Assembly (NCBI RefSeq): GCF_900163565.1
Contig: NZ_FUHU01000010.1
Location: 1-64,000, forward strand
DNA: 64,000 bases
Direction: 5' to 3'
From: Agrococcus casei LMG 22410
GTDB taxonomy: Bacteria > Actinomycetota > Actinomycetes > Actinomycetales > Microbacteriaceae
The notes under the pieces were generated by a model. It searched no databases and was not told the origin of the DNA. It worked only from the letters and a program-made list of their open reading frames with translations. Numbering within the stretch: the first letter of the stretch is position 1; each line of letters starts with the position of its first letter. This document shows, one piece after another, positions 1-64,000 of the stretch. The position numbers and the translations under genes are program-made.

Positions 1-55
1 CAATTGAATACGCAAAAATGAACAAGCAACTGTCCGCCTAACTAGGGCAAGTCCA

Positions 56-219
56 AAGCACACCACATCAAACACTGGTCACACGGAGGCACAACCGACC
101 TCGACAACGGCATCAACCTCTGCAATTTTCATCATCACCAAGTCCATCTCGAGCACCTGAAACTGACCCGCGACTCCCGAACCCAGAAATGGAAAGCAAC
201 CAGGAACATCCGAAGATGA
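56..219 (+). pseudogene. 3' remnant of a DUF222/HNH endonuclease gene
   Basis: From about base 56 this stretch closely matches, base for base, the last 160 bp of the intact HNH gene that ends at 45257. Read from base 61 it encodes 52 residues beginning HHIKHWSHGG, including the HNH core and the same KWKA..IRR ending, then TGA at 217-219. Upstream in this frame there are stops at 19 and 43 and no resemblance to the intact gene, so the catalytic C-terminal piece is detached from any start. It is a partial duplicate or the scar of a recombination between HNH copies. The 213 bp from here to 432 hold no gene that I can recognise. Confidence 0.8.
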
Positions 220-432
220 TGCCCGCGCTGCAGTGCATTGCTTCACGCATTCGCCCCGCGACCGCTTCACAGTGCTGGATGGCCCGGGAGCTCTGTCTGC
301 AGACTTCAGCGCCGGCGGGTTCAGCCCCCTGCCGCACCCACCACGCCATGCATGTGCTCGGCAACAGAATCTGGGGCCTCATCTCTGAAGCGTGCGGCGA
401 GGACTACGAGTTCAACTGCGCCCTTGACCTCA

Positions 433-1962
433 TCAGCCGTCAGCCCCGAGGTTGCCGCTGAGGCGTCCGTGCAGGGCGGAAGCCGTGGGATTCAGACCCT
501 CGATCCGCACGTCCTTCTCAAAGCGGCCGTATTTGGTGACCACCGCATCCAGCGCCGCGACAGTCGAGGCATCCCACACATGCGACGCACTCATGTCGAT
601 GACCACCCGGTCGGGGTCATCGGTGTACCCGAACTGCGTCGTCAGATCATTGCTCGACGCAAAGAACAGCTCGCCGTCGACCGCATAGTGCGCAACCGCA
701 TCCTCGCCCACACCCTTCACAGTGCGCTTCACGGTCACGAAGTGCGCAACCCGGCGAGCGAACATCACCATCGCAGTGATGACGCCGAGCCCCACGCCGA
801 TTGCGAGATTGTCAGTCCACACCGTGGCAATCACCGTGATCAGCATCACGGCAGTCTCGCTCTTCGGCATGCGACGCAGCGTGCTGGGCTTGATGCTGTG
901 CCAGTCGAAGGTGCCGACAGACACGATGATCATGACCGCCACCAGAGCAGCCATCGGAATCACCGCAACGATGTCGCCCAGCACCAGAACGAGCACCAGC
1001 AGAAACGCACCCGCCAAGAACGTCGAGATGCGAGTGCGCGCACCCGACACCTTCACGTTGATCATCGTCTGGCCGATCATCGCGCAGCCGCCCATGCCGC
1101 CGAATGCTCCCGAGAGCACGTTCGCAACACCCAGGCCGAACGCCTCACGCGTCTTGCGCGAATGCGTGTCGGTGATGTCATCGACGAGCTTCGCCGTCAT
1201 GAGCGACTCGAGCAGACCGACGGCAGCCATGCCGAGGGCAAACGGAGCAATGATCTGCAGCGTCTCGAGCGTGAACGGAACATTCGGAATGAACAGCCCC
1301 GGCAGCGTCTCGGGCAGCTCGCCCTGGTCCCCGACTGTCGGCACCGTCCACCCGAACGCGACAACGGCAGCAGTCAGCAGCACAATCGCAATCAGCGGCG
1401 CGGGAACCGCCTTCGTCAGCTTCGGAAACAGCACGATCACCAGCAGCCCGACAGCGACGAGCGGATACACGAGCCACGGAACACCGATCAGCTGCGGCAC
1501 CTGCGACACAAAGATCAGAATCGCGAGCGCATTCACAAACCCGACCATGACCGACCGGGGAATGAAGCGCATCAGCTTCGCGACACCGAGCAGCGCAAAG
1601 ACGATCTGCAGCAGTCCGGCAAGCAGAACCGTGGCGATCAGGTAATCCATGCCGTATTCGCGCACGAGCGGCGCAATCACGAGCGCCACAGCCCCCGTGG
1701 CAGCAGTGATCATCGCAGGACGGCCGCCGAGAAACGCAATCGAGACTGCCATCACGAACGACGAGAACAGCCCCACACGAGGGTCGACCCCGGCAATGAT
1801 CGAGAACGCAATCGCCTCGGGAATCAGCGCAAGAGCCACGACGAGCCCCGCCAGCACTTCACGACTCAGCAGCCGCGGGCTGCGCAGAGCCTGCAGCACC
1901 GTCGGCTCGATCCGATACCGAGAGGGTCTCAAGGGCGCGGATGCGGGAGTCGGCTGAGTCAT
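433..1962 (-). CDS. SulP family inorganic anion transporter with STAS domain
   Basis: This 509-residue membrane protein belongs to the SulP/SLC26 family, which moves sulfate, bicarbonate or other small anions across the cytoplasmic membrane. The first 400 residues are a run of hydrophobic helices that includes the family signature GGMGGCAMIGQTMINVK. The last 100 residues form a STAS domain (DRVVIDMSASHVWDASTVAALD), the usual cytoplasmic regulatory module. The start was taken at ATG 1962 (MTQPTPASA) because GGAGG sits four bases upstream; the reading frame runs further upstream without coding character. The substrate cannot be told from sequence. It stands alone, 58 bp downstream of the DUF1801 gene on the same strand. 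Confidence 0.92.
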   Translation of the reverse strand: MTQPTPASAPLRPSRYRIEPTVLQALRSPRLLSREVLAGLVVALALIPEAIAFSIIAGVDPRVGLFSSFVMAVSIAFLGGRPAMITAATGAVALVIAPLVREYGMDYLIATVLLAGLLQIVFALLGVAKLMRFIPRSVMVGFVNALAILIFVSQVPQLIGVPWLVYPLVAVGLLVIVLFPKLTKAVPAPLIAIVLLTAAVVAFGWTVPTVGDQGELPETLPGLFIPNVPFTLETLQIIAPFALGMAAVGLLESLMTAKLVDDITDTHSRKTREAFGLGVANVLSGAFGGMGGCAMIGQTMINVKVSGARTRISTFLAGAFLLVLVLVLGDIVAVIPMAALVAVMIIVSVGTFDWHSIKPSTLRRMPKSETAVMLITVIATVWTDNLAIGVGLGVITAMVMFARRVAHFVTVKRTVKGVGEDAVAHYAVDGELFFASSNDLTTQFGYTDDPDRVVIDMSASHVWDASTVAALDAVVTKYGRFEKDVRIEGLNPTASALHGRLSGNLGADG

Positions 1963-2020
1963 GGGGCCTCCGTGGCTGAGTCGGCGCCAGACAGGGCGCC
2001 CCATAGACTCTACGCGAGCA

Positions 2021-2464
2021 TCAGCTGGCGACCGCCTTGCGAACGAGCGCGCGCAACTGCTGCTCCACCGCATCCGTCACTTCGAGAACGGCATACGAGA
2101 TCGGCCACCACTCGCCGTCGTCGACATTCGCCTTCTCGCTGAAGTTCACAGTCGCGTACCGTGTGCCGAACTTCGCAGCGGGTTGCACAAACAGCACGAC
2201 CTCGCCATCGGAAGCATACGACGGGAATCCGTACCAGGTCTTCGGCTCGAGGTCGGGCGCCTCTTCGCTCACGATCACATGAAAGCGCTCGGCAACCTGC
2301 CGGTCAGACCCTGCAAGCTCTGCGATCGCATCGAGGCACGCCTGAAACTCGCGCTGACGCTTGGCGACACCCTTCACACCCTTCATCGACTTGAGCTCTT
2401 CAGCGGGCTGCTGCATCGCAGCACGCTCTGCGTCGCTGAAACCTGACTTCGTGTCCTTGGTCAT
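2021..2464 (-). CDS. DUF1801/YdhG-like protein
   Basis: The 147-residue soluble protein resembles the DUF1801 (YdhG-like) family. It has a helical N-terminus, a central stretch RQREFQACLDAIAELAGSDR, the conserved-looking core KTWYGFPSYASDGEVVLFVQP and a FGTRYATVNF strand. Members are small alpha/beta proteins; some relatives have been linked to iron handling, but most have no assigned role and none can be given here. ATG 2464 is preceded by AAGGGGG. It is divergent from the VOC gene at 2517, and the 52 bp between them must hold both promoters. Confidence 0.75.
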   Translation of the reverse strand: MTKDTKSGFSDAERAAMQQPAEELKSMKGVKGVAKRQREFQACLDAIAELAGSDRQVAERFHVIVSEEAPDLEPKTWYGFPSYASDGEVVLFVQPAAKFGTRYATVNFSEKANVDDGEWWPISYAVLEVTDAVEQQLRALVRKAVAS

Positions 2465-2516
2465 GACAGCCCCCTTTTGCTATGCAACGATCGTGGCACA
2501 GGCGTACCCTGTTCGC

Positions 2517-2903
2517 ATGAGCACTTCACTGAAGACTCAGCAGGTTGTATTCGCACTCGACTGTCCCGACGCCCGAGCGCTCGCAGACTTCTACGCTCGA
2601 CTGCTCGGCTGGCAGATCGGGCCGGCCAGCGAAGACTGGGTGAACGTCGTCCCGCCCGAAGGCACGACAGCCGGCTTCCACATCGCATGCCAGCAGATCG
2701 ACGACTACCGGGCACCCGAGTGGCCGACCGGCAGCACACCCCAGCAGGCGCACATGGACTTCTACGTCAATTCGATCGCAGAAGCCGAGCCGCTGGCAAT
2801 CGCCAGCGGGGCCATCAAGCACACGGTGCAGCCGAGCGACGACGGGCAGTTCGCCGTGTTCACCGACCCTGCCGGCCATCCGTTCTGCCTCTGTGAGCAC
2901 TGA
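2517..2903 (+). CDS. VOC (glyoxalase/bleomycin resistance) family protein
   Basis: This 128-residue protein has the two beta-alpha-beta-beta-beta halves of the vicinal oxygen chelate fold. The first half opens VVFALDCPDARALADFYARL and carries GW..G; the second carries MDFYVNSIAEAEPLAIASGA and ends in the typical FTDPAGHPFCLCEH. Such proteins are metal-dependent lyases, dioxygenases or drug-binding proteins; the substrate is unknown. The N-terminal metal ligand is not obvious, whereas H78-region and C-terminal acidic/His residues are present. ATG 2517 (MSTSLKTQQ) was chosen over the longer upstream frame, which lies inside the neighbouring promoter. Confidence 0.85.
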   Translation: MSTSLKTQQVVFALDCPDARALADFYARLLGWQIGPASEDWVNVVPPEGTTAGFHIACQQIDDYRAPEWPTGSTPQQAHMDFYVNSIAEAEPLAIASGAIKHTVQPSDDGQFAVFTDPAGHPFCLCEH

Positions 2904-2953
2904 CTCTTGAGCCCCATGAGAATTGGTTTGCCCGCCAATGCTTTGAAGAGTCA
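2901..2953 (+). terminator. Nested inverted repeat after the VOC gene
   Basis: TGACTCTT at 2901-2908 pairs with AAGAGTCA at 2946-2953, and ATTGG at 2922-2926 pairs with CCAAT at 2935-2939 inside it. The outer arm includes the stop codon of the VOC gene. No U-tract follows, so termination is possible but not secure. Confidence 0.35.
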
Positions 2954-2968
2954 TGCAATAATCAGCCA

Positions 2969-3742
2969 GTGAAATCCTTGCTGCACAGGGACGCCCTCAT
3001 GCCGTGGGCACGTTCAGGCGGCCTCGCAATTCTGCTGATCATCACCGTTGTCGCCTGGGCACTGCTGTTTCGGTCGCACAGCATCGCCCCGGAAGCCACG
3101 CACACACCGGCGCCGAGCATCCAGCCACCTTCGTCATCGCCGACCGAAGCAGCTGCCGACAGCAGACCGTCGTCAGACACCGACGAAGACTTGCCGGTCG
3201 CAGTGTTCGTCGGCGCCTCATACGCAACCGGTGCCGGCGCAACATTCCCCGAGAGCCGCTGGACAGCCTTGCTCGCAGAGCAGCAGGGCTGGGATGAAGT
3301 CAACCTCGCTCAGGGAGGCACTGGCTACCTCGCCTCCCCAGTCGTCGACGGCGCCGAGCGTCTTGCATACGGCGACCTTGTCGACCAGATCATCGCTGCT
3401 GAACCTGACGTCGTCGTGATCTCCGGCGGCCGTGACGACGTGGGCGAGCCTCCCTTCGAGATCCAGCAGGCCGCGACAAGCTTGTTCGGACAGCTGACGC
3501 AAGCGCTGCCGAACGCCCAGATCTTCGTTGTGAACCCCTGGTGGGACGCCACCGAGCAGCCGATCGGACTCGCTGAAGTGGCAGGAGCCGTCGAGGCAGC
3601 AGCGTCGCAGACTGGCGTCACCTACATCGACACTGGGCAGCCCCTGTCTGACCCGGCTCTGCTCTCTGAGAACATCGTCGACCCCAACGACCAGGGCCAC
3701 CTCGCTCTCGCAGAAGCGGTCGCTCAGGCCATCTCGGGTTAG
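2969..3742 (+). CDS. Membrane-anchored SGNH-type hydrolase
   Basis: The 257-residue protein has one N-terminal membrane segment (about residues 18-35, LAILLIITVVAWALLF), a Pro/Ser/Thr-rich linker to residue 75, and an SGNH-like domain. The family's first block appears as VGASYATGAGA with a likely nucleophile Ser84; the usual Asp before this Ser is Ala here. The last block is DPNDQGH, which supplies the DxxH pair. GGRDD near residue 152 takes the place of the block III GxND. It probably acts outside the membrane as an esterase or acyltransferase on an unknown substrate. The start is GTG 2969; ATG 2999 is a possible alternative. Confidence 0.75.
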   Translation: MKSLLHRDALMPWARSGGLAILLIITVVAWALLFRSHSIAPEATHTPAPSIQPPSSSPTEAAADSRPSSDTDEDLPVAVFVGASYATGAGATFPESRWTALLAEQQGWDEVNLAQGGTGYLASPVVDGAERLAYGDLVDQIIAAEPDVVVISGGRDDVGEPPFEIQQAATSLFGQLTQALPNAQIFVVNPWWDATEQPIGLAEVAGAVEAAASQTGVTYIDTGQPLSDPALLSENIVDPNDQGHLALAEAVAQAISG

Positions 3743-3746
3743 CAGC

Positions 3747-4337
3747 TCAGAACTTCAGAGCGCTCTCGTCGCGCATGCGCGGTTCGGTGCGGTATTCCGG
3801 TCGCACACCCGTCTTGTCTGCGTAGAACTCCCGAATGCGATCCATGTCCGATGACACATCGCCAGTCAGTCGGATGGTCGGTCCGAGTCCCGCAGACTTC
3901 GTGCTGCCGTCTGCGAAGCCGAGGGTGACCGGCAGGTCTGCCCCCATCGCAATGCGGTAGAAGCCGCTTCGCCACCCCTTGCCGCTTCGCGTGCCCTCAG
4001 GCGTCACGACCAGCAGGAACCGCGCATCCTCCCGTGCCCGCTCGACGACCTCTTCAACAACCCCCGCTGCATTCTTGCGGTCGACGGGAATGCCGCCGAG
4101 TCCGCGCATGATCGGGCCCGCAATGCCTTTGAACAGCTCTTTCTTGCCGAGCCAGTGGATGTTCATGCGAGCGTCCCAGGCGATGCCGAGCATCAGCACG
4201 AAGTCGAAGTTCGACGTGTGCGGTGCACCGAGCAGAATGCGCGGCCCCTCGACCGGCTTGTCTTCGCGAACGAGCTTCCATGGCGACAGCTTCCAGAATG
4301 CGCTGGCAACGCCCTTGCGAACACGTACGAGGATCAT
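3747..4337 (-). CDS. 1-acyl-glycerol-phosphate-type acyltransferase
   Basis: The 196-residue protein is a short PlsC-like acyltransferase. It shows the catalytic H(x4)D motif as HTSNFD near residue 46, a GGIPVDRK block that fits family block II, and VVTPEGTRS, the EGTR motif that binds the glycerol phosphate. It would transfer an acyl chain from acyl-CoA or acyl-ACP to a lysophosphatidate or similar alcohol at the membrane. The start at ATG 4337 (MILVRVRKG) is chosen because upstream residues lack family similarity and would run into the divergent MerR gene. The gene converges with the SGNH gene and ends four bases from it. Confidence 0.85.
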   Translation of the reverse strand: MILVRVRKGVASAFWKLSPWKLVREDKPVEGPRILLGAPHTSNFDFVLMLGIAWDARMNIHWLGKKELFKGIAGPIMRGLGGIPVDRKNAAGVVEEVVERAREDARFLLVVTPEGTRSGKGWRSGFYRIAMGADLPVTLGFADGSTKSAGLGPTIRLTGDVSSDMDRIREFYADKTGVRPEYRTEPRMRDESALKF

Positions 4338-4387
4338 GTCCACACTGTACTGGCCCGAACTTGGACGCAGGAGCCACAGGCTTGCGC

Positions 4388-4402
4388 TTGACGCGGCGTC
4401 AA
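4388..4402. promoter_or_regulatory. Candidate operator of the TipA-like regulator
   Basis: A perfect 15-bp palindrome (TTGACGC-G-GCGTCAA) lies 16 bp before the ATG of the MerR gene and in the divergent promoter region of the acyltransferase. TAGACC at 4407-4412 stands exactly six bases before the ATG, and no ribosome-binding site is present, so the transcript is probably leaderless. MerR-type autoregulation is inferred. Confidence 0.45.
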
Positions 4403-4418
4403 CCTGTAGACCTGAATC

Positions 4419-5177
4419 ATGACACACACGCAATGGACGATTCAGGAGGTCGCACAGGCCACCGGCATCTCGTCGCGCACCCTCAGGCACTACGACCAGA
4501 CCGGGTTGCTGGAGCCGACCGACACGATCGCCGGCGGGATGCGCACCTACGACCAGCGCGCCCTGCTGCGCCTGCAGCGCATCCTGCTGCTCCGTGACAC
4601 CGGAATGCGTCTCACGACCATTGCCGACGTGCTCGACGGCAGCACCGATGACGCCGAGGCGCTGCGCGAACACCGCACGCACCTCGTGCGGGAGCGCACC
4701 CGCGTCGACGACCAGCTGGCCGCAGTCGACGCAACCATCAAGGCCATAGAAAAAGGAGACACAATCATGCCGAACCAGATGTTCGACGGATTCGACCACA
4801 CGAAGTACGACGCCGAAGTGCGAGAGCGCTGGGGCGGCGAGGCAGCAGACCGCAGCGACAGTTGGTGGAGCGACCTGGGAACGGATGGGCAGCACGACTT
4901 CCGCAAGCAGCTCGACGAGCTCAACGCTCAGTGGGATGCCGTGATCACCGAAGGGGTCGACCCCGCGTCAGACCGGGCGCAAGAGGTTGCGAAGCGGCAC
5001 GTCGGCTGGATGACAGCATCATGGCAGGGCCAGCAGCTCGAAGCCGACATGCTCAAGGGCATCTCACAGATGTACGTCGACGACGAGCGATTTGCCGCCA
5101 ACTACAACCGAGTCTCGCCCGAAGGACCTGCGTTCGTGCGCGACGCTCTGCACGTCTACGCCGATCGCAACATATAG
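4419..5177 (+). CDS. MerR family drug-sensing regulator with TipAS domain
   Basis: The 252-residue protein has a MerR winged-helix domain at residues 1-75 (WTIQEVAQATGISSRTLRHY), a dimer helix to about 112, and a TipAS ligand domain at 117-252 (HTKYDAEVRERWG, VGWMTASWQGQ). In Streptomyces lividans TipA, the same architecture binds thiopeptides and related cyclic compounds and activates its own promoter. The length is almost the same as TipAL (253). An in-frame ATG at 4767 behind a good ribosome-binding site could give a free ligand domain (see the separate entry). The gene has its own promoter and is divergent from the acyltransferase. Confidence 0.9.
   Translation: MTHTQWTIQEVAQATGISSRTLRHYDQTGLLEPTDTIAGGMRTYDQRALLRLQRILLLRDTGMRLTTIADVLDGSTDDAEALREHRTHLVRERTRVDDQLAAVDATIKAIEKGDTIMPNQMFDGFDHTKYDAEVRERWGGEAADRSDSWWSDLGTDGQHDFRKQLDELNAQWDAVITEGVDPASDRAQEVAKRHVGWMTASWQGQQLEADMLKGISQMYVDDERFAANYNRVSPEGPAFVRDALHVYADRNI
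4752..4769 (+). promoter_or_regulatory. Internal ribosome-binding site and start for a TipAS-like short product
   Basis: AAAGGAG at 4752-4758 lies eight bases before an in-frame ATG at 4767 (residue 117, MPNQMFDGFDHTK). Translation from here would give a 136-residue ligand-binding domain without the DNA-binding part, as described for TipAS (144 residues) in Streptomyces. Confidence 0.7.
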
Positions 5178-5221
5178 ACGGGCCCTGTGACACGTCCTGT
5201 CGACACGCCGGGAGTCTCAGA

Positions 5222-5257
5222 TTGCACTGAGTGCATCGTTGCACTTAGTATACCCAA
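5222..5257 (+). promoter_or_regulatory. Leaderless promoter and double operator of the TetR gene
   Basis: TGCACT-G-AGTGCA at 5223-5235 is a perfect 13-bp palindrome. A second, partly matching half-site pair (TGCACT-T-AGTATA) follows at 5240-5252, 17 bp centre to centre. TTGCAC at 5222-5227 can serve as -35 and TAGTAT at 5246-5251 as -10, with an 18-bp spacer; the GTG start is six bases after the -10. Both promoter boxes lie in the repeats, which suggests autorepression. Confidence 0.65.
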
Positions 5258-5929
5258 GTGACCGCTGAGACTCCCGCACCCGATCGCCGCCTGGCGCAGA
5301 AGCAGCGCACCCGCGAGCAGATCCTGGCCGCGGCTGCCGCACTCATTGAGGGCGATCTCCCCGGCCGGTTCTCGGTCGACGAGCTCGTCGAGCAGGCCGA
5401 TGTCTCGCGCCGCACGATCTTCAACCACTTCGAGTCGCTCGACGAGATTCTGATCCACGTGGGCGTCGAGCGGCTCTTTGTCTTCAGCGACGCACTCGAG
5501 ACCTCGCTCGCCAACGCAGCCGAGCCGCTCGATCGCAGCGCAGTGCTGGCGATCTTCGCAGACGTGCTCGACACCGACGTGCTTCCAGAAGTCATCGCCT
5601 ACTTCATGAGCACAATGGGCATGAAGCCGAGCTACACGGCACACTCCCACCAGCTCTTCCACGGAGCCTTCACACACATGAGCGAAGAGATCGTCGAGCA
5701 GATCGTCAGCGCAAGCGACGTGCTCGACCGCTTCGACGCCGACCTCATCATCGCCACAGTCATCGCAGGAATGGAGACCGTCGCAAAGCACTGGCTCAAC
5801 GCAGAGCCCCTGCTGCACACCGACGGCGCTTCGATCACACCCGAATCGCGCATCCGGTTTCACGCGCTGTTCGCTCGCCTCGCCGCCACCTGGCGCGCAG
5901 GCGAACCTCCTCACTTGCACGAACACTGA
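5258..5929 (+). CDS. TetR family transcriptional regulator
   Basis: The 223-residue protein has an N-terminal TetR helix-turn-helix (TREQILAAAAALIEGDLPGR ... VSRRTIFNHFESLDEIL, residues 18-65) and an all-helical C-terminal ligand domain without clear assignment. The next gene, 24 bp downstream on the same strand, encodes an MMPL transporter, so the regulator most likely represses that exporter and itself until a ligand binds. Two TGCACT-type repeats overlap its promoter. The start is GTG 5258, leaderless, with TAGTAT six bases before it. Confidence 0.9.
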   Translation: MTAETPAPDRRLAQKQRTREQILAAAAALIEGDLPGRFSVDELVEQADVSRRTIFNHFESLDEILIHVGVERLFVFSDALETSLANAAEPLDRSAVLAIFADVLDTDVLPEVIAYFMSTMGMKPSYTAHSHQLFHGAFTHMSEEIVEQIVSASDVLDRFDADLIIATVIAGMETVAKHWLNAEPLLHTDGASITPESRIRFHALFARLAATWRAGEPPHLHEH

Positions 5930-5953
5930 CTCCATTCAAGAGAAAGAGACACT

Positions 5954-8557
5954 GTGGCAGAACTGCTCTACAAGCTCGGCCGCTTCTCCGCGAAGCGCGC
6001 CTGGGTTGTCATCGCCTCATGGCTGATCCTGCTCGGACTGGGCGTGGGTGCATTCCTCGCATTCGGCGGAACACTCGTATCGACGGTGAACATTCCCGGC
6101 ACCGAGACGTCGAAGGTCACCGACAAGCTGGCAGAAGAGATTCCAGACACATCGGGAGCCACCGGCTCGATCGTCTTCCAGACCGAAGACGGCAGCGAGT
6201 TCACGCAGGAGCAGAGGGATGCGCTCGGCACGCTGCTGGCAGACGTTGAAGAACTCGACGGGGTCGAGCAGGGCATCGACCCGTTCGACACGCAGGCGCA
6301 GCTCGAAGACCAGCGCACACAGCTTGAAGACGGTCGCGGCGAGCTCGCCGACGCCCGCGAACAGCTCGACAGCGGTCGCGAAGAGCTCGAAAGCGGTCAG
6401 GAGCAGCTCGACGACGCACGCCAGCAGCTCGAAGACGGACAATCCCAGCTCGACGATGCGAAAGCTCAGGCTGAGGCCGCCGGCATCGACCCCGCGATGG
6501 TGCCTGAACTCGCAGCTCAGCAGGAGCAGCTCGACCAGGGGCTCGCTGAGCTCGAGTCGCAGCAGGAGCAACTTGACCAGGGCCTCAAGGAGATCGAAGA
6601 CGGCGAAGCCGACTACGAGACAGGACTGCAGCAGCTCGAAGACGGCAGCGCACTGCTCGACCTCGCCTCCGAGATCCGTCAGGTATCTGAAGACGGATCC
6701 ACAGCAGTCGGCTCGGTCATGTTCACCGACTCGCTCTTTGACATCACTCCCGAGACCAAGGAACCCGTTGTCGAGATGATCGAGAACGGTCTTCCCGAGG
6801 GCGTCACCGCTGAGTTCTCGAACGAGCTCACGATGGCGATCCCTGAAATCCTCGGTCCGGGTGAGGCAGTCGGCGTGGTCATCGCCCTCATCGCCCTGCT
6901 GGTGCTGATGCGCGCGATCCTCCCCGCAGTGGTGCCCATCCTCTCGGCAATCGTCGGAGTCGGCATCGGCACGACCGCAGCGCTCGCACTCTCTGGAACC
7001 ATCGAGATGATGTCGGTCACACCGGTGCTCGGCGTCATGCTTGGGCTGGCAGTAGGCATCGACTACTCGCTGTTCATCATCAACCGCCACCGAAAGCAGC
7101 TGAAGGACGGCTACGACCTGCACGAGTCGATCGGCCTCGCCAACGGCACTTCGGGCAACGCAGTCGTCTTCGCCGGTGCGACCGTTCTGGTGGCATTGCT
7201 TGCCCTCAACGTGTCAGGCATCGGGTTCCTCGGCCTGATGGGCAACGTCGGCGCACTCTGCGTCGCAGTGGCCGTGCTCATCGCAATCACCCTCACCCCG
7301 GCCATCATGGGACTGATCGGGATTCGCGCACTCAGCCGCAAGGAGCGTCGCGCAGTCGAGGCGGGCACCATCGAACGCGTGTCGTCGGCTTCGGTGAAGC
7401 CGATGCGCACCGGCCGCGCCGTGCTCACAGGCGTGCTCAGCGTCATCCTACTGCTGGTCATCGCGATCCCAGCGCTCTCCATGCGCCTCGGTATGCCCAC
7501 TGGCGCAGCCGAGCCCGCAGACTCGACGCAGTACAAGGCGTACACGGCAATTGACGAGAACTTCGGCGCCGGCATGAACGGCACGCTGTTGGTCGTGGCC
7601 GATACCCATGAAGCGGTGAGCGACGACGACCTGGTATCGCAGCAACTCGAGATCGCGCAGCAGCTCGGCGACCTCGACGACGTGCGCGCAGTCGCACCGA
7701 TCGCCACCAACGACGACCAGTCGGTCATCGCCTTCCAGGTGATTCCTGAAGAGGGGCCGTCGGCAGAGTCGACCGAGCAGCTCGTGCACACGCTGCGAGA
7801 CATGTCGCCGCTCGACGGTGACATCGAGATCGGCGTCGCTGGCACAGCAAGCGGCAACATCGATGTGTCAGAGAAGCTGGCGGATGCGCTTCCCGGCTAC
7901 CTGGCACTGGTCGTGGGGCTCTCGTTCGTGATCATGGTGTTCGTGTTCCGCTCGCTGCTGGTGCCGCTGACTGCGACGATCGGATTCATCTTGTCGCTGT
8001 TCGCATCGTTCGGCGCCATCACCGCGATTTATCAGTGGGGCTGGCTGGCGGATCTGTTCGGGGTGCACGCTCCTGGCCCGGTGCTGAGCTTCCTGCCGAC
8101 GATCCTCATCGGTATCCTCTTCGGACTCGCGATGGACTACCAGCTGTTCGTCGCATCCGGAATGCGTGAGGCGTACGCCCACGGCAACGACGCACGCAAG
8201 TCGGTGCAGCTGGGCTTGCGCAACGGACGCGCTGTCGTGATCACCGCGGCGATCATCATGATCTCGGTCTTCGGCGCGTTCATCTTCAGCGATGCGTCGA
8301 TGATCAAGCCCATGGGCTTCGGTCTCGCGGTCGGTGTGCTGTTCGACGCCTTCGTGGTGCGACTGCTGCTGATTCCGGCGGTCATGCACCTGCTGGGCAA
8401 GTCAGCCTGGTGGATTCCGAAGTGGCTCGACCGCATCCTGCCGAACGTCGACGTCGAGGGAGCAAAGCTCGAGCTGCGCCACCCCGGCACCGGTCCGGTC
8501 GAGACTGTGGATTCTGAGGATGGCGAGAAGGCAGACACAGCCGACGCGAAGAGTTGA
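5954..8557 (+). CDS. MMPL/RND family transporter with extracytoplasmic coiled coil
   Basis: The 867-residue protein is an RND-type exporter of the MMPL group with two sets of six membrane helices. The first helix lies at about 16-38 (WVVIASWLILLGLGVGAFL); motifs GLAVGIDYSLFIINRHR (near 370) and GLAMDYQLFVASGMREAY (near 720) match the conserved proton-relay/cytoplasmic loop regions of MMPL proteins. Between residues 110 and 235 the first external loop holds many heptad-like units (QLEDGR, QLDSGREELESGQ, QLDDARQQ) that should form a long coiled coil. It probably exports a lipid or hydrophobic compound and is controlled by the upstream TetR. The start is GTG 5954, behind AGAAAGAGA. Confidence 0.92.
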   Translation: MAELLYKLGRFSAKRAWVVIASWLILLGLGVGAFLAFGGTLVSTVNIPGTETSKVTDKLAEEIPDTSGATGSIVFQTEDGSEFTQEQRDALGTLLADVEELDGVEQGIDPFDTQAQLEDQRTQLEDGRGELADAREQLDSGREELESGQEQLDDARQQLEDGQSQLDDAKAQAEAAGIDPAMVPELAAQQEQLDQGLAELESQQEQLDQGLKEIEDGEADYETGLQQLEDGSALLDLASEIRQVSEDGSTAVGSVMFTDSLFDITPETKEPVVEMIENGLPEGVTAEFSNELTMAIPEILGPGEAVGVVIALIALLVLMRAILPAVVPILSAIVGVGIGTTAALALSGTIEMMSVTPVLGVMLGLAVGIDYSLFIINRHRKQLKDGYDLHESIGLANGTSGNAVVFAGATVLVALLALNVSGIGFLGLMGNVGALCVAVAVLIAITLTPAIMGLIGIRALSRKERRAVEAGTIERVSSASVKPMRTGRAVLTGVLSVILLLVIAIPALSMRLGMPTGAAEPADSTQYKAYTAIDENFGAGMNGTLLVVADTHEAVSDDDLVSQQLEIAQQLGDLDDVRAVAPIATNDDQSVIAFQVIPEEGPSAESTEQLVHTLRDMSPLDGDIEIGVAGTASGNIDVSEKLADALPGYLALVVGLSFVIMVFVFRSLLVPLTATIGFILSLFASFGAITAIYQWGWLADLFGVHAPGPVLSFLPTILIGILFGLAMDYQLFVASGMREAYAHGNDARKSVQLGLRNGRAVVITAAIIMISVFGAFIFSDASMIKPMGFGLAVGVLFDAFVVRLLLIPAVMHLLGKSAWWIPKWLDRILPNVDVEGAKLELRHPGTGPVETVDSEDGEKADTADAKS

Positions 8558-8560
8558 CCG

Positions 8561-8585
8561 GCTGCAACTCCAAAAGGAGTTCAGC
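8561..8585 (+). terminator. Hairpin after the MMPL gene
   Basis: AACTCC at 8566-8571 and GGAGTT at 8576-8581 pair around AAAA, and flanking GCTG/CAGC (8561-8564, 8582-8585) can extend the stem with one bulged base. No U-tract follows. It lies between convergent genes. Confidence 0.35.
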
Positions 8586-8611
8586 AGGACGACGGATGCG
8601 CTGTGCGGGTT

Positions 8612-9460
8612 CTAGAACTCCTCGTGCGTCGCCGGGTCCCACTCGGGATGCACGGGCTTTGCCAGCGTGGCGACGCTCGCGAAGTCCTGCTCGGTCAGGT
8701 CGAAGCCGAACACATCGAGGTTCTGCTTCTGTCGTTCAGGGCTGCTCGACCGGGGGATCGGCAGGATGCCCTGCTGGGTGTGCCAGCGCAGCATCGCCTG
8801 TCCGAAGCTGACGCCGTGCTCTTCGGCGATGACGCCGAACACCTGGCGAGTGTCGTCACCCAGGCCGTGCAGACCGCCGATAGGACTCCACGCCTGGGTG
8901 AGCACACCCATCCGCTCGTGCTCTGCACGCCATTCGTCGCGCGGCAGATCGGGTGAGACCTGAATCTGGTTGAGAGCAGGCGTCACGCCTGTCTCGTCGA
9001 TGACCCGCTGCAGGTGCTCGGGCATGAAGTTCGACGTGCCGACCGACCGCAGCTGGCCATCAGCCCTGGCGTCGATCATGGCCCTGAACGACTCGACGTA
9101 CTTGTCGATGCGCGGCAGCGGCCAGTGGATCACGTAGAGGTCGATCTGCTCGAGGCCGAGGCGCTCGAGCGACCCTTCGATCGAGCGCCTTGTCTCGTCG
9201 TAGCCGTGATCGCGACCGGGCAGCTTCGTCTGCAGCGTGATCTCGTCGCGGCGCACGGCACCCGACTGCACGGCATCGCGAATCGCGCGGCCGACAGGCT
9301 CTTCGTTGTCGTAGCGCATCGCGGTGTCGAACAGGCGATAGCCCATCGCGATCGCACTGGTCACCGCGTTGTACGCATCGTCGCCGAGCAATTCGGCAGT
9401 GCCGAAGCCGACAGCGGGAATCTCGAAGTCGTCGTTGAGTCGATATACGGGAATGCTCAT
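8612..9460 (-). CDS. Aldo/keto reductase
   Basis: This 282-residue NADPH-dependent oxidoreductase has the AKR TIM-barrel signature. The catalytic tetrad is visible as Asp45 (YRLFDTA), Tyr50 (MRYDNEE), Lys79 (LQTKLPG) and His112 (VIHWPL). The cofactor-binding C-terminal segment IPRSSSPERQKQNLDVF resembles the IPKS...R..EN motif of the 2,5-diketo-D-gluconate reductase group. It should reduce carbonyl compounds in the cytosol; the natural substrate cannot be read from the sequence. ATG 9460 starts MSIPVYRLND. It is nine bases downstream of the DUF418 gene on the same strand, so the two may be co-transcribed. Confidence 0.92.
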   Translation of the reverse strand: MSIPVYRLNDDFEIPAVGFGTAELLGDDAYNAVTSAIAMGYRLFDTAMRYDNEEPVGRAIRDAVQSGAVRRDEITLQTKLPGRDHGYDETRRSIEGSLERLGLEQIDLYVIHWPLPRIDKYVESFRAMIDARADGQLRSVGTSNFMPEHLQRVIDETGVTPALNQIQVSPDLPRDEWRAEHERMGVLTQAWSPIGGLHGLGDDTRQVFGVIAEEHGVSFGQAMLRWHTQQGILPIPRSSSPERQKQNLDVFGFDLTEQDFASVATLAKPVHPEWDPATHEEF

Positions 9461-9469
9461 GCCGCCAGG

Positions 9470-10675
9470 CTATCTGGCAGCAGCATCCGTCCGCTGTCGC
9501 CCGTACGTCAGTCTGCGCAACAGCACCTCAGCCGGGCCGCGAGCGCCGCGCGACTCGAGCAGCACTGCCAGCAGCACCGAGACGATCCAGACGAGCACTG
9601 CGATCCCGAGCGCCCCTGCAGTGCCAACCGAGCCTCCCAGCCCGAACCCCCACGCCGAGAACAGCGGCGCGAACACCAGCGACTGCAGCAGGTAGAAGGT
9701 TAGCGACCGCTTGCCGACCGCAGCGATCCAAAGCGCGACAGCAGGCGGCGCACTCTGCCAGCGGGCCGCGATCAGCCCAAACAGCGCGACATAGCCGAGC
9801 GCTCCGGCTGCCCCGAGCACGAAGTCGACACCAGAGAACGCCCACGAAGGCAGCCCAAACACCCCAAGATGCGTCAGCGCCGTCGGCATGCCGCCGAGCA
9901 GCCCGACAGGGATGCCGACTACGGCGACGCGCGTCAGCAGACGACGATGACGGGCAGGGTCGTCGAGCACACCGTGACGCGCAGCCAGCCAGCCGAGCAG
10001 AATGCAGAGCGGAACAGCACTGAAGAAGCCCTGCACGACTCCGATCGACGCCCACATCATGAGCCTGCCGCCGATGCTCGCGAGGTAGCTCTCTGTCGCA
10101 ACCGTGAGATCGCGTGAGACGTCCGCAGACTCGAGTGCTCCGGTCGGCATGAATACCGCAGCGGCAATCCCGCCAACCAGACTGAAGACCGCAAACAGCG
10201 CCATGAGACCGGCCAGCACCCACACGCAGATCGTCAGCGTGCGATCGGTGCGATCGAAGAATATGCCGACCAGCACGAGTCCAACCAGTCCGTACGCGCC
10301 GACGATGTCACCCATGAACAGCAGCGCAGCGTGGGGCAAGCCGAACGCTAGCAGCATCGCCCAGTGACGACGTCGCAGCATCCGCCGCACTTCGCGATAC
10401 TCAATGCCGCGCGCAATCCTCGAGCGTGTGAACTGCACCATGCCGTAGCCGAAGAGAAACGCGAAGAGCGGATACGCCCTTCCGTCGACAGCGATCATCA
10501 TGAAGGCTTGCAGCGCCCGGTCGAGCGCCGTGCCATCCAGCGGATGCGCGCCGGCCATGCCGAAGTCGCGTCCGTACAGAAACCAAGACACGTTGGCCAT
10601 CGCGATGAGCAGCAGCATGAACCCGCGAGCGAGATCAGGCGCAAAGGCACGGGCGACGGGTGCAGGAGTGTTCAT
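9470..10675 (-). CDS. DUF418 family membrane protein
   Basis: The 401-residue protein has about ten hydrophobic segments. The N-terminus (PDLARGFMLLLIAMANVSWFL) and the motifs FAFLFGYGMVQF, MLLAFGLPHAALLFMGDIV and VGKRSLTFYLLQSLVFAPLF fit the DUF418 family, which is related to heparan-alpha-glucosaminide acetyltransferase-like membrane acyltransferases. No biochemical role is established for most members. The start was taken at ATG 10675 (MNTPAPVARAF), since the frame upstream is low-complexity and non-membrane. It is divergent from the large secreted protein gene at 10764, with both promoters in the 88-bp gap. Confidence 0.85.
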   Translation of the reverse strand: MNTPAPVARAFAPDLARGFMLLLIAMANVSWFLYGRDFGMAGAHPLDGTALDRALQAFMMIAVDGRAYPLFAFLFGYGMVQFTRSRIARGIEYREVRRMLRRRHWAMLLAFGLPHAALLFMGDIVGAYGLVGLVLVGIFFDRTDRTLTICVWVLAGLMALFAVFSLVGGIAAAVFMPTGALESADVSRDLTVATESYLASIGGRLMMWASIGVVQGFFSAVPLCILLGWLAARHGVLDDPARHRRLLTRVAVVGIPVGLLGGMPTALTHLGVFGLPSWAFSGVDFVLGAAGALGYVALFGLIAARWQSAPPAVALWIAAVGKRSLTFYLLQSLVFAPLFSAWGFGLGGSVGTAGALGIAVLVWIVSVLLAVLLESRGARGPAEVLLRRLTYGRQRTDAAAR

Positions 10676-10763
10676 CACGAGTTCACGTCCCTCGGAGGGT
10701 CTCGACATCTCAACAGAGAATGCTTGGGTCGTCCCATATTCTGCCCCATCAGGAGGATCCACC

Positions 10764-13700
10764 GTGCTTGCATCCGCATCCAAGTGGCGTCGTACAGCGC
10801 AGGTCGCGCTGGCCGGTGCCTTGGCTGTCGGTCTGGCCGCACCGCTGACTGGCATGGCATCGACGGGCGCAGCAGCGCTCACACCGACGCCCGCCCTCGA
10901 CGTGCCGACCGACCAGACATCGCTCGTTCTCAACTACTTCAACGACTTCACGCTCAACAACGTGCGCGACGCCGACGACCCCATCCCCACAAGCACTCGC
11001 GTCTACGTGCAGGATGCAGAAGGCACGCTCTGGAACACCGCAGCAGGCTCGAACGAGCTGGTCGTGTTTCCCGACATGGCACCCGGCGAAGCCAAGATCC
11101 TCTACTCGGGCGGCGCAGTCTCGGGCAAGGTCGCAACCGATGCCGACGGCAACCGCCTCGCGGTCGAGGCAGGTCCAGGCCAGGTCGAGACCCACAAGAT
11201 CGACGAGGAGACCGGCGAGGTCGTCGTCAGCAACCTGAACCTGACGGGCAACTACTACACCGCATCGGTCACCCTCGCAGAGGGCCAGGTCACCGAGCAC
11301 CAGGCCGCCGTCTCGACCACCAAGAGCCAGGCGACCGTCTCGATCGTCGACGCTGAGGGCACCGTCATCGACGCCGACCCGAGCATTGACTTCTCGTTCA
11401 CCAACGGCGCCGCAGAGCTTGCAGCCGAGCGCTGGGCCAACAACTCCCCCGGTCGCTACAACGCGGTCGACGCATCGGGCAGCGCCTCAGGCATCTCAGC
11501 ACCTGCCCTGACCGTGCATGCACCCGAGGGGTACGCGATCCACTCGGCCACCGCATCCGCCGGCAACACGCAGCTGCCCGTCACGACTGACGGCACATCG
11601 GCAACCGTGCAGGCGGCAGACCTGCCCCGTCGCACCGGCACGATCGCCTGGACGGTCGCGTTCACCGAGCAAACTGAGCCGGTCGCCTCGACCGAGCTCA
11701 ACGTTCGATACTGGGCCGACCGCGTCGTCGACGGTGTCTACGACACCTCGGTCACCGACGAGTCCGGGCGCACGGACGAACTGCCCGCCACGAGCGGAAT
11801 CGTCTACGTCATCGACGCAGACGGCGAGTACTGGAGCACCACGGCAGGCGAAGACGGCCTGCTCTCGTTCCCCGGTATCGCAGCCGGCGAGGCGAAGGTG
11901 CTCATGGGTGTGAGCAACGAGCAGATGACGGTGCAGGACGCCGCGTCTGACCGCAACCTGCCTGTGACCCGCGAGCATTACACACACCCCGTGACCTACA
12001 TCGACCCCGCGACGGGCGAGCACCGCGAGTCGCGCGTTGGCGGACAGCTGCTGTTCGAGGGCACCGCATTCGTGGCCGAAGAGGCCGTTGAGGGCGAGAC
12101 CGCTGACTTCCGCACGAGCCTCGTGCGCACCAACGCCGAGATCACGCTCGACGGCGAGGCTGTCGGCAGCGACTACGCATCGGTCGAGTTCGCGAACAAC
12201 GACGAGTGGTTCGCAACCGGCATCGGCGGCAACGGCACCTACATCTACCCGCTGCACGGCACTGACGATAGCCGCGCTCAGTCGCTCGGCGCCCACACAG
12301 TGAGCGTGAAGGTCGAGGCAGCCGAGGGCTATCGAGTCGATTCGGTCACCCCGGCCAACGGCGGCGATGAGATGACCGTCACAGAGGCCAACGGCGTCTA
12401 CACGGTGCAGACGACTGAGCTGACGACAAGCTTCGACATCATCAAGTGGAACATCGTCATCGCAGAGCAGCCCGCAGGCGCCGAGGCGACCGTGCAGTTC
12501 TGGAACGACCGCGTCGTCGACGGCGTCTTCGACACCTCGGTCACCGACGAAGACGGACGCACGGATGCGCCCAGCACCGGATACGTCTACCTGCAGGATG
12601 CAGACGGCAAGTGGTGGAGCACCACCGCTGACGACAACGGCGAGTTCGGCTTCGCAGGCATCGCCGAGGGCGAGGCACGCGTGTTCTTCACACTGTCGAA
12701 CGACCGCGGCACCGTGCAGAACGCCGACGACCAGCACCTGGCTCGCACCACCGAGCCTCGTGGGACGACCGGCGTGACGTACATCAGCCCGTCGACCGGC
12801 GTGCTCATCGAGAACACCCGCATCCCCCAGTCGGGCACCTTCTTCGAGGGCACCGTGACGGCTGGCGCAGATGCTGATGCATTCGAGTTCCGCAGCGCGA
12901 TGGTCATGACCAACGCAACCGTGACTGTCGACGGCGAGACGGCCGACGCCGACCTCGCTGAGGTGTCGTTCTTCAACAACGGCGACGCATTCGAAGCTGT
13001 TCGCAACAGCAGGGGACTGCACTACCCGAAGCAGAGTGCCTCAGAGACGGCACAGCAGGCATTCGGCGCCCACGACTTCGGCCTCTCGGTCGCAGTCGCC
13101 GAAGGCTACGAAGTCGTCTCGATCACCGCATCCGACCGTGACGACGCCGTTGCATTCACCGAGGCAGACGGCACCTACACGGTGTCGACGACCGACCTCG
13201 GCTCGAACTTCGACGTCGTGCGCTGGAACATCGAGATCGCACCCGTGCCGCCGGTCACCGAACTGACCGTGCAGTACTGGAACGACCGCGTCGTCGACGG
13301 CGTCTTCGGTGAGGGCGACCGCCTGAACGACTCGGGCTACGTCTACCTGCAGGATGCAGACGGACAGTGGTTCAGCACGAGCGCCGACGAGAACGGCCAG
13401 TTCACGTTCACCGGCGCAGCCGAGGGCGAGGCGAAGGTGTTCTTCACCCTGGCCAACACCCGCGGCACCGTCCAGAACGCTGACGACCAGCACCTCGCAC
13501 GCACGACCGAGCACGGCGGACAGCCCGTGACCTACGTCGACCCCGCAACGGGCGAGACGACGGATGCGCGCATCCCGTCGTCCACTCCCCTGCTGCAGGG
13601 CACGGCCACAGTGTCAGAGGCTGGCGTCGAGACCGACGTCGAGCAGTTCCGCTCGACGATGATCCACACCAACGCCACCGTGTCGGTCGACGGCGAGACT

Positions 13701-14879
13701 GCGGCTCCCGATGCTGCACAGCTCGTGTTCGCCAACAACGGCGACGTCTTCGAGACCGCATCGAACGCATCCGGCACTCAGTACCCCGTGCACCCCGGTT
13801 CGTCGAGCCAGCAGGCATTCGGCGCACACGCGTTCAGCCTGACGGTCACACCGGCCGCCGGGTACGAGATTGCATCGGTCACTGCCACCAGCAGCGGCAA
13901 GCCGGTCGACCTCGCCGCGTCGGGCAGCACCTACAACGTGCAGACCGAGCCCCTCGGCTCGAGCTTCGCCGTGGTGAGCTGGTCGGTCGAGCTGGTCGAG
14001 ATCCAGACCGAGGCAAGCGTCGAGTTCTGGAGCGACCGCGTCGTCGACGGCGTCTACGACACTTCGGTTCGCGACGTCTACGGATACACGGATGCGCACA
14101 ACACCGGATACGTCTACCTGCGTGATGCAGACGGCAGCTGGTTCAGCACCACGCTGAACGCAGACGGCCTGCACACCTTCACCGGTGTCGCTGCAGGACC
14201 GGCGGATGTGTTCTTCACGGTTCCCGGCGGCGGCGCAACCGTGCAGGGTGCTGACGACCAGCACCTGCCGACGACTCGCGAGCACCGCGGCCAGACCGAT
14301 GTGACCTACATCGATCCGGTCACGGGCGAGCAGACGCCCGGCGGCGTGATCCCCGCGATCGACCTGTACGCAGGAGCCATCACCGTGGCCGAGGCCGGCG
14401 AGAGCTCGGCTGCAGCCGAGTTCCGCAGCTCGACGGTCGAGGTGATCGCCGAGATCACGGGCAAGGGTCGCGGCAAGGCGAGCGTCGCCTTCTTCAACAA
14501 CGACGAGGTCTTCGCAGCCGAGCGCGGCAAGGGCCAGGTCTTCACTCCCGTGAGCGACAGCGGTGACGCCGTCTTCGGCGCCCACACCGTCGGCATCGCG
14601 GTGCAGGTGAAGAAGGGCCACGAGGTCTCGTCGGTCACTGCCGTCAACGCAGGCGTGGGCGTCGAGGTCACCGACCTCGGCAATGGCGTCTACGCAGTGC
14701 AGACCGCCGACCTGAACTCGAGCTTCGACAGCGTCGAGTTCGAGGTCGAGATCGACAAGCAGCGCTCTGGCGGCTTCTTCGGCTGGATCGGCGGTCTCTT
14801 CGAGACCGTCACAGGCTGGCTCGGAGACTTCTTCGGTGACCTGGGCGACTGGCTCGGCCAGTTCTTCGGACGCCGCTGA
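10764..14879 (+). CDS. Large secreted repeat protein (five ~255-residue modules)
   Basis: The 1371-residue product begins at GTG 10764, seven bases after AGGAGG. A Sec signal peptide is clear (WRRTAQVALAGALAVGLAAP, cleavage probably near residue 38). One diverged and four clear modules follow: about 45-310, then 311-573, 574-832, 833-1082 and 1083-1333. Each opens with a beta-rich unit like the SdrD B or CnaB-type fold (FWNDRVVDGVFD ... GYVYLQDADGKWWSTT, then a GEA.V strand). It continues through THE-like LARTTEH, VTYIDPATG, FRS.M..TNA.V, a FGAH strand and S.DV..WNIEI. There is no LPXTG or membrane anchor; the last 35 residues (GGFFGWIGGLFETVTGWLGD...) form an amphipathic, Trp/Phe-rich tail. 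I do not recognise the family; a surface or matrix role is inferred. Confidence 0.9.
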   Translation: MLASASKWRRTAQVALAGALAVGLAAPLTGMASTGAAALTPTPALDVPTDQTSLVLNYFNDFTLNNVRDADDPIPTSTRVYVQDAEGTLWNTAAGSNELVVFPDMAPGEAKILYSGGAVSGKVATDADGNRLAVEAGPGQVETHKIDEETGEVVVSNLNLTGNYYTASVTLAEGQVTEHQAAVSTTKSQATVSIVDAEGTVIDADPSIDFSFTNGAAELAAERWANNSPGRYNAVDASGSASGISAPALTVHAPEGYAIHSATASAGNTQLPVTTDGTSATVQAADLPRRTGTIAWTVAFTEQTEPVASTELNVRYWADRVVDGVYDTSVTDESGRTDELPATSGIVYVIDADGEYWSTTAGEDGLLSFPGIAAGEAKVLMGVSNEQMTVQDAASDRNLPVTREHYTHPVTYIDPATGEHRESRVGGQLLFEGTAFVAEEAVEGETADFRTSLVRTNAEITLDGEAVGSDYASVEFANNDEWFATGIGGNGTYIYPLHGTDDSRAQSLGAHTVSVKVEAAEGYRVDSVTPANGGDEMTVTEANGVYTVQTTELTTSFDIIKWNIVIAEQPAGAEATVQFWNDRVVDGVFDTSVTDEDGRTDAPSTGYVYLQDADGKWWSTTADDNGEFGFAGIAEGEARVFFTLSNDRGTVQNADDQHLARTTEPRGTTGVTYISPSTGVLIENTRIPQSGTFFEGTVTAGADADAFEFRSAMVMTNATVTVDGETADADLAEVSFFNNGDAFEAVRNSRGLHYPKQSASETAQQAFGAHDFGLSVAVAEGYEVVSITASDRDDAVAFTEADGTYTVSTTDLGSNFDVVRWNIEIAPVPPVTELTVQYWNDRVVDGVFGEGDRLNDSGYVYLQDADGQWFSTSADENGQFTFTGAAEGEAKVFFTLANTRGTVQNADDQHLARTTEHGGQPVTYVDPATGETTDARIPSSTPLLQGTATVSEAGVETDVEQFRSTMIHTNATVSVDGETAAPDAAQLVFANNGDVFETASNASGTQYPVHPGSSSQQAFGAHAFSLTVTPAAGYEIASVTATSSGKPVDLAASGSTYNVQTEPLGSSFAVVSWSVELVEIQTEASVEFWSDRVVDGVYDTSVRDVYGYTDAHNTGYVYLRDADGSWFSTTLNADGLHTFTGVAAGPADVFFTVPGGGATVQGADDQHLPTTREHRGQTDVTYIDPVTGEQTPGGVIPAIDLYAGAITVAEAGESSAAAEFRSSTVEVIAEITGKGRGKASVAFFNNDEVFAAERGKGQVFTPVSDSGDAVFGAHTVGIAVQVKKGHEVSSVTAVNAGVGVEVTDLGNGVYAVQTADLNSSFDSVEFEVEIDKQRSGGFFGWIGGLFETVTGWLGDFFGDLGDWLGQFFGRR
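11694..14762 (+). repeat. Four tandem coding repeats of 750-790 bp
   Basis: Module starts are at 11694, 12483, 13260 and 14010, each encoding E-x-x-V-x-(F/Y)-W-x-D-R-V-V-D-G-V. Neighbouring copies share long identical stretches such as GACCGCGTCGTCGACGG and CAGGATGCAGACGG. An earlier, more diverged copy covers roughly 10890-11690. Similar DNA in tandem is prone to recombination and copy-number change. Confidence 0.85.
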
Positions 14880-14896
14880 CTCGTCAGCGCATGACA

Positions 14897-14926
14897 GAAG
14901 GGGGAGCGAATCATCGCTCCCCCTTC
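14897..14926. terminator. Bidirectional rho-independent terminator
   Basis: A perfect 13-bp stem (GAAGGGGGAGCGA / TCGCTCCCCCTTC) closes a four-base loop (ATCA at 14910-14913). It sits between the convergent ends of the secreted repeat protein (14879) and the acyl-CoA oxidase gene (14943), with TTCTT downstream on the + side. Confidence 0.88.
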
Positions 14927-14942
14927 TTCACGCCCCGGGGCT

Positions 14943-16994
14943 TCAGCTGGCGGCAGCCACTTCCTTGGCACGCGCCTTCTCCTCGGCCTTGGCCTTGGCA
15001 CGCAGCTCCTTCTCGGTGACCGGAAGATCGCCCGATTCGCGCAGCTCGCTGTAGTGCGCCATCGCCTCGGCCTGACGCTTTCCTTCGGCCTGCGTTGCGA
15101 TCGGAGCCCGCAGGATGTCGTCGCCGTAGCCAAACGCGTCGACCAGGTCTTCTGCGTGCGGACGGATGCGCTGCAGCAGGCGTTCGATGGTCGAGGTGAC
15201 CGCCTTCGCACGCTGACCCGAGAGCAGCCCGTTCGCCTGGTACCAGCCGGAGTGCGACTCGATCATGGTCATCGCGAACAGGTCGCGAACGTAGGTCATG
15301 ATCTTGCGCGTCGCCTCAGGCATGCGCTCGAGAGCAGCGTTGAAGGCGTTCAGCTGCTGCAGCTCAGCCCATGCGCGAGCAACCTCGAGCAGCTGGTTCT
15401 GCTCGTCATTGAACATCGCAGCGGCCTTGGCCTTGTCATCGCGCGGCGCCTTGCGCAGGCGTCCGGCGATGTCAGCGACCATAACCTCGATGCGATCCTC
15501 GAAGAGCTCGGTCTGCCACTTGGTGTTGCGCAGCTCACGAGCAGCCCTGGCAGGGTTCCCCATGTCATGCATGTCCTGGCGCACGACATGCAGACCGACC
15601 TGCGCCGCAGCACGTCCGGCAAACTCCTTGGCTGCGAACTGTGCCAGCGAAGCGGCAGAAGCACCCTTGAACTGCTTCGAGAAGTCGCCCAGCAGGCGCT
15701 TGCCGACAAGCTGCAGCAGCACCGTGTTGTCGCCCTCGAAGGTCGTGTAGATGTCGAGATCCTCGTACCAGGAGCCGAACCGGTTCTCGCCCATGTAGCC
15801 AGCGCCGCCACAGGCTTCGCGAGCCTCCTGCAGCGTGTCGAGCCCATGCCATGTCGACAGCGACTTCAGACCGGCGGCGAGCGTCTCGAGATCCTCGCGG
15901 CTCTCAGGCGTGTCTTCCGCACCCGAGAAGACACCGTCGAACTTGCGCAGCAGCACCTCGTGCGAATAGCTCATCGCATAGGTCTTCGCGAGACGCGTGA
16001 ACAGACGACGCTGGTGGCTGCGGTAATCGAGCAGCAGCTCTTCCTTCTCGTCGCTCGACTGGTTGAACTGGCGACGCTGCAGCGCATAGCGGATGGCGAT
16101 CGACAGCGCCGCCTTCGACGCCACGACAGCAGAGCCGTCGAGCGAGACGCGACCCTGCACGAGCGTGCCGAGCATCGTGAAGAAGCGACGGCCGGGGCTG
16201 TCGATGGTGCTCGAGTATGTTCCGTCGGCGTCGACAGCGCCGTAGCGGTTCAGGAGGTCGTGGCGCGGGATGCGCACGTTCGTGAACGTGAAGCCTCCGT
16301 TGTCGATGCCGTTCAGGCCGTTCTTGAAGCCGTCGTCGTGTGCGACGATGCCGTCGAGCAGCTCGCCCTCCGGCGTGCGCACGGGCACGTAGAAGGCGTG
16401 CACACCGTGGTTGACGCCCTGGGTGATGAGCTGCGCGAAGACGACAGCGGCCTGACCGTGCAGGGCTGCGTTTCCGAGGAACTCCTTCTTCGCACCCGGG
16501 TACGGCGTGTGGATGACGAACTCCTGCGCATCCGCGTCGTACGTCGCAGTGGTGCCGATGGCCGCAACGTCAGAGCCGTGGCCCTTCTCAGTCATGGCGA
16601 ACGCGCCGGGGATCTTGAAGCTCGCGACATCGGGCAGCAGGCGCTCGTGGTGGTCAGCGGTGCCGAGGTGCAGGATCGCCGCACCGAAGAGGCCGTACTG
16701 CACGCCCGCTTTGATCTGCAGGCTCGGGTCTGCGAGGAAGAGCTCTGCGAACGCGGCGATATTGCCGCCGTGGTTGCTGTCTCCGCCTGCCGACTCCGGG
16801 AACGCTGCGCGCACCGCACCGTCGGCGGCGAGCTCGTGCATCTGACCCATGACGCGGTCTCGGTGGTCTTCCATCGTCTGGTTGAGGATGCGCTGGTATT
16901 TCGGGTCGGCTGCCTTCGCTCGGCCTCCCAGACGTTCATCAGCCCACTTGCCCAGCAAGTCACGGCCGAGCCATTCAACATCTATACGCGACAC
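14943..16994 (-). CDS. Acyl-CoA oxidase/dehydrogenase
   Basis: At 683 residues this flavoprotein has the length and order of peroxisomal-type acyl-CoA oxidases rather than the 380-residue dehydrogenases. Visible features are the FAD/substrate segment GAFAMTEKGHGSDVAAIGT, the RIPRHDLLNRYG region, a central helical domain (GRVSLDGSAVVASKAALSIA) and ACGGAGYMGENRFGSW followed by the catalytic-glutamate motif TTFEGDNTVLLQ near residue 418. The C-terminal third is an oxidase-type helical domain with a charged K/A-rich tail. It would introduce the 2,3-double bond in fatty acyl-CoA during beta-oxidation. The start is GTG 16994 behind GGAGG. Confidence 0.92.
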   Translation of the reverse strand: MSRIDVEWLGRDLLGKWADERLGGRAKAADPKYQRILNQTMEDHRDRVMGQMHELAADGAVRAAFPESAGGDSNHGGNIAAFAELFLADPSLQIKAGVQYGLFGAAILHLGTADHHERLLPDVASFKIPGAFAMTEKGHGSDVAAIGTTATYDADAQEFVIHTPYPGAKKEFLGNAALHGQAAVVFAQLITQGVNHGVHAFYVPVRTPEGELLDGIVAHDDGFKNGLNGIDNGGFTFTNVRIPRHDLLNRYGAVDADGTYSSTIDSPGRRFFTMLGTLVQGRVSLDGSAVVASKAALSIAIRYALQRRQFNQSSDEKEELLLDYRSHQRRLFTRLAKTYAMSYSHEVLLRKFDGVFSGAEDTPESREDLETLAAGLKSLSTWHGLDTLQEAREACGGAGYMGENRFGSWYEDLDIYTTFEGDNTVLLQLVGKRLLGDFSKQFKGASAASLAQFAAKEFAGRAAAQVGLHVVRQDMHDMGNPARAARELRNTKWQTELFEDRIEVMVADIAGRLRKAPRDDKAKAAAMFNDEQNQLLEVARAWAELQQLNAFNAALERMPEATRKIMTYVRDLFAMTMIESHSGWYQANGLLSGQRAKAVTSTIERLLQRIRPHAEDLVDAFGYGDDILRAPIATQAEGKRQAEAMAHYSELRESGDLPVTEKELRAKAKAEEKARAKEVAAAS

Positions 16995-17155
16995 TTCGCC
17001 TCCATCATCGATGTCTTCAGGCTATGCGGGCTTTGGCCAGCGCGACAGAACGTTGTCACACGGCACAACGCCCGCGAAGACGCCTCTTGCACTCCTTGTG
17101 CGACCTGCACAACTCGGAGCGTGCGAGACAGTGGCGAACACACCAGAATGGAGTC

Positions 17156-18151
17156 ATGAAGCCACGCACCAGCATGCTGATCGGAGTCGGCCTCGTGCTG
17201 ATCTCGGTCTGCTGCGTGCAGCTGGGCTCTGTGGTCGGAAAGTCGACGTTCGACAGAGCCGACCCGGCATCCGTCACCTTCGGCCGCCTCGCGATCGCAG
17301 CCGCTGTGCTGCTGCTCGTCGCGCGGCCGAACCTGCTGGCGTTCAGAGGCCGCACCTGGGCGTGGATGCTGCTGCTCGGAGCCACGATGGCCGGCATGAA
17401 CTTCACGTTCTATCTCGCCATCGAGCGCATCCCGGTCGGGGTCGCGGTCACGATCGAGCTGATCGGCCCGCTGACCGTCTCGCTCGTGCAGTCGAAGCGC
17501 TTCAGGGAGCTGATCTGGGTGCTCATCGCACTGCTCGGCATCGTCCTGATCGGGCTGCAATCGTTTCGCGGGGTCATCGATCCCGTCGGCATCCTGCTGG
17601 CTGCCTTCGCGGGCGTCTGCTGGGGCGCCTACATCATCGCGTCGAAGCAGGTCGGCCAGCGCGTCGCCGGTTTGAAGGGCCTGGCCATCGCGCTGATGGT
17701 CAGCGCCATAGTCGTGCTGCCGTTCGCGATCGTGCCGTTCGTTCGCGACGTGTCGGCCGATCCGACGGTGCTGCTGCCGATGGGCCTCATCGCACTGCTG
17801 TCAAGCCTGCTCGCCTATGGCGTCGAGCTCGTGGCGCTTCGGCGCATCCCGACGCGCGTGTTCGGCGTCATGATGGCACTCGAGCCCGCTGTCGCCGCAG
17901 CATTCGCAGTTCTGCTGCTGCATGAGGCGGTCGGCGGACTCGAGATCGTGGCGATCGCTCTGGTCATGATCGCCTCCGCAGGAGTCGCATACACTGCTGC
18001 ACCGAAGGCGGACCCGATCGTCACGGGAACCTTCGGTACCATCGTGCCGGCCCACGAATCGTTTGATGTAGCAACCTGCCCGATCGACATCATCGAGCAG
18101 TTCGACGATGACGATCCGCAGAACATTGACCCGAACGACGAGCTGACATGA
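17156..18151 (+). CDS. EamA/RhtA-type DMT transporter
   Basis: The 331-residue protein has ten hydrophobic helices arranged as two EamA repeats (VVGKSTFDRADPASVTFGRL near 30; WGAYIIASKQVGQRVAG near 160). RIPVGVAVTIELIGPLTVSL and ALEPAVAAAFAVLLLHEAVG match the threonine/homoserine exporter RhtA group. It probably exports amino acids or other small metabolites. A hydrophilic acidic tail of about 45 residues (ending DDDDPQNIDPNDELT) is an addition to the usual fold. ATG 17156 is preceded by GGAG. Its stop overlaps the next start by four bases, so the two genes are translationally coupled. Confidence 0.9.
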   Translation: MKPRTSMLIGVGLVLISVCCVQLGSVVGKSTFDRADPASVTFGRLAIAAAVLLLVARPNLLAFRGRTWAWMLLLGATMAGMNFTFYLAIERIPVGVAVTIELIGPLTVSLVQSKRFRELIWVLIALLGIVLIGLQSFRGVIDPVGILLAAFAGVCWGAYIIASKQVGQRVAGLKGLAIALMVSAIVVLPFAIVPFVRDVSADPTVLLPMGLIALLSSLLAYGVELVALRRIPTRVFGVMMALEPAVAAAFAVLLLHEAVGGLEIVAIALVMIASAGVAYTAAPKADPIVTGTFGTIVPAHESFDVATCPIDIIEQFDDDDPQNIDPNDELT

Positions 18152-18558
18152 CCTACGACCGAGATGACGAGCGTCGCGCGCACATCGAGCGGGTTCGCCG
18201 AGGCGAACTGCGTGCCCCCGCGCAGGTTCCGCTTCCCGAACGCGTCGCCCCCGAGGCCGAGGACGAATCCTCCAGGCCAGAGGCCGACATGTCACGCCGC
18301 CCCTGGGCCGCCGTCGCCGGATCGCTCGCGCTCGCCGTCTTGGCGTGCATCCCGCACTGGGTCGCCATCTTCGTGGCAGTCGCCGTAGCGTGTGTCGGCG
18401 TGCCGATCGCGTGGGGATTCCGGCGCATCACCACCGGCCGCGAGCAGCGCATGTACATCGCCATCACGACGACGCTGCTGCTGACGCTCGCGCTTGCTGC
18501 AGCGTCGATCGTGATCTGGATGAACCTCGGGGTGCTGACAATTCCCACCCTCCCGTAA
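18148..18558 (+). CDS. Small membrane protein of unknown function
   Basis: The 136-residue product starts inside the stop codon of the transporter gene (ATGA overlap). The first 48 residues are charged and rich in Arg, Glu and Pro; three hydrophobic segments follow (AVAGSLALAVLACI, VAIFVAVAVACVGVPIAWGF, TTTLLLTLALAAASIVIWM). I recognise no family. The stop codon TAA forms the outer edge of the 55-bp palindrome that begins at 18557. Confidence 0.75.
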   Translation: MTYDRDDERRAHIERVRRGELRAPAQVPLPERVAPEAEDESSRPEADMSRRPWAAVAGSLALAVLACIPHWVAIFVAVAVACVGVPIAWGFRRITTGREQRMYIAITTTLLLTLALAAASIVIWMNLGVLTIPTLP

Positions 18559-18611
18559 TGTGCGAAAAACGCACCGGTTTGACAGTCAAACCGGTGCGTT
18601 TTTCGCACATT
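18557..18611. repeat. Interspersed palindromic repeat, copy A
   Basis: A perfect palindrome with 27-bp arms and a single central base (A 18584). The core of each arm reads GCGAAAAACGCACCGGTTTG. It starts within the stop codon of the upstream gene, and the lipoate ligase gene ends at 18613 on the other strand, so it can act as a bidirectional terminator. Closely related copies lie at 32530-32580 and 33512-33562. Confidence 0.9.
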
Positions 18612-18612
18612 C

Positions 18613-19662
18613 CTAGGGGACGCGCTTGAGCCAGGCCTTCGTCGAGAACTTCGACTCGATCAGCTCGCGCATCTCGTCAAGCTCGCCGTCAGAGACCAGC
18701 TCGTCGCGGCCGCCGTACAGCTTGCGGAACGTCGCGATCAGCGATGCCTGGATGTCTTCGCGCGACATGCCCGTCTGCGTGCGCAGCGGGTCGACACGCT
18801 TGTCGGCGCTCGTGGTGCCCTTGTCGCTCATCTTCTCGCGGCCGACGCGCAGCACCTCGAGCATCTTCTTGGCGTCGATGTCGTACGACATGGTGGCGTG
18901 GTGCAGCACCGCGCCCGAGCCGAGACGCTTCTGCGCGGCCCCGCCGATCTTGCCCTGGGGTGACGTGATGTCATTGAGCGGTGCGTAGTGCGCATCGATG
19001 CCGAGTTCGCGAAGACCCTCGAGCACCCACGAGTCGAGGAACTCGTAGGAGTCCTGGAAGCTCATGCCCTGCACCAGCTCGCCCGGAACATACAGCGAGT
19101 ACGTGATGACCTTGTCGGGCTCGGAGAACATGCCGCCGCCGCCAGTGATGCGGCGCACGACCTGCACGTCGTGTGCTTCAACGCCGCGCATGTCGACTTC
19201 GTTGCGGAACGACTGGAACGAGCCGATGTACAGGCCGGTCTTGTTGACGCGCCAGAATCGCAGCGTGGGCCCGCGGCGGCCCGCTGCGACCTCGTGGGTC
19301 AGCACTTCGTCGAGCGCGACGTTCTCGATCGGCTCGCGCGCGACGTCGTCAATGATCGTCCAGTCGTAGTCGGAGAACGAGCTCGCATGCTTCAGCCCGC
19401 GTCGAATCGCAACCCCCACTGACTCAGGCGTGAAGCCGAGCAGCTCGACCTCAGGCGGCAGCGCGGCACGAACGGCATCGCCGATGGCCGTTGCCGGAGT
19501 GGATGTGCTGAGCCCGTTGACGGCGTCGTTGATGGCCTGCAGCGCCTCGTCAGGCTCGAGAAAGAAGTCGCCTGCCAGCTGAAAGTTCGCGATCTTTCCG
19601 TCGATCTCTTCGAGATCGACGACAACGAGCTTCCCTCCGGGAACTTTGTACTCACCGTGCAC
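18613..19662 (-). CDS. Lipoate-protein ligase with N-terminal accessory domain
   Basis: The 349-residue protein joins two parts. Residues 1-95 (KVPGGKLVVVDLEE, GDFFLEPDEALQAIND) match the accessory domain normally found at the C-terminus of lipoate ligases or as separate LplB. Residues 100-349 are the catalytic BPL/LplA fold: RRITGGGGMFS at 170-180 corresponds to the RRxxGGGxVxH nucleotide motif, and GKIGGAAQKR near 240 supplies the catalytic lysine. It should activate free lipoate with ATP and attach it to E2 and H proteins. The usual motif His after GGGG is Ser. The domain order is the reverse of E. coli LplA. ATG 19662 was used. Confidence 0.88.
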   Translation of the reverse strand: MHGEYKVPGGKLVVVDLEEIDGKIANFQLAGDFFLEPDEALQAINDAVNGLSTSTPATAIGDAVRAALPPEVELLGFTPESVGVAIRRGLKHASSFSDYDWTIIDDVAREPIENVALDEVLTHEVAAGRRGPTLRFWRVNKTGLYIGSFQSFRNEVDMRGVEAHDVQVVRRITGGGGMFSEPDKVITYSLYVPGELVQGMSFQDSYEFLDSWVLEGLRELGIDAHYAPLNDITSPQGKIGGAAQKRLGSGAVLHHATMSYDIDAKKMLEVLRVGREKMSDKGTTSADKRVDPLRTQTGMSREDIQASLIATFRKLYGGRDELVSDGELDEMRELIESKFSTKAWLKRVP

Positions 19663-19724
19663 AGTTCTGCCTCTCTTCTCGAAGACCCATGCGAGCCTCC
19701 ATGCCTTTCAGAATACGCGGTGGG

Positions 19725-20603
19725 TCACACCTGCGACAGTCCGAGTCGATCTGTCAGCCACGTCTCGATGTACGCAAGCACCTCGACACGATTGGTCTCG
19801 TTCAGGATCTCGTGCCGTGCGCCCGGGAACACCTTGACCGTCACGTCGGTCAGGCCCGAGCGGTTTCGGTAGTCATCGCCGAGCTGCTGCAGCGAGCTCG
19901 GTTCGCCGATCGCGTCATCGGATCCGGATGCGATCAGCAGCGGCAGGTCTTGAGAAAGTTCTCGAGCGGGTCGCCCGAGCAGCTTGAGCGACTCGATGGG
20001 TCCGAGCAGCTTCAGCACAGTCACCTCGATCGTGAGAGGGTCAGCGAGCCAGGCTGCGACCATCTCCTCGTCGCGAGTGAGCCACTCGCCTCCTGTGGTG
20101 CCGAGGTGGGCGTGGCGCTTGTTGAGATCACCGGAGTTCATCCGGCCGAACCGCCGCCATGCTGTGCCGGTGAGCACCGCGGCGTCAGCGAGCTTTGCGT
20201 CATCGTTGATGAGCGTCTGGGCCGTGAGCGAACCCCACGAGTGAGCGATGATGCCGAGCGGCACATCGGGGTGCTCATCGCGCATCGATTCGAGCATCGT
20301 CTTGGCGTCGGCCACGACAGCGCGCTGACCGCCCGGCCCGACTCTGCCGAGACGACCGAAGTCTCCGCCCCACTGGCGCAGCCCTGTCGCTCCGTGTCCG
20401 CGCTGGTCGTAGGCGATGACTCGGTAGCCGTTGTGCACCAGGAACTGCGCCACGTGCTCGTAGCGCAGCGCATGCTCGCCGAAACCGTGCAACAGCAGCA
20501 CCTGGCCCGCGAATCGACCGGGCTCCCACACGTACTTGTACAGCTCGGTGCCGTCGTTCGCGGTGACTGCAGTGTCTGAGCGAATCACTTCAAAGCTGGT
20601 CAT
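19725..20603 (-). CDS. Alpha/beta hydrolase (monoacylglycerol lipase-like)
   Basis: The 292-residue enzyme has the serine hydrolase fold of the Hydrolase_4 (lysophospholipase/monoglyceride lipase) group. LLLHGFGEHALRYEHVA near 37-53 is the oxyanion region, AYDQRGHGATG the following strand, and AHSWGS at 120-125 carries nucleophile Ser122. The acid and His are likely in ASGSDDAIG and PGARHEILNE. It would cleave acyl esters in the cytosol. ATG 20603 follows AAGGGGGG at a normal distance and was preferred over the GTG two codons upstream. It is divergent from the pyruvyl-transferase gene. Confidence 0.88.
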   Translation of the reverse strand: MTSFEVIRSDTAVTANDGTELYKYVWEPGRFAGQVLLLHGFGEHALRYEHVAQFLVHNGYRVIAYDQRGHGATGLRQWGGDFGRLGRVGPGGQRAVVADAKTMLESMRDEHPDVPLGIIAHSWGSLTAQTLINDDAKLADAAVLTGTAWRRFGRMNSGDLNKRHAHLGTTGGEWLTRDEEMVAAWLADPLTIEVTVLKLLGPIESLKLLGRPARELSQDLPLLIASGSDDAIGEPSSLQQLGDDYRNRSGLTDVTVKVFPGARHEILNETNRVEVLAYIETWLTDRLGLSQV

Positions 20604-20765
20604 CAGCACCCCCCTTCGCTCTCCAACATAGTGGCGCAGGAGTCAGTCGAGGGCGGCAAGCACGCGCAGGCCAGCGGCCTTTGCCCTGCCGATGTAGAGT
20701 TGCACGCAACGTGTACGCGGGCTCAGTGTTGCCCTTCAGATCGACATACTTTGCAGCGGGTGGAT

Positions 20766-21959
20766 ATGAGCAGCAGCGAGCAGACCGTACTGATCGTCGG
20801 CGGCGGCGGTGTTCCCAACTACGGAGACGAGCTCATTCTCGAGTCGTGGCTGCGCTGGTACACGCGCCAGTCTGGAGTGCCAACGCCTCGGGTTCGCATC
20901 GAGGGCGGCCACCACCGAGTGCTCTACTCGCTCTTCGGCGATCGCTACCCGGGCGTGAAGTTCTCGAGCCACGTGCGCCGAGCGCGAATCCGCCAGGACC
21001 CTGAGTTCTTCGACTCCGTTCGCCAGGGCTACGAGTTCCTCTCGCAGCCTGAGAACAGAGACCACCCTCTGGCGGGCATCATCAGCGGCCTCGAGGTCTA
21101 CCACCTGCACGGCGGCGGATACCTCAACAACCGCTGGCCGACACACGGCTTCATGGTCGGACTCGGTCTCGCAGCCAAAGAGCTCACGGGGTGCCGGCTG
21201 GTGGCAACGGGCCTCGGCCTCGGCCCCCTCGAGGCGCCGGCATCCGACGACACGCTCTCGCGTCGCGCATTCGGCGAATTCGACCTGTTCGAGGTTCGCG
21301 ACGACTGGTCCCACGAGTTCCTGCTGCAGAACGAGCTGCATGCGTCTCCCGCTCGCGGTCTCGACGACGTGTTCATGCAGCGCGTGCAGGCGCAGCCTTC
21401 ATCGCACAAGACCCTGCATCTCTCGCTTCGGGCCGACGCAACCGGGCACGGCGTGGTCGATGCCCTGTCCGCCGGATTCGTCGGAGACTTCGACAGGCAC
21501 GTGTTCTGGACGGGAACCAGCCGCGACCTGCTCGCATTCGAGCGCCTGTCGCAGCGCTTTCCGTTCTTCGAGCCGAGGGGCGTGAGCCAGCTCATGACCG
21601 GATTCCCGTCGGGGCCAGGGGACTACATGGTCACACAGCGGTTCCACCCGCACCTGATCGGCGCACGCGCCGGCATGCAGGGCATGTACTCCTCGGGCTC
21701 TGACTACTACGACGTCAAACACGGCTCTGTTGTGCAGCTGGGCTCGCCGTTCGTAGCGCTCGATCATGACCTGCTGCAGAAGCCTCGTGCCACAGGCGGG
21801 TCGAACGTGCTCGCCGAACGCGACGCCGCACTGGTCAACCAGAAGCGCTCCCTGGTCGCGGGGATCGCAGCCGCCGCTGCCACATCGACCCCTCGAGCCA
21901 TCGCCCAGCGCACCGCCCGCCGAATCGGTCAGGTCGCTTCGCGCCTTCGACGGGAATAG
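20766..21959 (+). CDS. Polysaccharide pyruvyl transferase-like protein
   Basis: The 397-residue protein fits the polysaccharide pyruvyl transferase family, a GT-B-like fold. It opens with VLIVGGGGVPNYGDELIL, typical of the family (GxxNxGDE), has HLHGGGYLNNRWPTHGF near 105-125, GLGLGPL near 145 and a late VTQRFHPHLIGARAG. Relatives transfer pyruvyl groups from phosphoenolpyruvate to cell-surface sugars; some act on other substrates. No glycosyltransferase or capsule gene is nearby, so the acceptor is unknown. The Ala/Arg-rich last 40 residues are a variable tail. The start is ATG 20766; the 156 bp upstream, shared with the divergent hydrolase, hold no other gene. Confidence 0.82.
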   Translation: MSSSEQTVLIVGGGGVPNYGDELILESWLRWYTRQSGVPTPRVRIEGGHHRVLYSLFGDRYPGVKFSSHVRRARIRQDPEFFDSVRQGYEFLSQPENRDHPLAGIISGLEVYHLHGGGYLNNRWPTHGFMVGLGLAAKELTGCRLVATGLGLGPLEAPASDDTLSRRAFGEFDLFEVRDDWSHEFLLQNELHASPARGLDDVFMQRVQAQPSSHKTLHLSLRADATGHGVVDALSAGFVGDFDRHVFWTGTSRDLLAFERLSQRFPFFEPRGVSQLMTGFPSGPGDYMVTQRFHPHLIGARAGMQGMYSSGSDYYDVKHGSVVQLGSPFVALDHDLLQKPRATGGSNVLAERDAALVNQKRSLVAGIAAAAATSTPRAIAQRTARRIGQVASRLRRE

Positions 21960-21988
21960 TTTCGCCGCCCTCCCGTTATCTATTTCAG

Positions 21989-22011
21989 ATTTGAAGCAAA
22001 TGCGCTAGGCT
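21989..22011 (+). promoter_or_regulatory. Promoter and candidate MarR operator of the monooxygenase operon
   Basis: ATTTG-AAG-CAAAT at 21989-22001 is an inverted repeat, and TAGGCT at 22006-22011 is a good -10 box directly after it. GGGAGG precedes the ATG at 22032. A MarR gene is the last gene of the operon and is the likely ligand-responsive repressor. Confidence 0.5.
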
Positions 22012-22031
22012 AGCGAAACGGGAGGCACACA

Positions 22032-23195
22032 ATGTCAAGCATGCAGTTCGGAATCTTCTCGGTCAGCGACATCACGACCGATCCGACTACGGGGAAGACC
22101 CCCACTGAGAACGACCGCATCAAAGCGGCAACCGCCATGGCCCTCAAGGCAGAAGAGGTCGGCCTCGATGTCTTCGCTATCGGCGAGCACCACAACCCGC
22201 CCTTCTTCTCGTCGAGCCCCACCACGACACTCGCCTACATCGCAGCGCAGACCGAGAAGCTCATCCTCTCGACCGCTACGACGCTGATCACCACGAACGA
22301 CCCCGTGAAGATCGCAGAAGACTACGCGATGCTGCAGCACCTCTCAGACGGCCGCATGGATCTCACACTCGGCCGCGGCAACACCGGCCCCGTCTATCCG
22401 TGGTTCGGCTACGACATCCGCGACGGCATCTCCCTCGCAGTCGATCACTACGCTCTGCTGCGCGAGCTCTGGGACAAAGAGGTCGTCAACTGGACTGGCA
22501 AGCACCGCTCGCCGCTGACCGGCTTCACATCGACGCCCGCTCCGCTCGACGGCATCGCGCCGTTCGTGTGGCACGGCTCGATCCGCTCGCCCCAGATCGC
22601 CGAACAGGCCGCCTACTACGGCGACGGATTCCTGCACAACAACATCTTCTGGAACCCCGAGCACACAGCTCAGATGATCCAGCTCTACCGCAAGCGCTTC
22701 GCGCACTACGGTCACGGCGAACCCGAGCAGGCGATCGTCGGCCTAGGGGGCCAGGCGTTCATGGCCGAGACCGAAGCAGAAGCGAAGAAGCTCTTCCGGC
22801 CCTACTTCGACAAGGCACCGGTGTACGGCAACGGCCCCAGCCTCGAAGACTTCTCCACGCTGACGCCGCTCACAGTCGGCACCCCCGAGATGGTGATCGA
22901 GCGCACGCTCGGCTTCCAGAAGTGGGCAGGCGACTACCAGCGCCAGATGTTCCTGATGGACCACGCCGGCCTGCCGCTCGAGATGGTGCTCGACCAGATC
23001 GAGATGCTCGGCAAGGAGGTCGTGCCCGTCCTTCGCCAGGAGTTCGACCGGATGCGCGCCCCGGGCGTGCCTGACGCACCGACGCACGCAGCACGCGTCG
23101 AGGCGAAGCAGGCCGAGAGCACACGAGCGGGTGAGCAGCAGGTGCGCGATGATGTTGACACAGGTGCGGCAATCTCGCGCCAGAACGGAGAGTGA
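22032..23195 (+). CDS. CE1758-type FMN-dependent luciferase-like monooxygenase
   Basis: The 387-residue enzyme belongs to the bacterial luciferase-like F420/FMN flavoprotein family. VFAIGEHHNPPFFSSSPTTT (46-65), ILSTATTLITTNDP and VGTPEMVIERTLGFQKWAGD are typical of the subgroup represented by Corynebacterium CE1758, which is found as a duo with a dedicated FMN reductase. It would use reduced FMN and oxygen to oxidise an unknown substrate. The last 45 residues are charged and probably flexible. The reductase gene starts four bases after the stop, and a MarR gene follows, so the three form an operon. Confidence 0.9.
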   Translation: MSSMQFGIFSVSDITTDPTTGKTPTENDRIKAATAMALKAEEVGLDVFAIGEHHNPPFFSSSPTTTLAYIAAQTEKLILSTATTLITTNDPVKIAEDYAMLQHLSDGRMDLTLGRGNTGPVYPWFGYDIRDGISLAVDHYALLRELWDKEVVNWTGKHRSPLTGFTSTPAPLDGIAPFVWHGSIRSPQIAEQAAYYGDGFLHNNIFWNPEHTAQMIQLYRKRFAHYGHGEPEQAIVGLGGQAFMAETEAEAKKLFRPYFDKAPVYGNGPSLEDFSTLTPLTVGTPEMVIERTLGFQKWAGDYQRQMFLMDHAGLPLEMVLDQIEMLGKEVVPVLRQEFDRMRAPGVPDAPTHAARVEAKQAESTRAGEQQVRDDVDTGAAISRQNGE

Positions 23196-23199
23196 GCAC

Positions 23200-23814
23200 A
23201 TGCCCCATTACAGCCTCGCTGTCATCGCAGCCGGTCTGAGCGAGCCGTCGTCGACCAGAATGCTGGCCGACCGGCTCGCTGAGGGCACCGCAAAGGCACT
23301 CGAGAGCAAGGGTCACACCGTGACCGTCAAGGTGGTCGAGCTGCGCGAGTTCGCGGCCGACATCGCCAACGTGATGGTCACGCAAGTCGAGACCGACGCC
23401 GTGAAGCAGGCAGTCGCAGACGTGACGGGCGCAGACGGCATCATCGCCGTATCGCCGACTTTCACGATGTCGTACTCGGGCCTGTTCAAGTCGTTCATCG
23501 ACATCATCGACAACGACGCTCTGGTCAACATCCCCGTGCTGCTCGGCGCCACCGGCGGCTCGATCCGCCACTCGATGGTGCTCGACACCGCCATGCGACC
23601 GCTCTTCGCCTACCTCAAGGGCCACGTCATCCCGACCGGCGTCTATGCGGCGAGCGAAGACTGGGGCAACGACTCCGGCCTGCAGAGCCGCGTCGACCGC
23701 GCGGGCGCCGAACTGGCAGACACGATGATCCTGATGCCGCATCAGCGCAAGAGCGACCCCTTCGACCCGACCGGCAGCGACTTCGAGTCGTTCGAGACAC
23801 TGCTGGGCAGCTGA
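23200..23814 (+). CDS. CE1759-type NAD(P)H-dependent FMN reductase
   Basis: The 204-residue flavodoxin-fold protein is the reductase partner of the preceding monooxygenase. AVIAAGLSEPSSTRMLADRL at the start forms the phosphate loop for FMN, SPTFTMSYSGLFKSFIDII (near 85-103) and GATGGSIRHSMVLD (near 120) match the NADPH_FMN reductase family. It supplies FMNH2 to the luciferase-like enzyme. The start is ATG 23200, four bases after the upstream stop and behind GGAGAG. The MarR gene begins one base after its stop codon. Confidence 0.9.
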   Translation: MPHYSLAVIAAGLSEPSSTRMLADRLAEGTAKALESKGHTVTVKVVELREFAADIANVMVTQVETDAVKQAVADVTGADGIIAVSPTFTMSYSGLFKSFIDIIDNDALVNIPVLLGATGGSIRHSMVLDTAMRPLFAYLKGHVIPTGVYAASEDWGNDSGLQSRVDRAGAELADTMILMPHQRKSDPFDPTGSDFESFETLLGS

Positions 23815-23815
23815 C

Positions 23816-24310
23816 ATGGGCGACAGCGAGAACGACCGAGCATTCATCCTGAAGGCGTGGCGTGCGTACATCGAGTCATCGGGGCGCCTCGTCGCCGAGC
23901 TCGAGCACCGCATGAAGACCGCGAGCGGCCTCGACATGGGCGACTTCAACATGCTGCTGCTGCTCTCAGAGGCGCCGGACGAGCGGATGCGGATGGGCGA
24001 GCTGGCACGCGAACTCGCGTTCGCGCCCGGACGGCTCACCTACCGCGCGACGAACCTGGCCAAGCGCGGCTGGATCGAGCGCAAGGCATCGGGCAGCGAC
24101 AAGCGCGGCATCTGGGCGATCCTGACGACCGACGGAAGACGCGTGCTGCGCAAGGCACGCCCGCTGCATGCACGCCTGGTCGACGAGCTGATGATCGACC
24201 ACCTCGATCGCAGTCAGGCAGAGGTCATGCTCGAGGTCTTCACCTCGCTGAACAATCGAATGCGCGGCCTCTCCGACGAACCCGCGCAGAAATCGCGCAT
24301 TTCCGGTTGA
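23816..24310 (+). CDS. MarR family regulator
   Basis: The 164-residue protein has the MarR winged helix: MRMGELARELAFAPGRLTYRATNLAKRGWIERKA (residues 57-92) followed by the wing region SGSDKRGIWAILTTDGRR. It is the third gene of the monooxygenase operon and probably controls it through the inverted repeat at 21989-22001. The inducer is unknown, possibly the substrate of the monooxygenase. ATG 23816 directly follows the reductase stop. Confidence 0.9.
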   Translation: MGDSENDRAFILKAWRAYIESSGRLVAELEHRMKTASGLDMGDFNMLLLLSEAPDERMRMGELARELAFAPGRLTYRATNLAKRGWIERKASGSDKRGIWAILTTDGRRVLRKARPLHARLVDELMIDHLDRSQAEVMLEVFTSLNNRMRGLSDEPAQKSRISG

Positions 24311-24318
24311 ATGGTGGG

Positions 24319-25221
24319 GTGATTGCTGACCCTGCCCTGCCAGAGCTCGAGCATCTGACGACCCCGGAGGGCGCGGCAGAGGCGCTCGCAGCCTTCGGCT
24401 ACCGGCCTCCCGTCGATGTCACGGTGCTGGCTCATCGACGGGGCCGCCGTGCGGTCGTGCGCATGACGCACGCCGATGGCGACGTGTTCTGCAAGCTCAT
24501 GCAGCCCGAGGTCGCGCATCCGCTCGCCCAGCACCACCGCGCACTCCGCAAGTCCGGCCTGCCCGTGCCCCGCGTCATCGGCTACACCGACGGCGGTGCG
24601 CTGTTCATCGCGACCAGCGAGGGCACCCCCGGCCCCGACGCCGTCATGGCAGCCGAGCCCGAGGTGATCCTCGACGCGATCGACGCCCTCAGGGAGCAGT
24701 TCGCCGAAGCCGGTCTGACCGGCCCTGCCCGCGCATCCGTCGCGACTCGCATCGACTGGTTCCTCGAGCAGCTGATGGTCGCGCTGCCGCAGCACCGCGC
24801 CGAGCTCGAAGACCTGTCGCTCACGCTCGGCCCCGTGCAGCACGCGCCCACGTCGCGGCTGCAGGGCATCCACGGAGACCTGCACATCGGCCAGCTGTTC
24901 TTCGAAGACGGCCGCGTCTCGGGCGTGATCGACGTCGACACCGCCGGCCTCGGCGAGCCCGAGAACGACGCCGCGAACTTCATCGGCCATGCCATCGCCA
25001 GCGCGCTCATCAATGACGAGGCGGGCTACTCCGACGCCGCTCAGGCACTCGGGCTGCTCGCAGACGCTGCCGACCGCCGCTGGATCCACTCGTCGCGCGC
25101 TCGTGCGCTGACCGCGGTGCACCTGATCGGCCACGCCCACCGCGCCGTGATGATCGAGAACGCCGAGCGCGCGCTCAAGCTGATCCGCATGGCTCAGCGA
25201 GCAGCACGCGGTCGCGGCTGA
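24319..25221 (+). CDS. APH/choline-kinase-fold phosphotransferase
   Basis: The 300-residue protein has the aminoglycoside phosphotransferase-like kinase fold. The catalytic loop HGDLHIGQLFF lies near residue 187 and the metal-binding VIDVDTAG about 20 residues on; the N-lobe lysine is probably in VFCKLMQPE. The substrate is unknown. It is a paralogue of the gene at 27466-28626, with the same HGDLHIGQLF core and a similar FIGH helix, and the two flank a two-component system. The start is GTG 24319 after GGTGGG; coding signal begins close to it. It converges with the response regulator gene. Confidence 0.82.
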   Translation: MIADPALPELEHLTTPEGAAEALAAFGYRPPVDVTVLAHRRGRRAVVRMTHADGDVFCKLMQPEVAHPLAQHHRALRKSGLPVPRVIGYTDGGALFIATSEGTPGPDAVMAAEPEVILDAIDALREQFAEAGLTGPARASVATRIDWFLEQLMVALPQHRAELEDLSLTLGPVQHAPTSRLQGIHGDLHIGQLFFEDGRVSGVIDVDTAGLGEPENDAANFIGHAIASALINDEAGYSDAAQALGLLADAADRRWIHSSRARALTAVHLIGHAHRAVMIENAERALKLIRMAQRAARGRG

Positions 25222-25243
25222 ATCTCAGCCGCTGACCGCCGAC

Positions 25244-25903
25244 TCACACCATGCGGTAGCCCATGCCTCGAACGGTCTCGATGCGGTCGACGCCGATCTT
25301 GTTGCGCAGATACCGCACGTAGACGTCGACGACATTCGAGCCCGGGTCGAAGTCGTAGCCCCAGACGCGTGAGAGCAGCTGCTCGCGAGAGAGCACCTGG
25401 CCCGCGTGCCTGATCAGCTCTTCTGCGAGCATGAACTCGCGCCCCGAGAGGTCGATCTCGGTGCCGTCGATCTTCGCGCGACGCGTTCGCACATCGAGCT
25501 CGAGCCCGCGGTGCACGAGCTCGCCTTCAGTGGTCTTCGCCTGCGTGGTCTGCATGCGAAGACGGATGCGCGCCAGCAGCTCGTCAAACCTGAACGGCTT
25601 GGCCATGTAGTCGTCGGCGCCGCCTTCGAGGCCCGCGACCGTGTCGGCTCCGCCGCCGCGTGCGGTCAGCACGATCACCGGAAGATTTGAGCCCTGGCCG
25701 CGGATGCTGCGCAGCACTTCGAAGCCGTCCATGCCCGGCAGCCCGATGTCGAGCACGAGCAGATCGAACTCGTCGCTGAGCGCGAGCTCGAGCGCCTCAG
25801 GACCGGTCGCCGCAACGCGCGTCGCGTAGCCGGCCGACTTGAGTCCCTTCTCGACGAACGAGGCGATGCGATCCTCGTCCTCTGCGATCAGGATTGAAGC
25901 CAT
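25244..25903 (-). CDS. OmpR family response regulator
   Basis: The 219-residue protein has an N-terminal receiver domain with acidic pocket AEDED, phosphoacceptor Asp52 (LVLDIGLPGMDG) and Lys in YMAKPF, then a winged-helix output domain (LSGREFMLAEELIRHAG, VDVYVRYLRNKIG). It is phosphorylated by the sensor kinase whose gene overlaps its start by 16 bases. The likely target site is the 22-bp palindrome found at 27401 and 28639. Confidence 0.95.
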   Translation of the reverse strand: MASILIAEDEDRIASFVEKGLKSAGYATRVAATGPEALELALSDEFDLLVLDIGLPGMDGFEVLRSIRGQGSNLPVIVLTARGGGADTVAGLEGGADDYMAKPFRFDELLARIRLRMQTTQAKTTEGELVHRGLELDVRTRRAKIDGTEIDLSGREFMLAEELIRHAGQVLSREQLLSRVWGYDFDPGSNVVDVYVRYLRNKIGVDRIETVRGMGYRMV

Positions 25904-27363
25904 GGTGCCCCCTTGTGATGAATTGCATGCTGCTCTGGAACCGCGATCGGCAGGGTGAGCACGAACTCGGCGCCAGGATGCGCGTCTCGCACCCAGGCTC
26001 CGCCCCGATGTCGCTCGGCGATCGCGCGCACGATCGAGAGACCGAGACCCGACCCGGATGCACGCTCGCCGCTGGTGCCGCGGTTGAACCGCTCGAACAC
26101 CGCATCCTTCAGCTCGTCGGCGACACCCTCGCCGCTGTCGCGCACGAACAGGTCGATGTATCCGGGCTCGCCGAAGCGCGCGCCGATCGTCACGTCGCCG
26201 GGTGCGTACTTGGCAGCGTTGGCCGCGTACTGCAGCATGCCCTGCGTCAGCTTGGCCTCGTCGCCGATCACGCCGACCTGCGGCACCTGTGGGCCATCGT
26301 GCAGGTTGATGCCCTGCACGGCACGCGCCTTCGACTGCAGGCTGGCGACCAGGACGGGAATGTTCACGAGGTCGAAGTCGAACTGCTTCGGGTCCTGCAG
26401 CTTGGCAGCGAGGCGGATGTCGTCGACGAGTCCGGCCATGCGATCGAGCTCGTCCATCGAGATCTCGCGGGCCTCTTCGACCTCTGCGGCATCGTTCACA
26501 TCGAGCAGCTCGAGGTGGCCGCGCACGATCGTGATCGGGGTGTTGAGCTCGTGCCCGACGTCCTGCATCAGCTGGCGCTGCGAGATCAGGCCAGCATCGA
26601 GCCGGTCGAGCATCTCATTGACGGTCTGCGCCATCCGCGAGACGTCGTCGCGACCCGTGACGGGAATCCGCTCATCGAGATTCGCCGTCGAGATTCGCTG
26701 GGCCAGCGCGCTCATCTCGCCGATCGGCCGCAGCAGGCGACCCGAGATCCACATGCCGATCACCACGATCAGCAGCACGACGATCACCGACGCGATCATG
26801 AAGATGCCGGCCGCATCGTTGAGCTCGGTCAGCTCGCGCTCGAGGTCGTAGGCGATCACGTAGATCACGGGCCCGCTCACGTTGCCGTCGGCATCGGTGA
26901 CCGAGATCGGCACCGCGAGATAGCGCAGCGAGCCCTTCTCGTTCGAGAATGTTCCGAGCACGGAGTTCTGCCCGTCGACTTCGGCGACGACTCGATCGAC
27001 AAAGCCTTCGAAGGTCTCGAGCTGCACGTCGAGCGGCAGGCCGGGCACGATGGCGGCGGTGTCGTTCACGATGCCGAGGATGCCCGTGTTGTCATCGAGC
27101 GACGGCCGCGACACGACCGCTTCGAGGGCCTCGTCGGCGCTGCGCCAGGTGCTGTCGCCGACCGCGAACTGCACCGCTTCGAGGGCTGAGTAGAGGTTGC
27201 CGTCAATCTGGTCGAACTGCCGCTGGCGGTCGATGAAGTACGCAGAGCCGCCAGCCATGAGCATGCCGACAAGCGACAGCAGCGCGACGACGCCCACGAT
27301 GCGCGCTCGCACTGAGATCGCCGGCATCGTGCGGCGACGCCGGGTGGCTGCTTGTTCGGTCAC
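25888..27363 (-). CDS. Sensor histidine kinase
   Basis: The 491-residue membrane kinase has a helix at about 22-42, an extracytoplasmic domain of some 145 residues, a second helix at 186-207 (IFMIASVIVVLLIVVIGMWI), a HAMP domain, the H box QDVGHELNTPITIV with His271, and an ATPase domain with an N box near YAANAAKYAPGD and G boxes DSGEGV and GSGLGLSIV. It senses an unknown external signal and phosphorylates the adjacent response regulator, whose gene overlaps the end of this one. GTG 27363 is the first plausible start; MPAISV at residue 13 is an alternative. Confidence 0.93.
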   Translation of the reverse strand: MTEQAATRRRRTMPAISVRARIVGVVALLSLVGMLMAGGSAYFIDRQRQFDQIDGNLYSALEAVQFAVGDSTWRSADEALEAVVSRPSLDDNTGILGIVNDTAAIVPGLPLDVQLETFEGFVDRVVAEVDGQNSVLGTFSNEKGSLRYLAVPISVTDADGNVSGPVIYVIAYDLERELTELNDAAGIFMIASVIVVLLIVVIGMWISGRLLRPIGEMSALAQRISTANLDERIPVTGRDDVSRMAQTVNEMLDRLDAGLISQRQLMQDVGHELNTPITIVRGHLELLDVNDAAEVEEAREISMDELDRMAGLVDDIRLAAKLQDPKQFDFDLVNIPVLVASLQSKARAVQGINLHDGPQVPQVGVIGDEAKLTQGMLQYAANAAKYAPGDVTIGARFGEPGYIDLFVRDSGEGVADELKDAVFERFNRGTSGERASGSGLGLSIVRAIAERHRGGAWVRDAHPGAEFVLTLPIAVPEQHAIHHKGAPWLQS

Positions 27364-27400
27364 CTGTCCATTGTCGCCTGTCTGTGTGATCGATGCCTGA

Positions 27401-27422
27401 CAGGTGAGAAGATCCTCACCTG
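27401..27422. promoter_or_regulatory. Candidate response-regulator site, copy 1
   Basis: CAGGTGAG at 27401-27408 pairs with CTCACCTG at 27415-27422. The element lies in the 102-bp gap between the divergent sensor kinase and phosphotransferase genes. A 22-bp element of nearly the same sequence and symmetry is at 28639-28660. Confidence 0.6.
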
Positions 27423-27465
27423 CCCCGCGCGCTGGTGCGAAGTCTGGTGTGATCGTACTGTGCAG

Positions 27466-28626
27466 ATGAAACCCACCGAGCGCGAGCTGCTCGACGACGC
27501 CCTGGGCGACCGCTTTCTCGACGAGCCGCAGCTGATCAGCTCTGAGCCCTACGGCGACGGCGCGATCGCCGGCTTCTCGGTGCTCGAGTCGGCGGCCACC
27601 GCGTTCGACGACCCCAATGCCGAGGGCACGACCACCACGAACTGGTACGTCGACACCTCCGGCCGCAGCGTCGAGCAGGAGACCGGGCTCGTCCTGGGCG
27701 ACCCCGACAAGCCCGAGGCGCGCATCTGGCTGCACCCTGCCGATCCGCGCCTCCCCGCACTCGCGCCCGCGAGCTTCGACCACTCGGCGGCAGTGCTGCT
27801 CGAGCGCATGGGACTGCAGCTGACGGGCTCGCCGCACCTGCTGGCGTACCGCGCGGGCAAGCGAGCAGTCTTTCGGATGCGCGGCACCGAGAGCGACACC
27901 TTCCTGAAGGTCGTGCGCCCCAAGGTCGTCGAAGAGCTTGCCCGCGTGCACACCGCCCTGGCCGATGCCGGCCTTCCGGTGCCCCGCATCATCGCGTGGG
28001 GCCAGTTCGGACTCATCGCGATGGAGTCGGCCGCAGGCGTCGCACTGTCGAAGACCGTCAACGACATGTCTGCTGACGCAGTGCTCGACGAGATCGACCT
28101 GGTTCGCACGCGCCTTGCGGGAGTCGACCTGCAGCGGGATGCGCGCGCATCCCTGGCACGTCGCGTCGACTGGTACTCGGCTCGGCTGCGTGCTGCGGCT
28201 GCCGGCGACGAGGCCTTCGCGGCGCTCGTGGAAGCGCTGATCGCCGAGCTCGGCGAGCCCATGCCCCAGCAGCGAACGGCAACAGTGCACGGCGACCTGC
28301 ACATCGGGCAGCTGTTCATGAGCGAAGGCTCGATCTCAGGACTCATCGACGTCGACACGACCGGCACCGGCAATCCCGTCGACGACGAAGCCGCGTTCAT
28401 CGGGCACCTGGTCGCAACCGTCGCGCTGCGGGAGGCTGCTGGGTTCGATGCCTCGGGCATCCGTGCGACTGCATTCGACGCACTCGAGCGGTGGCGCACC
28501 GACGAGCTGCGACACGTGCTCGGGGTGCACATCATGGGGCACGCGATTCTGCCAGCCGGACGCGGCAATGTCGAGACGGCTCTGGCGATGGTGCGGATGG
28601 GGATCGAGCTGCTCGCACGGCTCTGA
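27466..28626 (+). CDS. APH-fold phosphotransferase, paralogue of 24319-25221
   Basis: The 386-residue protein carries the kinase-fold core HGDLHIGQLFMS near residue 275 and LIDVDTTGTGN shortly after, with an N-lobe TFLKVVRPK. An extra N-terminal domain of about 85 residues (ERELLDDALGDRFLDEPQ ...) distinguishes it from its paralogue on the other side of the two-component system. The substrate is unknown. ATG 27466 was chosen. Its promoter region shares the palindrome at 27401-27422 with the divergent sensor kinase, which suggests control by that system. Confidence 0.82.
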   Translation: MKPTERELLDDALGDRFLDEPQLISSEPYGDGAIAGFSVLESAATAFDDPNAEGTTTTNWYVDTSGRSVEQETGLVLGDPDKPEARIWLHPADPRLPALAPASFDHSAAVLLERMGLQLTGSPHLLAYRAGKRAVFRMRGTESDTFLKVVRPKVVEELARVHTALADAGLPVPRIIAWGQFGLIAMESAAGVALSKTVNDMSADAVLDEIDLVRTRLAGVDLQRDARASLARRVDWYSARLRAAAAGDEAFAALVEALIAELGEPMPQQRTATVHGDLHIGQLFMSEGSISGLIDVDTTGTGNPVDDEAAFIGHLVATVALREAAGFDASGIRATAFDALERWRTDELRHVLGVHIMGHAILPAGRGNVETALAMVRMGIELLARL

Positions 28627-28638
28627 CGCTCGGCCGCA

Positions 28639-28660
28639 CAGATGAGAAGTCTCTCATCTG
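28639..28660. promoter_or_regulatory. Candidate response-regulator site, copy 2
   Basis: CAGATGAGA and TCTCATCTG form a perfect 9-4-9 palindrome 42 bp before the ATG of the small secreted protein gene. Further TCTC/TTCACCTG units follow at about 11-bp steps (28662, 28674), a spacing usual for OmpR-type direct repeats. Confidence 0.6.
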
Positions 28661-28702
28661 GTTCTCCCCCGCTGTTCACCTGCGTTCGCGAGACTTGTCG
28701 TC

Positions 28703-29092
28703 ATGCAGAGCAAATGGGTCATCGGAGCAGCCGTGTCGACACTGTCGATCGGCGTCATCGGCGTATCTGCCGCATTCGCGGCGAGCTCGGCTCACCTCAG
28801 TGATCAGTCTGGCGTGACCATCTCGGCAGGCATCCAGGGCGAGAGCATTACGCCCATCGCGAATCCCATCGACGCGATGCAGCGTGCGGGCGAGCCCGGC
28901 ACGAGCGACTCGAAGAACCAAGCTGACAACAAGAACCAGGCCGACGACAAGAACTCGCAGCACAACGGCAATCAGCAGACGCAGCAGAAGCCGCCCCAGC
29001 AGACGCAGGCGCCGCAGCCCGAGGCACCCGTCGTGGCTCCCCCGCCCCAGCCGCAGTCGGTGTCGTCGGTCTCGGTGGAGTCGTTCGACTGA
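28703..29092 (+). CDS. Small secreted Gln/Asn/Pro-rich protein
   Basis: The 129-residue product has a Sec signal peptide (WVIGAAVSTLSIGVIGVSAA, cleavage near AFA-AS). The mature chain is hydrophilic: a short unique part, then an Asn/Asp/Gln/Lys stretch (DNKNQADDKN), a Pro/Gln stretch and the ending SVSSVSVESFD. It has no cysteine, lipobox or sorting signal and is likely unstructured outside the cell. I recognise no family. A palindrome shared with the promoter of the upstream two-component system suggests that it is a target of that system. Confidence 0.78.
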   Translation: MQSKWVIGAAVSTLSIGVIGVSAAFAASSAHLSDQSGVTISAGIQGESITPIANPIDAMQRAGEPGTSDSKNQADNKNQADDKNSQHNGNQQTQQKPPQQTQAPQPEAPVVAPPPQPQSVSSVSVESFD

Positions 29093-29110
29093 GCTGAGTG
29101 AGCCTACCTG

Positions 29111-29157
29111 ATCGTTAGTCAGAATAATTAGTCTGGCAAATTTGCTAGACTAACGAT
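29111..29157. promoter_or_regulatory. MarR operator and promoter
   Basis: A 26-bp palindrome with one mismatched pair lies at 29128-29153 (TTAGTCTGGCAAA and its partner). A wider pair, ATCGTTAGTC at 29111-29120 and GACTAACGAT at 29148-29157, overlaps it. TAGACT at 29146-29151 fits a -10 box eight bases before the GTG of the MarR gene, so bound repressor would cover the promoter. Confidence 0.7.
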
Positions 29158-29159
29158 TT

Positions 29160-29588
29160 GTGCCTGAATTCGGTCCTCTCCCCAACTCCCTCCGCCGTGC
29201 GGTGACGCGACTCTCGCGACAGCTGCGACGCAACAACGACTTCACAGAGCTCAGCTTTCCGCAGGTGTCGGCACTCGGCATCCTGCTCGCGCACGGCTCG
29301 ATGACCCTGCAGGAGCTCGCCGAGCGCGAGGGCATCACCCCGCCGAGCATGCTGAAGTCGGTGCAGCGGCTGATCGAGCTCGAGTACGTGGGCAAAGCGC
29401 CGCACGAGACCGACGGACGCAAGCAGCTGCTGACCATCACCGAGCGCGGCCACGAGGTCATCGACGACATCCGCGAGCGCCGCAACGAGTGGCTGCGGGC
29501 GCGCCTCGATGCGCTCAGCCCCGAAGAGATCGACGTGCTCGAGCAGGCGCTGCCGATTCTCTTCCGACTGGCAGAGCGCGATGTTTAG
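29160..29588 (+). CDS. MarR family regulator
   Basis: The 142-residue protein has a MarR winged helix (MTLQELAEREGITPPSMLKSVQRLIELEYVGKAP, residues 48-82) and the wing ETDGRKQLLTITERG. It is co-transcribed with, and overlaps by eight bases, the gene for an MFS exporter, which it most likely represses. A strong palindrome covers its own promoter. The start is GTG 29160; there is almost no leader. Confidence 0.9.
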   Translation: MPEFGPLPNSLRRAVTRLSRQLRRNNDFTELSFPQVSALGILLAHGSMTLQELAEREGITPPSMLKSVQRLIELEYVGKAPHETDGRKQLLTITERGHEVIDDIRERRNEWLRARLDALSPEEIDVLEQALPILFRLAERDV

Positions 29589-30837
29589 GTCGCTCACACT
29601 CTTCAACTACCGCGCCTGGTTCTTCGGAGCCCTGATCTCGAACATCGGCGCCTGGATGCAGTCGACGGCACTGGCATGGATCGTGCTGACCGTGCTGACC
29701 GAGAACGACGCCGGAGCCGTCGGCATCAACATGGCGCTGCAGTTCGGCCCGCAGCTGCTGCTCGTGCCGATCAGCGGTCTCATCGCCGACAAGTTCGACC
29801 GCCGCAAGATCCTGCTGATGACGCAGACGTCGCTGGGGCTGCTCGCCGTGGCGCTGGCGGCGATCACCGTCACCGGCGTCGTCGAGCTCTGGATGGTGCA
29901 GATCTTCGCGTTCGCATTCGGTGTGACGCAGGCCATCGACGCACCCGCTCGCCAGGCGTTCGTGTCGCAGCTGGTGGGTCGCAAGTTTCTGCCCAATGCC
30001 GTCGCGCTGAACTCGGCGTCCTTCCACGGTGCGCGCCTCATCGGCCCCGCTGTCGCCGGTGTCTCGATTGCGATCGTCGGCCCCGGCTGGGTGTTCGCGC
30101 TCAACGCGCTGACCTTTGCGGCGATGATCATCGCCCTGCTCGCGATGCGCACCGACGAGCTCGAGCCGAGCCCTCGCGGCGCGAAGGGCTTTGGCGACAT
30201 CGTGCAGGGTCTCAAATATGTGCGGCGGCGCGACGACATTCTGATCGTCATGCTGATGGCCGTGCTGCTGGGCACGTTCGGGCTCAACTTTCAGATTTTC
30301 ATCTCGACCATGACGCTCGAATTCGGCTCCGACGCCGAAGTGTTCGGCCTGCTGTCGAGCGCTATGGCGATCGGTTCGGTGACCGGTGCACTGCTGTCGG
30401 CGAGGTCAGAGCGCCCGAAGTACTCGGTCATCATCGGAGGACTCGGGCTCTTCGCAATCGGCACCGCAGCTGCGGCGTGGGCTCCGGGCCTGATCTTCTT
30501 CGCGGTGACGCTGGCTGCTGTCGGGTTCTTCGCGCAGCTGTTCATGACCAACGCCAACTCCATGGTGCAGCTCTCGACCGCACCCGAGATGCGTGGTCGC
30601 GTCATGGCGCTCTACTCAGCGGTCTTCATGGGCGGAACCCCCATCGGCGCCCCGCTGGTCGGCTTCGTCGCCAACGGCCTGGGCGCCCGCTGGGGCGTGA
30701 TGGTCGCGAGCATCGCGACGCTGATCGCGTTCGGCATCGGACTCGCGTGGTGGATCAAGGCTCGTCGAGCAGAGCGGATGACGCGGACCGGAACCCTGAC
30801 AGTCGCCCCCGTCGTCGACCAGGACACCCGCAACTAG
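29581..30837 (+). CDS. MFS exporter (EntS-like)
   Basis: The 418-residue protein has twelve predicted helices and resembles the enterobactin exporter-like MFS_3 group: FNYRAWFFGALISNIGAWMQ at the N-terminus, GLIADKFDRRKILLMTQT between helices 2 and 3, IDAPARQAFVSQLV and ARLIGPAVAGV around helix 5. Members export siderophores, drugs or other small compounds. The start ATG 29581 lies within the end of the MarR gene. The pairing with MarR suggests drug- or metabolite-induced export. Confidence 0.9.
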   Translation: MFRSLTLFNYRAWFFGALISNIGAWMQSTALAWIVLTVLTENDAGAVGINMALQFGPQLLLVPISGLIADKFDRRKILLMTQTSLGLLAVALAAITVTGVVELWMVQIFAFAFGVTQAIDAPARQAFVSQLVGRKFLPNAVALNSASFHGARLIGPAVAGVSIAIVGPGWVFALNALTFAAMIIALLAMRTDELEPSPRGAKGFGDIVQGLKYVRRRDDILIVMLMAVLLGTFGLNFQIFISTMTLEFGSDAEVFGLLSSAMAIGSVTGALLSARSERPKYSVIIGGLGLFAIGTAAAAWAPGLIFFAVTLAAVGFFAQLFMTNANSMVQLSTAPEMRGRVMALYSAVFMGGTPIGAPLVGFVANGLGARWGVMVASIATLIAFGIGLAWWIKARRAERMTRTGTLTVAPVVDQDTRN

Positions 30838-30867
30838 CGTCGCGCATCCGCTGAACTCCTTCCGCAG

Positions 30868-30945
30868 TTATGCACACCACAGTTGTCCACAAGTCTGTGG
30901 ATAACCCGCCACAAAGCCCGGTTTCCTGTGGACAACTGTGGATAA
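30868..30945. other. Cluster of five DnaA boxes
   Basis: Five 9-mers match the DnaA box TTATCCACA or its high-GC form TTGTCCACA: TTATGCACA 30868-30876 (+, one mismatch), TTGTCCACA 30883-30891 (+), TTATCCACA 30896-30904 (-), TTGTCCACA 30927-30935 (-) and TTATCCACA 30937-30945 (-). They lie between the convergent ends of the MFS gene and the FUSC gene. No dnaA, dnaN or other origin gene is near. Confidence 0.8.
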
Positions 30946-30966
30946 CTCTCGCCAAGAGGTGGAGAA

Positions 30967-32020
30967 TCAGTCGTCGGCAGCACCTTCACGGCCAGCTTCT
31001 GACCTGCGCAGCAGCGGGTACGTCACAGCCGAAACGCCCATGCCGACGACCACGCCGATGACGGTTTCGATGAGCCGATCGATCATGAGGGACTCGATCG
31101 GCACGGGAAACGCCAAGTAGGTCAGCACGATCGCAAGCGGCGTGATGAAGATGCAGGCCATCGCGTAGTTGCGCCCCACGACGAACTCAACCGCAAACTG
31201 CAGCAGTGGCAGCAGGATCAGCAGTGACCACGGCGGGATCTCGCCAAGCAGAATCACCGCCGAGAGCCCGAGGCCCAGGAGCGTGCCCACTACGCGGTGT
31301 GAAGAACGCACGACCTGATGGCGGATGCGGTGCATCGAGATCCGCACGACGGCGGCGATCATCGCCCAGAACGGGTATCCGATGCCGGCTGCCGTTGCGA
31401 TCGTTCCGGCAAGCAGCACCGCGACGACAGCGCGCAGCGACATGACCAGCGGATGCTTGGGCTGGGCAGGAGGGGAAGGCTGCGGCTGGGTTGGCATCAG
31501 CCACGACTCCAGAGCGCCGAGCAGCACAGCGACGGATGCGGTGGCGAACGTCACGAAGAAGGCCCAGAGGAATCGTCTCGATCTGGGTCGGCACCGACGA
31601 GATGGTCGCAAACGAGAACACCATGAACATCGGCCCCGCTGGCCGCCAGGAGGCGACCTCGCTTCGCCACCCCGCGAATCCGGCCCATGCTGCTGCAACC
31701 GGAATCGCAACCCAAGCACGCGCATCGAGCGTAGCGACAAGTGCGCCTGTCGTTGCCGAGGCTGTGAGCAGCAGGCCCATTCCAACCTGCGTGCGCCAGC
31801 GGGTCGGTGAAGTCAGACGCCCGCCGTACAGTGTCGTGAAGACGCCAAAGCACGCGTAGAGGGCGAGGTCCATGCGGTCTGTCGTGAGCAGCACGACGAG
31901 CGCGCCCAAGATGAGCAGGCCAGCACGCACGCCGACGCGCCACGAGCCGGGAGCGGGCGCAAGCGAGACGAGGTCTCGGCCGACGACTGTGACTATGCCG
32001 GTGCGTGGCGGTTTCGACAC
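30967..32020 (-). pseudogene. FUSC family membrane protein, frameshifted
   Basis: Two overlapping frames together make one FUSC (fusaric acid resistance/aromatic acid exporter-like) protein. The N-terminal half starts at ATG 32020 and runs to about 31575 (SWRVGVRAGLLILGALVVLL ... SFATISSVPTQIETI). The C-terminal half, from about 31575 to 30967, is in the +1 frame (FLWAFFVTFATASVAVLLGA ... VVVGMGVSAVTYPLL). Both halves are hydrophobic and continue the same fold, with one extra base (or two missing) near 31570-31580. The gene is either recently broken or the sequence has an indel error. Its 3' end converges with the MFS gene across the DnaA-box cluster. Confidence 0.78.
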
Positions 32021-32022
32021 TG

Positions 32023-32505
32023 CTACGCCGCGAGCGCCGTTTCGATGTCGGCGGCGATGTCGGCCGGATCGACGTTCGATGCGTAGCGCTTGACGACCTG
32101 GCCGTCACGTCCGATGAGGAACTTCGTGAAGTTCCACTTGATGGCGTCGCCGAGGATGCCACCCTTCTCAGTCTTCAGCCACTGATAGAGGGGGTGGGCG
32201 TTCTTGCCATTGACCTTGATCTTCTCGAACATCGGAAACGAGACGCCGTAGTTGACCTGGCAGAACTCTTCGATGTCGCCGCTGGCGCCAGGCTCCTGGC
32301 CCGCGAACTCGTTCGACGGAAAGCCCAGGACGGTGAAGCCCTTGTCGCGGTAGCTGTCGAAGAGCTGCTGCAGCCCGGCGTACTGGGGCGTGAATCCGCA
32401 CTTCGATGCGGTGTTGACGACGAGCGCGACGCTGCCGTCGAAGTCTGCGAGCGAACGCTCTTCGCCTGCGAGTGTGGTGGCCGAGAAATCTGCGAGCTTC
32501 GTCAT
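32023..32505 (-). CDS. Glutathione peroxidase family thiol peroxidase
   Basis: The 160-residue protein is a Cys-type member of the glutathione peroxidase family. NTASKCGFTPQY carries the peroxidatic Cys36, GFPSNEFAGQEPG holds Gln70, and KWNFTKFLI holds Trp124 and Asn125, completing the catalytic tetrad; Cys82 is the probable resolving residue. It would reduce hydroperoxides, in actinobacteria probably with thioredoxin. It is three bases upstream of the FUSC gene on the same strand, so the two may share a transcript. ATG 32505 lacks a clear ribosome-binding site. Confidence 0.93.
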   Translation of the reverse strand: MTKLADFSATTLAGEERSLADFDGSVALVVNTASKCGFTPQYAGLQQLFDSYRDKGFTVLGFPSNEFAGQEPGASGDIEEFCQVNYGVSFPMFEKIKVNGKNAHPLYQWLKTEKGGILGDAIKWNFTKFLIGRDGQVVKRYASNVDPADIAADIETALAA

Positions 32506-32529
32506 GCATCCATTGTCTCACTGCCTTAA

Positions 32530-32580
32530 GTTGCGAAAAACGCACCAGTTTGACGGTCAAACCGGTGCGTTTTTCGCAAC
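32530..32580. repeat. Interspersed palindromic repeat, copy B
   Basis: This is a 51-bp palindrome with 25-bp arms, one central base (32555) and one mismatched pair. The core matches copy A except for CCAG in place of CCGG in the left arm. Unlike the other copies it lies between two divergent starts (32505 minus, 32661 plus), so a role only as terminator does not fit. Confidence 0.88.
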
Positions 32581-32606
32581 ATCTGGCGCAGAGGGGCGCA
32601 CGTGTG

Positions 32607-32641
32607 TATATTGATTATCGGTATATCGATTGGCGATATAC
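32607..32641. promoter_or_regulatory. AT-rich operator/promoter of the membrane protein/XRE pair
   Basis: TATATTGATTATCG at 32607-32620 and TATATCGATTGGCG at 32622-32635 are near-identical direct repeats 15 bp apart. The second also forms the inverted repeat GTATATCG-ATTGG-CGATATAC (32621-32641). The AT-richness stands out in this genome. AAGGAG and GTG 32661 follow. Confidence 0.6.
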
Positions 32642-32660
32642 AGCTAGAGAAGGAGACGCC

Positions 32661-33290
32661 GTGAGCGTCAATCGAATCGTCAGGGTCAGCATCTCCCGCA
32701 CCCTCCTCATCGCAGTCATCGTGTTCGCCAGCCTGGGCGCACTGGCATCCCTCGTCTACGGTGGTCTGGCGCACACGGCAACTGTGCGCGTTTCACAAGT
32801 CGAAGTCAGTGTTGCAAGCACAAGCACTCCACAGCTTGACCTGCCCGGGGGCGCCTGGTCTGAGTACTCGACCGCCTACGTGTCGATAGCTTTCGACCAG
32901 AACCCGGCACTCGCGCTGCTCGAAGCCGCGACCGTGCTGCCCTACATCACCGGCGGCGTCACATCCCTGATGGTGCTGATGCTCGCCATCCAGCTGCTGC
33001 GCCGCCGCCCCTTCGGCATCGTCGCCGGAGTCGCGATGCTCGTGAACGCGGTCGTGGCAATCGGCAGCGGAATCGTGGTTCCCGCGCTGAAGGCTGAAGC
33101 TGAGCAGATCATGGTCGCCTACCTCAACCTCCCGCGGCACGGTCCCGCACCCGACTGGGTGACGCCCGCATCCCACGACTGGACCGATACCGACTGGACT
33201 CTCGTGCTGCTGGGGCTGATGATCGGGCTGGGAGGCTGGCTGGTGCTCAGAGGGAGGGCACTGCAGCACGACCTGGAAGGGACCATCTGA
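32661..33290 (+). CDS. Four-helix membrane protein paired with an XRE regulator (DUF2975-like)
   Basis: The 209-residue protein has hydrophobic segments near 13-35, 92-112 (VLPYITGGVTSLMVLMLAIQ), 117-140 and 183-202, with an external loop of about 55 residues. The arrangement and the following, overlapping XRE gene recall DUF2975 membrane protein/HTH pairs, but sequence similarity could not be tested. GTG 33290's neighbour begins inside its stop codon (ATGA). The start is GTG 32661 behind AGAAGGAG. Confidence 0.72.
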   Translation: MSVNRIVRVSISRTLLIAVIVFASLGALASLVYGGLAHTATVRVSQVEVSVASTSTPQLDLPGGAWSEYSTAYVSIAFDQNPALALLEAATVLPYITGGVTSLMVLMLAIQLLRRRPFGIVAGVAMLVNAVVAIGSGIVVPALKAEAEQIMVAYLNLPRHGPAPDWVTPASHDWTDTDWTLVLLGLMIGLGGWLVLRGRALQHDLEGTI

Positions 33291-33535
33291 TGGCCCGCAA
33301 GGAGGAGCCCGCCGGCGACGCCCCCATCCACTGCCGCCTCGACGAGCTGCTGGCCGAGCGCGATATGACGTTGACCGAACTCACAAAGCGCGTCGACATC
33401 ACCTACGCCAACCTGTCGGTGCTGAAGAACGATCGCGGACGCGCGATCAGGTTCTCGACGCTCGCGGCGATTTGCGAAGCGCTCGACTGCACGGTCGGCG
33501 AACTCCTCGAAGTTTCGACAAACGCACCGGTTTGA
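33290..33535 (+). CDS. Small XRE family regulator
   Basis: The 81-residue protein is a single Cro/CI-type helix-turn-helix (LDELLAERDMTLTELTKRVD ... TYANLSVLKNDRGRAIRFST) of the YozG-like type. It is translationally coupled to the membrane protein gene and probably represses the pair through the AT-rich repeats at 32607-32641. Its last seven codons and stop lie inside palindrome copy C, so the repeat supplies the C-terminus STNAPV. Confidence 0.85.
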   Translation: MARKEEPAGDAPIHCRLDELLAERDMTLTELTKRVDITYANLSVLKNDRGRAIRFSTLAAICEALDCTVGELLEVSTNAPV

Positions 33536-33562
33536 CGGTCAAACCGGTGCGTTTCTCGCAAC
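33512..33562. repeat. Interspersed palindromic repeat, copy C
   Basis: This 51-bp palindrome has 25-bp arms and one central base (33537); two base pairs are mismatched. It includes the stop codon of the XRE gene (33533-33535) and ends four bases before the stop of deoC on the other strand, a position suited to bidirectional termination. Confidence 0.88.
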
Positions 33563-33565
33563 AGA

Positions 33566-34240
33566 TCAGTAGCCGGAGGTGTCGGCACCTTCGTCTTCGA
33601 GAATGCCGCGCGCCGATGAGACACCGAGACGCGTAGCACCGGCCTCGATCATCTCGAGCGCAGCAGCACGGGTGCGGATGCCGCCAGAGGCCTTCACGCC
33701 GAGCTTGCCCTCGACCGCATCCGCCATCAGGCGCACTGCGTGCACGGATGCTCCACCCGCCGGGTGGAAGCCCGTGGACGTCTTGACGAAGTCGGCGCCA
33801 GCGCGTGCGGCAGCCTTCGATGCGCCGACGATTCCCTCGTCGTCGAGAGCTGCAGACTCGATGATCACCTTGAGCACCGTGGGCGCCGGAGCAGCCGCGC
33901 GAACCGCTGCGACATCCGCCTCTATGTCATCGAACCGGTGCTCTACGGCGGCGGCGACATCGATCACCATGTCGATCTCATGGGCACCGCGTGCCACTGC
34001 GAACTCTGCCTCGAGGGCCTTGACCTGCGAGAGGTGCTTGCCGCTCGGAAAGCCGGTGACGACCGCGACTTTCACGTCGCTGCCTGCCGGGATCTCGACC
34101 GGCAGCATGCTCGGCGAGACGCACACGGAGTACGTGCCGAACTCGACCGCGTCGGCCACGAGTGCGGCGACGTCAGCGCTGGTGGCCTCGGGCTTCAGCA
34201 GGGTTGCGTCCATGTACTTTGCGAGTGTGGGGTTGTCCAT
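33566..34240 (-). CDS. deoC: Deoxyribose-phosphate aldolase
   Basis: The 224-residue TIM-barrel enzyme splits 2-deoxy-D-ribose 5-phosphate into glyceraldehyde 3-phosphate and acetaldehyde in deoxynucleoside breakdown. The Schiff-base lysine is in DFVKTSTGF, the second conserved lysine in [10 protein letters not shown], and TGFPSG and KVIIESAAL are family blocks. ATG 34240 ([15 protein letters not shown]) matches family N-termini. The gene is alone; no other nucleoside catabolism gene is adjacent. Confidence 0.95.
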
Positions 34241-34271
34241 GGCTCCATTGTGGCACCACCGCACAGAAAAA

Positions 34272-34298
34272 CGGGGCCGCCCCAGTGGGGCGACCCCG
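34272..34298 (-). terminator. Rho-independent terminator of the 63-residue gene
   Basis: On the minus strand a 12-bp GC-rich stem with one mismatch closes a three-base loop and is followed by TTTTT (complement of 34267-34271). It lies 12 bp after the stop of the gene at 34311-34502, which supports that gene being expressed. Confidence 0.8.
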
Positions 34299-34310
34299 CG
34301 TCAGCCGCGA

Positions 34311-34502
34311 TCATCGCAGCGGATTCATTCGGAGTGCATCGAGTTCGAAGCGCTCACGATCGGCAGCCGCCTGCTCGTAGGCTTCGGCTTCGCGACGCTG
34401 TTGCACTCGGCAGGGCTCTTCGAGAGCCCAGCGTTCGAGAACGCGCGACGCACTCAGCGCGAACCGGCGCGCGGCCGGCATGGCGAGTGTCGGATTCGAC
34501 AT
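34311..34502 (-). CDS. Short hypothetical protein
   Basis: The 63-residue product (starting MSNPTLAMPAARRFALSAS, ending ERFELDALRMNPLR) is charged and mostly helical, with no signal peptide or known domain. Support for it comes from AGAAAGAAG before ATG 34502, a strong terminator just after its stop, and a long structured leader with an upstream 17-codon ORF. I recognise no family. Confidence 0.6.
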   Translation of the reverse strand: MSNPTLAMPAARRFALSASRVLERWALEEPCRVQQRREAEAYEQAAADRERFELDALRMNPLR

Positions 34503-34523
34503 GGTGTTCTTCTTTCTGGCATG

Positions 34524-34555
34524 GCCGTATCGCCCGTTCGAGGACGCGATACGGC
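34524..34555. promoter_or_regulatory. Ten-bp inverted repeat before the 63-residue gene
   Basis: GCCGTATCGC at 34524-34533 pairs with GCGATACGGC at 34546-34555 around a 12-base loop. It ends 21 bp before the ATG at 34502 on the minus strand and could be an operator or an RNA hairpin near the ribosome-binding site. Confidence 0.45.
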
Positions 34556-34713
34556 ACGGTGAAACGATGCAGCGCACAGGGCAATGGGCAAAGTGCGACA
34601 GCAGGAGCAGGGCGGATGCGCGACGACAGGAAGGTCGTTCGGGTCAGTGCCCAGAGGTGACGTCTGACGACATCAGGAGAGCCGACGGCTCGGGTTCAGA
34701 CTCGAAGTGTCTG

Positions 34714-34767
34714 TTAGGCCCGATCAAGAAGGAGGACTCCAGCGGTAGTTGTCATTTCGATGTTCAT
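34714..34767 (-). CDS. Putative 17-residue leader peptide
   Basis: ATG 34767 is preceded by AAAGGAGG with an eight-base gap, one of the best ribosome-binding sites in the window. It encodes MNIEMTTTAGVLLLDRA and a TAA stop. Three consecutive Leu codons include two CTT codons, which are rare in this high-GC sequence. It lies about 210 bp before the 63-residue gene on the same strand. A role as attenuation leader is inferred only. Confidence 0.5.
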   Translation of the reverse strand: MNIEMTTTAGVLLLDRA

Positions 34768-34923
34768 CGCGAGTTCCTCCTTTCATGCTTAGCGGTCAGA
34801 CGTACGAGTTTGAACGTACACGAAGAGCACACTGCGCACAAGAGGCATCTGCAGACTGGCAAGGGGGTTGTGTCGAGAGTGAATACTCGAAACGCTTGCT
34901 TTGGACCCGACAGGAGGCGTTCG

Positions 34924-35436
34924 ATGGATGATCGACAGGCCACAGACACCGACACCCGACTCAGCGCATACCTCAACGAGCACCTGCTCGCGTCGGAGGG
35001 AGGGCTGTCTGCGTTCGACGCTGCAAGCCGCACATGGGCTGGCACACAGCATGAGGCCCCGCTGAAAGCACTGCGAGACGAGATCGGCCGCGATCGACGA
35101 GACCTCGCGCTCATTATCCAACGCCTCGGCTTTCGTCCTTCCAAGCTCAAGCGGCTGTTCACAGGTCTCATGCGTGCAGGCGGCGAGGTGAACCCCATCA
35201 ACCTGCTGCGGATACGCGGAGGGTCCATGGCCCAGCTCGAGCTCGACGTGCTCACGGGCATGGTTCGGGCGAAGCTGTCGATGTGGCGCACGCTGATGGA
35301 GGTCAGCGAGCACTGGGAACGGCTCGATGCAGATCTGCTGCAGGACCTCGCGGATCGAGCCGGGCAGCAGATTGCAGAGCTGGAGCGAATCAGCATCGAG
35401 ACGTGCCATGAGCGGTTTGTCGAGGAGTCACAGTGA
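34924..35436 (+). CDS. Hypothetical helical protein
   Basis: The 170-residue product appears wholly helical and soluble (LSAYLNEHLLASEGGLSAFD, ... LIIQRLGFRPSKLKRLF ..., ADRAGQQIAELERISIETCH). The helices with spaced Glu/His residues recall four-helix bundles such as ferritin-like proteins, but no clear metal motif is visible and I assign no function. ATG 34924 follows AGGAGG. The stop overlaps the start of the FAD oxidoreductase gene by four bases. Confidence 0.72.
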   Translation: MDDRQATDTDTRLSAYLNEHLLASEGGLSAFDAASRTWAGTQHEAPLKALRDEIGRDRRDLALIIQRLGFRPSKLKRLFTGLMRAGGEVNPINLLRIRGGSMAQLELDVLTGMVRAKLSMWRTLMEVSEHWERLDADLLQDLADRAGQQIAELERISIETCHERFVEESQ

Positions 35437-36866
35437 AGGCGGTCATCGTCGGCGCCGGCCCCAACGGCCTCACCGCGGCGGCGGTGCTGGCACGAGCGGG
35501 TCTCGCTGTCTCTGTGCTCGAGCGCCTGCCGACGGTCGGGGGCGCTGCATCGAGCGTGACCGCTTTCGGGGATCGAGCCGTCATCGATCAAGGTGCCGCC
35601 GCGCATCCTTTCGGAGTCATCAGCCCGGCCTTCGACGACCTCAATCTCGAGCGCCATGGGCTCGAATGGGTCCACCCCGAGTACCCGGTCGCGCATCCGC
35701 TTCCCGGAGGCAGAGCGGCCTTCCTGCAGCAGGACGCCGATCTGACGGCAATGGGCCTCGGCGTGGATCGAGCGGCATGGCTGCGCCTGCACCAGCCAGC
35801 GACCGACAACCCCCGGGCCACCGCATCCAGCATCCTCTCCCCCCTCGTCCGCCTGCCCGAGCATCCGCTCCTCCTCGCGCGCCTGGGCCTTCGGGGAGCA
35901 TGGCCAGCGTCGGCTCTGGCTCGCACCGTGTTCCGCTCGGGCGCAGCCCAAGCACTCTTCGCCGGCAGCGCGACACATGCGACCCTCCCCCTCGGGCATC
36001 CGCTCACCAGTGCCTTCGGGATCGCGTTCGGCGGCGTCGGGCACTCCACAGGGTGGCCGTTCGCGCGCGGAGGTACACAGGAGATCTCGAACGCCCTTCG
36101 CCGTGCGGCCGAAGAGGCAGGCGCGAAGATTCAGACCGAGCACCACGTCGCGGATGTTCGCGAGCTGTCATCAGCTGACATCGTGCTGCTCGACCTGACC
36201 CCCAGGCAGATCGTCCAGATCGCAGGTGAGCGGCTTCATCCGCTGTACGGTCGACGCCTCCGCACCTGGCACTACGGGCCTGCGGTGGCAAAGCTCGATC
36301 TGCTTCTCGACGGACCGGTTCCTTGGCAGGACACGCGTGTCGAGAGAGCAGGCACTGTGCATGTCGGAGGCACCATCGCCGAGATAGCAGCTGCCGAGCG
36401 TGCGGTGGCTCACGGACGCATGCCCGAGCGACCGTTCGTGCTCGTCACCCAGCCTTCGTCTGCCGACCCGACACGGGCAGCCGACGGCAGTCACGTGATC
36501 TGGGCGTACGCTCACGTGCCTCACGCATGGCGGGGCGACACCGCTGCCGTCATCGAATCGCGCATTGAGCAGTTTGCTCCGGGCTTCCGCGATCGCATCA
36601 TTGCCAGGCGCGTGAACTCACCCAGCGATCTCGAGCAGTGGAACCCGAACCTCGTCGGGGGCGCGATCGGCGGCGGCTCCCTCACCGGGACACAGCAGCT
36701 GGCACGGCCGAGACTGTTCAACCCCTACCGGGTTCCTCTGCGATCGAGCGCCGAGAAGGAGCAGCCGCTGTACGTCTGCTCGTCATCGACTCCCCCAGGG
36801 GGCGGCGTACACGGCATGAACGGCTGGCACGCAGCCGCGGCAGTGCTTCTCGACCTGGGCCGCTGA
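35433..36866 (+). CDS. FAD-dependent NAD(P)-type oxidoreductase (phytoene desaturase-like)
   Basis: The 477-residue flavoprotein has an N-terminal Rossmann FAD site (AVIVGAGPNGLTAAAVLARA, residues 3-22; E30 for ribose) followed by VGGAASSVTAFGDRAVIDQG, as in phytoene desaturase/amine oxidase-like proteins. The C-terminal FAD segment is SSSTPPGGGVHGMNGWHAAA. No carotenoid genes are nearby, so it belongs to the broad uncharacterised group of such oxidoreductases. The start is GTG 35433, overlapping the previous stop. It converges with the transglutaminase gene, six bases away. Confidence 0.88.
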   Translation: MKAVIVGAGPNGLTAAAVLARAGLAVSVLERLPTVGGAASSVTAFGDRAVIDQGAAAHPFGVISPAFDDLNLERHGLEWVHPEYPVAHPLPGGRAAFLQQDADLTAMGLGVDRAAWLRLHQPATDNPRATASSILSPLVRLPEHPLLLARLGLRGAWPASALARTVFRSGAAQALFAGSATHATLPLGHPLTSAFGIAFGGVGHSTGWPFARGGTQEISNALRRAAEEAGAKIQTEHHVADVRELSSADIVLLDLTPRQIVQIAGERLHPLYGRRLRTWHYGPAVAKLDLLLDGPVPWQDTRVERAGTVHVGGTIAEIAAAERAVAHGRMPERPFVLVTQPSSADPTRAADGSHVIWAYAHVPHAWRGDTAAVIESRIEQFAPGFRDRIIARRVNSPSDLEQWNPNLVGGAIGGGSLTGTQQLARPRLFNPYRVPLRSSAEKEQPLYVCSSSTPPGGGVHGMNGWHAAAAVLLDLGR

Positions 36867-36872
36867 CAGGCG

Positions 36873-37718
36873 TCAGCTCTCGCGCGTGATCTCGACCTTG
36901 ACGAACAGCTTGCTCTCGCCACTGGCGGCGAACACGCCTCGCAGCGGCGGGATGTCGTTGTAGTCGCGGCCGTAGCCGATCTTCACGTGACGCTCGCCGA
37001 TGTCGATGAGGTTCGTCGGATCCCAGGCAAACCAGTCGCCGGCAAACCACTCGACCCACGCGTGCGACTCGCCCGTGATCGTCTCGCCGATCTCAGCGTT
37101 CGGCCGCGGGTGCAGGTAGCCCGACACGTAGCGCGCCGGAATCCCGACGGCACGCAGGGCACCGATCGTGATGTGCGCGATGTCCTGGCAGACGCCCTTC
37201 TTGTTCGTCCACGCCTCGCGAGCGAGCGTGTGCACGTGGGTCACACCCGACATGTACTCGATCTGCTCGCCGACCCGGCGCGCAATCGCAGCCGCAGCGA
37301 TGCCGGGCGTCTCTGACTCTTCGGCGATGCCCTTCGCAAGCTCGACGAGGTCGTCGGTCGGCTCGGTGCGCGGCGTCTGGTCGAGGTGCTCGACGTAGTG
37401 GATCGAGCGCTGCGTCACGCGACCCAGCTGCTCCCACGAGATGTCGTGACCAGAGGGGATGCGCGGCCGCACTTCGACAAGCGACTCTGCCGTGAGCTGC
37501 AGCTCGGTGTGCGGGCTGAGCACATCGAACGAGGTCACGCGCGTGCCCCAGTAGTCGTCGTACTGGTTCACCGAAGTGTTCGGCTGGATGTCGAGATTCG
37601 AGTAGATGACGAACTGGCCGTCGGTCGACACCGGCAGCATGCGAGCCTCGTTGTACGACGCCTTCGCGGGTTCCTCGTAGCGGTATCCGGTCGTGTGCCG
37701 AATGTGGATGCGACTCAT
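36873..37718 (-). CDS. Transglutaminase-like protein of the ATP-grasp/alpha-E cluster
   Basis: The 281-residue protein has an N-terminal beta domain (IHIRHTTGYRYEEPAKASYN) and a transglutaminase/papain-like core. The triad is Cys177 (KKGVCQDIAH), His219 (ESHAWVEW) and Asp233 (AWDPTN). In this conserved cluster such proteins are thought to act as peptidases or amide-bond enzymes on a product of the linked ATP-grasp ligase. Its start overlaps the stop of the alpha-E gene by four bases. Confidence 0.92.
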   Translation of the reverse strand: MSRIHIRHTTGYRYEEPAKASYNEARMLPVSTDGQFVIYSNLDIQPNTSVNQYDDYWGTRVTSFDVLSPHTELQLTAESLVEVRPRIPSGHDISWEQLGRVTQRSIHYVEHLDQTPRTEPTDDLVELAKGIAEESETPGIAAAAIARRVGEQIEYMSGVTHVHTLAREAWTNKKGVCQDIAHITIGALRAVGIPARYVSGYLHPRPNAEIGETITGESHAWVEWFAGDWFAWDPTNLIDIGERHVKIGYGRDYNDIPPLRGVFAASGESKLFVKVEITRES

Positions 37719-38644
37719 GACTGGCCTCCCATCCATGCAGGCAGATTGTGCGTCGGGAAGTAGCGCTCGCGCACTGCCTCCGACACGTTCGTGGTCGTCG
37801 ACTGCACGTGATCCATCATGATCGGCAGCTCCTCGATGACCTGCGAAATCGGCCGGAACTCGAGCTCTGCACGAATGTGCCCGAGCATCCGCACTGCCGA
37901 GTCGCCGTAGCCGATGCGCTGCTGCGTCGGATCGATGTCGCGAAGGCACTGTTCCGCGAGTGTGAGCGAATGCATGATCGACCTCGGAAACAGGCGGTCG
38001 AGCAGCAGGAACTCCGCAGCATTCGTGCTCGAGGGCACGCCTCGATACGTTCGCAGATACGCCTCGTACGCACCGACGGAGCGCAGGATGGTCGTCCACG
38101 ATGGCCCCGACGCCTCAGTGAGTGCGCGGGTCGCCAGCAGGCGTGCGGTCATGTCTGCTCGCTCGATCGATCTGCCGAGCGTGAAGAAGCTCCATGCGTC
38201 GTCACGGCTCGAGGTCGAGTCGGCGATGCCAGAGGCGAGCGCAGCCCGCTCGCGCGTCCAGGAGAACAGCTCGTGGATCTGGTCGCCCTTGGTCGACTTC
38301 GGCATGCCCGTGTGGGTGATGTTCAGCACCTCCCACAGCTCGCTCGAGATGATCTCGCGCGCACGGCGGCCGTTCTCGCGAGCAGCCCGCAGGCAGTACG
38401 CGATCGACGTGGTGCTCATCGGGTCGGTGGCCAGCGGCGTGATGACGTCCTGGCGCTTGAGCTTGCGGTCGGTGGGCGGCTCGCTGCCCATGACGCCGAG
38501 CAGCGCGCGGCAGGCTGTGTCTTCGTCGACGAAGATGTCTTCGAGCAGCAGCTGCAGGTAGACGTCGAGGATGCGCGCTGTTCCGTCGCCGCGCTCGATG
38601 TAGCGGCCGATCCAGAACAGTGATTCGGCAATGCGGCTCAGCAT
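37715..38644 (-). CDS. Alpha-E domain protein (DUF403)
   Basis: The 309-residue all-helical protein has the diagnostic N-terminus SRIAESLFWIGRYIERGDGT, and the repeat-like FFTLGRSIERADMTARLL near 150. Alpha-E proteins occur beside circularly permuted ATP-grasp and transglutaminase genes; their exact role is unknown. It overlaps the ATP-grasp gene by seven bases and the transglutaminase gene by four. Confidence 0.93.
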   Translation of the reverse strand: MLSRIAESLFWIGRYIERGDGTARILDVYLQLLLEDIFVDEDTACRALLGVMGSEPPTDRKLKRQDVITPLATDPMSTTSIAYCLRAARENGRRAREIISSELWEVLNITHTGMPKSTKGDQIHELFSWTRERAALASGIADSTSSRDDAWSFFTLGRSIERADMTARLLATRALTEASGPSWTTILRSVGAYEAYLRTYRGVPSSTNAAEFLLLDRLFPRSIMHSLTLAEQCLRDIDPTQQRIGYGDSAVRMLGHIRAELEFRPISQVIEELPIMMDHVQSTTTNVSEAVRERYFPTHNLPAWMGGQS

Positions 38645-40272
38645 GATGCGCCTCCTGTCTGCTGCTGCTGTTCGTCTTGGTCGCGTCGCTCGTCCTGCGG
38701 CGACTGATCCTGCGTGTGCTCTTCTGGCACGATGATCGGAATCGACTCGGTCATCGGCTCTCCTGTCGCTCCGAACTCGGCTTCGATGTCACGCGTGGTC
38801 GGGATCGGGTCGCGCGGGTCGCCGAGCACCCAGGTGTCTTTCGAGCCGCCGCCCTGCGACGAATTCACGACGAGCTGTCCCTCGGGCAGTGCCACGCGGG
38901 TGAGGCCGCCGGGCAGCACCGAGATGTCCTCTCCGTCGTTGACGGCGAACGGACGCAGGTCGACGTGGCGCGGACGAACGCCGTCTTCGACCAGTGTCGG
39001 AATCGTCGACAGCTGCACGACGGGCTGCGCGATCCAGCCACGCGGATCGTCGATGAGCCGCTTCCGCAAGTCGTCGAGCTCGCTGCGCGACGCATCCGGC
39101 CCGATCACAAGACCCTTGCCGCCCGACCCGTCGACGGGCTTCACGACCAGCTCGTCGAGTCGGTCGATGACCTCTTCGAGCGCTTCTGGCTCGTCGAGGC
39201 GCCAGGTGTCGACGTTCTTCAGAATCGGCTCTTCGCCGAGGTAGTACTCGATCAGCTCGGGCACGTAGGTGTAGATCAGCTTGTCGTCGGCGACGCCGTT
39301 GCCGACTGCGTTCGCCAGCGTGACGTTGCCCAGGCGAGCGGCGAGCATGAGGCCCGGGCTGCCGAGCATGGAGTCTGCCCTGAACTGCAGCGGGTCGAGA
39401 AAGTCGTCATCGACCCGGCGGTAGATCACGTCGACGCGCTGCGGGCCCTCGGTGGTGCGCATATAGACGCGACCGCCGGAGGTGAAGAGGTCACGGCCTT
39501 CGACGAGCTCGACGCCCATGAGGCGAGCGAGCAGCGTGTGCTCGTAGTACGCCGAGTTGTAGACACCGGGAGTCAGTACGACGACAGTGGGGTCGTCGAT
39601 GCCGGCGGGAGCAGCCGCGCGGAGGGCCTTCAGCAGCCGGTCGCAGTAGTCGCCGACCGGCCGAACGCGCATACGAGCGAACATCTCGGGCAGCGTCTGG
39701 GCGATCATGCGGCGGTTCGACATCACGTAACTGACGCCACTGGGGATGCGCACGTTGTCTTCAAGCACGCGCCAGTCGCCGACTTCGTCACGGATCAGGT
39801 CGATGCCCGAGACATGGATGCGCACGCCGTTGGCACCCGAGAATCCGGCGGCCTGGCGGTGGTAGTGCGCAGACGACGAGATGAGCTTGGCTGGGATGAC
39901 GCCGTCGTCGATCGCTCGCTGCGGACCGTAGACGTCGGCCAGAAACGCCTCGAGCGCACGAACACGCTGCTTGACGCCCGATTCAACGTGGTTCCAGCTG
40001 TCAGCGGTGATGACCCGCGGCACCGCGTCCAGCGGGAAGGGCCGCTCTTCGCCTGCGAAGTCGAACGTGACGCCCTGTGCGAGGTACGACCGGGCCAGCG
40101 CATCCGCTCGTCCGCGCAGCTCGCCCTGGCTCATGCTGCTGAGGGCCTCGTAGATGTCGCGGTAGGGCGCCCTGGGCGTGCCCGTCGGGTCGAACATTTC
40201 GTCCCACGGCTCACTCTGCCGGTTCGGAGCATTCTTGATCGGGGCGTCGTAGTCCTGGAAAAGGTCTCCCAT
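38638..40272 (-). CDS. Circularly permuted ATP-grasp type 2 protein
   Basis: The 544-residue protein belongs to the circularly permuted ATP-grasp ligases. Recognisable are VRIHVSGIDLIRDEVGDWRVLEDNVRIPSG in parts (near 150-180), VVLTPGVYNSAYYEHTLLA (near 235), ELVVKPVDGSGGKGLVIGP (near 370, phosphate loop) and VDLRPFAVNDGEDISVLPGG. It is first in a three-gene operon with alpha-E and transglutaminase-like proteins and is predicted to form amide bonds in an uncharacterised peptide. The last 40 residues are acidic and Gln-rich (QDERRDQDEQQQQTGG). Confidence 0.93.
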   Translation of the reverse strand: MGDLFQDYDAPIKNAPNRQSEPWDEMFDPTGTPRAPYRDIYEALSSMSQGELRGRADALARSYLAQGVTFDFAGEERPFPLDAVPRVITADSWNHVESGVKQRVRALEAFLADVYGPQRAIDDGVIPAKLISSSAHYHRQAAGFSGANGVRIHVSGIDLIRDEVGDWRVLEDNVRIPSGVSYVMSNRRMIAQTLPEMFARMRVRPVGDYCDRLLKALRAAAPAGIDDPTVVVLTPGVYNSAYYEHTLLARLMGVELVEGRDLFTSGGRVYMRTTEGPQRVDVIYRRVDDDFLDPLQFRADSMLGSPGLMLAARLGNVTLANAVGNGVADDKLIYTYVPELIEYYLGEEPILKNVDTWRLDEPEALEEVIDRLDELVVKPVDGSGGKGLVIGPDASRSELDDLRKRLIDDPRGWIAQPVVQLSTIPTLVEDGVRPRHVDLRPFAVNDGEDISVLPGGLTRVALPEGQLVVNSSQGGGSKDTWVLGDPRDPIPTTRDIEAEFGATGEPMTESIPIIVPEEHTQDQSPQDERRDQDEQQQQTGGASC

Positions 40273-40363
40273 GGGGCGAGCCTACAGTCTGAGGGGGGCC
40301 GGTTGTCGAGTTGGGACAAGCGAAGCGGATGCGCGGGTCGACTCCCGTGTCGGACGTCGCGGC

Positions 40364-40369
40364 TAGGCT
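40364..40369 (+). promoter_or_regulatory. -10 box of a leaderless MFS gene
   Basis: TAGGCT lies six bases before GTG 40376, the same distance as at the GntR gene (45473-45478) and the TetR gene (5246-5251). No ribosome-binding site is present, so transcription probably starts at the initiation codon. Confidence 0.55.
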
Positions 40370-40375
40370 GTGGCA

Positions 40376-41653
40376 GTGAGCAGTGCACCTGGAATCCGGC
40401 AGACCCGCGCGGTCGCAAAGGCCCGTTTCGGCGCCAGTGTCGCGTTCGCGATCGTCGGCTTCCTGCTGGCCGTCTGGCTCGTGCACATCCCTGCTGTGCA
40501 GCAGGCCACGGGCATCTCGAAGGCCGAGCTCGGCACGACGCTGCTCGCCCTCGGCCTCGGCTCGCTCATCTCGATGCAGGCCGGCGGGCTGCTGATCTCG
40601 CGATTCGGCGCGCGCATGCCGCTGCTGGCCGGGCACCTGCTGCTTGCCGTGACGCTGCTCGCGCCGGCGTTCGCAACCGATGCCGTGACGCTCGGCATCG
40701 CCCTGTTCCTGTTCGGCCTCGGCAACGGGCTCGCAGACGTCTCCATGAACGCCGAGGCGGTCGAAGTCGAGCGCGACCGCGGCAAGGCGATCATGTCGTC
40801 GATGCACGCCTTCTTCTCGATCGGCACAGCGCTCGGTGCGGCGTACGGGTGGCTCGTGCAGACGGTGCAGCTCGCCGTGCTGCCGAGCTTCGTGATCGCT
40901 GCAGCCTTGGCCGTCGGGTTCGCGTTCGTCGCCATGGCACTGCTGCCGAAACGCGGCGCCGAGCCCGACGTCACCACATCCGAGCTGCTTGCCGTCAGTC
41001 GCGCATCCGGTGACTCGCGCCCCGGCAAGTCGACGAGAACCGTGCCGATCTCGCAGATCGTGCTGCTTGCGCTGCTCGCATTTGTGCTGATGCTGGCCGA
41101 GGGCGTCGCGAGCGACTGGAGTGCGCTGCATGCCGTCGACGTGCTCGGCGAATCAGAGGCGACGGGCGCGATCGCGTACGGAGCCTTTGCCGTCAGCATG
41201 ACAGTGGCGAGGTTCATGGTCGACTTCGTCGTGCGCAGATTCGGCTCGGTCGCCGTGGTGCGGTTCGGCTCGCTGATCTCGGCCGTCGGCCTCGGCATCG
41301 TCGTGGTGTCGCCGGCGTTCTGGGTCGCACTCGTCGGCTGGACGGTCTTCGCACTCGGGGTCGCGGGGGTTGTTCCGCAGATCTTCACGGCAGCCGGCAA
41401 CCTGCCGGTCAAGAAGCGGGCAGTCGTGCTGTCGCGCATCGTCAGTGCGGGCTATGTCGGCATGCTCGCGGGGCCCGCGGTGGTCGGCTGGGTCGCCGGA
41501 TTCACTGACCTCAGCATCGCGCTCACGGTGCCGCTGGTGCTGTGCCTTCTGGGGCTTGTGGGGGCATCCAGCGTGCGAGCAGCTGCTGGTGGCTCGAGTG
41601 CGAAGCCGACGTCTGGTGATGCAGAGGGCACAGCAGCACGACCTGGGTCATAG
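40376..41653 (+). CDS. MFS transporter (YbjJ-like)
   Basis: The protein of about 425 residues has twelve hydrophobic helices. ISKAELGTTLLALGLGSLIS, RFGARMPLLAGHLLLAVTLL and GLGNGLADVSMNAEAVEVER fit the YbjJ/FucP-related MFS group; the last motif, with a conserved acidic residue in helix 4, is typical of it. The substrate is unknown. GTG 40376 suits a leaderless transcript; GTG 40370, two codons upstream, is the alternative. The last 131 bp overlap the 3' end of the opposite gene. Confidence 0.88.
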   Translation: MSSAPGIRQTRAVAKARFGASVAFAIVGFLLAVWLVHIPAVQQATGISKAELGTTLLALGLGSLISMQAGGLLISRFGARMPLLAGHLLLAVTLLAPAFATDAVTLGIALFLFGLGNGLADVSMNAEAVEVERDRGKAIMSSMHAFFSIGTALGAAYGWLVQTVQLAVLPSFVIAAALAVGFAFVAMALLPKRGAEPDVTTSELLAVSRASGDSRPGKSTRTVPISQIVLLALLAFVLMLAEGVASDWSALHAVDVLGESEATGAIAYGAFAVSMTVARFMVDFVVRRFGSVAVVRFGSLISAVGLGIVVVSPAFWVALVGWTVFALGVAGVVPQIFTAAGNLPVKKRAVVLSRIVSAGYVGMLAGPAVVGWVAGFTDLSIALTVPLVLCLLGLVGASSVRAAAGGSSAKPTSGDAEGTAARPGS

Positions 41654-42260
41654 GCGACTGCACCGGGGCCGGCACGCTCGGCACGGGCCATGTTCGCGGA
41701 CGCAGCCAGTGAGCGAACAGCCGCATGGCGACTGCTCCGAGGACCGCGTTCGCGCCTGCCATCAGCACTGCTGAGACGATGCTGGCAATGACCATGCCTA
41801 TGAGCACGGGCGTGGTTCGGTAGCCGATCACGTCGACGACGATCTGCCAGAATCCGATGCCGAGCAGCCCTGCGACCACGAACGGCAGAAGCCAGCTCGC
41901 AAGCCCCGAGAGCATCGTGATCGCGAGCGCCCGGCGCCATCCGAATGGCAGCAGGCGGCGTGTTCCGATGACGGTGGCTGCGACCACCGCGGCTGTCGCC
42001 AGCAGCAGCACGGCGATGCAGAACATTGCCACTGCGATGTCGTCGTCGAAGAAGTCGTCGTAGAGGCTTGCGAGGTCGCCGAACACCGAGCCGCGTGGGC
42101 TGAACAGGCTGAAGACGATCGTGACGACGGTTGCGATAGCGACGGCGCCGCCCACGGGCGCGGCGAACCCCATGAGGAGCCCTGCGCCGCCGTGCACCAG
42201 CAGACCGGTGCGCGTCACACCGCGACTGACGGTGTGCGGAACGGATGGGCGGGTCGACAT
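41523..42260 (-). CDS. Membrane protein of unknown function, paralogue 1
   Basis: The 245-residue protein has five hydrophobic segments (GLLMGFAAPVGGAVAIATVV, AVAMFCIAVLLLATAAVVAA, ALAITMLSGLASWLLPFVVA, TTPVLIGMVIASIVSAVLMA among them) and a hydrophilic, Pro/His-rich C-terminal tail of about 50 residues. It is similar in layout to the next gene upstream (shared FAAPV/LTAPL region, RRALAITMLSGL versus GRAFWITVLSGL), so the two are tandem paralogues. The tail is encoded by the 131 bp that overlap the opposite MFS gene. ATG 42260 was chosen. No function is known. Confidence 0.7.
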   Translation of the reverse strand: MSTRPSVPHTVSRGVTRTGLLVHGGAGLLMGFAAPVGGAVAIATVVTIVFSLFSPRGSVFGDLASLYDDFFDDDIAVAMFCIAVLLLATAAVVAATVIGTRRLLPFGWRRALAITMLSGLASWLLPFVVAGLLGIGFWQIVVDVIGYRTTPVLIGMVIASIVSAVLMAGANAVLGAVAMRLFAHWLRPRTWPVPSVPAPVQSPMTQVVLLCPLHHQTSASHSSHQQLLARWMPPQAPEGTAPAAP

Positions 42261-42358
42261 GGCAGGCGGCTCCTGAGGCGAGAGGTTGCTCGTCAAGGTA
42301 GCCGCGCGGCCTGGTCAGGGGCTGGCGGGCAGCTGTGTCTCAGCCGAGTGGGTGGGGG

Positions 42359-42967
42359 TCAGAACCGCAGCTGCTCACGCGGCCGCATCGCATTGGCGAA
42401 CAGCCAGCTGCAGAGCATCCCGAGCAGCCCGTGGACGACGGCATTGATCACACCGAAGACCGCCGTGATGACCAGCACACTGACCGGGAGCTCCCCCGTC
42501 AGAGGTGATGGCGCATCCGTCATCGACATGAACAGCGCCGTGACGAATGTGCCTATGCCCATCACGACCGGGAAGATCAGAATGTGCGGGATCAGGCCCG
42601 AGAGCACCGTGATCCAGAACGCTCTGCCACCGCCCCAGCGGCGGAACGCTGCGATACCCGCGATGAGCGAGACGACTGCGAACACCGCACATGCGATCGC
42701 GACCGACCACAGGTAGAGCGAGAACCCCGGTGCCGAACCGATGTCGCCCATCATCTCGGCGCTGACGTCTTGGAGTGTCTGGCCGTCGGCGTCGGCCGGT
42801 ATCGCGCCGAACACGAGGAAGAAGAGCGAGATGATGCCGAGCATCCAGGCGAGCGGGGCCGTGAGCCCCCAGCCGAACCCGGAAATGGCGTGCACCCAGA
42901 ATCCGGCACGCCTCGCGTAGCGTGTGCCCTCTCTGCCGAGGGGCGGGCGAACTGCTGAGTGCGTCAT
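42359..42967 (-). CDS. Membrane protein of unknown function, paralogue 2
   Basis: The 202-residue protein has five hydrophobic segments starting with FWVHAISGFGWGLTAPLAWM, then ALSLY-like LYLWSVAIACAVFAVVSLIA, GRAFWITVLSGLIPHILIFP and VSVLVITAVFGVINAVVHGL. It matches the preceding paralogue in order and length but lacks the tail. It is ten bases downstream of the DUF2993 gene, so the three genes may form one transcript. ATG 42967 was used. Confidence 0.72.
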   Translation of the reverse strand: MTHSAVRPPLGREGTRYARRAGFWVHAISGFGWGLTAPLAWMLGIISLFFLVFGAIPADADGQTLQDVSAEMMGDIGSAPGFSLYLWSVAIACAVFAVVSLIAGIAAFRRWGGGRAFWITVLSGLIPHILIFPVVMGIGTFVTALFMSMTDAPSPLTGELPVSVLVITAVFGVINAVVHGLLGMLCSWLFANAMRPREQLRF

Positions 42968-42977
42968 GGGCGGCGCC

Positions 42978-43832
42978 TCAGCCGAGCAGCGCGCGAATGG
43001 TGAGCCGCTCATCCGCTGTGATCGTAACGTCTTGAAGCCTCGCACCCGCGATCTCGAAGTCTGCCAGCTCGATGGGATCGATCTCGAGCTTCGACTGCAG
43101 CACCTTCAGGCCTGCGAGGATGACCGGGTTGCGACTCGAGAGCGCGATGTCAGACACGTGCAGCACGAGATCGCGGTCGATCGAGAGGGTCGCATCGGCC
43201 GTGGCTCGAGCACCCAGGAAGCCCTTCGAAACCTTCGCGATCGCCTCGGCACGAACTGATCGCGCGTCGATCTGCGTGAGGCGAAGCTGCTGCACCTCGA
43301 CCTTGAACGGCGCGTTCTCTGAAGCGAGGAGCGCGTCGGCGACCTTCTGCAGAGCATCGACTGCCTCGTTCTGGCCGACCGAGACGACGGCGCTGCCTGC
43401 CATGCCGGAGTCGCGGCGTTCCTCGTCGACGGTGACGCCGAGGCGCCCTTCGACGTCTTCCATCCACACGATCGGAACCTGCTGCAGCTCGAGCTTCATC
43501 GAGACATCAGCACCGAACAGGGTGATGGGCTCTGCGCGCACATCGAGACTCCGGAGCAGCCCGGCGTTCGCGTGCATGCTGTCGAAGTGCTCGGTGACGT
43601 CGACGCCATCGGCTTCGAAGCCCTTGATCGACTCGATGTCGTCGACCGCGCATCCGGTCAGATCGATGGTGACTGACGGAAGGTCGGCGCCGTCGAGCGG
43701 CGCAACCTCGACGGCCCGGGCAGGGCGCAGATCAGCGGCTGCGAGGACGCGCTCTGCGGTCGCCTGCAGCTGGGCGCTGGGATCGATTCGTCCGGCCTCG
43801 CCGAGCACGAGTACCTGTTGCGAGTTGCTCAT
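42978..43832 (-). CDS. DUF2993 family protein
   Basis: The 284-residue protein resembles DUF2993 (LmeA-like) proteins: a two-layer beta-rich repeat with TIDLTGCAVDDIESIKGFEA, LDVRAEPITLFGADVSMKLE and LVLHVSDIALSSRNPVILAG. Mycobacterial LmeA is a periplasmic lipid-binding protein needed for lipomannan maturation. Here no signal peptide or membrane helix is visible at the N-terminus (MSNSQQVLVLGEAGRIDPSA), so it is probably cytoplasmic. It is the first gene of a possible operon with the two membrane paralogues. Confidence 0.72.
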   Translation of the reverse strand: MSNSQQVLVLGEAGRIDPSAQLQATAERVLAAADLRPARAVEVAPLDGADLPSVTIDLTGCAVDDIESIKGFEADGVDVTEHFDSMHANAGLLRSLDVRAEPITLFGADVSMKLELQQVPIVWMEDVEGRLGVTVDEERRDSGMAGSAVVSVGQNEAVDALQKVADALLASENAPFKVEVQQLRLTQIDARSVRAEAIAKVSKGFLGARATADATLSIDRDLVLHVSDIALSSRNPVILAGLKVLQSKLEIDPIELADFEIAGARLQDVTITADERLTIRALLG

Positions 43833-43955
43833 GCCCCAAGCCTAAAGCGGTTGCCTATGGTTCGGCTGGAGCTTGCAGGCGCAGCGCAGCTCTCCACAGA
43901 TTTTCTTTTCCACAGGGGCCGATTCTTGGATCTCGTGTCAGTAGTGGGTAGTAGA

Positions 43956-43969
43956 TTCGTTCTAACGAA
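43956..43969. promoter_or_regulatory. Palindrome before the HNH gene
   Basis: TTCGTT-CT-AACGAA is a 6-2-6 inverted repeat ending just before the ribosome-binding site (AAGGAGG at 43968-43974) of the HNH gene. It could mask the ribosome-binding site in RNA or bind a regulator. Confidence 0.35.
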
Positions 43970-43979
43970 GGAGGTGAGC

Positions 43980-45257
43980 ATGAGCACCGCAACCGCGATT
44001 CAGCAACTGACCGCTGAGGCCGCCCAGGTGTTCGATGCCGCCTTCGATGACTTCACGTCGTGCTCGACCGGTGACCGTTTTGCGACGCTCAACGCGATGA
44101 CCGAGTTCGCCCTGCAGCACCAGGCGCATCTGGCCAGGTTTGCGCAGGTGCTCGAGCACTCCGGGTCGGCCCTGTCAAGTGTCGCGAAAGATCTCCGATA
44201 CTCATCGACCGCGACACTGTTGCAGCACGAGGTGGGCTTCGCCAAGGGGCAGGCAGACGCCTACGTGCGGCTCGGCAAGCTGTTGCAGCACCGCGAATAC
44301 CCCGTGCTGGCTGCAGCGATCGAAGCAGGCACGATCTCATCCCAGCAGGCCATCATCATCACGCGCGAGTTCGACCGACAGCGCAATCACTACGACGCCG
44401 AATTCATCGCCGTCGCTGACCGCAGCGCGGTCTCCTTCGCCGAGGGACAAAATTCGAGCCAGCCCTGGAGCCCAGAGGATCTGCGCGACAGCATCCGCGG
44501 ATGGTTCGCCCAACACGACCCCGAGCAGGTCGAACTGCACACCGAACAGCAGCATGCCCGACGGTTGTGCAAAGCGTGGGCGCAAGAAGACGGCATGATC
44601 TCCGTCATTGCAGTGCTGTCGGCAACGGATGGTGCCGCGGTGATGCAGTTCCTTGACGCGAACGCGTCGCCGCGCACGCGCCTTTCGGCGCCCGATGGTG
44701 ACCCCGAGATCGACATGCGCACCCGTGAGCAGAAGATGGCCGACGCATTCGTCCAGGCTTTCACCACCGCCGCCAAGTCGAAGCACACCAGCACCCAGGG
44801 CGGCGCCGCGCCGACGCTGCTGGTCACGGTGCCGATGAGCGAGATCAACAAGCACGCCAACGGCACGCCCGCACTCGCACGCGTCAGCCGCACCCAGGAG
44901 TTCGTACCGGTCGCAGAGGTCTCGCGCATCATCTGCGACGGAGCCGTACAGGCGGCCATCACCGACGACTCCGGCAATGTGTTGAAGCTCGGCCGGTCAC
45001 AGCGACTCTTCTCCCCCACACAGCGCAAAGCACTGAACGTCGCCTACCCCACCTGCGCAACAGACGGATGCGGCATACCTGCCGTGTGGGCAGAAGCACA
45101 CCACATCAAACACTGGTCACGAGGCGGCAGAACCGACCTCGACAACGGAGTCAACCTCTGCAGCTTTCACCACCATCAGGTGCACCTGGAACACCTCAAG
45201 ATGACCCAGGATCCCCAAACCCAGAAATGGAAAGCAATCAGGGCAATCCGAAGATGA
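43980..45257 (+). CDS. DUF222/HNH endonuclease
   Basis: The 425-residue protein has the DUF222 domain (TEFALQHQAHLARFAQVLEH ... LLQHEVGFAKGQADAYVRLG, residues 35-300) common in multicopy actinobacterial proteins, and a C-terminal HNH nuclease. The zinc/metal motif reads CATDGCGIPAVWAEAHHIKH, then GGRTDLDNGVNLCSFHHHQV: two Cys pairs, the catalytic His and the Asn. Its cellular role is unknown. A 164-bp copy of its 3' end forms the pseudogene at 56-219. ATG 43980 has AAGGAGG six bases upstream. Confidence 0.92.
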   Translation: MSTATAIQQLTAEAAQVFDAAFDDFTSCSTGDRFATLNAMTEFALQHQAHLARFAQVLEHSGSALSSVAKDLRYSSTATLLQHEVGFAKGQADAYVRLGKLLQHREYPVLAAAIEAGTISSQQAIIITREFDRQRNHYDAEFIAVADRSAVSFAEGQNSSQPWSPEDLRDSIRGWFAQHDPEQVELHTEQQHARRLCKAWAQEDGMISVIAVLSATDGAAVMQFLDANASPRTRLSAPDGDPEIDMRTREQKMADAFVQAFTTAAKSKHTSTQGGAAPTLLVTVPMSEINKHANGTPALARVSRTQEFVPVAEVSRIICDGAVQAAITDDSGNVLKLGRSQRLFSPTQRKALNVAYPTCATDGCGIPAVWAEAHHIKHWSRGGRTDLDNGVNLCSFHHHQVHLEHLKMTQDPQTQKWKAIRAIRR

Positions 45258-45296
45258 TGCCCGACAGTTGATGCCACGCTTGACGCCCGACCGCGT

Positions 45297-45376
45297 CACG
45301 AGAAACCGCGATGTCACCAGAAACCGCACAACCTGCGGCTTCTGGTGCACGGATGCGCCAATTGCGGTTTCTGGTG
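45297..45376. repeat. Four copies of a 13-bp unit in inverted pairs
   Basis: CACGAGAAACCGC (45297-45309) and CACCAGAAACCGC (45315-45327) are followed by inverse units GCGGCTTCTGGTG (45335-45347) and GCGGTTTCTGGTG (45364-45376). The inner pair makes a 13-bp stem with a seven-base loop and one mismatch; the outer units can pair as well. It lies 40 bp after the HNH gene. Confidence 0.75.
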
Positions 45377-45472
45377 CCCCCACCATTCGCGCAGAGGCGA
45401 GCAATGCGTGACCGTCACCCGCCTGCTGTCAGAGGCACACGAACATCGCGAACAGAGCCAGACTCAGCCAAG

Positions 45473-45478
45473 TAGGCT
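45473..45478 (+). promoter_or_regulatory. -10 box of the leaderless GntR gene
   Basis: TAGGCT ends six bases before ATG 45485, and no Shine-Dalgarno sequence intervenes. The same hexamer and spacing occur at the MFS gene (40364-40369). Confidence 0.5.
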
Positions 45479-45484
45479 GGAGCC

Positions 45485-46171
45485 ATGAGCGTCACAGACG
45501 ATGCGATCAGCCGCATCAAGCAGATGATCCAATCCGGCGAACTCTCTCCCGGCGATCGCCTGCCTCCCGAACAGGAGCTCTCAGAACGCCTCGGCCTCTC
45601 CCGCTCATCCATGCGCGAAGCCGTCAAAGCACTCGCAACCATGCGCGTGCTCGACGTTCGTCGCGGCGACGGAACCTACGTCACCAGCCTCCGACCGAGC
45701 CTGCTCATCGAGACGATGTCGTTCATTCTCGACTACCACTCCGACTCCGCCGTCATGGAGGTCTTCGAAGCACGCAGCCTGCTCGAACCCGGCATCGCCG
45801 TCCTCGCTGCCCAGCGCGCATCCGCCGATCAGATTGCCGAGATGGAAGCCCACCTCGACAAGATCGACGAGACTTCAGACACCGAAGACCTCGTCACACA
45901 CGATCTCGAGTTCCACCGCATGCTCGCAGAGGCAACCGGCAACGACTACCTCGTCGGCCTCATCGAAGCGATCGGCAGCCAGACCTGGCGCGCACGCGTA
46001 TGGCGCGGAGTGACCGAATCGAACGCCGTCGCACGCACACTCGGCGAACACCGGCAGATCCTGGCGAGCATCCGCGAACGCGACGAGACCGTCGCCCGCG
46101 CCGCCATGACACTGCACATCTCGGGCGCCGAACGCTGGATCAGCACCGAGCTCGACGAATCCGCCGACTAG
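45485..46171 (+). CDS. FadR-type (GntR/FCD) regulator, probably of L-fucose genes
   Basis: The 228-residue protein has a GntR winged helix (IKQMIQSGELSPGDRLPPEQELSERLGLSRSSMREAVKAL in order, residues 11-50) and an FCD ligand domain with metal-type His residues (THDLEFHRMLAEATGN; SGAERWI at the end). FCD regulators bind sugar acids or other carboxylates. It converges with the last gene of the fucose operon and is the only regulator near that locus, so control by a fucose-derived acid such as fuconate is likely but inferred. Confidence 0.9.
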   Translation: MSVTDDAISRIKQMIQSGELSPGDRLPPEQELSERLGLSRSSMREAVKALATMRVLDVRRGDGTYVTSLRPSLLIETMSFILDYHSDSAVMEVFEARSLLEPGIAVLAAQRASADQIAEMEAHLDKIDETSDTEDLVTHDLEFHRMLAEATGNDYLVGLIEAIGSQTWRARVWRGVTESNAVARTLGEHRQILASIRERDETVARAAMTLHISGAERWISTELDESAD

Positions 46172-46192
46172 CGACTGCTGGCCGACTGCCCC

Positions 46193-46618
46193 CTACTGCT
46201 CGGGGTCGCCGACAACGCCCTTGCGCAGCATGATGCAGCCGTACTTGCGCGTCTCGGCTGTGCGAATCACAGCAAACACCTCACGACCCCGCTCATAGAA
46301 GTCGAATCGATCGATCCACTCGACCCGCTCATCCAGTGACGTGTTCACTGCGTCACGAAGCTGCGCCTGCACCTCTTCGCCGACTCCCGGCTCTGCCGTC
46401 ATGAACGTGACAGAAGCCTCGGCGTAGTAGTCGATCGGAAACACCGATCGCACAGCAGCCACGACATCAGGCGTCGTCGAAGCGACCTCGAGAACGGGCA
46501 CTCCCATGCCATACGACGGGTAGTGCGCATCGGCGATGAGGATCACGTCGTTGTGACCCATGTGGTCGAGCACGCGAAGCAGGTCGCCGTTCAGCAGCGG
46601 GTTGATTCCAGTGAGCAT
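46193..46618 (-). CDS. RbsD/FucU family sugar mutarotase
   Basis: The 141-residue protein matches the RbsD/FucU fold: NPLLNGDLLRVLDHMGHNDV holds the conserved catalytic His, DAHYPSYGMG the next block, and RTAETRKYGCIMLRKGVV the C-terminal Tyr region. As FucU it would speed alpha/beta conversion of L-fucose for the dehydrogenase. It is the last gene of the minus-strand fucose operon, 12 bases after the lactonase. Confidence 0.9.
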   Translation of the reverse strand: MLTGINPLLNGDLLRVLDHMGHNDVILIADAHYPSYGMGVPVLEVASTTPDVVAAVRSVFPIDYYAEASVTFMTAEPGVGEEVQAQLRDAVNTSLDERVEWIDRFDFYERGREVFAVIRTAETRKYGCIMLRKGVVGDPEQ

Positions 46619-46630
46619 TGGGGATTCCTT

Positions 46631-47470
46631 TCAGTCAAGCGGCACTGCCGCGAGTCCGTAGATGTCTTCAGCGTTCCGTGAGCCGACATAGTCGATCTCG
46701 AGAGGGCTCATCGTCTCTTCGAGCAGCTCGTCGACCTGTGCGGCGAGCGCGTTCACACCGTCGCCGAGTAGGGGCATCGGAAAATCCGAACCGAGCATGA
46801 TGCGTGTGGTGCCGAACGCTTCAACGGCGACACTGCATGCTTCCAGCGCATGCGTGAACGGCAGCACCGCTCCGCCCTGGTGAAGACCCGAAAGCTTCGC
46901 ATGAGTATTGTCGTGCGCTGCGAAGTCGCGGAGCTGCGAAGCCCACTCACGCAAGTCACCTACCGGCGGCTTGCCGAGGTGGTCGAGCACCATGCACAGG
47001 TCGGGCATGGCATCGGCGACACGGGATGCGGCGGCCAGCTGATCGGGGAACGCGTCGGGAATCTCGAACGCCAAGCCGCTCTCTGCGATCAGCCCCAGCG
47101 TCTCGCGCACCTCAGGACGATCGAGCAGTCGCGGATCAGGCTGATCGTGAATCAGCGCGCGAATTCCCACGAGCTGCTTGTCAGCAAGCTCTTCAAGGCG
47201 CTCCCCCGCAGCCTGCGGGTCGGTGAGCGGAACCCATCCGACCACTCCGAGAATCCAGTCGTGCGCATCGGCAAGCGACAAGAGGTAGTCGGTGTCGGCA
47301 TCGGTGTCAGCAGCCTGCACCAGAACAGCCTGCTCAAACCCGAACAACGCCGAGGCATCACGCGCCTCGGCAACACCGATCGGCCTGTTGATCGGTGCCA
47401 GATCATCAGTCAGCCAGGCATACTCAGCCGGCTCACTCCAGATGTGCAGGTGCGTGTCGATGCGGCCCAT
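46631..47470 (-). CDS. Amidohydrolase family L-fucono-1,5-lactonase
   Basis: The 279-residue TIM-barrel hydrolase opens with IDTHLHIWSEPAEYAWL, the HxH metal motif and W..P..Y segment of the aldonolactonase subgroup of amidohydrolase_2. LDHLGKPP near 160 and GSDFPMPLL near 230 give the later His and the catalytic Asp. It should open L-fucono-1,5-lactone to L-fuconate. The start ATG 47470 (MGRIDTHLH) lies nine bases after the stop of the L-fucose dehydrogenase gene. Confidence 0.9.
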   Translation of the reverse strand: MGRIDTHLHIWSEPAEYAWLTDDLAPINRPIGVAEARDASALFGFEQAVLVQAADTDADTDYLLSLADAHDWILGVVGWVPLTDPQAAGERLEELADKQLVGIRALIHDQPDPRLLDRPEVRETLGLIAESGLAFEIPDAFPDQLAAASRVADAMPDLCMVLDHLGKPPVGDLREWASQLRDFAAHDNTHAKLSGLHQGGAVLPFTHALEACSVAVEAFGTTRIMLGSDFPMPLLGDGVNALAAQVDELLEETMSPLEIDYVGSRNAEDIYGLAAVPLD

Positions 47471-47479
47471 GAGCAAACC

Positions 47480-48451
47480 CTACGGGATGAGCCCAGCCGC
47501 AGTGAGGTCACTCCACAGGGCATCCGGAACATCCACAGCAGCGCGCGCAGCAGTCTGCTCGACCTGCTCACTCGACGAAGCGCTGACCGCACACGCCACC
47601 ATCGCCTCATGGCGCAACGGGTACGCGATCGCAGCAGTCGGCAGATCGACACCGTGCGCTTCACAGACATCGGCAATGCTGTGCGCTCGGGCCACGAGTT
47701 CAGCACTCGCAGACCCATAGTCGTAGCGGGCGTCGGATGCGGGGCGCGGCTTCGCCAGCAGGCCCGAGTTGAAGATCGACACGGCAACTCCCCGCACGCC
47801 CTGCTCGAGCATGAGCGGCAGCAGCCTCTCGCCAGCAGCCTGCTCGAGCAGCGTGTACTGCGCCGAGATCATGAGGGTGTCGGCAAAGCCGCTGACAGCA
47901 GCCTGAGACAGGGCATCGAGATCCTTCGAGCCGATGCCGACCCCACGGACGACACCCTGATCGCGCAGGGACGCAACCGCCGGCAGTCCAGCGGCGAGTG
48001 CCGCATCCGTGCCCTCTGCCGCCAGCTCGGGGTCATGCAGATAGAGCACGTCGACACGGTCGAGTCCGAGCCGCTCGAGGGAGTCATCGAGACTGCGACG
48101 GATGCCGTCAGCCGAGTAGTCGTAGCGGCGCACGTGAGTCTTCGGCACCGCGAAGTCGTGCTGCATGTCGTCGCCTTCGACAGGCGTCACAGGCTCGAGG
48201 ATGCGTCCGACCTTGGTCGAGATGACGAATTCGTCGCGCGGCTTCGTCTGCAGAAATGCACCCAGGCGTCGCTCTGAGAGGCCGATGCCGTAGTGAGGCG
48301 CCGTGTCGAAGTGCCGAATGCCCGCCTGCCATGCCGCGTCGAGCACTGCCCAGGCACGCTCGTCACTGACTTCGCGATAGAGGTTGCCGACCGTTGCCGC
48401 ACCGAACGCGAGCGGATGCTTCGCCAGCGGATGCTGTGCGGCACTGTTCAT
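47480..48451 (-). CDS. Aldo/keto reductase, L-fucose dehydrogenase type
   Basis: The 323-residue AKR resembles D-threo-aldose 1-dehydrogenase. [20 protein letters not shown] and [20 protein letters not shown] (Asp and Tyr of the tetrad), [10 protein letters not shown] (Lys) and [10 protein letters not shown] (His) are visible. It oxidises C1 of L-fucose to the lactone with NAD(P). The gene overlaps the fuconate dehydratase gene by four bases and is followed by the lactonase. Confidence 0.92.
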
Positions 48452-49740
48452 CGGGCGGCCTCCTCCTGAAAAGCGTACTCGCGCACGCTGGCTTCGAGCA
48501 TCTCGGTTCCGGCGCCGGGAGCAGTGGGCGTCTGGTACGAGCCGCCCTCGATCACCGTCGGCGTCACGAAGTGCTCGTGCAGGTGGTCGACGAACTCGAT
48601 CACACGGCCCTCCTTGGTGCCGGTGACAGCCACGAAGTCGAACATCGAGAAGTGCTGCACCGCCTCGCAGAGGCCGACGCCGCCGGCGTGCGGGCACACC
48701 TTCAGGCCGAACTTCGCAGCCAGCAGCAGAATCGCGATGATCTCGTTCGCACCGCCGACTCGCGTCGCATCGATCTGCACGTATTCGAGCGCCTCCGCCT
48801 GCATCATCTGCTTGAAGACGATGCGGTTCTGCACGTGTTCGCCAGTCGCAACGGGGATGGGCGCAATGCCGCGAGCGATCGCCGCATGACCCAGCACCTC
48901 GTCGGGACTCGTGGGCTCCTCGACCCAGTGGGGGTTGAACTCGGCAAGCGCATTGACCCATTCGATTGCGTCCGCTACACCCCAGCGCTGGTTGGCGTCG
49001 ATGGCAATCGGAAAGTCGGGGCCGAGCACTTCGCGAGCCTTGCGGAAGCGGCGGATGTCGTCTTCGAGATCAGCACCGACCTTCAGCTTGATCTGCGTGA
49101 AGCCGTCGTCACGAGCCTCCTTGCAGAGACGCGTGAGCTTCTCGTCGGAGTATCCGAGCCAGCCGGGCGTGGTCGTGTACGCCGGGTAGCCCTCTGCCAG
49201 CAGCTGCTGCTCGCGGTCGGCACGACCGGGCTCGGCAGCGCGCAGGATCTCGAGTGCCTCTTCGCGAGTGAGCGCATCCGACAGGTAGCGGAAGTCGACC
49301 AGGTCGACGATCTCCTCGGGGCTCATGCGCGAGAGCAGCTGCCAGAGCGGCATGCCCGCACGCTTCGCCTTGAGATCCCACAGCGCATTGATGACAGCGC
49401 CGATCGCCATGTGCATGACGCCCTTCTCGGGCCCGAGCCAGCGCAGCTGCGAGTCGTGCAGCAGCAGACGGCTCGTGGCACCCATGTCTGCGAGCAGCTC
49501 TTCGACATCGCGGCCGACGATGTGCGATGCCGCGACATCGATCGCGACCTGCTGGATGTCGTTGCCGCGACCGATCGTGAACACGAAGCCGTGGCCCGAG
49601 AGGCCGTCGTCAGCATCGGTGTGTACAACCAGGTAGGCCGCGGAATAGTCTGGATCAGGATTCATTGCGTCAGAGCCATCGAGGCTCTGCGACGTCGGGA
49701 ACCGCACGTCCTCAGTTGTGCAGGAAGTGACGATGCTCAT
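48448..49740 (-). CDS. L-fuconate dehydratase (enolase superfamily)
   Basis: The 430-residue enzyme has the mandelate-racemase-type arrangement: KxK in [11 protein letters not shown], metal ligands in [22 protein letters not shown] and PVATGEHV, and catalytic His in [12 protein letters not shown]. Length and motifs match L-fuconate dehydratase, which makes 2-keto-3-deoxy-L-fuconate. It is the first gene of the minus-strand operon, with TAGGAG before ATG 49740. Confidence 0.94.
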
Positions 49741-49874
49741 GTTGTCTCCTAATCATCGGATGTTTCCGCGTGCTCAATGTATCGCATTGGGCGCGGTTTG
49801 CGGCAGTTCCTGTCTTTTGCGCAGTGTTTTCTTGGCGTAGACTGCCCAAGAGATCAGACCTATTGAGGAGCATC
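49741..49874. promoter_or_regulatory. Divergent control region of the fucose operons
   Basis: Between the two fucose operons lies CAATG-TATCG-CATTG (49775-49789), a perfect inverted repeat and the best operator candidate. TAGACT at 49838-49843 fits a plus-strand -10, with TTTTGC at 49815-49820 as a weak -35. GAGGAG precedes ATG 49875. Control by the GntR protein at 45485 is inferred. Confidence 0.55.
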
Positions 49875-50750
49875 ATGCGTTTTGCCCGGCTCGGCCCCAT
49901 CGGCGAAGAGACCCCCGTCGTCCTCCACAACGGCACCGCCTACGACCTGCGAGCGATTGCACCCGACGTCGGTGCCGAACTCTTCGGCAAGCTCGACGCA
50001 GTCGTCGAAGCGCTCGACAAGGGAGCACTCCCCGAAGTCAATGGCGAGGGCCTGCGCATCGGTGCACCGATCGAGCGTCCGCAGGCAGTCGTCTGCATCG
50101 GCATGAACTACGCAGCCCACGCTGCTGAGTCGGGCGCCGAGCCTCCCGAGCAGCCCGTCATCTTCTTCAAGCACCCCAACACGGTCGTCGGCCCTGACGA
50201 CGTGGTGCCCCTGCCCCCGCACGCGAAGAAGCTCGACTGGGAGGTCGAGCTCGCACTCGTCGTCGGCAAGCAGTCGTGGCTGCTCGACTCACCTGAGCAG
50301 GGCCTCGCGGCAGTCGCAGGCGTCACCGTCGCAGACGACCTGTCGGAGCGCACCTGGCAGATCGAGATCTCGGGCGGCCAGTGGTCGAAGGGCAAGGCAA
50401 CCCCCGGCTCGACACCGCTCGGCCCCATTCTGGTCACTCCTGACGAGGTCGACCTGCGCAACCTGCGCCTCACGAGCGCCGTCAACGGTGAGCGCCGCCA
50501 GAACTCGACAACTGCCGACCTGATCTTCGACGTCGGCACGATCGTGTTCGAGCTCAGCCAGTTCATGCAGCTCGAACCCGGCGACCTCATCCTCACCGGA
50601 ACCCCCGAGGGCGTCGCCCTCTCGGGCCGCTTCGACTACCTCAAGGACGGCGACGTCGTCGAGATCGGCATCGAGGGGCTCGGCGTGCAGCGCCACGCAG
50701 TCAAGGCATTCGCAGCACCCGCAGCCGAGTCAGCCGAGGCGACCGCATGA
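49875..50750 (+). CDS. FAH family 2,4-diketo-3-deoxy-L-fuconate hydrolase
   Basis: The 291-residue protein belongs to the fumarylacetoacetate hydrolase family. VVCIGMNYAAHAAESGAEPP and PVIFFKHPNTVVGPDD precede the metal-binding WEVELALVVG and DDLSERTWQ; LILTGTPEGVAL is the usual late motif. In this pathway it splits 2,4-diketo-3-deoxy-L-fuconate into pyruvate and L-lactate. It is first in the plus-strand operon and overlaps the dehydrogenase gene by four bases. Confidence 0.92.
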   Translation: MRFARLGPIGEETPVVLHNGTAYDLRAIAPDVGAELFGKLDAVVEALDKGALPEVNGEGLRIGAPIERPQAVVCIGMNYAAHAAESGAEPPEQPVIFFKHPNTVVGPDDVVPLPPHAKKLDWEVELALVVGKQSWLLDSPEQGLAAVAGVTVADDLSERTWQIEISGGQWSKGKATPGSTPLGPILVTPDEVDLRNLRLTSAVNGERRQNSTTADLIFDVGTIVFELSQFMQLEPGDLILTGTPEGVALSGRFDYLKDGDVVEIGIEGLGVQRHAVKAFAAPAAESAEATA

Positions 50751-51490
50751 GCGAGTTCGCAGGCCTCAAGGCCATCGTCACGGGCGGTGCAAGCGGCATC
50801 GGCGCAGCCATCGTCGCGGAGCTCGAGCGGCAGGGAGCAGCTGTCGCAGTGCTCGACCTCAACGCTGACCAGGCGAAGCCGCTGCAGTTCACCTGCGACG
50901 TCGCCGACACCGGGAGCGTCAACGCAGCTGTCGCGGCCGCGGCGGATGCGCTCGGAGGCATCGACATCGTCGTAAACAACGCAGGCATCGGAGCAGCCGG
51001 TGACATCGCCGGCAACGACGACGCCGAGTGGGCACGCGTCTTCAGCATCAACGTCACCGGCATCTCGCGCGTGACCCGTGCTGCGCTGCCGCTGCTGCGC
51101 GCATCCGACCACGCTGCCGTCGTGAACACCAGCTCGATCGGTGCGACTGCGGGACTTCCGCAGCGTGCCCTGTACTCGGCGTCGAAGGGTGCAGTGCTGT
51201 CGCTGACCCGCGCGATGGCAGCCGACCATCTGCGCGAAGGCATTCGCGTCAACGCCGTCAGCCCCGGCACCGCCGACACCCCCTGGGTCGGCCGACTGCT
51301 CAGCGCAGCCGAAGACCCGGCATACGAGCGCGCGCAGCTCGAGGCGCGTCAGCCGCACGGCCGACTCGTCAGCGCCGACGAGGTCGCACACGCTGTGGCA
51401 TACCTCGCGAGCCCCCGCGCCACCTCGACCACGGGCGTCAGCCTCGCAGTCGACGGCGGCATGCAAGAGCTGCGTCTGCGCAAGGAGTGA
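50747..51490 (+). CDS. SDR family 2-keto-3-deoxy-L-fuconate dehydrogenase
   Basis: The 247-residue short-chain dehydrogenase has the NAD site [16 protein letters not shown], catalytic Ser in VVNTSSIGA and YSASKGAV with Tyr and Lys. It should oxidise 2-keto-3-deoxy-L-fuconate at C4 to the 2,4-diketo acid, using NAD because Asp follows the second strand (AVLDLN). It is the middle gene of the operon. Confidence 0.92.
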
Positions 51491-51492
51491 AC

Positions 51493-52761
51493 ATGAAGCG
51501 TCAGCTGCCCGACATCGAGACCCTCAGAAGCTTCATGAAGTTCTCGAATCCGCTGCAGAACCCGGCAGAGGCCAGACTCGAGAAGGCACAGACCATCTGG
51601 GATCTGCGCAAGATCGCCAAGAAGCGCACACCCAAGGGGCCCTTCGACTACACCGACGGCGCCGCTGAAGGCGAAGTCGGCCTGCGCCGCGCCTATGACG
51701 CGTTTCGCGACGTCGAATTTCACCCGTCGGTACTGAAGGACGTCACGAACGTCGACACCGGATGGGATGTGCTCGGCAAGCGCGTCTCACAGCCGTTCGG
51801 CATCGCACCGACCGGGTTCACGCGTCTCATGCACGCTGCCGGCGAGCGCGCGGGTGCCGCTGCCGCGAGCGCCTTCGGTGTTCCGTTCGCCCTGTCGACG
51901 CTCGGAACGACCGGCCCCGAAGAGGTTCGCAAGGCGGCTCCGGATGCGCGGCTGTGGTTCCAGCTCTACATGATGCGCGAGCGGCACAGGTCATATGAGC
52001 TCGTCGAACGCGCGCAGCAGCAAGGCTTCGACACGCTTCTTGTCACGGTCGACACCCCGGTCGCCGGTGCACGTCACCGCGACAAGCGCAACGGCATGGC
52101 GTTTCCGCCGCAGCTGACGCTCAAGACGGTGCTCGACGCGGCGCCCCGACCCGAGTGGTGGATCAACTTCCTCACGACTGAGCCGCTCGAGTTCGCTGCC
52201 GTGCGCAACTGGGACGGCACCGTGGGCGAGCTGCTCGACACGATGTTCGACCCTTCGATCACGTTCGACGACCTCGCCGAGATCCGCTCGCTGTGGAAGG
52301 GCAAGTTCGTCGTCAAGGGCGTGCAGTCGGTCGACGACGCTCGCAGGCTTGCAGACTTCGGCGTCGACGCAGTGCAGCTGTCGAACCACGGAGGCCGTCA
52401 GCTCGACCGCGCACCCGTGCCGTTCAGGCTGCTGCCCGAAGTCGTGCGCGAAGTCGGCAGCGACCTCGAGGTGCACGTCGACACCGGCATCATGTCTGGC
52501 GCCGACATCGTGGCAGCGGTTGCACACGGCGCCCGCTACACGCAGATCGGTCGTGCATACCTCTACGGCCTCATGGCCGGGGGTCGCGCAGGCGTCAACC
52601 GCACGCTCGCGATCCTGAGCGACGAGGTGGCTCGCGTCATGCGCCTGCTGGGCGTCGCGTCGCTCGACGAGCTCGAGCCCCGTCACGTGACGATGCTCGA
52701 CGACCTGCGCGTTCGCAATCTGTCGCAGATTCGCGACGGCGAGGCCGGCACCGCTCAGTAG
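51493..52761 (+). CDS. FMN-dependent L-lactate dehydrogenase (alpha-hydroxy acid oxidase)
   Basis: The 422-residue flavoprotein has the alpha-hydroxy acid oxidase barrel: [41 protein letters not shown] and [13 protein letters not shown] with the active-site His and Arg. [20 protein letters not shown] and [16 protein letters not shown] form the phosphate site. It would oxidise the L-lactate released by the preceding hydrolase to pyruvate, which completes the pathway. The start ATG 51493 is two bases after the previous stop. Confidence 0.93.
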
Positions 52762-52765
52762 CGCC

Positions 52766-53431
52766 TCAGCTGTGATGCGCCCTGCCGATGCGGCTCACGC
52801 GTCGCTGCACAGACAGCACGATCATGAGCACGACGAGGGCTCCGGCGGCAGCGAACAGCGCTGTCTCGGAGCCCAGTCGGTATGCGCCTGCTCCCCCGAC
52901 TGCTCCTGCGGCGAGGGCTCCCCAGAGCAGCAGCGGGCGTCGCCAAGCAGTCGTGGATGTGCGGGTCAGCAGTGCGCTGAGCGCGAGTCCCACGCTCACG
53001 AGCGTGCCAGTGGCGTAAGTGATCGCGACTCGGGCCCGGCCATCTGCGAGGTAAAGAGTGTTAAGCGCTCCCATCGCGGCGGCGATCAGCAGGAAGCGCC
53101 ACGAGGAGTCGACACCGGCCAGCTGAAGGCCTGCGACTGCTGCGAGCGCTGCGGCAGACCCCAGTACGACCCAGCGACGCTGATCGCGCAGGTGGCCAGC
53201 CGCGAGCCCGCCGATGATCACGCCGATCACGAACGCGACGATGAGGCCCACTGCGACCATTGCGGTCTCGACGCCGCCGTCAAGCACTTCGATGCCGAGC
53301 TGCGTCGAGTTGCCGCTCATGAACGAGACGAAGAGGCCACCAGTCTCGATGAAGCCGACGGCGTCGACGTAGCCCGCGACGAATGCGAGCCCAGCCGAGA
53401 TCCAGAGATCACGCCTCGTGACCGACCGCAC
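52766..53431 (-). CDS. YoaK/DUF1275 family membrane protein
   Basis: The 221-residue protein has six hydrophobic helices. DLWISAGLAFVAGYVDAVGF, GGLFVSFMSGNSTQLGI and VAITYATGTLVSVGLAL are the conserved blocks of DUF1275, a small-membrane-protein family of unknown function. GTG 53431 was chosen because AAGGAGG lies seven bases upstream. It converges with the lactate dehydrogenase gene five bases away and appears unrelated to the fucose genes. Confidence 0.88.
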   Translation of the reverse strand: MRSVTRRDLWISAGLAFVAGYVDAVGFIETGGLFVSFMSGNSTQLGIEVLDGGVETAMVAVGLIVAFVIGVIIGGLAAGHLRDQRRWVVLGSAAALAAVAGLQLAGVDSSWRFLLIAAAMGALNTLYLADGRARVAITYATGTLVSVGLALSALLTRTSTTAWRRPLLLWGALAAGAVGGAGAYRLGSETALFAAAGALVVLMIVLSVQRRVSRIGRAHHS

Positions 53432-53594
53432 GCCTGCCTCCTTGTTCTCAACGCAGAGCGCCGATCTCTTCAGTGATCGCGTCACGCAGTGCATCCTGGC
53501 GCCCATTGAGCATTGTCTCAGGGTTCTGCCAGGGCCCGCGCATCCGGATTCTCACCACGAGAGGCCGAGCGGATGCGGTCTTTTCGGATGTCGC

Positions 53595-53789
53595 TCACTG
53601 GGGCTCGTCGACCGCCCCGGGGACTGTCGCTGCAGTCTCTGCCTCTCGTGCATCCGCGAGACGCTTCAACGCATTGCCGATGCGAATGACCGCGACGATT
53701 GCCCAGACGATTATGGCGATCCAAATGCCGATGTAGAGGATTCGTGACCAGGCAGCAGGCCCAGCGACGAATCCGAAGTCGCTGCCCAT
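53595..53789 (-). CDS. Short membrane protein 2 of a tandem pair
   Basis: The 64-residue product has one hydrophobic helix (ILYIGIWIAIIVWAIVAVIR) and a charged C-terminus (LKRLADAREAETAATVPGAV). AAGGAGG lies eight bases before ATG 53789, inside the end of the upstream short gene, whose stop TGA shares one base with this ATG. Function unknown. Confidence 0.65.
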   Translation of the reverse strand: MGSDFGFVAGPAAWSRILYIGIWIAIIVWAIVAVIRIGNALKRLADAREAETAATVPGAVDEPQ

Positions 53790-53965
53790 CAGCGGTCGCC
53801 TCCTTCAGCCGTTGCCGCCGCGTAACGAAGCCTGCTGCGCCTGGTCTTGTCGTCGAGAATGCGAATCCAGTGCCTGACGATCCGCTCGGCAAGCAGCAAC
53901 AGAGCAACCATGACCGCCGGCACCAGAAGTGTATAGAGTACTCCGTGTAAGAATAAAGTATTCAC
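53789..53965 (-). CDS. Short membrane protein 1 of a tandem pair
   Basis: Translation on the minus strand from GTG 53965 gives 58 residues: a hydrophobic helix (LYTLLVPAVMVALLLLAERI) followed by a basic tail (RHWIRILDDKTRRSRLRY). Its stop TGA overlaps the ATG of the next gene by one base, which implies coupled translation and supports it as real. An internal ATG at residue 19 is possible. No family recognised. Confidence 0.55.
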   Translation of the reverse strand: MNTLFLHGVLYTLLVPAVMVALLLLAERIVRHWIRILDDKTRRSRLRYAAATAEGGDR

Positions 53966-54014
53966 CTCTCAACTATGTCGGCACCGGCCCGGCGACACAA
54001 GGACGCGAACAAGA

Positions 54015-54602
54015 GTGAAGACGATCATCTGGGGAAATCTCGGCCTGCTGCTCGGCGCGCTCTATGCGCTGGGCGTTGGCTTTCTCGAGTTGCGAAGAAT
54101 CGCCATCAACGGTGGCGCCATCGTGAGCTTCGACAACGAAGTCACCCGCCTCGTGTTGCCAACGCATGGCGCACCGCAGCTCATCGGCATCGCCGCAGCA
54201 AGTCTTCTGGCGATCATTGCGGCCTCCGCCGTGTTCCACATTCTGCCCCTCAGCGCTGCAATCGCCTATGGCGCAGGCTTCATCGTCACTGTCGTCGCCC
54301 TCGTCATCGTCGGGCTCAGTCGAGCTACAGCACAGTTCGCAACTCAGTGGTGGTCAGACGGATTCACCCCGGGGCCCCTCGGCTGGATCGAGAAGAGCGG
54401 CCTGAGCCCCGCGGTGCATCTCACGGTGCTGGTGATCGCGGCTGCCCTAGTGGCGATTCCGATGATGAAGCGCGCGGCAGACATCGGCCTCAAAGCCGAA
54501 GCAGCCAGAATCGCGGCCGATTGCGAACAGAAGGCAGAGGCCGAAGCCGCAGAGGCAGCTCAGAAGGACCCCTTCGACGCCGCGTGGGACGCCGCGAACT
54601 GA
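54015..54602 (+). CDS. Membrane protein of unknown function
   Basis: The 195-residue protein has four hydrophobic segments (TIIWGNLGLLLGALYALGVG, LIGIAAASLLAIIAASAVFH, AIAYGAGFIVTVVALVIVGL, HLTVLVIAAALVAIPMM) and a cytoplasmic coiled, Ala/Glu-rich tail (EAARIAADCEQKAEAEAAEA). I recognise no family. GTG 54015 was used. It converges with the transaldolase-family gene seven bases away. Confidence 0.72.
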   Translation: MKTIIWGNLGLLLGALYALGVGFLELRRIAINGGAIVSFDNEVTRLVLPTHGAPQLIGIAAASLLAIIAASAVFHILPLSAAIAYGAGFIVTVVALVIVGLSRATAQFATQWWSDGFTPGPLGWIEKSGLSPAVHLTVLVIAAALVAIPMMKRAADIGLKAEAARIAADCEQKAEAEAAEAAQKDPFDAAWDAAN

Positions 54603-54608
54603 GCGGGG

Positions 54609-55265
54609 TCAGACGATCGAGCCAGCCGCATTGAAGTCAGAAGCCGACGCCTCAGTGGCCGGATGCGCGAGCAGCTCCCACAGCACCGTCGGGTTGGCCG
54701 TGATCGCAGTGATGCCGGCGTCGACCAGCTGCACGATGTCTTCGGGCGTCCGCACCGAAGCTGCGAAGACCTCAGTGCCACTCGAGCCGCACACACTCTG
54801 CATGCGCGCGAGTGTCTCGATGTCCCCGAGACCAGCGTCGCGCATCCGCCCCAAGTACGGCGCGATATAGCGAATGCCACTCGATGCCGCCGCGAGCGCC
54901 TGGCCCGGCGTGTAGACGGCAGTCAGCAGCACCGGATGCCCGGCACGAGCAAGGCGCGACCCCACCGCGAATCCCGCACGAGTCGCAGCGATCTTGACGA
55001 CCATGTGCGCATCCAGCTCGAGAATGCCGCGCGCACGACGCTCGATGTCGTCTTCTGACTCGCCCCACGACTGCGCGAAGACCTCGCGTGCTCCGAGGTC
55101 TGTCCACTCCTTCGCCAGCACCGCGATGTCGTCGGTCGTGCGCCCAGCACGCTCGAGCAGCGTCGGATTCGTCGAGACCCCGTGCACAAGCGAGCCCTCG
55201 AGCAGCGGCCGCACCGCATCTGCATCAGCAGAGTCGGCAAACAGGCGAACAGAACGGTCGATCAT
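54609..55265 (-). CDS. Transaldolase family protein (fructose-6-phosphate aldolase-like)
   Basis: The 218-residue short transaldolase/FSA-type barrel has GVSTNPTLLERAGR near 28, the Schiff-base lysine in MVVKIAATRAG near 90, TAVYTPGQALAAASSGIRYI and ITANPTVLWELL. Such enzymes cleave or form ketose phosphates with a dihydroxyacetone unit. It is divergent from a PfkB kinase and a UTRA regulator, so it probably works on the phosphorylated product of that kinase. ATG 55265 was preferred over the upstream TTG, with TTGGAG as ribosome-binding site. Confidence 0.88.
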   Translation of the reverse strand: MIDRSVRLFADSADADAVRPLLEGSLVHGVSTNPTLLERAGRTTDDIAVLAKEWTDLGAREVFAQSWGESEDDIERRARGILELDAHMVVKIAATRAGFAVGSRLARAGHPVLLTAVYTPGQALAAASSGIRYIAPYLGRMRDAGLGDIETLARMQSVCGSSGTEVFAASVRTPEDIVQLVDAGITAITANPTVLWELLAHPATEASASDFNAAGSIV

Positions 55266-55300
55266 CGGCGACTCCAATGGCTGAGAAGGGGGATGCCCGA

Positions 55301-55331
55301 TAATGTAATGACAGGATCATCCCTCTGTCAA
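55301..55331. promoter_or_regulatory. Divergent promoter and operator for transaldolase and kinase genes
   Basis: On the minus strand TTGACA (55331-55326), an 18-bp spacer and TACATT (55307-55302) form a strong promoter for the transaldolase gene. On the plus strand TAATGT at 55301-55306 may be a -10 for the kinase. TGACAG (55309-55314) and CTGTCA (55325-55330) form an inverted repeat that could bind the UTRA regulator. Confidence 0.6.
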
Positions 55332-55349
55332 TCAAAGATCGGAGCGCTC

Positions 55350-56294
55350 ATGGCCAGCGGAGTCCAGAGCCCAGACCGCGGTGCGGTTCTCGTCGTCGGA
55401 TCGGTGACGGCTGACGTCACCACGTTCTCATCCAGACTGCCCGAACCGGGAGAGACCTTCCTCGGCGACGCGTTCACTCTGGTGCTCGGCGGCAAGGGCG
55501 CGAACCAGGCAGTCGCAGCGGGGCGTGCGGGGGCGGATGCGCGATTCGTCGGGTGCGTCGGCACCGACCTCTTCCAGGACCTGGTGACCAGCGGCCTTCG
55601 AGACGCAGGCGTCGACATCACCCACCTTCGCGCTGTCGACGACCAGACCGGCATCGCGCACATCCGTGTCGACGCGGCCGGCGAGAACGACATCGTGATG
55701 GTGCCGCTCGCCAACGCTCACCTGTCAAAAGAGCAGATCGACACCGCCTTCGACGACTTCGCCGCCACCAGCGCAGTGATGCTGACCCAGCTCGAGATTC
55801 CGTTCACACTCACGATGCACGCAATTCGCCGTGCAAACGAGCGCGGCCTCACCGTGATCCTCGACCCAGCCCCCGCACACGAGCTCGACGACAGCATCTG
55901 GCCGCTGATCGACCTCGTCGTGCCGAACGAGACCGAGGCGACGCTGCTCACCGGCATCAAAGTGACCGACGCAGCAAGCGCCGAAACTGCTGGCCGGTGG
56001 TTCCTCGACCGCGGCGTGAAGCGCGCCCTCATCACACTGGCCGGCGCCGGCAGCCTGCTGGTCGAACCCGACTCGACCGAGTTCTTCGAGCCGCACAAGG
56101 TCGACGTGGTCGACACGACCGCCGCCGGTGACGCCTTCGCCGGATACCTCGCCGCCGGCCTCGCCGAAGGCGCCGACCTGCGCTCGGCCATCGAACGCGC
56201 AGGAGCCGCCGGAGCCCTTGCCGTCACCAAACGCGGCGCATCGCCGAGCCTGCCCGAGGCAGCCGAGGTCGATGCCTTCCGCACGAGCCGATGA
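55350..56294 (+). CDS. PfkB family carbohydrate kinase (ribokinase-like)
   Basis: The 314-residue kinase has VLVVGSVTADVTTFSSRLPE, the GG motif LVLGGKGANQAVAAGRAGA (PfkB signature 1), and DTTAAGDAFAGYLAAGLAEG (signature 2, with the catalytic Asp). It phosphorylates a sugar or nucleoside hydroxyl with ATP. ATG 55350 has GGAG six bases upstream. The next gene, a GntR/UTRA regulator, overlaps it by four bases; the pair is divergent from the transaldolase gene. Confidence 0.92.
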   Translation: MASGVQSPDRGAVLVVGSVTADVTTFSSRLPEPGETFLGDAFTLVLGGKGANQAVAAGRAGADARFVGCVGTDLFQDLVTSGLRDAGVDITHLRAVDDQTGIAHIRVDAAGENDIVMVPLANAHLSKEQIDTAFDDFAATSAVMLTQLEIPFTLTMHAIRRANERGLTVILDPAPAHELDDSIWPLIDLVVPNETEATLLTGIKVTDAASAETAGRWFLDRGVKRALITLAGAGSLLVEPDSTEFFEPHKVDVVDTTAAGDAFAGYLAAGLAEGADLRSAIERAGAAGALAVTKRGASPSLPEAAEVDAFRTSR

Positions 56295-57097
56295 GCGACT
56301 CATCCGGCAGCTGGGGCTCGACCGTCTCAGCGATCGACCGCGACAGCGAGCTGCCCTACTACGAGCAGATCCGCCGCACGATCATCGCCGCCGTCGAAGC
56401 CGGTGAGATCGTGCAGGGCGACGCGATTCCGGGTGAGTACGAGCTATGCCGCATCTTCGGCGTCTCGCGCACTGCGGTTCGGCAGGCCCTGGGGTCGCTC
56501 GAGCACGACGGCATGATCACTCGCGTCAAGGGCAAAGGCACGTTCCTGTCAGCGACCAAAGCCCGCGAGACGATCGCAAACCGGCTCGCCGGGCTCTTCG
56601 AAGACGTGACCGAGCGCGGCGGAACCGTCACCTCGCGCATCCTGCTGCGTGAATACGTGCCCGCGGATGCGCACATCGCCACCCAGCTCGGACTTGAGCC
56701 GGGTGCCGACGTGCTGGTGCTGGAGCGGCTTCGCTTCGTCGACGGCCTGCCCTGGTCGCTGTCGACGACGTGGCTTCCGCGAGCTGTCGGCGAGCTGCTC
56801 GACGACGCCGACCTCGAGGGAGGGTCGCTGTACCGGGCGCTCGAGGCGGAGGGCGTCATGGCCGTCAGCGGACAGCGCGTGCTCGACGCCGTGATGGCGG
56901 ATGCGCGCACGGCCGAGCTGCTCGAAGTCGAGCCCGACAGCCCGGCGATGCGCTTGGCGAGCGTCACTCGCGACGGCTCAGGGGTGCCGATCGAGAGCTT
57001 CGTCGCGCTGCACCGCGGCGACATGTCGAGCTTCGTGTTCGACATCGGCAGCACAGTGCCGACCGCCTACGGCATGCGCGTCGACCCAGCGAGCTGA
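56291..57097 (+). CDS. GntR/HutC (UTRA) family regulator
   Basis: The 268-residue protein has an N-terminal GntR helix-turn-helix (YYEQIRRTIIAAVEAGEIVQ, LCRIFGVSRTAVRQALGSLE) and a C-terminal UTRA domain (ERLRFVDGLPWSLSTTWLPR ... VPIESFVALHRGDMSSFVFD) that usually binds sugar phosphates. It is coupled to the PfkB kinase and probably controls it and the divergent aldolase, with a phosphorylated sugar as inducer. Confidence 0.92.
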   Translation: MSDSSGSWGSTVSAIDRDSELPYYEQIRRTIIAAVEAGEIVQGDAIPGEYELCRIFGVSRTAVRQALGSLEHDGMITRVKGKGTFLSATKARETIANRLAGLFEDVTERGGTVTSRILLREYVPADAHIATQLGLEPGADVLVLERLRFVDGLPWSLSTTWLPRAVGELLDDADLEGGSLYRALEAEGVMAVSGQRVLDAVMADARTAELLEVEPDSPAMRLASVTRDGSGVPIESFVALHRGDMSSFVFDIGSTVPTAYGMRVDPAS

Positions 57098-57109
57098 GCG
57101 GCATCTCGC

Positions 57110-57166
57110 CGCGAGATGGAAAACTCCCGTTGAGATGGCATCTCGTCGGGACTTTTCCATCTCGCG
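57110..57166. terminator. Long palindromic bidirectional terminator
   Basis: Two 28-bp arms (starting CGCGAGATGGAAAA) flank one central base (57138), with three mismatched pairs. A TTTT stretch is present on both strands within the arms. It lies between the convergent UTRA regulator (ends 57097) and aldolase gene (ends 57184). The design resembles the 51-55-bp palindromes at 18.6, 32.5 and 33.5 kb, but the sequence is unrelated. Confidence 0.75.
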
Positions 57167-57183
57167 AGACGGTTTGCGCCGCT

Positions 57184-58020
57184 TCAGCCCACCTGCTCCA
57201 CCGCTGCGCGGACAGCAGCGACAGCATCAGCATCGGGCTTGGCAATGGACATCCTCGAGGTGCCGGCACTGACACCCTGCAGCTCGAGTGCTGTGCGCAT
57301 CCGCTCCATGTCTCCGGCGATGGCATCGACAGCGACATCGATCTCGGCCTGCGACGATCCGCGGAACGGCTTCGGCAGCACCGACGAGACACCCGAGACG
57401 ACACCCTGGGCGCCATAGTCGGCAACCCGCAGCATGTCGCGGTCGGCTCCGGTGTAGATGACGAAGTCGTCACCCACGACCGCACGGTACTCGGCCAGCA
57501 GCTCGAGCGGCTCCTCGCTCACCTTGGCGCCCACGAAGTTCGACAGGCCAGCGATCTGGCGCATGAGCTCGACCGAGACGAAGTTGTTCGCACGCTTCTG
57601 GTAGACGTACACGAAGGCCCGCAACCCGTCGGCGTAGTCGTTGACAGCCGTGAAGAACTCGAGCAAAGCCCCATCGGTCACGGGCAGGTAGTGCGGCGTC
57701 AGCACGGCGATCTCGGTTGCTCCGGCAGCACGTGCGCCGTCAATCAGCTGCTTCACCTCGTAGAGACTCGCACCACCGACGTGCACGATGACGCGCATCC
57801 GCTCGCGCAACACCTCGACCGCAAGCGCCGCAAGCTCGTTGCGCTCGGCAACCGTCAGTGCTGCGAACTCACCCGTCGTGCCAAGCACGAATGCTCCCTC
57901 GTTGCCAGAGGCGCCGACGAACTCGAGGATCGCGCGCGAGCTCTCCATGTCGACCGATCCGTCTGCCGCAAAGGCCGCCGGAACCGCTGTGATGACCTCG
58001 GGTGCTGATGCTGTGCTCAC
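57184..58020 (-). CDS. Dihydrodipicolinate synthase family aldolase/dehydratase
   Basis: The 278-residue protein is a class I barrel of the DapA family. GAFVLGTTGEFAALTVAERN is the pyruvate carboxylate-binding GTTGE block, AFVYVYQKRANNF is at the usual catalytic Tyr site, and FVGAKVSEE supplies the Schiff-base Lys. VYVYQKR in place of the usual YNxPxR suggests a substrate other than that of DapA or KDG aldolase. It is the last gene of the GntR-TctCBA operon and overlaps tctA by four bases, so it probably acts on the imported acid. Confidence 0.88.
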   Translation of the reverse strand: MSTASAPEVITAVPAAFAADGSVDMESSRAILEFVGASGNEGAFVLGTTGEFAALTVAERNELAALAVEVLRERMRVIVHVGGASLYEVKQLIDGARAAGATEIAVLTPHYLPVTDGALLEFFTAVNDYADGLRAFVYVYQKRANNFVSVELMRQIAGLSNFVGAKVSEEPLELLAEYRAVVGDDFVIYTGADRDMLRVADYGAQGVVSGVSSVLPKPFRGSSQAEIDVAVDAIAGDMERMRTALELQGVSAGTSRMSIAKPDADAVAAVRAAVEQVG

Positions 58021-59585
58021 TTGGTGTTCTCCTGTTTCTCGTTGTAGCTGTCAAGCGCGCTGGTCTCTGCCTGCGCGAGTTCGTCTGCGACCTTCTGCTC
58101 GAGCGTCGAGCCCTTGCGTCGACGCAGCATCGGCACGATGAGCGAGATCGCCGCGAGCGCCAGGAAGGCCAGTGCGATCGGGCTCCAGACCTCGAAGAAG
58201 CCGCGACCCTGCTGCAGCACGAGCGTGCGGGCGAGGTTCTCTTCGGCGATGGGGCCGAGCAGCAGGCCGAGCACGACCGGGCCCGCGGGGATTCCGACGC
58301 GCTTGAGCACGACTCCGACGACACCGAAGACCAGCATGGTCACGACCGTGAAGATCGAGTTGGTCGTGGCGTAGGTGCCGAGCATGCAGAACAGCAGGAT
58401 GGTCGGCCACAGATAGTGGTTGGGGGTGTCGAGCAGCTTCACCATGCCTTTCATGCGCACGATGCTCGCAATCAGCGACAGCACGACCGCGATGATCATG
58501 ATCGCGGCCATCGTCACGACGAGGTCCGGGCGGGTGGTGAACAGCTGCGGGCCGGGGTTGAGGCCCCAGATGAGCATCGAGCCGATCATGACAGCCATGA
58601 CCGAGTCGCCGGGGATCCCCAGCGCCATCGTGGTCGTCAGCGATCCTCCGAGGGTCGCACTCGAAGCAGTGTCGGCTGCGACGACGCCTTCGAGGTTGCC
58701 CTTGCCGAACGACTTGGGGTGTTTCGACATGCGGCGCACGCGGTCCCAGCCGATGAGGCCGGCGATGTCGCCACCTGCTGCGGGCACAAGTCCTGCGACG
58801 AGGCCGACTCCCGACGAAACGGCGAACGGCTTGAGCGACGACCTGAACTCCGCCTTGTTCGGCCACCAGCGACCGAGCGCCGAGATAGGCTTGATCTGGC
58901 TCTTGCTGTGGGTGAGCATCTGGTCGAACAGCTCGGTGACGCCGAAGAGGCCGATGATCACAGCCAGGAACGACACGCCTTCGCTGCCCGAGAGCTCTGA
59001 GATGCCGAACGTAAAGCGCTGATCGCCCGTTGCCGAGTAGAGGCCCACCGAACCGATGAGCAGGCCGATGACGCCGGCAATGAGACCCTTCAGCACCGAA
59101 TTCGACGCGATGCCGATCATGACGGTGAGGCCGAATACGACGAGAGCGAACAGCTCGGGCGACCTGAAGTAGTCACGGGCGATCGTCGCGATCGGCACCG
59201 CGGCCGCAATGAAGATGACCATGCTGAGCAGCACGCCGCCAGCGGTCACGAACGCCGACATCGTCAGCGCGAGGCCTGCCTTGCCCTGCTTGGCCATCGG
59301 ATACCCGTCGAGGGTGGTGGCGATGGATGCGGGGGTTCCGGGAGTGTTGATGAGGATGCTCGGCACACGGTCGCCGAAGTTGGCAGCCACATAAATGGTC
59401 AGCAGCACGCATAGGCCCGGAACCGGGTCGAGGGTGAGCGTGAAGCCCGACGCGAGGGCCACCGCCATGGTCGCGGTGATGCCGGGGAACATGCCGACCA
59501 GCAGGCCGAGGCCCAGGCCGAGCAGCAGGCAGAGGACGACTTCGATCGACGCGAGGGCCGAGAGTCCTTCGATGAGTTGGTTCAC
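58017..59585 (-). CDS. tctA: Tripartite tricarboxylate transporter large permease
   Basis: The 522-residue protein has about twelve hydrophobic helices and the TctA blocks LGLLVGMFPGITATMAVALAS, FGDRVPSILINTPGTPASIA (the substrate signature), VGLVAGLVPAAGGDIAGLIG and TALGIPGDSVMAVMIG in parts. It forms the main channel for secondary uptake of a carboxylate with TctB and TctC. A charged C-terminal tail (KVADELAQAETSALDSYNEK) lies in the cytosol. It overlaps tctB and the aldolase gene by four bases each. Confidence 0.94.
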   Translation of the reverse strand: MNQLIEGLSALASIEVVLCLLLGLGLGLLVGMFPGITATMAVALASGFTLTLDPVPGLCVLLTIYVAANFGDRVPSILINTPGTPASIATTLDGYPMAKQGKAGLALTMSAFVTAGGVLLSMVIFIAAAVPIATIARDYFRSPELFALVVFGLTVMIGIASNSVLKGLIAGVIGLLIGSVGLYSATGDQRFTFGISELSGSEGVSFLAVIIGLFGVTELFDQMLTHSKSQIKPISALGRWWPNKAEFRSSLKPFAVSSGVGLVAGLVPAAGGDIAGLIGWDRVRRMSKHPKSFGKGNLEGVVAADTASSATLGGSLTTTMALGIPGDSVMAVMIGSMLIWGLNPGPQLFTTRPDLVVTMAAIMIIAVVLSLIASIVRMKGMVKLLDTPNHYLWPTILLFCMLGTYATTNSIFTVVTMLVFGVVGVVLKRVGIPAGPVVLGLLLGPIAEENLARTLVLQQGRGFFEVWSPIALAFLALAAISLIVPMLRRRKGSTLEQKVADELAQAETSALDSYNEKQENTK

Positions 59586-60106
59586 AGCGGGATCCTCAAT
59601 ACGACACTGAAGAGCAGGTAGGCGAGCAGGGCCATCGGCAGCGGGAAGAACACGTAGGCCTTCCAGCCGCGAGCGCCGTAGACGGCGATGAGCACTGCCA
59701 GGAAGATGGTCGCCGCGATCGGAAACAGCTCGATGCGGTAGCCGAAGGCGATGACGGTGCCGATGTTCCAGGCGACGACGAAGAGCGCTGTGGCGATGAG
59801 TGTGGCGCCGACGCGGCGGTAGCCGCCAGACTGCAGGGCATCGAGGTCTTCGCGTTCGGGCGCTGGCCGCACGACGGCGACGATGAGCTGAGCGAGCGAG
59901 AGGCCGATGCCGGTGATCGCGAGCACCGTGGGCCAGAACTTCGCATCGATCTGGCCGGGGCCAGCCTCGGCGCGAAGCGAGATGTTGAGCGCAAGCCCGA
60001 GCACGAGGCCCATGAACGCGAGGGATGCCGCTGCTGCGACGATCTCCATGGTGCGCGACGGATTCGGCGATTCGGTGTCATCTGCAATGACAGCTGCGTC
60101 AGTCAT
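59582..60106 (-). CDS. tctB: Tripartite tricarboxylate transporter small subunit
   Basis: The 174-residue protein has four hydrophobic helices, as expected for TctB: AAASLAFMGLVLGLALNISL, LAITGIGLSLAQLIVAVVRP, VGATLIATALFVVAWNIGTV and LFPIAATIFLAVLIAVYGAR. PGQIDAKFWPTVLAI is the typical loop after the first helix. ATG 60106 follows GGAGGG. It sits between tctC and tctA. Confidence 0.9.
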   Translation of the reverse strand: MTDAAVIADDTESPNPSRTMEIVAAAASLAFMGLVLGLALNISLRAEAGPGQIDAKFWPTVLAITGIGLSLAQLIVAVVRPAPEREDLDALQSGGYRRVGATLIATALFVVAWNIGTVIAFGYRIELFPIAATIFLAVLIAVYGARGWKAYVFFPLPMALLAYLLFSVVLRIPL

Positions 60107-60198
60107 CAGAACACCCTCCAAGTCTGCGATTGCCTGATCTATGTGCGGGGAGGGCCCGGGAGACCCTCCCCGCAACGGTGTTTCGAACGGTGCCGGGT

Positions 60199-61149
60199 CT
60201 AGCCCAGCAGCTCCTTGTACAGTTCGAACTGCTCGTTCACGAATGCCGTGAACTCTTCGCTGTCCTTGTAGACGACGAGGTTTCCGGCGTTCTCCTGGAA
60301 CTCCTTGTACGAGTCGCTCTCGACCGAAGTGGCAACGGCCTCTTCGAGCGTCGCGCGAACATCCTCGGGGATGTCCTTGGTTGTGTAGATGCCGCCCCAG
60401 CCGCCGAACTGAATGTCTGCGCCGATGGCCTCCTGGAAGGTCGGCACGTCAGAGATCTGCTCGAGACGCTCGTCGTGCATGACACCGAGGATGCGCACTG
60501 CATCGCCCTGGGCAATGGCTTCGCCACCGCCCGACACTGCGGCGTCTGCTTCACCGGATGCCGCGGCCGAGACTGCAGTCGCGCCTCCGTCGTATGCGAC
60601 AGGCGTGAACTGCGTGCCGGCCTCCTTGTTGATGCCGAGAGCAGCTGCCTCCCAGATCGATCCCGCACCGGAGTTGGCGACTGTGAGCGCCTCGTCCTTG
60701 CCGGCTGCGATCAGGTCTTCGAGCGTCTCGTAGGGGCTGTCTGCCGCAACGGTGATGACGCCGGGAGCCAGCATGATCTGGCCGATGAACGTGTAGTTCT
60801 CGGGCAGCACGTTGGCGTTCTGCGTCGTGTTGAGCATGGCCACCTCGACCGGCGCGAAGCCGATCGTGTAGCCGTCGGCAGCCTGCTCGCCCACGTATTC
60901 CATGGCGATGGCGCCGGATGCGCCGGGCATGTTCTCGGGGATGACGCTCACACCCAGCTGGCCTTCGAGCTCGGTTGCGAGTGCACGGCTCGAGAGGTCG
61001 GATCCGCCTCCGGGATCTGCCTGGATGATGAGGCGGATGTCGTTCTCGGGGAACTCGCCGCCTTCTTCGGCAACTGGCGTGCAGCCTGAGACCGCGAGCG
61101 CGAGGGCCGCGAGGCCTGCCACTCCCGTGATGAGACTCTTCTTTCGCAT
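60199..61149 (-). CDS. tctC: Tripartite tricarboxylate transporter substrate-binding lipoprotein
   Basis: The 316-residue extracytoplasmic binding protein has a lipoprotein signal (LAALALAVSGC, lipid-anchored Cys23) and the Bug/TctC fold: IRLIIQADPGGGSDLSSRAL, VIPENMPGASGAIAMEYVGE, GYTIGFAPVEV, and the late GGWGGIYTTKDIPEDVRATL. Many members bind carboxylates through backbone contacts in these loops; the ligand is unknown. ATG 61149 was chosen over the TTG three codons upstream because GAAGGAG is correctly spaced only for the ATG. Confidence 0.93.
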   Translation of the reverse strand: MRKKSLITGVAGLAALALAVSGCTPVAEEGGEFPENDIRLIIQADPGGGSDLSSRALATELEGQLGVSVIPENMPGASGAIAMEYVGEQAADGYTIGFAPVEVAMLNTTQNANVLPENYTFIGQIMLAPGVITVAADSPYETLEDLIAAGKDEALTVANSGAGSIWEAAALGINKEAGTQFTPVAYDGGATAVSAAASGEADAAVSGGGEAIAQGDAVRILGVMHDERLEQISDVPTFQEAIGADIQFGGWGGIYTTKDIPEDVRATLEEAVATSVESDSYKEFQENAGNLVVYKDSEEFTAFVNEQFELYKELLG

Positions 61150-61206
61150 TGTCAGCAACTCCTTCGTTGTTTGGTTGTCGTGCTGTCGTGTTCGTCGTTG
61201 TGGCGG

Positions 61207-61890
61207 CTACGCAGTCTTCGCGCCGTACGCGCTGCGCATGCGGTCGAGCGAGCCCTGGATGTGTCGGCCGAGGATCTCGAGCGTGCCTTCGGTGTCGCCC
61301 CCCGCAACCGATTCGAGCAGCAGCTCGTGATCGCGGAGCGTGGGGGCGAGGTCGCCGTCCTGCGCGTTGGTGACGGCAAGCATGTCGGCGAAGGTCGGGC
61401 GGTACTGCGCCCAGACCGCAGAGAGCCGGGGGTAGCCGGCCGCATCGTAGAAGGCAGTGTGAAACTGCAGGTCTGCACTCGCGAACGCCTGTCGGTCGCC
61501 CGCCTCGAATGCTTCGCGCATCCGCCTGAGCTCTGCCTTGACGCCTTCGAGGTCGACGCCTTCGCGCTCGCAGATGGCACGGACGGCCGCGAACTCGAGC
61601 AGCTCGCGAATCATGTAGAGCTCTTCGATGTCGGCGGACGTGAGGCCGCGAACGTAGGTGCCGCGCCTGCGCGACTCGACGAGGCCCTCGACCTGCAGCT
61701 GGCGCAGGGCGTCGCGGATGGGACCGCGGCTGACGTCGAACGTGGCCGAGAGCTTCGACTCGACGAGGTGAGTGCCGGCTGCCAGATCACCGGTGATGAT
61801 TGCGCGGCGCAGCTGCGCGAGCACGTGGTGGCCCAGCGCTGGTGCGGGGGCGAGCGAGTCGAATGACTGCTCCCAAGTCTGATGGTGCAT
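61207..61890 (-). CDS. GntR/FCD family regulator of the tct operon
   Basis: The 227-residue protein has a GntR helix-turn-helix (LRRAIITGDLAAGTHLVESK, FDVSRGPIRDALRQLQVEGL) and an FCD domain with the conserved DLQFHTAFYDAAGYPRL and a late DHELLLESVAGGD. It is the first gene of the operon with tctC, tctB, tctA and the aldolase, and probably senses the imported acid. A 12-bp palindrome lies 25 bp upstream of its start. Confidence 0.92.
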   Translation of the reverse strand: MHHQTWEQSFDSLAPAPALGHHVLAQLRRAIITGDLAAGTHLVESKLSATFDVSRGPIRDALRQLQVEGLVESRRRGTYVRGLTSADIEELYMIRELLEFAAVRAICEREGVDLEGVKAELRRMREAFEAGDRQAFASADLQFHTAFYDAAGYPRLSAVWAQYRPTFADMLAVTNAQDGDLAPTLRDHELLLESVAGGDTEGTLEILGRHIQGSLDRMRSAYGAKTA

Positions 61891-61915
61891 AACGTCCTTG
61901 TCTTGCGAACCGGTG

Positions 61916-61927
61916 ACGGTTAACCGT
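61916..61927. promoter_or_regulatory. Candidate FCD-regulator operator, site 1
   Basis: ACGGTTAACCGT is a perfect 12-bp palindrome in the 183-bp region between the divergent FCD regulator and cupin isomerase genes. Confidence 0.5.
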
Positions 61928-62020
61928 AAACATAACAGCGATCGCGTGCCGGTGCCAGCACTTTCTGAAACGCACGCAGAATCGCCAAAGGGATGCGGCA
62001 AACACCAACGCTGTGTAACC

Positions 62021-62030
62021 TGTAATTACA
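62021..62030. promoter_or_regulatory. Candidate FCD-regulator operator, site 2
   Basis: TGTAATTACA is a perfect palindrome. With flanks AACC and AGTT it extends to 18 bp with one mismatched pair. It lies 43 bp before the ATG of the cupin isomerase gene, near its expected promoter. GAAAGGA at about 62062 is the ribosome-binding site. Confidence 0.5.
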
Positions 62031-62073
62031 AGTTGGGCCAAGGAACGCGCCCCTCCGTCCCGAAAGGAACGCC

Positions 62074-62643
62074 ATGCCGGAATTCGCAACGCCGCCGATT
62101 TCACCGTTCGCCATCCAGTTCGACGCCGAGGCAGCAACGCTCACCCCCGAAGGCCCCACGCTCACGCGCCGCATGAGCGCACTCGATGGCCTCTTCAAAG
62201 ACCACGACGCCTGGCAGCAGGCCGTCGCAGACGGCGACCCCGTCGTCTACAGCGTGCAGTCGACGCCGGTGCCCGAGGTCGACCGCGAGCTTCCGCAGTC
62301 GATCACCTCGATCGAGGCCGGCACGACCGCAGGCGAGTTCTGGATGACAAAGGGCCACCAGCACCCCAACCACCAGGGCGAGATCTACCTCGCTCTGCAC
62401 GGCACCGGCGGCCTGCTGATGTTCGACGGCACCGAGACGCAGTGGATCGACATGGTTCCGGGCACGATCGGCTACATCCCGCCGGGCTGGGCGCACCGCT
62501 CGGTCAACGTCGGCGCCGACCCCTACAAGTTCCTCGCGGTCTACCCCGGCGGCGCCGGCCACGACTACGGCTGGGTGCTCGAGCACGGCATGGGCAAGCG
62601 CGCCTACGCAGTCACCGACGGCTTCGAGCTGCGCGAGTTCTAG
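62074..62643 (+). CDS. Archaeal-type cupin glucose-6-phosphate isomerase family protein
   Basis: The 189-residue protein matches the cupin phosphoglucose isomerase family. MTKGHQHPNHQGEIYLALHG (residues 91-110) and GYIPPGWAHRSVN give metal ligands His95, His97, Glu103 and His141, close in spacing to those of the Pyrococcus enzyme. It is unlikely to be the housekeeping isomerase: it sits in a catabolic locus directly before an FGGY kinase. An aldose-ketose isomerase for an uncommon sugar is the better guess. Confidence 0.85.
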   Translation: MPEFATPPISPFAIQFDAEAATLTPEGPTLTRRMSALDGLFKDHDAWQQAVADGDPVVYSVQSTPVPEVDRELPQSITSIEAGTTAGEFWMTKGHQHPNHQGEIYLALHGTGGLLMFDGTETQWIDMVPGTIGYIPPGWAHRSVNVGADPYKFLAVYPGGAGHDYGWVLEHGMGKRAYAVTDGFELREF

Positions 62644-62651
62644 GCCCCGAA

Positions 62652-64000
62652 ATGCTCATCGCACACGACCTCGGCACCACCGGCAACAAGGCTTCGCTGC
62701 ACGACGAGCACGGCACGCTCCTGCACTCCGCAACGGTCAGCTACCCGGCGAACTTCGCGGCCGGCGGCATCGCCGAGCAGGATCCCGACGACTGGCACAG
62801 CGCCGTCCTCGAGGCGACCGCACAGCTGATCAGCGCATCGGGCGCCGACCCCGCCAGCATCACCGGCATGGTCATCAGCGGCCAGATGATGGGAGCCGTG
62901 CTGCTCGACGCCCAGCACCGCCCCGTTCGTCCGGCGATCATCTGGGCCGACACTCGCGCATCCGCACAGGCAGACCAGCTGAACGAGCGACTCGGCGAAC
63001 AGGCCGCGTACAACCTGCACGGCCACCGCATCAATCCGACCTACACGCTCGCGAAGGTCATGTGGGTGCGCGACAACGAGCCCGACACGTTCGCGAAGGT
63101 GCGGCACGTGTGCGTCGCGAAGGACTACGTGATCCATCGCCTGACGGGTCGCCTGGCGACAGACCGGTCGGATGCGTCGGCAACGAACGCGTACGGCATC
63201 ACCAAGGGCGAGTGGTCGCGGGAGACGCTTGCGGCAGCCGACATCGACCCGGCGCTACTTCCGGAGATCCTCGAGTCGACCGACGTGGTCGGCACCCTCA
63301 CTGCGGCAGCCGCTGATGCCACCGGCCTCAGCCGCGACACCCGCATCGTCATGGGCGGCGGCGACGGCCCGATCGCGGCGGTCGGAGCAGGCGTCGTGGC
63401 ACCAGAAGACGGCGCGTACATCGCCATGGGCACCTCGTCGTGGATCTCGTTCGCAGCCGAGAAGCCGCTGCTCGACCCGTCGATGCGCACCTTCACGTTC
63501 GAGCATGTCGTGCCGGGGCTGACGGTTCCGACGGCGACGATGCAGGCTGCCGGCGCATCCGCCACCTGGATCAACGAGCTGCTCTCGCCCGACCCCTCGG
63601 GCGCCACGCTGAACGCCCTCGTCGACCAGGCGAGCACAGAAGACGCCGAGACCGACGGCCTCTACTTTCTGCCGTACCTGCTGGGCGAGCGCTCGCCCAA
63701 GTGGAACACCCATGCCCGCGGCGCGTTCGTCGGCATCGGCCGCCACCACGGCCGCGCACACATGACCCGCGCCGTGCTCGAGGGCGTCGCCTTCAACCTC
63801 GCCGAGTGCCTGCGCGCATTCGGCGACGGCGGGCACGAGTTCGACCACATCGACGCAGTCGGCGGCGGTGCCGCGAGCGACGTGTGGCTGCAGATCATGG
63901 CCGACGTGTGGGGCGCGACCGTGCGTCGGCGCAGCGTCGTCGGCGAGGCCAACAGCCTCGGAGCCGCAGTCGTCGGCCTCGTCGGACTCGGCATGGCCGA
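62652..64000 (+). CDS. FGGY family carbohydrate kinase (xylulokinase-like), 3' end cut
   Basis: The open frame from ATG 62652 reaches the window end after 449 codons. It has the FGGY ATPase fold: AHDLGTTGNKASLHDEHG (phosphate 1), MVISGQMMGAVLLDAQHRPV, IIWADTRASAQADQLNE, MGGGDGPIAAVGAGV with the catalytic Asp, and AVGGGAASDVWLQIMADVWG (adenosine block). The order and length fit xylulokinases. It starts eight bases after the cupin isomerase stop, so the two should act in sequence: isomerise an aldose, then phosphorylate the ketose. Confidence 0.92.
   Translation, partial: MLIAHDLGTTGNKASLHDEHGTLLHSATVSYPANFAAGGIAEQDPDDWHSAVLEATAQLISASGADPASITGMVISGQMMGAVLLDAQHRPVRPAIIWADTRASAQADQLNERLGEQAAYNLHGHRINPTYTLAKVMWVRDNEPDTFAKVRHVCVAKDYVIHRLTGRLATDRSDASATNAYGITKGEWSRETLAAADIDPALLPEILESTDVVGTLTAAAADATGLSRDTRIVMGGGDGPIAAVGAGVVAPEDGAYIAMGTSSWISFAAEKPLLDPSMRTFTFEHVVPGLTVPTATMQAAGASATWINELLSPDPSGATLNALVDQASTEDAETDGLYFLPYLLGERSPKWNTHARGAFVGIGRHHGRAHMTRAVLEGVAFNLAECLRAFGDGGHEFDHIDAVGGGAASDVWLQIMADVWGATVRRRSVVGEANSLGAAVVGLVGLGMA

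Follow-up and report, generated by a model that had tools for sequence, protein, structure and literature searches.

A putative modular surface protein of Agrococcus casei with predicted Ig-like domains, no sorting signal and a repeat-built amphipathic C-terminus

A gene at positions 10764..14879 (+) of a 64,000-nucleotide stretch of the Agrococcus casei LMG 22410 genome (contig NZ_FUHU01000010.1, positions 1 to 64,000; hereafter the window) encodes a putative modular surface protein of five adhesin-like units with predicted Ig-like domains, which is without a sorting signal, ends in a repeat-built amphipathic helix and represents a variant of a known sort of protein. Since a helix with one oily side is located where most of the relatives examined have a wall anchor, the attachment of this protein to the cell may be unusual. 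The reading that we favor, with a little less than even confidence, is that of an exported, elongated surface-stalk protein, which would be held non-covalently on lipid or another hydrophobic surface by its C-terminal amphipathic helix.

A predicted exported chain of five modules

The coding frame (10764-14876) starts with GTG at 10764, which is preceded at a distance of 7 nt by an AGGAGG ribosome-binding site (10751..10756, +), and specifies 1371 amino acids plus stop, including 18 Lys and no Cys. A Sec-type signal region (10764..10880, +; end approximate), judged by eye, consists of KWRR, a hydrophobic stretch and an Ala-rich region. The sequence-only reading of this DNA had described a large exported protein of five modules, which was borne out by the signal region, the length and the modules as we delimited them by sequence; to judge by these features, the protein is exported. 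The G+C content along the gene (0.64-0.68 vs 0.652 for the window) was uninformative with regard to a horizontal gain by composition.

Module 1 (10908..11690, +; 261 residues) is divergent, with 22-27% amino acid identity to the other four, i.e. module 2 (11691..12479, +; 263 residues), module 3 (12480..13256, +; 259 residues), module 4 (13257..14006, +; 250 residues) and module 5 (14007..14759, +; 251 residues). Modules 2-5 share 43-55% amino acid and 57-67% nucleotide identity in pairwise comparisons, and the longest exact DNA run common to modules comprises 32 nt (modules 3 and 4), from which we conclude that the modules are old duplicates. Long DNA identities among modules 2-5 and a variable copy number had been proposed before, which was overstated: because the shared runs are short and the nucleotide identity is low, a recent change in copy number is not indicated. 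The opening W.DRVVDGV, previously ascribed to every module, is present in modules 2-5, but module 1 has YFNDFTLNNV in its place. In a tree of 38 module rows, all five focal modules are located on the same side of one branch (support 92/89), a grouping that puts the repetition beyond chance and fits duplication inside one protein lineage, with the placement of module 1, which forms a long branch, being less sure.

The module is predicted to comprise two Ig-like domains

The best Pfam match of the focal protein is SdrD_B (PF17210), which at 21 bits (E 4e-4) remains below the gathering cut-off of 29.7; two of the ten relatives scanned pass this cut-off (L041 with 37.4 and L048 with 36.8 bits). 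Searches with the focal protein in NCBIfam, PADLOC and PHROGs yielded nothing useful, i.e. no match in PADLOC and one weak match in PHROGs, to which no function is assigned there. Thus, none of the families in the four libraries (Pfam, NCBIfam, PADLOC, PHROGs) covers the whole module, and the earlier description of the modules as being of unrecognised type holds in this sense. The PDB contained no match by sequence for the whole protein, and the single match of the module profile (E 0.67) was judged to be due to chance.

AlphaFold2 models were obtained for module 3 (mean pLDDT 79.3) and for module 5 together with the tail (mean pLDDT 81.5). Structure matches of the module model (Foldseek) include SdrD, SpyCEP, CnaB2, Gram-positive pilins and UafA ('B region'). 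According to these models, the module would be a tandem pair of Ig-like domains, both of the SdrD-B/CnaB type, and the region of about 180 residues that could not be placed from the sequence alone would finish the first domain and make up the second.

In the alignment of 25 module rows, acidic loop positions of the first domain are kept in 21-25 rows and could bind Ca2+. No column (among those filled in module 3) has Lys in at least 40% of the 25 rows, and we therefore see no conserved isopeptide, i.e. no conserved Lys for a Lys-Asn/Asp bond as in CnaB domains. The focal module resembles SdrD B-type domains (PF17210; S. aureus SdrD, S. saprophyticus UafA) in its modelled Ig-like fold, its D-x3-D-x3-D acidic loop and its tandem layout, but differs from them in its Pfam score below the cut-off and in that its unit has two domains and a length of about 255 residues; moreover, the focal protein shows no sequence match to a ligand-binding region and has no LPXTG. 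Staphylococcal B domains bind three Ca2+, which gives them mechanical strength (PMC6232131). By analogy, the focal modules may form an elongated rod, in which Ca2+ on the acidic loops of the first domains would act as a stiffener.

The module recurs in wall-anchored proteins

Within the family, the five-module profile matched 20 of 398 genomes (own genome counted) from 12 of 85 genera, with some of the matches being partial. With the 25-row profile, matches were found in 8 of 396 genomes of the order: besides the own genome, two belong to its family and five to another one, the latter with three full-length and two partial matches. In total, we read 24 module-bearing frames from 25 loci (L050 was under the threshold), of which 21 contain a full module, defined as at least 180 of 254 positions, and three a partial one. 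Because 13 of these frames, together with the focal modules, went into the profile, membership depends on it, which does not apply to the C-termini. We regard the module as a real, conserved unit.

The C-termini of the 21 full-module relatives mostly read as sorting signals: 14 have L/M-[AP]xTG followed by a hydrophobic span and a basic end, and another one ends in LASTD with the same layout, which gives 15 LAXTG/LPXTG-like ends in all. Two relatives (L036, L039) seem to end in a membrane span with a cytoplasmic tail, and four (L040, L045, L046, L047) have no visible anchor. L040, a protein with one module (frame 8262-9902, -), has the C-terminus CKNGGW...FKNQGQCVS, presumably a C-terminal motif of other actinobacterial secreted proteins. 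Three of the six relatives scanned with NCBIfam (L032, L043, L054) are ExeM/NucH endonucleases, in which the nuclease is followed by the module and then by a LAXTG signal, and which presumably represent wall-anchored extracellular nucleases. The lengths and module positions of L033-L035 resemble those of these three proteins. In a second family of the order, L158-L160 carry 2-5 modules per chain, long acidic stalks rich in Pro/Ser or Pro/Thr, and LPRTG/MPRTG ends.

Like the focal protein, the module proteins of the Microbacteriaceae and of this second family (L032-L035, L038, L041-L044, L048, L054, L158-L160) are exported with a full-length module, and their chains reach the five modules of the focal protein in L158; they differ from it in their sorting signals and, in three cases, in the position of the module behind an ExeM/NucH nuclease. 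Together, this defines a two-domain surface module that no family in the four libraries spans in full and that serves as a repeated stalk in some proteins and follows the nuclease of secreted enzymes in others. An undescribed surface or matrix protein had been suspected; because surface proteins anchored by sortase contain the module as well, we consider the focal protein a variant surface or stalk protein, of which the tail is the unusual part.

A direct protein search of the genome contigs collection found no relative, whereas an alignment-based scan of the contigs gave three, two of them on contigs of G182 and G311, which were left out of the counts as duplicates, and the third in a Microbacteriaceae MAG. 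The focal protein had no match in plasmid and phage collections or among viral contigs.

The sorting signal is missing

As had been noted from the sequence, neither an LPXTG nor a lipobox is present: the focal protein has no L[AP]xTG near its C-terminus with a hydrophobic span and a basic end, and its sole LxxTG is LNLTG at residue 158. In its own genome, we found one sortase (PF04203), which scores 203.7 bits with the class E model and 39 bits with the class C model (cut-off 160 for each) and is thus far under the latter. LAXTG is reported as the recognition motif of class E sortases (PMC5148588). The Pfam model of the Gram-positive anchor gave 19 matches in the own genome, seven places being above the cut-off, at a loose threshold at which 13 of 14 control genomes also match (two of them above the cut-off). 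All ten of these 19 matches that were read have LPXTG-like ends, one of them in the form of LPETA.

The top Foldseek rows of the module model are mostly T-antigen pilins, which would fit a pilus subunit or pilus-associated protein. However, the TM-scores of these rows are about 0.2-0.3, which indicates a common domain type at most, and the missing sorting signal, the assignment of the only sortase found in the genome to class E and not class C, and the lack of a conserved isopeptide Lys make a role in pili highly improbable. The tail of the focal protein might substitute for the LAXTG/LPXTG signal present in most of the relatives read.

The tail is built from 11-residue repeats

The chain ends in a Trp/Phe/Gly-rich tail (14760..14876, +; delimited by sequence), which had been recognized before as amphipathic, comprises 39 residues and ends in RR. 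It contains three 11-residue repeats, FFGWIGGLFET (14775..14807, +), VTGWLGDFFGD (14808..14840, +) and LGDWLGQFFGR (14841..14873, +), which are also alike in their DNA (19-21 of 33 bases per pair). The hydrophobic moment peaks at 98 degrees per residue, corresponding to an 11/3 period, and none of 20,000 shuffles reached the moment of the tail at 100 degrees. In the model of module 5 with the tail, a helix is predicted at 271-287 within the tail with low confidence.

Tandem 11-residue amphipathic repeats characterize 3-11 helices (PMC5889406), by comparison with which we propose an attachment of the tail to lipid or a surface. The tail shares the 11/3 periodicity in tandem 11-mers with perilipin 4, apolipoproteins and alpha-synuclein, but these proteins are eukaryotic, whereas the tail is bacterial, exported and limited to three repeats with a bulky aromatic face; we consider the likeness an analogy, not homology.

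From these properties we infer the function of the tail. After Sec export of the five-module chain, which would come first, the C-terminal amphipathic helix would fold on touching lipid or another hydrophobic surface, with the outer membrane face, envelope lipid or an outside surface as candidates for docking, and the folded helix would keep the rod attached non-covalently. The more specific proposal that the tail is a new non-covalent surface anchor of Gram-positive bacteria, i.e. a secreted 3-11 helix of three undecads, which would take over from the sortase signal and tether a rod stiffened by calcium to membrane or envelope lipid from outside, is possible but rather doubtful.

The main rival is self-assembly, in which the tail helices of several chains would pack into released bundles, fibres or a matrix without lipid binding. 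The Phe/Trp/Leu face is strongly one-sided and the five modules might offer many contacts, but the periodicity is 11/3 and not that of a heptad (7/2), and Gly occupies many positions. Such a combination is unlike stable coiled coils, and we regard assembly as unlikely. If the tail binds lipid, as the favored reading has it, this would provide a compact, sortase-free display of proteins on monoderm cells. The focal protein offers one case in which an amphipathic helix seems to have taken the place of a covalent sorting signal.

The tail query matched only itself in the own genome (E 10) and in 325 genomes of the class (E 0.01), a sample that overlaps with the 398 family genomes. In the latter (E 0.1), it gave 15 matches in 14 other genomes, none of them a C-terminal repeat tail; the two nearest to the end begin 44 and 61 residues from the C-terminus and do not resemble the tail. 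A two-undecad DNA pattern was found exactly at two places in the 398 genomes, both in the focal gene, and with one mismatch at 10 places in 10 other genomes, none of which is a repeat tail, including one at the extreme end of a frame (L167). The backward control gave four places, so that these 10 places are not far above background. As a query of 39 residues is weak, diverged tails could be missed. A frameshift origin of the tail was considered, and no hidden sorting signal was seen in the three forward frames over 14700-15100. Literature searches on amphipathic C-terminal tails, surface proteins, Microbacteriaceae and SdrD returned matches that, by title or abstract, concern S. aureus, and a search on the S-layer PS2 had no match.

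Genomic site and occurrence in the genus

At E 0.001, the focal protein was found in its own genome only among 24 genomes of the genus, and the tail is confined to the focal gene in the genomes sampled. This occurrence, together with the four of 21 relatives without a visible anchor, would agree with plain secretion, the next rival, in which a sorting signal either disappeared or never existed and the tail is a late extension of the C-terminus with little function. Against this stand the amphipathicity of the tail, which far exceeds that of shuffles of the same residues, and the concordant pattern of its 11-residue repeats, and we regard plain secretion as unlikely, too.

The 25-row profile at E 1 matched in 9 of the 24 genomes, i.e. 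the own genome, G006, G007 and G013 with giant SdrD_B-repeat LPXTG proteins, and five genomes with weak partial matches. Giant SdrD_B-like repeat proteins, which terminate in LPRTG or LPQTG, are encoded in three congeners (L108, L109, L110) by open frames of about 2,830-3,400 aa. Of the five weak matches, two of which are in G009 and G014, the three that were read (L111-L113) are acyltransferase-like or noise frames and were judged to be due to chance.

On one side of the focal gene lies a DUF418 gene, which is divergent, and on the other a gene for acyl-CoA oxidase, which is convergent. Relatives of DUF418 occur in 20 of the 24 genomes, own included, and 17 of the 19 DUF418 loci fetched, some of them short, had DUF418 only out of the 12 window genes tried. 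G011 and G022, which are incomplete (78% and 86%), keep the order MMPL, aldo-keto reductase, DUF418, acyl-CoA oxidase, EamA but do not have the focal gene; their DUF418 and oxidase matches are separated by about 275 and 360 bases. We conclude that the difference at this site is the presence or absence of one gene. Between the convergent genes, a perfect 14-bp inverted repeat with a 4-nt loop (14896..14927) has no long T run and is not listed by the consensus scanner; with a folding energy of -33.2 kcal/mol (z -5.86) over 14885-14940, this hairpin is likely to be a two-way terminator.
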